21,859 nt of DNA from positions 1-21,859 of IMG/VR virus record IMGVR_UViG_3300041411_000200, one strand, 5' to 3'. This document shows positions 1 through 21,859 of the stretch, one piece after another (the first letter of the stretch is position 1; every line of letters starts with the position of its first letter). Position numbers and translations under genes: made by a program. The notes beneath the pieces are model-generated. The model saw nothing but the letters and a program-made list of their open reading frames with translations, was not told where the DNA came from and searched no databases. Origin of the DNA: a virus.

Positions 1-151
1 AAAAGCCACTTGGTATAGTCCCGCGATAAAGCCATTGATCAATGGCCCGAACGGTTATTTTGTGTCCAGCGTCAACCAGTTTTACGTGCAGCGCGGACCG
101 TCCGCCAAAATGGTCAACAATTTTCGCGACGTCGAAGTCTTGCTTGCTCAT
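1..151 (-). CDS. Cro-like helix-turn-helix regulator, cut by left edge
   Basis: The leftward frame opens with ATG at 151-149, preceded by a good ribosome site (GAGGTG, 4 nt before the start), and runs off the left edge after 50 residues (begins MSKQDFDVAKIVDHFGG). The pattern of a short helix, a GGRSAL turn and a second helix ending in AIDQWLYRGTIPSG resembles small Cro/YdaS-type HTH proteins of phages, where the last part is the recognition helix followed by the typical R-G-x-I-P. It is transcribed divergently from the gene at 329. A 17-bp operator-like site (249-265) and a long hairpin (184-208) lie in its upstream region, which suits an autoregulated phage switch protein. The family call is inference from motif reading; the C-terminus is not visible. 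Confidence 0.6.
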   Translation of the reverse strand, partial: MSKQDFDVAKIVDHFGGRSALHVKLVDAGHKITVRAIDQWLYRGTIPSGF

Positions 152-183
152 TTGTCACCTCTTTATAGCTAAACTTGCCAAAC

Positions 184-208
184 GCCTGGCATTGCGTAAT
201 GCTCAGGC
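184..208. promoter_or_regulatory. Hairpin upstream of the left-edge regulator
   Basis: GCCTG-GCATT, a GCGT loop, AATGC, one unpaired T, then CAGGC give a 10-bp stem with one bulge. It lies in the leader of the leftward HTH gene and could be an RNA hairpin of that leader or a dyad bound by a regulator. No T-run follows on either strand, so an intrinsic terminator is unlikely. Confidence 0.45.
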
Positions 209-248
209 CTAATTTGTAGGGGTTTTTCCAATAGTTCGCGTTGCAGAT

Positions 249-265
249 TACTACATAAAGTCGTA
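249..265. promoter_or_regulatory. Operator-like 17-bp quasi-palindrome, copy 1
   Basis: TACTAC, ATAAA, GTCGTA: two 6-bp half-sites around 5 bp, matching each other except at one base. The same architecture recurs at 7847, 10896, 10944, 11853, 21400 and 21436. This copy sits between the divergent regulator (start 151) and the gene at 329, where a phage repressor would act. The tandem GTAACC repeat follows at 262-275. Confidence 0.55.
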
Positions 266-328
266 ACCTGTAACCATGTGCTATTGGCGGATCGGTAGGA
301 CAACCACGGATTAATTCGAGACGACATC

Positions 329-829
329 ATGGCGAATACGGCGAAGTCAGACGCTTATAAACATAAGTCGGCGGTACGATCAACGCAGTTAACTAAAGCG
401 CAAACTGAAAAGTTGCGCGATTGGCAGATGATGCAGGAAATGGGCCGGGCGCTAGGCATTGAAGTTCCCAAACCCATAACCAACAATCCCCTAGACCGCC
501 GAGTCAATACCCGAATAGAGTTGACCCCCGGATTAACCGTCACGCTCTCTGTGCGGCGTTCGCTGTACGACATACCTTTTCAGTATGTGCATCCGTCCTC
601 TTCTTTCATTCGATTTCTCGCCATCATGGAAGCCGAAAAGGCTGCCCGTGCCGAAGGCTTAGAAGTCCGCTTTGTGATAAGCGCGACCAATGAAGACGGC
701 GAAGAAGCCGTGTCAGTGAAACACACCCCACGCCCTGATATACAAAAGCCTGCTCCGCTTGTTTCAGCACAGCCGTACCATATGAGTCTGGCCGAAAAGG
801 CACTCGCCTCTGCGCGGTCACGTCTATGA
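329..829 (+). CDS. Hypothetical protein upstream of integrase
   Basis: This 166-residue protein is not recognised. The first ATG (329) has only a weak GAG 8 nt upstream. The N-terminus is basic and polar; residues 60-105 look like a beta-rich core (RIELTPGLTVTLSVRRS) followed by a helix rich in A, E and R. No membrane segment or signal peptide is seen. The stop overlaps the integrase start by 4 nt (ATGA at 826-829), so the two are probably translationally coupled. Position next to int might suggest a recombination directionality factor, but it is longer than usual excisionases and shows no clear winged-helix motif, so no function is assigned. Confidence 0.75.
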   Translation: MANTAKSDAYKHKSAVRSTQLTKAQTEKLRDWQMMQEMGRALGIEVPKPITNNPLDRRVNTRIELTPGLTVTLSVRRSLYDIPFQYVHPSSSFIRFLAIMEAEKAARAEGLEVRFVISATNEDGEEAVSVKHTPRPDIQKPAPLVSAQPYHMSLAEKALASARSRL

Positions 830-1989
830 AAAAGTCTCCCTCGACTCCCCGCACACGCAACCGCGACGGGCAACCTTGGCTACAGAAGCTAGATAGCGGT
901 GTGTGGCGTATCTGCCATTCTCCGGGCGATGGCACGACCACGCGGCTCTCTACCAAGACAAAGGACGAGGGACAGGCGAAAGAGGCGTTAGAGAGATACC
1001 GTCTCTCTCTCACTGGTGAGGGAAACAGAGAGCTGTTAACCGTAGGGGCAGTGTTCGACTACTACAGTGAACAGCACGTCAGTACCAAAGCGAATGACGT
1101 CGTGCGGCGCGACTTGGCCCTTGGCTGGCTACGCGCCAGTTTGGGACATTTGCCCGTCAGCACGCTGCAACGCAACCCCGCGGTGTTACAGCAATACATG
1201 CAGGCTAGACGCTCCGCGACAGCCCCGGTCTACGCGGGACGTGCCACGGCGAACCCCGTGCGTGAGGCTGGCGAGGGAACACTACGCTACGAAATGAACG
1301 CCCTGGTGACCGCCTTCAACTACGCCGCAAAGCACCAGCGCATCCCGGCCAATGCCTTGCCGCACTTCGACATGCCCGACGCTCCAGAAGGCAATGACGT
1401 GTGGCTGACTGAGGCCGAACACGACTGGCTGTTAGAGTTCGTGCGCTGGGAAGACGACGAAGGCCGCATGTCCCGCATCTGGCGATTCGTTGCCCTGGCT
1501 CTCGGCACAGCAGCGCGCAAGTCGGCCATTGTGCGGCTGGAATGGGACGACGTGGACCTGACCGCTTGCCGTATCTACTACCCAAAAGCCGCGCAGAAGA
1601 AGGGCGCACAAACGTCCTCTAAAAAGGTCGTGGCTGTCCCTATCTCTGACTGGCTTATACCTCTATTGAAGAGAGCGTACGACGAGCGCAAAACCCAGTA
1701 CGTGCTGGACGAGGCGACCGAACCGTCAGGGGCATTTGAGACGCTTTGCCGTCGCGCCTTCAAGGCAACCGGCAACGAGAAATTCCGCGATTTGACTCCG
1801 CACGTAATGCGCCACACTACTGCCACCTTGATGGCACGGGCAGGCGTTCCTATCGTCAACATCGCGGGCGTTTTGGGTAACTCTGTCGCTGTTTGCCAGC
1901 GCAACTATCTGCACCATACCCCTGATCACTTAGTTAACGCCGTTAACTTCCGCAAGCCAATAAGCACAACTATGGAACCCCTCTTGTGA
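826..1989 (+). CDS. int: Tyrosine recombinase integrase
   Basis: This 387-residue integrase would join phage and host DNA at the attachment site. The N-terminal part (about 1-60) resembles the arm-binding domain of phage integrases, about 70-175 is core-binding, and 190-370 is catalytic. Visible catalytic residues are R231 (TAARKSAIVRL), a lysine near 266-267, H326 and R329 (HVMRHTTATLM), and the nucleophile Y361 (NYLHHTPDHL). The second His/Trp position of the usual LGH motif is Asn here (LGN at 350-352). The length is normal for phage integrases. The gene is coupled to its neighbours by 4-nt overlaps (826 and 1986). No attachment core could be identified nearby. Confidence 0.93.
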   Translation: MKKSPSTPRTRNRDGQPWLQKLDSGVWRICHSPGDGTTTRLSTKTKDEGQAKEALERYRLSLTGEGNRELLTVGAVFDYYSEQHVSTKANDVVRRDLALGWLRASLGHLPVSTLQRNPAVLQQYMQARRSATAPVYAGRATANPVREAGEGTLRYEMNALVTAFNYAAKHQRIPANALPHFDMPDAPEGNDVWLTEAEHDWLLEFVRWEDDEGRMSRIWRFVALALGTAARKSAIVRLEWDDVDLTACRIYYPKAAQKKGAQTSSKKVVAVPISDWLIPLLKRAYDERKTQYVLDEATEPSGAFETLCRRAFKATGNEKFRDLTPHVMRHTTATLMARAGVPIVNIAGVLGNSVAVCQRNYLHHTPDHLVNAVNFRKPISTTMEPLL

Positions 1990-2207
1990 CCTACGCCATT
2001 GAACAGCGTTTAAGGATGATCGACTTTCTTCTGGCAAATTACGGCTCTGTGGCCCCTAAGCAATTGGTCGACTTTTTCGGGATCAGCAAGCCGCAAGCCT
2101 CCGTGGATTTCCGCATGTACAACTCGCGTGCCCCCGGAAACATGATCTACCTGCACGCCACGCTCTGCTGGTACACGACCGCCAGCTTCAAACGCGTTTA
2201 CCCATAA
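1986..2207 (+). CDS. Small HTH protein (DeoR/WYL-type N-terminal domain)
   Basis: A GTG start inside the integrase stop (GTGA overlap) gives 73 residues. The sequence reads as a single winged-HTH: IEQRLRMIDFLLANYG, then QLVDFFGISKPQASVDFRMY (helix-turn-helix with the usual FGIS turn), then a PGNM turn and a short C-terminal hairpin. This matches the N-terminal DNA-binding domain of DeoR/WYL regulators without a WYL sensor domain. Such stand-alone domains occur in prophages as small regulators. Coupling to int suggests a role in controlling integration or the early genes, by inference only. There is no strong independent ribosome site. Confidence 0.65.
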   Translation: MTYAIEQRLRMIDFLLANYGSVAPKQLVDFFGISKPQASVDFRMYNSRAPGNMIYLHATLCWYTTASFKRVYP

Positions 2208-2234
2208 AAAACCACCCTCGTAAGGATAGAAGAC

Positions 2235-2651
2235 ATGACTAACCCCCTCGTTCAGATGCGCGAAATGCAGAAAATGATGCGCGAGCTGGAAGCCAGCATG
2301 CAGCAACTGCAAGGCGACCCGGCGCTGAAACGCGAGCTTGAGTTTGAACAGGAGTTGCAAGCGCTGCTGGCCAAATTCGACAAGACCATCCACGAAGCCG
2401 CGCAAGTGGTTGATCCGTCGTTTCGCGTTGTCGAGGCCGGGCAGAAGCGCACGTACAGCAAAGCACCGAAGGGCGAGAGCGCCCACGCCAGCAAGACGGG
2501 CAAGCCGAACCTGTATTACCTCTTCACCAACCCGCACACGGGCGACGTTGTACGGACCGCGAACATTCTGAAAAAAGAGGTTCAAGAGTGGATCAACCAG
2601 TACGGGAAAGATGAAGTGCTAAAATGGCGTACCCCGGATACCGCTGCTTAA
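2235..2651 (+). CDS. MvaT/H-NS-family nucleoid protein with altered DNA-binding loop
   Basis: This 138-residue protein follows the Pseudomonas MvaT plan. An N-terminal coiled-coil oligomerisation domain (about 1-60) contains LKRELEFE at 31-38, nearly identical to the MvaT signature. A linker follows (about 65-93), then a C-terminal domain with LFTNPHTGDVV (97-106) and W119. In MvaT the segment after NPHTGE-V carries a K-G-G-N loop that inserts into the minor groove of AT-rich DNA; here the aligned residues are A-N-I-L (109-112), so that contact motif is missing. It may therefore bind DNA differently, or act through its intact coiled coil on host MvaT/MvaU. The ribosome site is TAAGGA upstream of the ATG. 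It heads the early accessory unit, 27 nt after the HTH gene. Confidence 0.85.
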   Translation: MTNPLVQMREMQKMMRELEASMQQLQGDPALKRELEFEQELQALLAKFDKTIHEAAQVVDPSFRVVEAGQKRTYSKAPKGESAHASKTGKPNLYYLFTNPHTGDVVRTANILKKEVQEWINQYGKDEVLKWRTPDTAA

Positions 2652-2663
2652 CAAGGATTAGTC

Positions 2664-2909
2664 ATGTCCCGCCGCAATAGCGATGAATTTGATACGCGAG
2701 ATGCACCTAAATTTGTAGTTCGCTTTCGGCGACATGGGATGCCCGAAGAGGTTGCAGAACGCGCACGACTGGAGGCGCGTTCGATGAATGACATATGGAT
2801 GGTGGCGATGGAAGAGTACCTGCACGGCAAGCGGCGCAAGCACCTTTTGCTCGACGCCCTGGAGCGCCGCGCCACTGAACTGGGGATAACCCTCAAGGAT
2901 TTGATGTGA
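2664..2909 (+). CDS. Arc/Mnt-like ribbon-helix-helix protein
   Basis: This 81-residue protein has a short beta-strand KFVVRF (16-21), then PEEVAERARLEARSMNDI and a second helix (MVAMEEYL), the strand-helix-helix order of Arc-type repressors with the characteristic R-S-M-N turn between helices. The C-terminal 25 residues form an additional charged helix. Arc-family proteins dimerise and insert the two-stranded ribbon into the major groove. AAGGA lies upstream of the ATG. The end overlaps the GTG start of the next gene, indicating an operon with the MvaT-like gene. It could be one of the regulators that recognise the dispersed palindromes in this window, but this is not shown. Confidence 0.75.
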   Translation: MSRRNSDEFDTRDAPKFVVRFRRHGMPEEVAERARLEARSMNDIWMVAMEEYLHGKRRKHLLLDALERRATELGITLKDLM

Positions 2910-3604
2910 CTACCAAACTGGCAAAAATCGACGTTAACGCTGACGGCGATGTGGTAACCGTCCAATACCGGGATGGGACCGAGGCTGACGCCCCGGACCT
3001 GACCGGGTTTATGCCCGAAATGGTGTCAGAGGTTGTCGCGAAGCTGGGCTACGGCCACAAGCCCGTGATCTACCTAGACAGCCATGGCGTGTGGGATGAA
3101 GTCGTGTTGAACGCTGGTGAGTTCGCGGGCTTTCGCTCGCTGGGCGTGGTCTGCGACCGGGACGCCGCTATCAAGCGCGTGCTTCAACTGCGCGGCATGA
3201 TGGAGGACAACGCCGACAACCCGGTCGCGCAAGAAACCATCCGCCTGCTGACGATCCACAAGGACAACAACGGCAAGCCGCGCCCGGTCAAGAAGGACGG
3301 CGCCGGTCCAATGACCGACGACGACCTGATGGAGAAGCTAGCCGAGGGGCTGACGGCGGCCGTCCATTCGCGGGCCAGAGCAGGGCTGCACGCGATTCTG
3401 GACCAGCGAATGCGCGAGCTTCCTACCGACCAGCGCGGCATATACTTCGCGGTTTTCGACAAGATCAGCGCGGACTATGACGCGCTGTTAACGCAGATGG
3501 CGCCCAAGATCGCGGGCATGCTCATGGCGTTAACGGGCCGTGGTGAAGAAAACGCGGAGCTGCGCAGAACCGCCGAAGAAGCCAAGACCGCGAGTAAACA
3601 TTGA
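2906..3604 (+). CDS. Hypothetical early phage protein
   Basis: This 232-residue protein starts at a GTG overlapping the previous stop (ATGTGA). It is not recognised. The N-terminal 60 residues look beta-rich (IDVNADGDVVTVQYRDG), while residues 85-232 are mostly helical and charged, ending in a Glu/Arg/Lys-rich tail. No membrane segment or catalytic motif is seen. It sits within a tightly overlapping early cluster, so it is very likely expressed with the Arc-like protein upstream and the membrane protein downstream. Confidence 0.75.
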   Translation: MTTKLAKIDVNADGDVVTVQYRDGTEADAPDLTGFMPEMVSEVVAKLGYGHKPVIYLDSHGVWDEVVLNAGEFAGFRSLGVVCDRDAAIKRVLQLRGMMEDNADNPVAQETIRLLTIHKDNNGKPRPVKKDGAGPMTDDDLMEKLAEGLTAAVHSRARAGLHAILDQRMRELPTDQRGIYFAVFDKISADYDALLTQMAPKIAGMLMALTGRGEENAELRRTAEEAKTASKH

Positions 3605-3927
3605 TGCAGCTACCTTTTGGCTGGACCGTCGACACTCTGACCGACATTGTTCAGTTTGGCGGCGTGGGCCTGATGGCCTTGGGCGTGGGTATTAACTACG
3701 ACCTGACCGGCGCGATTGCCGTGTTTGCCCTGGGCTTGCCGATCCTGACCATCCAGCGGCATATGCGGGAGCAAAAGCACCTGAACTTGCTCACGCTGCA
3801 AGCCATCCAGGCCATGCACATGCGCTTTGAAGCGCAGACCATGGGCGACAAGCTGACGCTTGAAATGGTGCGCGACCTGCATAAGCTGCTCAAGGTCATA
3901 GCCGAAGAGGGGATCACGCGTGATTGA
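3604..3927 (+). CDS. Small membrane protein
   Basis: This 107-residue protein starts at ATG 3604, overlapping the upstream stop (TGATG); a TTG three bases earlier is possible but less likely. Residues about 15-50 hold two hydrophobic stretches (VQFGGVGLMALGVGI and GAIAVFALGLPILTI), followed by a long amphipathic helical region (QRHMREQKHLNLLTL and beyond) that is probably cytoplasmic. The shape is a hairpin of two membrane helices with a helical tail. Its position in early genes argues against a lysis holin; superinfection exclusion or another membrane-associated role is possible but unproven. Confidence 0.7.
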   Translation: MQLPFGWTVDTLTDIVQFGGVGLMALGVGINYDLTGAIAVFALGLPILTIQRHMREQKHLNLLTLQAIQAMHMRFEAQTMGDKLTLEMVRDLHKLLKVIAEEGITRD

Positions 3928-4243
3928 CCGAGACGCTTATGCCGCCCTGGAGCAAGAGCGCAACGACTTGCGGACCGAGTGCGAGGAATGCGCAGCGCTC
4001 AACGACAGGCTAGCCGAGCTTCTGCGTGGGGTAGCCGTTGCGCTCAGAGGAGAAGAACCGCCGCTGAGTCGCCACAGTTTCCACGATCTGCCAGAACGAG
4101 CGCTCGCGCTCAAGGACGCAATCCGCACACCTGCGGCCGTGTTCTTGAACATGAAGGCCGGCACGATTGCTAAGCCTTCTGTGCGCGCCATGATCGACTT
4201 GTATGGCGAGGCGCAGTTGCGGGAGGCTCTAGGCCATGACTGA
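3920..4243 (+). CDS. Hypothetical coiled-coil protein
   Basis: This 107-residue protein has a GTG start overlapping the previous gene by 8 nt. The N-terminal 50 residues are a predicted coiled coil (ALEQERNDLRTECEECAALN with heptad spacing of L/A), followed by a less regular region and a short C-terminal helix (VRAMIDLYGEAQLREALG). The family is not recognised. Similar short N-terminal coiled-coil proteins are common in early phage operons. It overlaps the HicB-like gene by 8 nt, indicating coupled translation. Confidence 0.65.
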   Translation: MIDRDAYAALEQERNDLRTECEECAALNDRLAELLRGVAVALRGEEPPLSRHSFHDLPERALALKDAIRTPAAVFLNMKAGTIAKPSVRAMIDLYGEAQLREALGHD

Positions 4244-4868
4244 CCGCTACGCCTATGCGATTCGCTTTGAGCAGGACGCTGTGGGAGTCGCGGTGTTATG
4301 CCGCGACCTGCCCGAGCTGAACAGCTACGGCGATGACCGGGCGCACGCCGTCAGCGAAGCGGTGGACGCGATAGAGACAACACTGTCTTTGTACATCGAT
4401 CAGCTACGCGCCATCCCCGAAGCCACGCCACCGCTAGAGGGTGAACACGTCGTTCAGTTGTCAGCGATGACGCTGGCCGGGATTGCGCGCTGGAATGCTT
4501 TACTCGCGCTAGTGCAGGCGCGGGAGGCACCCGCGGCTAACCGGGACGAGGATATTGAACGGGAGCTAGAAAACCCGGACAACCTCTTTAAGTGCTGGCG
4601 ACGGCTGGACGACGGCACCTATATCGCCCTTGGCCGGCTGGCGTTTACCACCGGGCTGTTTATCGGCGTGCAAGCAGTCACGCCGTACAAACGGCGCTAT
4701 TGCTACAGCGACCCGACCGAGGCACACGCCGAATACCTACGGCTGACAACCGGGGACGACGTGCCGAGCGGCTGGATTGCGCGGCGCCCTGAGACAGCCG
4801 AAGACAAAGAAGCCAAGTCCAAGCCTGGATATGACCCGTCCGTCTTCTGGCCGAAGCGCGACGATTAA
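4236..4868 (+). CDS. HicB-like domain fused to an unknown C-terminal domain
   Basis: Residues about 5-60 of this 210-residue protein follow the HicB antitoxin fold: YAIRFEQDAVGVAVLCRDLPEL, then a G-D-D-R-A-HAVSEAVDAIE helix and a second helix. This is the partial RNase H-like fold of HicB_lk_antitox. Genuine antitoxins add a short DNA-binding C-terminus and sit next to a HicA toxin of about 60 residues. Here no HicA-like frame precedes or follows, and the protein instead extends about 140 residues with a separate domain (KCWRRLDDGTYIALGRLAF and beyond). It is therefore probably a phage HicB-derived protein with another role, or an orphan antitoxin that neutralises a host HicA. The N-terminal domain call is fairly firm; the function is not. 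Confidence 0.65.
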   Translation: MTDRYAYAIRFEQDAVGVAVLCRDLPELNSYGDDRAHAVSEAVDAIETTLSLYIDQLRAIPEATPPLEGEHVVQLSAMTLAGIARWNALLALVQAREAPAANRDEDIERELENPDNLFKCWRRLDDGTYIALGRLAFTTGLFIGVQAVTPYKRRYCYSDPTEAHAEYLRLTTGDDVPSGWIARRPETAEDKEAKSKPGYDPSVFWPKRDD

Positions 4869-4929
4869 CCTACTGGATGGATCGCCAGTCATTGGCTATG
4901 ATGAACCGTCCGCGCTTGAGGGAGCGCGG

Positions 4930-4989
4930 ATGACCATCATCATGTCTGACTGGGTATTCGCGGCCAAGGATGGCAACATTTACAACTGA
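4930..4989 (+). CDS. Possible 19-residue peptide
   Basis: ATG at 4930 opens a short frame (MTIIMSDWVFAAKDGNIYN) with GGAG upstream, filling the gap between the HicB-like gene and the next small gene. No family is recognised. The frame may equally be chance. Confidence 0.25.
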   Translation: MTIIMSDWVFAAKDGNIYN

Positions 4990-4999
4990 CGGAATAGTT

Positions 5000-5194
5000 A
5001 TGCCCCCCAGCCCCGACGAACTTCTCTCGCAACTCGCCCGCCTCCTAAACACTCGTATGCGCCTGCACGAACTACGGCGCGACGCCGAGTATCGCCACGC
5101 CGAAAGCCATAAATGCTCAACTGAACTCGACGCCATGCTGGCCCGTTTCCATGCGGCGCGTCTGTCCGCGAGTGACGACGGACTGGCGGACTGA
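5000..5194 (+). CDS. Small hypothetical protein
   Basis: This is a 64-residue protein if ATG 5000 is used (GGA at suitable spacing, ACGGAATAGTT upstream). An in-frame ATG at 4970 would add ten residues but has AAGG abutting it, too close to work well. The protein is one amphipathic helical stretch (SQLARLLNTRMRLHELRRD) with two cysteine/histidine-bearing residues too few for a zinc site. No family is recognised. It follows the early unit in the same direction. Confidence 0.5.
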   Translation: MPPSPDELLSQLARLLNTRMRLHELRRDAEYRHAESHKCSTELDAMLARFHAARLSASDDGLAD

Positions 5195-5246
5195 CGCTTT
5201 TGCGGCGATGCTTGTGGTTCGTAATGACCCCTGCGGAGCTTCCGAC

Positions 5247-5360
5247 ATGCGCGCCCTTGACCCTCTGAACCAGCTACCGGCCTCTCGCTCCCACAGCGCA
5301 CCGTCACCCCTGCCAAAGCCCCGCTTAACCTGCGTTCCGCATCCTCTCGGGCACCACTGA
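5247..5360 (+). CDS. Possible 37-residue leader frame before primase
   Basis: ATG 5247 has GGAG 8 nt upstream and its stop lies one base before the primase ATG (5362). The primase start has no clear ribosome site of its own, so this short Pro/Ser/His-rich frame may exist mainly to couple ribosomes into the primase gene. The frame can be extended to 5151 but without a good start. No family is recognised, and the composition is unlike a folded protein. Confidence 0.3.
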   Translation: MRALDPLNQLPASRSHSAPSPLPKPRLTCVPHPLGHH

Positions 5361-5361
5361 C

Positions 5362-7827
5362 ATGACCGATAAACCTGAAACGGGCAAACGCCTGTCGAGC
5401 CGCCGCACGTCTGGCGCAAACCCAAACATCTGCTACCAGATCGCGCTGTCCACCAGTCGCGAATCCCCGCACATCACGCACAAGAGCCCGTCATGGGCTG
5501 AGCTGGTGCGCAAACTCTCTTCGCCCAAGCGCACGCCTGAGACATTCGCCGAATATCTGGCCATGTCCAAAGACGAGCAGGTCGCCGTCAAGGACGTTGG
5601 CAGCTTTGTGGCTGGCTCGTTCAAGGGCTTCAAACGCCGCAAGGACAAGCAGATAGACCGAACGCTGCTTACCCTGGACATCGACGAACCCGGCGTGAGC
5701 TGGCCCGAACTGCGCGCTGCTGTGAAAGGCGAGTACGTGGGCCTGCAATACGCGGCGCACACCACACACAAGCACTGTTTCGACCAGCCGCGGCTGCGCG
5801 TGGTGTTCACGCTCTCCCGGCCGGTGGATGACTTGGAATATCAGGCACTGTCCCGCCGTATTGCCGAAGGTCTGGACCCGGATATGACGTGGGTGGACCG
5901 GTGTTCGTTCGATTTCTCGCGTCTGATGTTCTGGCCATCGGCGGCGGTAGACGGCGAGTTCGAAGCCTGGAGCAACGACGGGGCGATCCTCGATGTCGAC
6001 GACGAGCTGGCCCACTACGCCGACTACACCGACTCGGCCGAGTGGCCGCGCCGTGCGGATGAAGACGAACACGTCGCGCAAATGACCCGCGAAGACCCAC
6101 GGGAGAAACGCGGGATCATTGGCACCTTCTGCCGGGCCTACGACATTCTCCGTTGCCTCGACGAGCTGTTACCAGGCACGTATGAGCCGACAGAGACAGA
6201 CGACCGCTTTACCTACATGGGCGGCACCACCAGCGGCGGCGCTCGCCTGTATCTGACGCCGGACGGGTTCCCGGCCTTCCTGCATTCAGAGCATGACCAT
6301 GATCCGGCGCGCGGTCAGCACGTCGCTTGGGACTTGGTGCGCTTGCACCTGGGGCTCGATGACGCAGGGATGGAAGCCTACGCCCGTGAACTGCCCGACA
6401 TAGCCGAAGCCCTTTGGGGCCAGTTGACGCACGAGTTCGAACCCGTCGCGCCCGAGGAAGGCGATAGTTCGCGCAAGCGCTTCGGCTGGCTGGGTGACTG
6501 GGTGTTCTGCGAGGGCGAAGGGAAGTTCTTCAACACTCGCACGCGTGGCCGCACATTAGGCCCGGCCAGCTTCAACGGGCGCTACGACCGGGAGGTCGTT
6601 AAAGACCTTGGCAGTGACAAAAACGGTCTGCCCGTGGTGCGCGCTGCTGACTGTGCGCTGGCCATTCGACCCATCCCCGTGGTCGATAGCTTGCAGTATT
6701 GGCCCGGTGAACAGGCGGTTTACGAGGTCGAAGGCGTGCGCTACGCGAATTCTTACCGGGATTTGCGGCCTGAGCCTGTCAGTTTGGCCGACAGCCACGC
6801 CGTCAACATGCTGTTGATGCACTTGGAAAACCTTTTCCCAGGCGACGGCGATTCGCAGGACATCGTTCTAGATTTTATGGCGCATCTGGTGCGTTTCCCT
6901 GAGCGGCGGTTGCAATACGCGTTGTTGATCCGGGGCGCCGAGACAGACGGCAAGACCTTTTTTGCGGAGGTGATGCGCTGTCTCTTGGGCACGGCCAACT
7001 GGATGACCATCGGCAACGACCAGATTAAAGAGCAGTACAGCGCTTGGCTTGAGGGCCATTTGTTGGTGTGCGTCGAGGAAATCAAGCAACACGGCCAGGA
7101 CGCGCAGGACACGCTTAACCGTCTGAAACCCTACATCACGAACACGATGGTTGGGGTTCGGGCGATGCGCCAAGACATGCGCCGGATTCGTAACTGCGTG
7201 AACTTCTTCCTGACCACGAACCATGGGGACGCCTTGCCCCTGGAGGACGGCGATTCGCGTTACTGCGTGCTGTCCACGCGCTTTACCGATAAGCACGACG
7301 TCGAAGAATGGGCGGCCGGCTGGGCCAGCCGACACGGCGGGAAGCCGTTCTATAAGGCGCTGTATGACACGCTCAAAGGTACAGGACCGGGCGAACTGCG
7401 GGCTTGGCTGGACGCACGACCATTCAGCGCGCTGTACAAGCCAGACTTGCGTGCGCCGGACACGGCCGCGAAGGGGTTCATGGTCGAGGCTGCGCGCACA
7501 GACGCGGATTCGTTGCTGCTGGAACTGCTGGCCGACGACTCAGCGCCCAGCATCACGCACGATTTCGTGGTGATCGCAGACTTCAAGGACATGGCCAACC
7601 GGCGCGGCGAGCCCTTGCCGACCACGTTCGCCGGCCGCACGGTTGCGCGATTCATGCTCAGCAAGGGGTATTTAACAGCGCGTAAGTGCCGCGCAGGGGC
7701 CAGGACTATCAATGTATGGGTGAGAAATCCGGCGTGGTTGAACAAGGATGACAAGCAACTAACGGGTTTTGCAGTCGATCAAGTGAAGAAAGCAGCGATA
7801 GCTTTTAAGAAGTTGAACCCAATTTGA
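5362..7827 (+). CDS. Primase-helicase (AEP-type primase plus D5/VirE-like helicase)
   Basis: This 821-residue replication protein has an N-terminal region consistent with an archaeo-eukaryotic primase domain: LTLDIDEPG (D106, D108), RLRVVFTLSRP (144-154) and DFSRLMFWPS (184-193). The middle is a linker region. The C-terminal half is a superfamily 3/D5-like ATPase with Walker A GAETDGKT (525-532), Walker B LLVCVEE (567-573), sensor FFLTTNH (615-621) and a following D-S-R (631-633). It would prime and unwind DNA for phage replication. It closes the early rightward block and is followed directly by a repeat-rich non-coding segment, the usual place for an origin. Start ATG 5362 is accepted by coupling with the short frame ending at 5360. 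Confidence 0.87.
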   Translation: MTDKPETGKRLSSRRTSGANPNICYQIALSTSRESPHITHKSPSWAELVRKLSSPKRTPETFAEYLAMSKDEQVAVKDVGSFVAGSFKGFKRRKDKQIDRTLLTLDIDEPGVSWPELRAAVKGEYVGLQYAAHTTHKHCFDQPRLRVVFTLSRPVDDLEYQALSRRIAEGLDPDMTWVDRCSFDFSRLMFWPSAAVDGEFEAWSNDGAILDVDDELAHYADYTDSAEWPRRADEDEHVAQMTREDPREKRGIIGTFCRAYDILRCLDELLPGTYEPTETDDRFTYMGGTTSGGARLYLTPDGFPAFLHSEHDHDPARGQHVAWDLVRLHLGLDDAGMEAYARELPDIAEALWGQLTHEFEPVAPEEGDSSRKRFGWLGDWVFCEGEGKFFNTRTRGRTLGPASFNGRYDREVVKDLGSDKNGLPVVRAADCALAIRPIPVVDSLQYWPGEQAVYEVEGVRYANSYRDLRPEPVSLADSHAVNMLLMHLENLFPGDGDSQDIVLDFMAHLVRFPERRLQYALLIRGAETDGKTFFAEVMRCLLGTANWMTIGNDQIKEQYSAWLEGHLLVCVEEIKQHGQDAQDTLNRLKPYITNTMVGVRAMRQDMRRIRNCVNFFLTTNHGDALPLEDGDSRYCVLSTRFTDKHDVEEWAAGWASRHGGKPFYKALYDTLKGTGPGELRAWLDARPFSALYKPDLRAPDTAAKGFMVEAARTDADSLLLELLADDSAPSITHDFVVIADFKDMANRRGEPLPTTFAGRTVARFMLSKGYLTARKCRAGARTINVWVRNPAWLNKDDKQLTGFAVDQVKKAAIAFKKLNPI

Positions 7828-8156
7828 TGTAAGAGCGGCAGAGAGTTACGACTAAGCGTAGTAAGTGTTCCAGTTAAACGCTGTTTTGTGCCACTTGTTC
7901 CTGTTTACACAAAATGTCGCAATCTCTCGTAACTCTCTGTTTTGCTTATTGTTTCTGGTAATAGTGTTCTTGTTGTTCTTGTTGTTCCACTTTAACTAAG
8001 TATCCATTACACACATACACCTACACACACGCTCACACACACGCCTCCGACGATGCCCCCATCTAGTGGAACACGATAAAGTGGCACAAATGGGGCTCAA
8101 AGCCGCGTGCTAGAGCCTTCGCGCTGGGTGTTCTGGCTGAAATAAAGGGGCACAGA
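7828..8156. other. Repeat-rich non-coding segment, candidate replication origin
   Basis: No gene is seen in these 329 nt. The segment is markedly richer in A/T than its surroundings. It holds a perfect 13-bp inverted repeat (CAGAGAGTTACGA at 7839-7851, complement at 7927-7939) and four copies of AAGTGGMACA: inverted at 7887-7896 and 7983-7992, direct at 8064-8073 (first base T) and 8079-8088. There is also a GTTCTTGTT direct repeat near 7964-7985 and a CA-rich run (about 8009-8043). The position just after the primase-helicase and before rusA fits an iteron-type origin, though the repeats could also be transcriptional sites for rusA. Function is inferred. Confidence 0.5.
7847..7863. promoter_or_regulatory. 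Operator-like 17-bp quasi-palindrome, copy 2
   Basis: TACGAC, TAAGC, GTAGTA, overlapping the left arm of the 13-bp inverted repeat just after the primase-helicase stop. A weaker match (right half-site GTCGCA only) occurs at 7905-7921. Same family as the copy at 249. Confidence 0.5.
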
Positions 8157-8675
8157 ATGGCGACCACATTGATGGACCTTTTAGGCGTAGAGCCGTCTAG
8201 AACGGGCCTTTTGGACGAGTGCGACAGGTGGTTGATATGTCACATCCCCGGAAAGCCAGTGGCCAAAGGTAGGCCAAGGGCACGCAGTAGGGGCGGGAAG
8301 GTGACGCTGTATACCCCGGATACGACGTTGAAAGGCGAGGCCTGGGTGCGCCAGTGCTGGATGGATCAGGTGGGGCAGGTGCTGCTGTCTGGCCCCCTGG
8401 AAGTGCGCCTGATGATCCACAACCCCATCCCCAAGAGTTGGAACCTCAAGCAGCAAGCACTGGCCCATGCGGACCAGACCCGGCCAGTGACCAAGCCGGA
8501 CTTGGATAACGTCGGCAAGCTGGCGCTCGATGCGCTGAACGGCATTGGCTGGTTCGATGACAGTCAGGTGGTGCGCCTTGTCACGGATAAGCGGTTCGCC
8601 ATGCCCAGCCTCGGCACCAGCCTGTGGATAGCGGTTCGCGAGTGGCAGCACAGCGACAGGGATTGGCTCGCCTAG
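8157..8675 (+). CDS. rusA: RusA-family Holliday junction resolvase
   Basis: This 172-residue protein resolves four-way DNA junctions during phage recombination and replication. The motif KPDLDN (113-118) gives two metal-binding aspartates (D115, D117) and WFDD (132-135) gives the third, with a lysine at 145, as expected for RusA dimers. The N-terminus HIPGKPVAKGRPRARSRGG is the typical basic start of the fold. A short extra N-terminal segment (1-25) precedes it. The ribosome site AAAGGGG lies 7 nt before the ATG. It is the last rightward gene before a convergent terminator and follows the candidate origin. Confidence 0.9.
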   Translation: MATTLMDLLGVEPSRTGLLDECDRWLICHIPGKPVAKGRPRARSRGGKVTLYTPDTTLKGEAWVRQCWMDQVGQVLLSGPLEVRLMIHNPIPKSWNLKQQALAHADQTRPVTKPDLDNVGKLALDALNGIGWFDDSQVVRLVTDKRFAMPSLGTSLWIAVREWQHSDRDWLA

Positions 8676-8694
8676 CCAAATCGCGGGCATAAAA

Positions 8695-8720
8695 AACCCC
8701 GCCAAGACTCTGACGGGGTT
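8695..8720 (-). terminator. Intrinsic terminator of the leftward operon
   Basis: AACCCCG pairs with CGGGGTT across a 12-nt loop. Read leftward, the stem is followed by a run of six T, a textbook intrinsic terminator for the ArdA operon. Rightward the T-run is poor, so rusA transcription would stop here only weakly. Confidence 0.85.
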
Positions 8721-8756
8721 CTGTCTTACGGCCTGCGTGCCGCGTGCAGCCGCAGA

Positions 8757-8888
8757 CTAGCCTATGTGCGGACGAACTGCTAGCAGGGCCAAGATGATGG
8801 CGATCAGCGCCCACGGAATCCACAGAAGCGCCGTTTGTAAGCGTCGGCGGCGTTGCTGCTGCGCGAGTAGGTCGGGGTCGTGGCTCAT
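8757..8888 (-). CDS. 43-residue single-pass membrane protein
   Basis: The start at 8888 is chosen because AGGAG lies 8 nt upstream; an upstream in-frame ATG would give 63 residues without a good ribosome site. The N-terminus is polar and basic (QQQRRRR at 10-16), followed by one hydrophobic helix about 20-38 (ALLWIPWALIAIILALLAV). By the positive-inside rule the N-terminus is cytoplasmic. It is the last gene of the leftward ArdA operon. No family is recognised; size and topology resemble small phage membrane effectors. Confidence 0.65.
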   Translation of the reverse strand: MSHDPDLLAQQQRRRRLQTALLWIPWALIAIILALLAVRPHIG

Positions 8889-9000
8889 TCTGTAAGCTCC
8901 TGTAAGCGCGTAGGAGACGCGTTCGAAAAAGGCAGTACGTCGATTCATCTTTCCGGCGATCTCGTCCGCAGCGAAGCCACGGACAGGATGGCAGGGGGTT
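8889..9000 (-). promoter_or_regulatory. Intergenic leader with hairpin in the leftward operon
   Basis: Between the 127- and 43-residue genes, GTCCG (8964-8968) and CGGAC (8980-8984) form an imperfect hairpin with further GC pairing inside. It resembles in position, not sequence, the hairpins between the other genes of the operon. Confidence 0.35.
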
Positions 9001-9384
9001 TTAGCGGGCGGTTGCCTTCACGGCTTCCGCGATCAGCTCACGGACTCGCGTTTCGGTCAGGGGGGCGCCTTGTACGTCGCGCAGCTCGGCCAGCACGTCG
9101 GCCACGGCGAGCCGGATCATGGCGGCCAGTTGCTCATGGTCAATCGGCAGGGTAGCAGCCGGCCGTGTGCGGGGCGCAGGCGTCTGCATGATCAGGTCGG
9201 CCAGCGCCTGGACATCGTTGTACGCGTTGGCCAGCTCGGCAGTGGTCAGCTTTTCCACGACCAAGGAAGCCACGCCCACAGCGCGGCACCACTTGCGCAC
9301 GTTGCCGCGGTTGGCGCTGTTCACCTTGATAGGGGCGCGGCCAATCAAGGCCTGTAGGGCGATAACTTGGGGTTCGTTGTTCAT
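9001..9384 (-). CDS. Hypothetical protein in ArdA operon
   Basis: This 127-residue protein has an ATG at 9384 preceded by ACGGAG, within a leader duplicated from the ArdA leader. Residues 1-65 (KVNSANRGNVRKWCRAVGVA then LTTAELANAYND) look like a compact helical domain, possibly DNA-binding by its basic helices. A proline-rich linker follows (about 68-78), then a C-terminal helical region ending in VRELIAEAVKAT. The family is not recognised. It is co-transcribed with ardA, so a role early after DNA entry or in countering host defence is plausible but unproven. Confidence 0.7.
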   Translation of the reverse strand: MNNEPQVIALQALIGRAPIKVNSANRGNVRKWCRAVGVASLVVEKLTTAELANAYNDVQALADLIMQTPAPRTRPAATLPIDHEQLAAMIRLAVADVLAELRDVQGAPLTETRVRELIAEAVKATAR

Positions 9385-9392
9385 GCTTGCTG

Positions 9393-9457
9393 CTCCGTGA
9401 GGGCGGATGGTTTGGGTGATTCAGCGGAACGCCCGCGTTAGCAGGCGCTCGACTCAA
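9393..9457 (-). repeat. Duplicated hairpin leader, copy A
   Basis: This about 65-nt intergenic block upstream of the 127-residue gene is nearly identical to 10015-10077. On the leftward transcript it contains GAGCGCC, a 10-nt loop and GGCGTTC (hairpin 9427-9450, one G-U pair), then a conserved segment ending in the ribosome site ACGGAG. Confidence 0.75.
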
Positions 9458-9463
9458 GCACTC

Positions 9464-10006
9464 TTAGTCATTGGTGAAGAAGTGCAGATTGCCTTCGCTG
9501 TCGTTGCCCGTGACGAAGGAAAAGCGCAGTTGGCCGTCCCAGTACCATTGCCAGTCGATGTATCGAAATGGCGAGTCACTAGGGAAAGAGTCCTGCGGGA
9601 TGTAGCCCGCTTGAGCGGCATATTCTTCGGCAAACTCTTTCTCGTTGTCTGCTGTGCCCTGGTGGCGGCCTTCGGCCTGTTCGATCAACTCGGGGAGTTC
9701 GGCGTAGTGGATGCCCACGGCGTCGATGTAGGCGAGCAGTACGGCCATGTCGTCCACGTCGTCCAGTTGTTGGCTGATTTCCAGCGCCTTGCTGTAGTGG
9801 GTGTTTTCGGTAATCAGGCCATCAGGGAAGCCTTCGAAGTCGGCCAGCATGAATTCCTCAGCGTCGGCGCGGTTGTTGGCTTTCACAGCGGCTTCCAGGG
9901 CTTCAAGGTCGGCGTAGTCCTCTAGGTCGTACCAGCGGCCATCTAGCCGGCCTTCGTTGTAGGTGGCCCAGTTCTGGATGCAGATGCGGCGTGTGGTGTC
10001 GGTCAT
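9464..10006 (-). CDS. ardA: ArdA antirestriction protein
   Basis: This 180-residue, strongly acidic protein is of the ArdA family, which mimics the bent, negatively charged B-DNA bound by type I restriction-modification enzymes and inhibits them. Seen here are IQNWATYNEGRLDGRWYDL (10-28, the family's YN-G-L-G-W-DL start), EEFMLADFEGFP (50-61, matching the E-F-x-DYE--P motif) and the LPELIEQAE to FAEEYA region (104-130), known as the conserved antirestriction segment. Length is usual for ArdA. The ribosome site ACGGAG lies 8 nt before the ATG, in a leader that is duplicated elsewhere in the operon. Such genes are typically transcribed early after entry to protect unmodified phage DNA. Confidence 0.92.
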   Translation of the reverse strand: MTDTTRRICIQNWATYNEGRLDGRWYDLEDYADLEALEAAVKANNRADAEEFMLADFEGFPDGLITENTHYSKALEISQQLDDVDDMAVLLAYIDAVGIHYAELPELIEQAEGRHQGTADNEKEFAEEYAAQAGYIPQDSFPSDSPFRYIDWQWYWDGQLRFSFVTGNDSEGNLHFFTND

Positions 10007-10014
10007 GTCTGTTA

Positions 10015-10077
10015 CTCCGTGAGGGCGGATGGTGGGTGGTTCAGCGGAGCGCCCGTGTTAGCAGGCGCTCGACTCAA
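10015..10077 (-). repeat. Duplicated hairpin leader, copy B
   Basis: This about 63-nt block upstream of ardA carries a perfect 7-bp hairpin at 10047-10070 (GAGCGCC, 10 nt, GGCGCTC) and the shared CTCCGTGAGGGCGGATGGT segment. Compared with copy A one C-to-U change turns G-C into G-U on the leftward RNA, keeping the pair. Confidence 0.75.
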
Positions 10078-10323
10078 TCACCTAGCGGTGGATTCGGTCA
10101 GGCCCGACCAGTAAGGGTGGAGCAGGCGCAGATGGTTGAATGTGTAGGCAAACCCTTCGCGCTGGCAGTAAAGAACGATGTCCTGGCGTTCTGCTAGCAG
10201 GTCTTGGCCGTCGCGCAGGTCGCGCAGTGCTTCGCGGACTTCTTCGTCTTTGATCCAGCGGAAAGCCATGCGGCCGTTATCGCGTAGCAGGCGGCGGGCT
10301 TGTTTGTATTCTTGGCGAGTCAT
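10078..10323 (-). CDS. Small hypothetical protein in ArdA operon
   Basis: This 81-residue, charged and mostly helical protein (QARRLLRDNGRMAFRWIKDE, then VREALRDLRDGQDLLAER) has a C-terminal aromatic patch (FAYTFNHLRLLHPYW). ACGGAG lies 8 nt upstream of the ATG in the same conserved leader context as ardA. No membrane segment or known motif is seen. It is placed directly upstream of ardA, so it is co-expressed; function unknown. Confidence 0.7.
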   Translation of the reverse strand: MTRQEYKQARRLLRDNGRMAFRWIKDEEVREALRDLRDGQDLLAERQDIVLYCQREGFAYTFNHLRLLHPYWSGLTESTAR

Positions 10324-10331
10324 GTCTGTTA

Positions 10332-10394
10332 CTCCGTGAGGGCGGATTGTTGCGACAGATTGTCGTGTTAGTTGGTCCGCCTGTCCAGCGGACC
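10332..10394 (-). repeat. Third, diverged copy of the hairpin leader
   Basis: The segment CTCCGTGAGGGCGGAT (10332-10347) is identical to the other two leaders. Beyond it the sequence diverges but again forms hairpins: CGACA, 3 nt, TGTCG (10353-10365) and GGTCCGC, 7 nt, GCGGACC (10374-10394). Its position just after the stop of the upstream gene is the same as in copies A and B. Confidence 0.65.
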
Positions 10395-10400
10395 ACGGGT

Positions 10401-10571
10401 TTAGCGAATCTTTGAGCCGCCGTAAACGATGGCCACGCCTGCCAGGGTGAACACGACGGCAAGTGCCTCGTTGTCCAGCGTGTAGGCGATGTGCGAGAGG
10501 AACACGGCGCAGCCAGCGGCAGGCAGTGCAGCGACTAGGCCGAACACGGACACACGGCGAACGGCGCTCAT
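10401..10571 (-). CDS. 56-residue membrane protein with two hydrophobic segments
   Basis: ATG at 10571 overlaps the upstream stop (ATGA), so translation is coupled to the 93-residue gene. The protein begins MSAVRRVSVFG and has two hydrophobic stretches, about 7-28 (VSVFGLVAALPAAGCAVFL) and 37-51 (LAVVFTLAGVAIVYG), joined by a short polar loop, with a basic C-terminus (SKIR). Both ends are probably cytoplasmic. It is shorter than most annotation cut-offs. No family is recognised; lying in an antirestriction operon it could act at the membrane during entry or exclusion. Confidence 0.6.
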   Translation of the reverse strand: MSAVRRVSVFGLVAALPAAGCAVFLSHIAYTLDNEALAVVFTLAGVAIVYGGSKIR

Positions 10572-10849
10572 GCTGTCAGCTCCCGGTAGTACGCGTGAGC
10601 GTCGTGGAAATCACGGTCGGACCAAGTGCCCTCATAGTTCCCGGCGTCATAGGCGGCCATGATGTTGTTCTGATTGAACTCGCCAAAGCAGGTGGCGCGG
10701 CCATAGATACCGCGATCCAGGTCAGCGAATGCAAAGCGGTGCATAGGCAGATGTTCGTCAGGTTCGGTGGATAACACTTTGGCAACTATGCGTTGGCCTT
10801 CACGGGTGTACTGCCGGCCAGTGTTGAATGCGAGTGCTTGAATAGTCAT
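10568..10849 (-). CDS. First gene of the leftward operon, hypothetical
   Basis: ATG 10849 is chosen because CGGAG lies 9 nt upstream; an in-frame GTG at 11014 would run through the operator region and is rejected. The 93-residue soluble protein starts with TIQALAFNTGRQYTREGQRI (beta-like) and ends with an acidic, aromatic segment (NIMAAYDAGNYEGTW, then DAHAYYRELTA). The overall acidic C-terminal half is reminiscent of DNA-mimic or plasmid leading-region proteins, but no family motif is recognised. It is transcribed divergently from the small terminase gene. Confidence 0.65.
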   Translation of the reverse strand: MTIQALAFNTGRQYTREGQRIVAKVLSTEPDEHLPMHRFAFADLDRGIYGRATCFGEFNQNNIMAAYDAGNYEGTWSDRDFHDAHAYYRELTA

Positions 10850-10895
10850 GAGGGTGACTCCGTTGTGTGTGTTTGTGAAACTAGACCTAAACATA

Positions 10896-10912
10896 TACGA
10901 CATTGTGTAGTA
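10896..10912. promoter_or_regulatory. Operator-like 17-bp quasi-palindrome, copy 3
   Basis: TACGAC, ATTGT, GTAGTA in the divergent region between the ArdA operon and the small terminase gene. Its centre is about 24 bp from the centre of the TGTCC palindrome at 10921. Confidence 0.6.
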
Positions 10913-10920
10913 ATTCCACC

Positions 10921-10934
10921 TGTCCGCACGGACA
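10921..10934. promoter_or_regulatory. Palindrome TGTCCGCACGGACA, copy 1
   Basis: Perfect 6-bp half-sites around CA. The identical palindrome recurs at 12051-12064. It lies midway between two 17-bp operator-like sites, with centre spacings of about 24 bp on each side. Confidence 0.6.
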
Positions 10935-10943
10935 ATGGATAAA

Positions 10944-10960
10944 TGCGACGAACGGTAGTA
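10944..10960. promoter_or_regulatory. Operator-like 17-bp quasi-palindrome, copy 4, next to a possible -10
   Basis: TGCGAC, GAACG, GTAGTA. It is directly preceded by GATAAA (10938-10943), a possible rightward -10 box for the small terminase gene. The junction TAAATGCGAC is identical to that at the lipoprotein promoter near 21450. No convincing -35 was found here. Confidence 0.5.
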
Positions 10961-10972
10961 AGTTTGGTGATT

Positions 10973-10992
10973 AGTTGACCAGTGGTCTAACT
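10973..10992. promoter_or_regulatory. Dyad upstream of small terminase
   Basis: AGTTGACCA, G, TGGTC, T, AACT: a 9-bp inverted repeat with one bulge, in the leader of the small terminase gene. It could be a regulator site, an RNA hairpin or part of the packaging signal. Confidence 0.35.
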
Positions 10993-11032
10993 TGCTCGTA
11001 CCAGGATGTCGCACTTATTGAGGATTCGAAGC

Positions 11033-11602
11033 ATGGCCAATCAGGCGTTAACTGCAATCAAAGAAGGCGCAGCGCCGACGCCAAGACGCGGCCCGACATC
11101 GGACGGAAAAGTCTCCGAAGCCCGTGCCACGTTCATTCGCGTGTTCTCCCGTACCGGTATGGCCACACTCGCAGCCGAGAAGGCAGGGTATGCAAACCCC
11201 GAAACGTCGGGCTTCCGTTTACGGAATGATCCGAAGGTCATAAAAGCCGTTCTAGAGGCCCGGCAGGGCTTCATTGAGGGCGAATTAGGGGGGCTCGCGT
11301 TCGCCGAACTCAAGGCGCTAATCACGGACCGGGAGCGCACACCGGCCTCGGTACGCTTCGCGGCCTGCAAGTGGGTTCTAGAGACGGCTGGGCATGGTCA
11401 GGCGGATATGATGTCAGATAATGGCAAAGCGCTAGCAGATATGACCCTGGCAGAGCTGGGCGCCTTCATTAAGCAAGGTGACAAGGTGCTGGCAGGATTG
11501 CAGTCAGCAACGGTCCAGGGCACTGCTGAGAGGGTTAACAGCACAACCGAACAGCAACTAGACCTAGTGACACGCCTAGAAGTGGCGGATTTGCTGGGCT
11601 AG
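11033..11602 (+). CDS. Terminase small subunit
   Basis: This 189-residue protein starts at ATG 11033 because GAGG precedes it at workable distance; the in-frame ATG 11006 has no spaced ribosome site. After a basic N-terminus, ATFIRVFSRTGMATLAAEKA and GYANPETSG form the helix-turn-helix used by small terminases to bind the packaging site, followed by NDPKVIKAVLEARQGFI and a long helical oligomerisation region. It would mark phage DNA for cutting and loading by the large subunit at 17087. It is unusual that 5.5 kb of tail-fibre and lysis genes separate the two subunits. Several palindromes precede it. Confidence 0.8.
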   Translation: MANQALTAIKEGAAPTPRRGPTSDGKVSEARATFIRVFSRTGMATLAAEKAGYANPETSGFRLRNDPKVIKAVLEARQGFIEGELGGLAFAELKALITDRERTPASVRFAACKWVLETAGHGQADMMSDNGKALADMTLAELGAFIKQGDKVLAGLQSATVQGTAERVNSTTEQQLDLVTRLEVADLLG

Positions 11603-11671
11603 AGCTGCATACCTATCGTCTGTAGCAGACTATTGGTATGTCCCGACCTGCTAACCGCATGGTCAGGCAAT

Positions 11672-11701
11672 AGCCCCCCTCCTGCATGGGGCGGGGCTTT
11701 T
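11672..11701 (+). terminator. Intrinsic terminator after small terminase
   Basis: AGCCCC and GGGGCT flank a 15-nt loop, followed by TTTT. It lies 70 nt after the small terminase stop and would make that gene a separate transcript. Confidence 0.65.
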
Positions 11702-11852
11702 CAGGGGGCGCAGCCACCAGCCGAGCAGAGCGAGGCAGGCAGCAGCATGGGCCAAGCCAGCCGACCCCCTGTCCACCCCTCCCCCCTAGTCGGCTGCGCA
11801 CGCGTGAATTCCTATCGGCCAATCTGACAAAATTTCGCCCCCTAAACATGAT

Positions 11853-11869
11853 TACTACATATCGTCGTA
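11853..11869. promoter_or_regulatory. Operator-like 17-bp quasi-palindrome, copy 5
   Basis: TACTAC, ATATC, GTCGTA, in the opposite orientation to the copy at 10896 and flanked like it by the word CCTAAACAT. It lies 6 nt before the octamer array. Confidence 0.55.
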
Positions 11870-11874
11870 TCCCC

Positions 11875-11938
11875 TGAACAATTGTCCATCTGTCCAATTG
11901 TGCTACTGACCAAATGTCCATCTGTCCAAATGTACAAG
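11875..11938 (+). repeat. Tandem 8-bp repeat array, eight units
   Basis: Units start every 8 nt at 11875 and continue to 11938. Five of the eight begin with TG and differ from consensus TGTCCAAA at no more than two positions; TGTCCATC occurs twice exactly 32 nt apart. Because 8 is not a multiple of 3, overlapping reading frames through the array are artefacts. The last 17 nt are repeated in inverted orientation at 18698-18714. Confidence 0.8.
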
Positions 11939-12049
11939 CGACACACCTAACCGGTGTCACACCGCTTAGGCCTCAATCTGGCGCAACTGCCGGCCACTGA
12001 TCCAGCGGACCCCGCTCGCCGCTCACAATTTCAGTAAATAGGCTGTCCG

Positions 12050-12065
12050 TTGTCCGCACGGACAA
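12050..12065. promoter_or_regulatory. Palindrome TTGTCCGCACGGACAA, copy 2
   Basis: Perfect 7-bp half-sites around CA, 43 nt before the first tail-fibre start codon. A further TGTCCG half-site lies at 12044. The 14-bp core is identical to 10921-10934, the other late-region start. Confidence 0.65.
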
Positions 12066-12107
12066 CTACACTACCCGGCAATCAGCTATCCCCGAGGTCG
12101 CCGGACC

Positions 12108-12647
12108 ATGCCTGTTTCCACGCCTTTGCCCGCGCCGTACACGCGCCAAACGTCGTTTACCGACTGGGAAGCCAATCACCCTGGCGAGCCGGCGCCCGGC
12201 ACACAACTGGACGTCGAGTTCAACGCGGTCCGCACCTCGATCACAGAGACGCAGGACCGGCTGGCCCAAATCCAGAACGACGACGGTTCACTGGCCAACG
12301 GCTCAGTGGGCAAAGACCAGCTCTCGTCGGACATGCTCGCCGTGCTGACGGGCGGGTTCTACCCCCGCGGTGCGTGGCTGACGCTAACCGGGTACTCAGT
12401 GGGGGATGCGGTCAACGCGGACGGGATTTTGTGGGCGGCAGTGGTTGCACACGTCTCGACCGGCAACTTCGCCGCCGACGTGACGGCCGGTAAATGGATG
12501 TTCATCAACCAGCCCATTGCGGCGTCGTCCATCCCGGTAGACCCGATTTCGTCCATCCCTGTCACCAGCGTGCAAAGCGCCTTATCCCTGCTGGCGGTTC
12601 AGCTTCAAGCCCTGACCGCACGCGTTACCGCCCTGGAGAACGCGTAA
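12108..12647 (+). CDS. Tail-fibre-type protein 1
   Basis: This 179-residue protein has the segment LDVEFNAVRTSITETQDRLA (34-53) through NGSVGKDQL (64-72), a phage tail-fibre N-terminal motif that recurs almost residue for residue in the next protein. Residues 84-133 (YPRGAWLTLTGYSVGDAV, then an aromatic W-A-A-V-V-A-H stretch) resemble small beta-sandwich or chitin-binding-like modules found in fibre proteins. The C-terminus (LLAVQLQALTARVTALENA) is a short coiled coil, suiting a trimer. GAGG lies upstream. Its stop overlaps the next start (TAATG). Probably a virion-surface protein; exact role unknown. Confidence 0.65.
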   Translation: MPVSTPLPAPYTRQTSFTDWEANHPGEPAPGTQLDVEFNAVRTSITETQDRLAQIQNDDGSLANGSVGKDQLSSDMLAVLTGGFYPRGAWLTLTGYSVGDAVNADGILWAAVVAHVSTGNFAADVTAGKWMFINQPIAASSIPVDPISSIPVTSVQSALSLLAVQLQALTARVTALENA

Positions 12648-13462
12648 TGAGCCAGATTCCGAAGCCCTACGACCGGAAACACCCGTTTGGTTCAGCCTCG
12701 TCGAACAACCCGTCGAACCCGATTCAAGGCACGGACTTGGACGCCGAGTTCAACGCCGTCGAAGTGTCGATGGATCAGACGCAGGCGCGACTGGCTGAAA
12801 TCCAGCGCGACGACGGCAAGCTGCGCAATGAGTCCGTAGGCAAGGATCAGCTCGCGCAGGATGCGCTGGACTACATCACCGAAGTGGCCGAAGACGGCGC
12901 GGCGAACATCACCGGTCCAGCCATCGTCGTGATGAATCAGATCAAGGCCGACACGCTGGTCATCAAAGACCAAGCGGTTACGGCTCGCGATCAGGCCGAA
13001 AACTTCGCGGACCAAAGCGCAATGAGCGCGGCCAGTGCTGCCGCCAGTGCCATTGAATCCGGCGTCAGCGCGGACCTGTCCGAAGCCGAAGCCGTGCAGA
13101 GCGCGGCCAGCGCGGACCTGTCGCACTACTACTACAGCCAATTGTCCGGCGCGCTTGCAGCACTCGCGCCGCGCACCGTCGTGTTCGATGGCAACTCGGC
13201 GCAGGCCAGCTATGAGCTGCCGTCGTCGATTGCCGACGAAGAATTTTTGGACGTGTTCGTCGGCGGTCTGGTGGTCAACCCGTCGGAGTACGCCGTCACC
13301 GGCACCACGCTGACCTTCACGCCGCCGCCTGCCACGGGCACGCAAAACGTCCTCGTAAAAATTTCTTCAAGCGTTCAAATCATGCCGATTTTCGTGGACG
13401 ACTGGGGGTTCGTTTACGAGTCCATTTCGTCCGCCGAAGACTGGGGCGAAGTCACAGCCTAA
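12647..13462 (+). CDS. Tail-fibre-type protein 2
   Basis: This 271-residue protein starts at ATG 12647 (TAATG overlap), not at the upstream extension of the frame. Residues 28-69 repeat the fibre motif of protein 1. Residues about 95-165 are an alanine-rich coiled coil (SAASAAASAIESGVSADLS) with an internally repeated DNA word AGCGCGGACCTGTC. Residues about 175-240 (RTVVFDGNSAQASYELPSS, then VFVGGLVVNPSEYAV) match a beta-domain common in phage fibres that ends in a PPATGTQNVLVKI strand. It was probably derived by duplication of the N-terminal module of gene 1, or the reverse. Confidence 0.7.
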   Translation: MSQIPKPYDRKHPFGSASSNNPSNPIQGTDLDAEFNAVEVSMDQTQARLAEIQRDDGKLRNESVGKDQLAQDALDYITEVAEDGAANITGPAIVVMNQIKADTLVIKDQAVTARDQAENFADQSAMSAASAAASAIESGVSADLSEAEAVQSAASADLSHYYYSQLSGALAALAPRTVVFDGNSAQASYELPSSIADEEFLDVFVGGLVVNPSEYAVTGTTLTFTPPPATGTQNVLVKISSSVQIMPIFVDDWGFVYESISSAEDWGEVTA

Positions 13463-13480
13463 TCAAACGGAGGCTCCGCT

Positions 13481-14932
13481 ATGGCGGGTAAACAGGTCCA
13501 ACGTCGTCGCGGTTCCACCGCTCAAACTGCTGTCTTTACGGGCGCAGTGGGTGAAATTACGGTCGACACCGATAAGAAAACGGCGGTCGTCCATGACGGC
13601 GTGACTGCGGGCGGTTTCCCGCTGGCGCGCATCACTGACGTTATCGACGTGGGTGGGGACGCAGACGCAGCCATGGCCGCGGCGGTCGCGGCGCAGACCA
13701 GCGCGAACACGGGTATTGCAAACGCCGCGACCGCGCAAACCCAAGCGAACTTGGGCGTCAGCAAAGCAGACACGGCGCAGGCCGAAGTCGACGCCCTGGA
13801 GACAGTCGTAGCGGATCTAGACGCGCACTCCGTACCGCGAGACAACACGACGGGCGCCGCTACGATCCCGGTAGGGAACAACGCGCAACGCCCGGTCGCG
13901 CCAGTCGAAGGGCAGTTTCGCTATAACAGCCAGTTGACCCGGTTCGAAGGCTACCAAAACGGGCAGTGGGCACAGGTGGGCGGGGATTCGTTGCCCATCT
14001 TTTTCACTACTTGGTGCCCCAACCGCGCCGCTGTCCCGGCCGGTTTTGTGGTCGCAGACGGGCAGTTGCTCAGCCGCGCCACCTACCCCGACGCGGCGGC
14101 GGCGATTAGCGCGGGCAACGTGCCAACGGTCGCTGACGCGACTTGGCTGTCGACGGTCATTCAGCGCGGCCGCTACACCTTGGGCGACGGTTCGACCACG
14201 TTCCGCATGCCGGACTACAACGGCAAATACACCGGCTCGCTGGGCGCCGTGTTTCTGCGTGGCGACGGCGCGATGTCGGCCGGCACCAACGGCGCGCTCC
14301 AACTCGATGAACTGAAATCCCACGCGCACACCTACGGCTCCGCCACCAGTAAGGCCGCCGATGGCGCGGTCCATGGCACGGCGATCAACCAAGGCGCCTA
14401 CGCAACGAGCAGCACAGGCGGCGCCGAAACCCGCCCGCTCAACGTGACCGGTTGCTGGGTCGTGAAATTGTTCGGCGCGGTTATCAATCCAGGGGCAGTG
14501 GACGCGGCGCAGTTGGCCAGCGACATGGCCAACATGCAGGCGACGGCGTACCAGCGTTCAAACATCCTCGGCGCGGTTTCGCAGGCCGCAGGCGTCCCAA
14601 CGGGCGCGCTAATGGACACGGGCAGCAACGCGAACGGCCGTTACATCAAGTACGCCGACGGCACGCTGATCTGCTGGTTCTACACCTCTACGCAATACGC
14701 GCTCACAACGTCTTACGGCTCCCAGTACATCAGCGGGAACATCACTTTAGCGTTCCCTGTGGGCTTCGTCGGAACCCCGATGGTTGTTCCGTCCGCCATC
14801 ACAACCCCGCAAGTCGTATGGGCCGCAATCGAGGGCAGCGCAAGTACGGCGGCGATGGCAATGCGCTTAATTGGCGTCGTAAACGGCGCTACTTCCTACG
14901 CGGGATATATCGCCATCGGGAGGTGGTTCTAA
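13481..14932 (+). CDS. Tail fibre with Mtd-like N-terminus and tail-collar domain
   Basis: This 483-residue protein begins QRRRGSTAQTAVFTGAVGEI (7-26) then TVDTDKKTAVVHDGVTAGGF, the N-terminal beta-prism-like module shared by major tropism determinant and phage hyaluronidase-type fibres. Residues 60-115 form an Ala/Thr-rich coiled coil. Residues 140-168 contain RYNSQLTRFEGYQNGQW, a fibre attachment repeat. Residues 185-285 form a tail-collar domain (VADGQLLSRATYP, then FRMPDYNGKY, FLRGDG, HAHTYG). The C-terminal 130 residues probably bind receptor. GGAGG lies 8 nt before the ATG inside a GGAGGCTCC dyad. It is the likely host-range protein. No reverse transcriptase or variable-repeat template is in the window. 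Confidence 0.85.
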   Translation: MAGKQVQRRRGSTAQTAVFTGAVGEITVDTDKKTAVVHDGVTAGGFPLARITDVIDVGGDADAAMAAAVAAQTSANTGIANAATAQTQANLGVSKADTAQAEVDALETVVADLDAHSVPRDNTTGAATIPVGNNAQRPVAPVEGQFRYNSQLTRFEGYQNGQWAQVGGDSLPIFFTTWCPNRAAVPAGFVVADGQLLSRATYPDAAAAISAGNVPTVADATWLSTVIQRGRYTLGDGSTTFRMPDYNGKYTGSLGAVFLRGDGAMSAGTNGALQLDELKSHAHTYGSATSKAADGAVHGTAINQGAYATSSTGGAETRPLNVTGCWVVKLFGAVINPGAVDAAQLASDMANMQATAYQRSNILGAVSQAAGVPTGALMDTGSNANGRYIKYADGTLICWFYTSTQYALTTSYGSQYISGNITLAFPVGFVGTPMVVPSAITTPQVVWAAIEGSASTAAMAMRLIGVVNGATSYAGYIAIGRWF

Positions 14933-15270
14933 TGCGCATCAAACTCAGTCCGCAACGGCGCGACGACACCCTGGACGTGGTTAAAACCGGGGACATTCTG
15001 ACAGTCAACGGCGAGGCCTTCGACCTGACGCCCATGGGCGAGGGCGACACTTTGCCCCGTTCCGCCATCGACTCCCTGTGGTTCGCTGGAGACGTGGACA
15101 AACTCGACGGCGAACTGACCCTGACCCTGCTCCTACCCAACCCGTGGAACTACTCCCCGGAACAAGCGTTTCCGGTCGATCTGGTCGACGTGCCAGATGG
15201 CCCCGTGGCGTTCCCGCAGCCACTGACCCCCGAACAAATGGCCGCCCGCGACGGGGAGTTCACAGCATGA
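14932..15270 (+). CDS. Small protein coupled to tail fibre
   Basis: This 112-residue protein's ATG overlaps the fibre stop (TAATG). It begins MRIKLSPQRRDDTLDVVKTG and contains ILTVNGEAFDLTPMGEG and ELTLTLLLPNPWN. I recall such proteins next to fibre and chaperone genes of Pseudomonas prophages, but know no established function. It is a compact beta-rich protein without membrane segment. Tight coupling to the fibre gene and the following chaperone-type gene suggests a role in fibre folding or assembly. Confidence 0.65.
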   Translation: MRIKLSPQRRDDTLDVVKTGDILTVNGEAFDLTPMGEGDTLPRSAIDSLWFAGDVDKLDGELTLTLLLPNPWNYSPEQAFPVDLVDVPDGPVAFPQPLTPEQMAARDGEFTA

Positions 15271-15542
15271 ATATCGACTGGTCCCAGCTCATTACCAAAG
15301 CCATGAAAGACGCCGAGGCCGCCGCGATTTTGCGGGCGCAGCACGTTATCGAAGAGGACGCATGGCGCGTCGCGGAACTGGCCGTTATCGCGGATCAGCT
15401 CATTGCCATTGAAGACGCCGACCCGGCCGCGTTGCCTGGCACGGAAACGCAATGGCGTGCGTACCGCACCAAAGTTCGCGCTTGGAAGGAAGGAGGCGTT
15501 GGCTTCCCTGACGCCGCGTTGCGGCCAGTTCGTCCCGTTTAA
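15267..15542 (+). CDS. Tail assembly chaperone-like protein
   Basis: This 91-residue protein starts in an ATGA overlap with the previous gene. It begins MNIDWSQLITKAMKDAEAAA and ends with LPGTETQWRAYRTKVRAW then GVGFPDAAL, the W-x-x-YR and GFPD pattern of phage tail-fibre assembly chaperones. Such proteins bind and help fold the fibre tip encoded just upstream. Length and position fit. The family call is by motif memory. Confidence 0.65.
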   Translation: MNIDWSQLITKAMKDAEAAAILRAQHVIEEDAWRVAELAVIADQLIAIEDADPAALPGTETQWRAYRTKVRAWKEGGVGFPDAALRPVRPV

Positions 15543-15553
15543 GGACTCGCCCC

Positions 15554-15943
15554 ATGGCTGACCTCGTTCCAGGTTGGTTCGTCGCCTTCCTGCTGTTTTT
15601 GGGGGCGTTGATTGCACAGCTTCATCCCGGCTCAGCGATGGGGGCGTCTTTTGGGTGCGTGTTTTTTATCTTCCTGCCAGACCCGACCGCGGGGGGCCGG
15701 TTGTTCAAGTTCTTCCGAAAAATGGGCCTTACGGTGGTTTCGTGGGGTTTTGGCTACGCGTCGGCCATCGCAGTGGGCGGCGCCGCCGCCATGCTGGCCG
15801 GCGTGTTAGGCGCAGCGCTAGCGGCGGCCATCTTGGGCGCGTTGAACCTGATGGTCCTCAACGATGGCGACCTGCCGAACTGGCTGAACAGCGTAATCAA
15901 AGCAGTCTTGAGGTTGAAGACAAGGGGCAGCGATGAGCAGTGA
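15554..15943 (+). CDS. Holin candidate 1 (membrane protein)
   Basis: This 129-residue protein has hydrophobic segments at about 8-22 (WFVAFLLFLGALIAQ), 28-42 (MGASFGCVFFIFLP), 57-72 and a long Ala/Gly-rich one at 70-100 (AIAVGGAAAMLAGVLGAALA). The C-terminus is basic and polar (VLRLKTRGSDEQ). It begins the lysis cassette, overlaps the next membrane gene by 11 nt, and is followed by the endolysin. Holins form the inner-membrane lesions that release the endolysin. Which of the three small membrane proteins here is the true holin or antiholin cannot be decided from sequence. Confidence 0.6.
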   Translation: MADLVPGWFVAFLLFLGALIAQLHPGSAMGASFGCVFFIFLPDPTAGGRLFKFFRKMGLTVVSWGFGYASAIAVGGAAAMLAGVLGAALAAAILGALNLMVLNDGDLPNWLNSVIKAVLRLKTRGSDEQ

Positions 15944-16247
15944 CCCACTGGCCTATGGGGATGTGCTTCTGTGCTTCCGCATCGGCATTCACCTAGCCAC
16001 GGTCGGCGTTCTGCTGGGGTATTCCAGCGCGAATCGCACTAAGTATTTCTCGACGTTTCTGGCGTTTCTTCTGGCCGGTACGTCGTTCGCGATGGCCGCG
16101 CAGTTGCTGACCAAGTTTTCAGTTTATGGCCCGAACACCGAAATCTGGAGCGTGTTGTTCTTCGCCGTCGTGCTGGTTTTGATCACACACAGCGGCGGCA
16201 ACATCGCCCGCGTTCTCTACCAAGATCGACGGTGGTTCCCGCGATGA
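15933..16247 (+). CDS. Holin candidate 2 (membrane protein)
   Basis: This 104-residue protein has three likely membrane segments: about 9-28 (VLLCFRIGIHLATVGVLLGY), 39-58 (FSTFLAFLLAGTSFAMAAQL) and 71-86 (IWSVLFFAVVLVLIT), with a short basic C-terminus (RVLYQDRRWFPR). Three segments and direct coupling to the endolysin (ATGA at 16244) suit a class I holin. It resembles small holin-like proteins adjoining GH19 endolysins in proteobacterial phages. Confidence 0.65.
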   Translation: MSSDPLAYGDVLLCFRIGIHLATVGVLLGYSSANRTKYFSTFLAFLLAGTSFAMAAQLLTKFSVYGPNTEIWSVLFFAVVLVLITHSGGNIARVLYQDRRWFPR

Positions 16248-16870
16248 CACTGACCGAAGCCGTATTCAAGCAGATTTTCCCCAAGGCGGACCCAAACCTG
16301 TGCGATTCGCTGAACGCGACATTGCTCGACTACAACATCAACACCGCCAACCGCATCGCCGGCTTCCTGGCTCAAGTCGGGCATGAGTCCGCCGACCTGA
16401 CCCGCCTTGTGGAAAACCTGAACTACAGCGCCGAAGGGCTCGCCTCGACATGGCCCAAACGCTACCGGGCCGCAGACGGCAAGCCCACGCCGCTGGCGGT
16501 CAAGCTGGCGCGCAACCCCAAGGCCATCGCGAACAACTGCTACGCCAACCGCATGGGCAATGAAACGAGCGAAGACGGCTGGCGGTATCGCGGCCGCGGC
16601 GCCTTCATGACCACCGGGCGAAGCAACTACGCCGACACCGGCCGGGCCATCGGCCTGGACCTGATCAACAACCCCGAACAACTGGCCCATCCGCCCTACG
16701 CGCTGGAGGCGGCCGCTTGGTTCTGGAATCGCTACGCGCTGAACCAGCGGATGGACCGGGGCGACTTCAAGGGCACCACACAAATCATCAACGGCGGCCA
16801 GATCGGCGCTGCTGACCGTCAAGCGCGGTACGAAAAAATCACCGCGATTCTTAAAGGGGTTGGGCAATGA
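16244..16870 (+). CDS. GH19-family endolysin
   Basis: This 208-residue peptidoglycan-degrading glycosidase starts at ATG 16244, overlapping the holin-type stop; the GTG at 16232 is rejected. The GH19 (chitinase-like) lysozyme motifs are visible: AQVGHESADL with catalytic E48, VENLNYSAEGL with the second glutamate E57, YRGRGAFMTTGRSNYADTG (substrate cleft) and the later NGG helix region. No signal peptide is present, so export depends on a holin. Length is typical for single-domain phage GH19 endolysins. Confidence 0.9.
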   Translation: MTLTEAVFKQIFPKADPNLCDSLNATLLDYNINTANRIAGFLAQVGHESADLTRLVENLNYSAEGLASTWPKRYRAADGKPTPLAVKLARNPKAIANNCYANRMGNETSEDGWRYRGRGAFMTTGRSNYADTGRAIGLDLINNPEQLAHPPYALEAAAWFWNRYALNQRMDRGDFKGTTQIINGGQIGAADRQARYEKITAILKGVGQ

Positions 16871-17097
16871 GCATTGAACTGATCACGGGTTGGGAAAAGG
16901 CTTACAAGCTGAGTTCCGTGCAACTGGGCACGGCCGCCGTGATCGTGGCGGGCATGGACCAGTGGTTGCCCGCCGTGTCGGCGTTCCTGCCGCCCTGGTT
17001 GTCTGGCTTGCTGACCGCCGCCGCGATCATCGCCCGGCTGATTCAGCAGCCAAAGCTGGCGGCCGAAGTGAAGGCTGACCAACGTTATGGCGGCTAA
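16867..17097 (+). CDS. Third small membrane protein of the lysis cassette
   Basis: This 76-residue protein has an ATGA overlap with the endolysin. W-E-K-A-Y-K-L-S-S-V-Q precedes a hydrophobic helix (about 19-33), a P-x-x-L-P-P-W-L turn, a second helix (about 45-60) and ARLIQQPKL. This layout is common in phage holin-associated proteins placed after endolysins, and could be a pinholin, antiholin or an accessory. It lacks a lipobox, so it is not an outer-membrane spanin subunit. It overlaps the large terminase start by 11 nt. Confidence 0.6.
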   Translation: MSIELITGWEKAYKLSSVQLGTAAVIVAGMDQWLPAVSAFLPPWLSGLLTAAAIIARLIQQPKLAAEVKADQRYGG

Positions 17098-18694
17098 ACC
17101 CACGGCAGTAGACCGCGAGCGTCAAGACGCAATCGAGGCCTACCAGCGGCAAATCCATGCAGCCAAGCGGCTGGTGCAAGTGCGCGAGGCGCAAGAAAAC
17201 TTGCTGCGCTATACCCAGCTATCCATGCCTGACCCCGCGGACCCGGATAACCCGGATTCCAGCCGCTACAAGACCCACAAAATCCACGACTATCTGTCTG
17301 ACAAACTGATGGCCGTGGAGCGTGGCGAGATTCTGCGCCTGATCATTTCCGTACAGCCGCGGGTGGGTAAGTCAGAGCTGACCAGCCGGCGACTGCCGAC
17401 GTGGTTTGTGGGGCGCGATCCGTACCGCCAAGTGATCGTGGCCGCCTGCACCGACGACCTTGCCCTGGACTTCGGCCGTGAGTGCCGCGAAGTGATGCGC
17501 TCGCCGTTCTATCAGCAAGTGTTCCCCGGCGTGACGCTGCGCAAAGGCAACGCCTCCGCGGAACGTTTGCAGACCGTGCGCGGCGGAATTCTGACCTTCG
17601 CAGGCGTGGGCTCGACCATCACAGGCCGCGGCGGCGATCTGCTGATCATCGACGACCCCATCAAGTCGGCAGACGAGGCCCGCAGTAAGGCGAAACGCGA
17701 TTCGACCTGGACATGGTTCACACAAACCGCCATGTCTCGCGTGATGGGCACCGGGGGCGCTGTGGTGATCTGTGCGACGCGCTGGCATGAAGACGACATC
17801 ATCGGCCGCCTCACTGACCCGAAAAGCCCGTACTACAACGCACACGAAGCCAGCCGCTGGACTGTGATCAACATCCCGGCGTTTGCTGACGTGGATGATC
17901 CACTGGGCCGCGAGCCCGGCGAAATCCTGTGGCCAGAGCGAACCCCGCTCGCGCACTTGGAATCCATGCGCCGCCTCGATCCGGGCGGTTTTGCTGCGCT
18001 GTACATGGGACGGCCGGCGCCGCTGGAAGGCAACCACTTCAAGCGCGAACATATCTTGCCGTACCAGCCGGGCGACTTGCCCCGCAACTTGCGCTACTAC
18101 GCCGCAAGTGACCATGCCGTGTCCCTGGAGCAGAAGCGCGACAAAACGTGCATGGGCGTGATCGGCATCGACGACAAAGAAGACATTTGGATTCTGCCCG
18201 ATTTGGTCTGGCGGCAAATCGACGGCGAAACGCAAGTCGAAGCCATGCTGGACCTGATGCAGCGCTACCGGCCGCAAACGTGGTGGGCGGAAAAGGGGCA
18301 TATCAGCCTGTCGATTGGCCCATTTCTCCGTAAGCGGATGAATGAGACGAAAACCTACGTCGCCATCGACGAGCGCGTGCCCACGCGGGACAAGATGACG
18401 CGTTCGCAAGCCATCCAAGCCCGCATGAGCATGAAAAAGGTCCACTTCCCCGCGTTCGCGGGCTGGTATTCCGACGCGGTGGACGAGCTGCTGAACTTCC
18501 CGAACGGGCGCAATGACGACTTTGTGGACTTCATTTCTTGGGTGGGCATTGGTCTGGATTCGGTCGTGCGGGCCAGCAATGTGGTGCCGCTAGCCAGCGC
18601 TGCGCAGACGGGCTCTATCCAATGGATTCTGGAAAGCGCGGACCGGCTACGCAAGCGCGAAAAGACCGACGACCCACAGCGCTACTTACGTTAA
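17087..18694 (+). CDS. Terminase large subunit
   Basis: This 535-residue DNA-packaging motor has an ATPase half with Walker A SVQPRVGKS (88-96), Walker B LLIIDDP (185-191) and coupling motif CATRWHEDD (229-237). The nuclease half shows acidic residues at D342 (AASDHAV), E402 (WWAEKGHI) and DDFVDF (477-482), placed like those of RNase H-fold terminase nucleases. A helical N-terminal extension (about 1-45) may contact the small subunit. It translocates DNA into the prohead through the portal encoded next. The start overlaps the membrane gene upstream by 11 nt; it is the last gene before the second octamer array. Confidence 0.93.
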   Translation: MAAKPTAVDRERQDAIEAYQRQIHAAKRLVQVREAQENLLRYTQLSMPDPADPDNPDSSRYKTHKIHDYLSDKLMAVERGEILRLIISVQPRVGKSELTSRRLPTWFVGRDPYRQVIVAACTDDLALDFGRECREVMRSPFYQQVFPGVTLRKGNASAERLQTVRGGILTFAGVGSTITGRGGDLLIIDDPIKSADEARSKAKRDSTWTWFTQTAMSRVMGTGGAVVICATRWHEDDIIGRLTDPKSPYYNAHEASRWTVINIPAFADVDDPLGREPGEILWPERTPLAHLESMRRLDPGGFAALYMGRPAPLEGNHFKREHILPYQPGDLPRNLRYYAASDHAVSLEQKRDKTCMGVIGIDDKEDIWILPDLVWRQIDGETQVEAMLDLMQRYRPQTWWAEKGHISLSIGPFLRKRMNETKTYVAIDERVPTRDKMTRSQAIQARMSMKKVHFPAFAGWYSDAVDELLNFPNGRNDDFVDFISWVGIGLDSVVRASNVVPLASAAQTGSIQWILESADRLRKREKTDDPQRYLR

Positions 18695-18697
18695 CGC

Positions 18698-18745
18698 CTT
18701 GTACATTTGGACAGCCGTACATTTGGACAAATGGCCAAATGTACA
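18698..18745 (-). repeat. Tandem 8-bp repeat array, six units, inverted
   Basis: Read on the minus strand the units start every 8 nt; two are exactly TGTCCAAA and three begin TGTAC. They fill the 63-nt gap between large terminase and portal and end 1 nt before the portal ribosome site. On the plus strand GTACATTTGG (18717-18726) and CCAAATGTAC (18735-18744) can form a 10-bp hairpin just before AGGAG. The first 17 nt are the exact reverse complement of 11922-11938. Confidence 0.8.
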
Positions 18746-18757
18746 AAGGAGCGAGTT

Positions 18758-20977
18758 ATGTTGGACGACGACCAAAGCCCCCTGATGCCGGGCGAAATGA
18801 ATGGTGAAGGCGGTCCCGAGGGCCAGCCGAAACCCGCGCAGGGCGTGCCGCAAGCGCCAAGCCCGAGCGAGGCAGAAGCGGCCTTGGTCAAGCAGTGGAC
18901 TGCCCGAATCCGCAAGGCCAAGGCGCAATGGGCGCCCGTGTTCAAGCGGATGAAAGCAGACCAGAAGTTTGCCCATGGCGAGCAATGGCCACAGCAAACG
19001 CCCGAGGACCAGCGCTACGTGGCGAACATCACGCTGCGCGCTGTGAACCAGAAAGTGGCGGTGCTGTACGCGAAAAACCCGACCGCGATTGCCGTGCGGC
19101 GCAAGACCCTGGACTTCAAGATTTGGGATGGTTCGCTGGAGTCCCTGGAGCCGTTTAAACAAGCGCTTATGCCGCCAACGCCAGACACCATGGACCCGCA
19201 AACCGGGCAATTGATCCCCGGTACGCCGCCGCCTGACCCGCAAATGTTGCAGATGGCGAACATGGTTTTGCAGGACGTGCAGCAAGGCATGGCACGTCGG
19301 CTACAAGCGGACAAGATGGGCAAGACGCTCGAAATCGTCTACGAGTACGAGATTGGCGAGCAGGCGGTGCCGTTTAAAACCAGCATGAAACAACTGGTGC
19401 GCCGGACCATCACCACGGGCGTGGGCTACACGAAACTGGGTTACCACCGGTTCATGGAGAAACTACCCGGCGACGTGGACAAGATCACTGACGCGACCCA
19501 GCCACTTCGCCGGGCTGAGCGCATCGGCCTGGAGCAAGCGCAAGGTAACATCGAGCAAAGCGACCCTCAATCCGAAGAGTTGCTGCGCATGTCTGCCGCT
19601 GCGAACAGCGAGCCTGACATGCTGGTGAAAGAAGGGCTGGACTTCGAATTCCCGCCTTCGACATCGTTGATCGTTGACCCGCGGTGCCGCCAGTTGAAAG
19701 GCTTCGTCGGCGCTCGTTGGGTGGCGCAGGAATACATGCTGTCATGCGACGACGTGAAGGAGGTTTACGGCGTCGACGTGGCCAGCAACTACAACTCGCA
19801 CACGTCCGAAGGCGAGTCGGCCAGCACGAATACTCTGCTTTACGGGCCAGAAGACAAGCGCAGCCAGGGTGATTTGTGCGCGATTTACGAGCTGTACGAC
19901 AAAGCCACCGGCACTTGCATGACGCTCTGCGCCGGCTTCCCGTCGTTCATCGTACCGCCAGCCGCGCCGCCGCTGCGCCTCGAAAACTTCTGGCCATGGT
20001 TCGTGTTGACCTTCAACGACGCCGAAGACGAAGACGCGATTTTCCCGCCATCGGACGTGCATCTGATGCGCGGCATGCAAGTCGACTACAACTTGCGCCG
20101 TCAGCGGTTGCGCGAGCATTTGGACGCCGCCCGGCCGAAACATGCCGTGCCGAAAGGTTTGCTCGACGAGCAGGACAAAGCCAACCTGACCGCCTCGGCG
20201 GCGCACACCGTTGTCGAGTTGTCGGGCATGGTGCCAGGTACGTCGATTGATTCGGTTTTGCAGCGCGTGCCATACAGCCCGGTCGATCCAGCGTTGTACG
20301 AGGTCGATTCGTGTTTCTCCGACTTGCTGAAAGTGGTGGGCACGCAAGAAGCGAACTTGGGTGGCACCAGTGGCTCGACGGCCACGGAATCGAGCATTGC
20401 CGAGTCCAGCCGGATGACCGCGCAGGGCTCTAACGTCGATGACTTGGACGACTTCCTGACGGAAATGGCCAAAGCTGCCAGCCACGTTTTGCTGCTGGAA
20501 ATGTCGCCAGAGGAAGTAATCCGCATTGCAGGTCCAGGTGCAGTCTGGCCCGAACTGAGCAACGAACAAGTTGCCCAGGACTTGACCCTCAACATCAAAG
20601 CCGGCTCCAGCGGACGCCCAAACAAGGCCGCGGAAATTCAGAACATGGAGCGTCTCGCGCCATTGCTGATGCAGATTCCGGGGATCAAACCGCAGTGGCT
20701 GGCCGAGCAAGTGGTGCAGCGTTTGGACGACCGGATCGACACGACGGACGCCGTTGCGCAGTCGTTGCCATCGATCACAGCGCTTAACCAGCAAGTCCAA
20801 CCGGGCATGGGCGCACCGGGCACGGACCCAAATCAGCAAGGGGCGCAGGGCGCGAACAACGCGCAAAAGCCCCCGGCTGGTAGCAGCATGGGGCCGGGCG
20901 CTACGCAGCAAACCAACATGCCGCCGACCACGCCAGGCAATGTCGTTTCGATGGCGCAAGGCAACCCGATGGGCTAA
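18758..20977 (+). CDS. Portal protein
   Basis: This 739-residue protein starts at ATG 18758 with GGAG 7 nt upstream; an upstream TTG in frame would translate the octamer array and is rejected. The portal is the dodecameric ring at the capsid vertex through which DNA enters and the tail attaches. Supporting sequence: early helical segment with HGEQWPQQ, TLRAVNQKVAVLYAKNP, the central stem-like region (about 430-560), and SGSTATESSIAESSRMT, a portal signature. The length is close to the P22-type portals. The C-terminal 60 residues are Gly/Pro/Gln-rich and probably disordered. A terminator follows at once, so head genes expected downstream are not in this transcript. Confidence 0.85.
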   Translation: MLDDDQSPLMPGEMNGEGGPEGQPKPAQGVPQAPSPSEAEAALVKQWTARIRKAKAQWAPVFKRMKADQKFAHGEQWPQQTPEDQRYVANITLRAVNQKVAVLYAKNPTAIAVRRKTLDFKIWDGSLESLEPFKQALMPPTPDTMDPQTGQLIPGTPPPDPQMLQMANMVLQDVQQGMARRLQADKMGKTLEIVYEYEIGEQAVPFKTSMKQLVRRTITTGVGYTKLGYHRFMEKLPGDVDKITDATQPLRRAERIGLEQAQGNIEQSDPQSEELLRMSAAANSEPDMLVKEGLDFEFPPSTSLIVDPRCRQLKGFVGARWVAQEYMLSCDDVKEVYGVDVASNYNSHTSEGESASTNTLLYGPEDKRSQGDLCAIYELYDKATGTCMTLCAGFPSFIVPPAAPPLRLENFWPWFVLTFNDAEDEDAIFPPSDVHLMRGMQVDYNLRRQRLREHLDAARPKHAVPKGLLDEQDKANLTASAAHTVVELSGMVPGTSIDSVLQRVPYSPVDPALYEVDSCFSDLLKVVGTQEANLGGTSGSTATESSIAESSRMTAQGSNVDDLDDFLTEMAKAASHVLLLEMSPEEVIRIAGPGAVWPELSNEQVAQDLTLNIKAGSSGRPNKAAEIQNMERLAPLLMQIPGIKPQWLAEQVVQRLDDRIDTTDAVAQSLPSITALNQQVQPGMGAPGTDPNQQGAQGANNAQKPPAGSSMGPGATQQTNMPPTTPGNVVSMAQGNPMG

Positions 20978-20990
20978 ATCGCAGGCAAAG

Positions 20991-21028
20991 AAAACCCCGT
21001 TGCGGTATGGAGTCCCGAACGGGGTTTT
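20991..21028. terminator. Bidirectional intrinsic terminator after portal
   Basis: AAAACCCCGTT and AACGGGGTTTT form an 11-bp stem. A T-run on one side and an A-run on the other allow termination in both directions: for portal rightward and for the lipoprotein gene leftward. Confidence 0.85.
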
Positions 21029-21130
21029 CAATGGGAATCTTGCAGTGCCGCACAGGACGGGTGTGCGTTCGTCCGGCGAAGAACGAAAATTTCATCCCGG
21101 CCGCAGGGTGCCGAACTTAAACCGATTTGT

Positions 21131-21379
21131 CTACCACCAGCCGCTGGAATTTGCCGCAGGGGGCATCCGGTCGCTGATTTCCTGCAACTGCTGAGCCTGA
21201 TTCGCTTGCTGCAACTGCTGCTGCCGGTAGTAGAACGCGGCGTCTGCATCCGCTTGCTGCTGACCAGCCGCCGCGCTTAGACCATTGGCGAATTGCGCCC
21301 ATTGGTAATTCGTGACGGGATCGTTTGAACAGGCGGACAGCAAAAGGACGGCAGACAGGCAGATCAGAGCGGTTTTCAT
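21131..21379 (-). CDS. Small lipoprotein
   Basis: ATG 21379 has GGAGG 8 nt upstream; longer in-frame starts are rejected. The 82-residue protein has a classical lipoprotein signal (MKTALICLSAVLLLSAC, lipobox L-S-A-C with the lipidated cysteine at 17) followed by a Gln/Ala-rich region (YYRQQQLQQANQAQQLQE) probably forming a coiled coil. The residue after the cysteine is Ser, so it is probably outer-membrane sorted. It is a separate leftward unit with its own promoter and two operator-like sites, between terminators. That is the pattern of a prophage-encoded cargo gene expressed in the lysogen; a spanin role is less likely because it is isolated from the lysis cassette. Confidence 0.75.
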   Translation of the reverse strand: MKTALICLSAVLLLSACSNDPVTNYQWAQFANGLSAAAGQQQADADAAFYYRQQQLQQANQAQQLQEISDRMPPAANSSGWW

Positions 21380-21399
21380 TGCGTGAACCTCCGTGTGGT

Positions 21400-21416
21400 T
21401 GCTACAGAGTGTCGCA
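21400..21416. promoter_or_regulatory. Operator-like 17-bp quasi-palindrome, copy 6
   Basis: TGCTAC, AGAGT, GTCGCA, within the leader of the lipoprotein gene, 36 bp from copy 7. Confidence 0.5.
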
Positions 21417-21435
21417 AATAGCACAGGGCCAGCGC

Positions 21436-21482
21436 AACTACACTCTGTCGCATTTACAGAAAGTTCCTACAGAAACGAACAA
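21436..21482 (-). promoter_or_regulatory. Lipoprotein promoter overlapped by an operator-like site
   Basis: Leftward -35 TTGTTC (21482-21477), 18-bp spacer, -10 TGTAAA (21458-21453). Directly abutting the -10 is a family member at 21436-21452 (minus strand TGCGAC, AGAGT, GTAGTT), so the start point would fall within it. With copy 6 downstream the layout is that of a repressible promoter. The arms ACAGAGTGT (21404-21412) and ACACTCTGT (21440-21448) are also exact complements. Confidence 0.5.
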
Positions 21483-21515
21483 GAGTTTGATCTAACCCCT
21501 TGAGCTGATGTGAAA

Positions 21516-21859
21516 ATGCCGCTAATCTCAGGCCCAGAAACAACAAAGCCCACCAAAAGGCGGGCTTTGCGGGACCAAGCGAAGGTGCAAACTTCCTTGA
21601 TCCGCGACGAGAGGGATGCTCTCAACGTCTGGCTTAGATTCTACAATCTAAACGCCATCATTGGAAGCCCAAAATCCCCCTTTTGTCGCCCGTGCGCGCT
21701 TGGTTCAAGATGCTTTGGGCGCGCATGCGTATTAGCCGTTGATCAAGGGAATCTTCTCACAACGGCAGGTATGGCTAGCAGGTGCGAATCACCCAGCAAG
21801 GTGATCGAGAAGGCAACGGCAGTGTGGCTCAATAACCCAACCAAGTGGGCCGCAGACTG
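21516..21859 (+). CDS. Frame open to the right edge, doubtful gene
   Basis: From ATG 21516 the frame stays open for 114 codons and leaves the window (ends in KATAVWLNNPTKWAAD). An internal ATG at 21771 would start a shorter form. There is no good ribosome site at either, the amino-acid make-up is unlike neighbouring genes (a Cys-rich stretch RPCALGSRCFGRAC), and the DNA is a series of hairpins, so much of it may be non-coding. Not recognised as any family. Confidence 0.25.
   Translation, partial: MPLISGPETTKPTKRRALRDQAKVQTSLIRDERDALNVWLRFYNLNAIIGSPKSPFCRPCALGSRCFGRACVLAVDQGNLLTTAGMASRCESPSKVIEKATAVWLNNPTKWAAD
21545..21568 (-). terminator. Hairpin, probable leftward terminator
   Basis: AAAGCCC, an A-C mismatch, CC, loop AAAA, GG, then GGGCTTT. 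Read leftward it is followed by TTTGTTGTTT, consistent with stopping transcription coming from the right; rightward there is no T-run beyond the stem. Confidence 0.5.
21576..21805. ncRNA. Chain of hairpins, possible structured RNA
   Basis: Consecutive inverted repeats occur: 21576-21599 (CAAG-c-GAAG with CTTC-CTTG), 21609-21623 (GAGAG with CTCTC), 21634-21651 (TTAGATT with AATCTAA), 21693-21725 (TGCGCGC with GCGCGCA) and 21788-21805 (ATCACC with GGTGAT). Five stems in 230 nt is dense for random sequence. Strand and function are unknown. Confidence 0.3.

Follow-up and report, generated by a model that had tools for sequence, protein, structure and literature searches.

The locus considered here raises the question of why a run of short, regularly spaced repeats should stand in non-coding DNA at the head of a set of phage tail-fibre genes. 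The window, i.e., the whole stretch of DNA analyzed, corresponds to a 21,859-bp virus record in IMG/VR, whose gene content includes an integrase, an MvaT-like silencer, an Arc-like protein, a DUF5906-domain protein, RusA, a tail fibre, an endolysin, a terminase and a portal. As the first-pass annotation had described, the repeats (array A) consist of eight consecutive octamers in an exact 8-bp register, located between an ORF end at 11602 and the ATG at 12108. The units, in order, are TGAACAAT TGTCCATC TGTCCAAT TGTGCTAC TGACCAAA TGTCCATC TGTCCAAA TGTACA(AG).

Scored against a core set of TGTACA, TGTCCA, TGGACA and TGGCCA, array A matched 44 of 48 core positions, versus a best value of 31 of 48 among 60 dinucleotide shuffles of the window, and it was detected independently by Tandem Repeats Finder. 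Of the consensus first proposed, TGTCCAAA, the register was retained but the sequence was revised, since four of the eight units depart from an exact TGTCCA. The unit is best written as TGNNCA followed by a 2-bp spacer, in which the middle two bases are mostly TA, TC or GA. A CRISPR array is ruled out, as had been noted from the outset, by the 8-bp units and 2-bp spacers (versus repeats of at least 20 bp with unique spacers of similar length). The array would overlie the transcript start of a weak sigma-70-like promoter match, which is not in itself evidence of function (Table 1).

Array A is not a single occurrence. A second array (array B), of opposite orientation and better scoring than array A, ends 12 nt 5' of the portal ATG and adjoins the AAGGAG ribosome-binding site of this gene. 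Pairs of TG[TG][AC]CA at a lag of 8 numbered six in the window (shuffle mean, 0.00) and 20 in a close relative, G001 (0.05 in shuffles). With the exception of lags 8 and 16, each lag from 6 to 18 yielded at most one such pair, and three pairs were observed at lag 16 in the window.

The relative G001 (IMGVR_UViG_3300022173_000070; 46,604 bp) was recovered in a pattern scan of viral contigs and matches the window at 97% identity across 21.6 kb. It carries both of the window arrays together with about seven others, ∼9 in total, while the array detector returned none in 20 mononucleotide shuffles. According to the gene models, every array in G001 is located just 5' of a gene start, in the sense of that gene, and several adjoin ribosome-binding sites; array A is the farthest from its gene among them. 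Arrays A and B, the array before parA and those near 1479 and 25993 comprise at least four units, and several others only three.

Table 1. Coordinates of the arrays and associated genes in the window and its relatives.
Feature	Sequence	Coordinates	Strand	Remarks
Tyrosine integrase	window	826-1989		
Arc-like RHH protein	window	2664..2909	+	Pfam PF03869, 27.5 bits, over its curated cut-off
Weak sigma-70-like promoter match, CTGACA-17-CATGAT	window	11824..11852	+	1 found vs 0.2 expected in shuffles
Array A	window	11875..11936	+	8 units, core TGNNCA + 2-bp spacer; 22 nt 3' of the weak promoter-like site; end 171 nt 5' of first tail-fibre gene
First gene 3' of array A (tail-fibre module)	window	12108..12647	+	
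Second tail-fibre-module gene	window	12647..13462	+	ATG chosen as in G001
Tail fibre protein	window	13481..14932	+	PHROGs tail fibre families, best E 9e-38
Terminase large subunit	window	17087..18694	+	5' of array B; phrog_38, E 3e-93
Array B	window	18700..18745	- (best reading)	6 octamers between terminase large subunit and portal; 35/36 core matches
Portal protein	window	18758..20977	+	start preceded by array B; phrog_156, E 2e-8
Array before gene starting near 1479	G001		gene on -	at least 4 units
Array B counterpart	G001	5378-5423		
Array A counterpart	G001	12199-12260		one spacer substitution vs window
Array before gene starting near 25993	G001			at least 4 units
Array before ssDNA-binding protein	G001			
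Array before DNA polymerase A	G001			
Array before parA	G001	30478-30515		5 octamers, 54 nt 5' of parA; kept in L012
parA	G001	30570-31196		208 aa; phrog_164, E 4e-26 (PHROGs); AAA_31/CbiA (Pfam)
Array before small gene 3' of parA	G001			
Array before gene near 45777	G001			
Array B counterpart, diverged	L022	11791-11836		

The first-pass annotation had named absence or lack of conservation in close relatives as the outcome that would speak against a functional array. At the level of sequence, the opposite was observed. Array A, for which G001 provides the sole comparison, is present there with its single substitution, and all seven of the G001 arrays covered by more distant relatives (L012/L040, 86% identical to G001 over 6.1 kb, and L022, 81-91% over the main aligned blocks) are present in these as well. 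Among 32 orthologous units, the outer TG..CA was changed at one of 128 positions, versus 12 of 64 in the middle two bases and 15 of 64 in the spacer (1/128 versus 27/128; Fisher p=5e-8), a constraint that is somewhat overstated, since the arrays were found via the motif itself and the comparison was limited to units whose register was clear in both relatives. Two units were replaced by their exact reverse complement (TGTCCA to TGGACA and TGTTCA to TGAACA), a change that would be tolerated by a dimer of two-fold symmetry that reads the outer bases. The conserved TG..CA, the free middle and spacer positions, and the restriction to a lag of 8 and its double together fit two-fold symmetric recognition at a fixed short spacing.

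A candidate for the protein that would recognize these units was found in the other half of the genome, outside the window record. In G001, parA, which encodes a small Walker-type ParA, is followed directly by a gene for an 80-aa protein (31255-31497), and arrays precede both genes. Of the hallmarks of a type Ib (ParA plus RHH) partition system, the small ParA and the short-repeat array 5' of its gene are thus present in this relative. This protein has no match in Pfam, even at E<1, and its assignment as a ribbon-helix-helix (RHH) protein is based instead on its place after parA, its strand-helix-helix pattern, its profile rank and the ParG match of its family. The confidence of the single-sequence AlphaFold model is low as a whole (pLDDT 63.5), its best-scored part being the pair of helices that an RHH domain should have (residues 40-52 and 57-69); the strand was read from the sequence. 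A profile of the partner proteins of other parA cassettes, which excluded those of G001 and of an unrelated phage, G002, ranked the G002 and G001 proteins first and second of 2,741 ORFs (E values of 3e-6 and 0.02, respectively). When both proteins were included, the parA-partner profile matched ParG (1p94) first in the PDB, with an E value of 3e-6, followed by ParD and subsequently CopG. When the PDB was searched by sequence with the 80-aa protein by itself, the matches were all weak and to unrelated proteins, and tblastn against phage records gave none; scans of viral sequences with parA and the small protein recovered G001 only, plus L012 in the case of parA. Individually these lines are weak, and jointly they point with moderate confidence to a ParG-type RHH fold.

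The octamer period itself was examined in 18 other cassettes of parA and a small protein, collected from ParA tblastn matches in phages and plasmids, the partner being picked by position as the next small gene after parA. Periodicity was measured over the 150 bp 5' of parA at lags of 5 to 15. In the 19 regions, G001 included, lag 8 gave a combined Z of 16.3, to be read as an upper figure because some of the cassettes are mutually related, and was followed by lag 12 (Z of 4.6). Lag 8 ranked first in 13 of these regions; at several parA loci (RcCronus, Serratia, E. coli 28 kb), the 8-bp period was individually absent. The repeats of the cassettes mostly differ from TGNNCA, e.g., ATTTCAGC in a Pseudomonas amygdali plasmid. 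As a set, the ParA/small-RHH cassettes are characterized by the 8-bp period, which is possibly a general mark of such cassettes that would be useful in predicting centromeres despite their unrelated repeat sequences.

Several known systems show parts of this arrangement. The MetJ and Arc repressors also act as RHH dimers on tandem short boxes, which in MetJ measure 8 bp. Unlike the phage cassette, they are metabolic or immunity repressors without ParA, and no array stands before the window's own Arc-like gene. The delta/omega system of pSM19035 is similarly composed of a small ParA and an RHH protein, with contiguous short repeats, in either orientation, over several promoters; the number of repeats sets the affinity, and a single protein serves in both partition and repression (PMC9499535, PMC5016525). 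At the promoters of copS, delta and omega, the omega repressor occupies repeats of 7 bp (the parS heptads), of which at least four must be contiguous for full ParA activation (PMC9499535). Since omega on its iterons forms a protein helix that winds round the DNA (PMC5016525, PMC9499535), the spiral of adjacent protein copies envisaged by the first-pass annotation is the expected geometry, whereas the unfamiliarity it ascribed to an octamer period is not borne out, this period standing 5' of parA in the cassettes as a set. The two systems differ in that the plasmid has 7-bp WATCACW repeats at three promoters, while the phage has 8-bp TGNNCA units at ∼9 places, late structural genes included. 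In parFGH of TP228 (centromere parH, operator OF), a parA-type gene is again accompanied by a small RHH partner, with degenerate short boxes and spacers upstream; ParG coats the tetramer boxes with AT-rich spacers of the centromere and represses its own operon (PMC7308502). ParG is also the protein ranked first by the partner-protein profile. The TP228 sites, however, are described at the par locus and have another box sequence, in contrast to the genome-wide arrays of the phage. Finally, partition-protein sites scattered over a temperate phage genome are described for N15, in the statement that PMC5016525 draws from Ravin and Lane (1999), and four IR sites are given in PMC7205306. SopB of N15 is a ParB of type Ia, bound to four inverted-repeat sites that lie apart from one another, and differs in this from an RHH protein of type Ib on arrays of octamers.

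Taken together, the observations indicate that array A is probably a tandem operator for a phage-encoded RHH protein of the ParG/omega kind, the 80-aa product encoded after parA, and would be part of a dispersed regulon. One RHH dimer would occupy each near-palindromic TGNNCA, every 8 bp, and the dimers would bind cooperatively, forming a protein helix round the DNA. The earlier suggestion of a cooperative binding array heading the tail-fibre operon is supported, as far as conservation of sequence in relatives can speak for it. A filament formed on array A would overlie the point where the tail-fibre transcript begins and repress transcription. The array before the RHH gene itself would provide autoregulation, and the further arrays before parA, the portal and the DNA-replication genes would constitute the remainder of the regulon. 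Arrays of at least four units could have a second function as centromeres in ParA-driven segregation, provided that the prophage is extrachromosomal; such a role may be unnecessary, since the phage encodes a tyrosine integrase. Neither an integrated nor a free form of the prophage was found.

A more far-reaching version, which we regard as tentative, would make the partition RHH protein a global regulator that, via arrays of different length, segregates the prophage and also holds the replication, packaging and tail genes off. Partition and lysogeny would then form one circuit, and the unrelated G002 lineage would use the same octamer code without parA. RHH arrays, ParA/RHH cassettes and scattered partition sites are all known already; the open-access literature searched yielded no type Ib array set distributed over a phage genome ahead of its replication, packaging and tail genes. 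The proteins of type Ib partition systems are familiar as binders of plasmid centromeres that also repress a few promoters of their own. With ∼9 such arrays ahead of replication, packaging and tail genes, the phage would show this family acting as a switch for a whole phage genome, and intergenic TGNNCA units at 8-bp intervals, 5' of gene starts, would serve as a signature for finding such regulons.

Other explanations bear on the binder and on the function of the arrays. As a binder, the Arc-like product of 2664-2909 ranks second, and the arrays would then represent an ordinary Arc-type regulon unrelated to partition. The protein is encoded within the window, its Pfam Arc match exceeds the curated cut-off, and RHH proteins generally bind short tandem boxes; nevertheless, its own gene has no array in front, whereas parA and the parA-linked gene both have one, and in G002 the octamers are present while an Arc-like homologue is not convincing (a weak tblastn match only), so that this assignment appears unlikely. 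A slightly lower probability is given to the arrays being mainly scattered centromeres of an extrachromosomal prophage, with incidental effects on the neighbouring genes. ParA and its partner are present, several arrays reach the four contiguous units needed in pSM19035 (PMC9499535), and N15 offers a precedent for genome-scattered sites in the account cited above (PMC5016525 citing Ravin and Lane 1999). Yet the position of nearly every array, just 5' of a gene start and often next to the ribosome-binding site, is more in keeping with operators, several arrays are limited to three units, and an integrase is present.

The proximity to ribosome-binding sites would also be expected if the repeats acted as RNA, either as hairpins or as a protein-bound mRNA leader controlling translation of the downstream gene. 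RNA folding in G001 gave z values of -4.6 before the DNA polymerase and -6.1 before parA, and the hairpin at the polymerase site still folds in L012 (z of -6.9) with a different sequence. Against this, array A has no fold (z of -0.4), the parA-site hairpin collapses in L012 (z of -1.1) although every TG..CA is kept there, and palindromic units yield hairpins by construction; the RNA explanation is accordingly disfavoured and considered improbable as a general account. The polymerase array (L009 8312-8349, in G001, and L012 3352-3381) forms a strong hairpin in both phages, with differing arms, and may have an extra RNA-level role. Least probable is a neutral or mobile origin, in which tandem repeats born of slippage were scattered by recombination. 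The copies are indeed dispersed, relatives vary at one site in their number of units, and bacterial loci with the pattern are mostly simple repeats of near-identical units. The phage units, by contrast, are degenerate, differing mostly at the middle and spacer, while TG..CA is strongly constrained, and their positions are orthologous in relatives of 81-91% DNA identity. The slippage-prone switch once proposed for array A finds no support, because the units are degenerate and their outer bases are held by selection, and a microsatellite does not fit this position-specific constraint; the companion proposal of a mobile-repeat remnant is unlikely because the arrays occupy orthologous places under purifying selection.

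Similar octamers were also detected in phages of other lineages. G002 (contig L027, 61.6 kb) has no DNA similarity to G001 and contains TGTACA/TGTCCA octamer pairs at about nine dispersed sites, versus none when the pattern is read backwards. It encodes a 71-aa RHH protein (Antitox_RHH), whose strand, RMPVNIP, compares with RLPVDMP in G001. No parA was found in a search of G002; parA is therefore not required for the octamers, which occur there together with an RHH protein. One of the G002 sites lies inside a structural-module ORF, and the phage also carries an integrase-like gene and a 102-aa gene that is HU/IHF-like by eye. A possible third phage lineage with the octamer code is represented by a 55.6-kb record (G005), in which TGTCCATA TGTACAAA TGTACA and a nearby TGGACAGATGTACA pair stand between two genes (L070 9490-9601). 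Four candidates of the first pattern scan (L003, L005, L006 and L007) were set aside, their units being more uniform and no second array being present in the stretch examined. Among bacterial genomes, 68 loci contained four exact units in a genome-wide scan; most were simple repeats of near-identical units, and no relative of the window phage was recognized among them. On three contigs of a single genome, that of Clostridium intestinale DSM 6191 (L086, L099, L125), several arrays of the octamer TGTACANN occur in clusters, with spacers that vary.

Further features of the window genes were apparent. The portal is 40-42% identical to those of phages Mae-Yong1326-1 and RHph_N65, and the stretches examined in these two phages contain no octamer pairs at lag 8. 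A search for the portal in the genome of Pseudomonas asuensis and 12 others of its genus gave no match and, having no positive control, is uninformative. At 2235-2909, a homologue of the MvaT-like xenogeneic silencers (Pfam MvaT_DBD) is followed directly by the Arc-like RHH gene, and the phage thus has an MvaT-type silencer homologue of its own; relatives of the Arc-like protein are present in many Pseudomonas phages. Between array A and the start of the first tail-fibre gene, the window contains a stem-loop at 12042-12066 (GTCCG TTGTCCGCA CGGAC). The loop of its counterpart in G001 is the reverse complement (TGCGGACAA), which represents a small loop inversion between two close phages.
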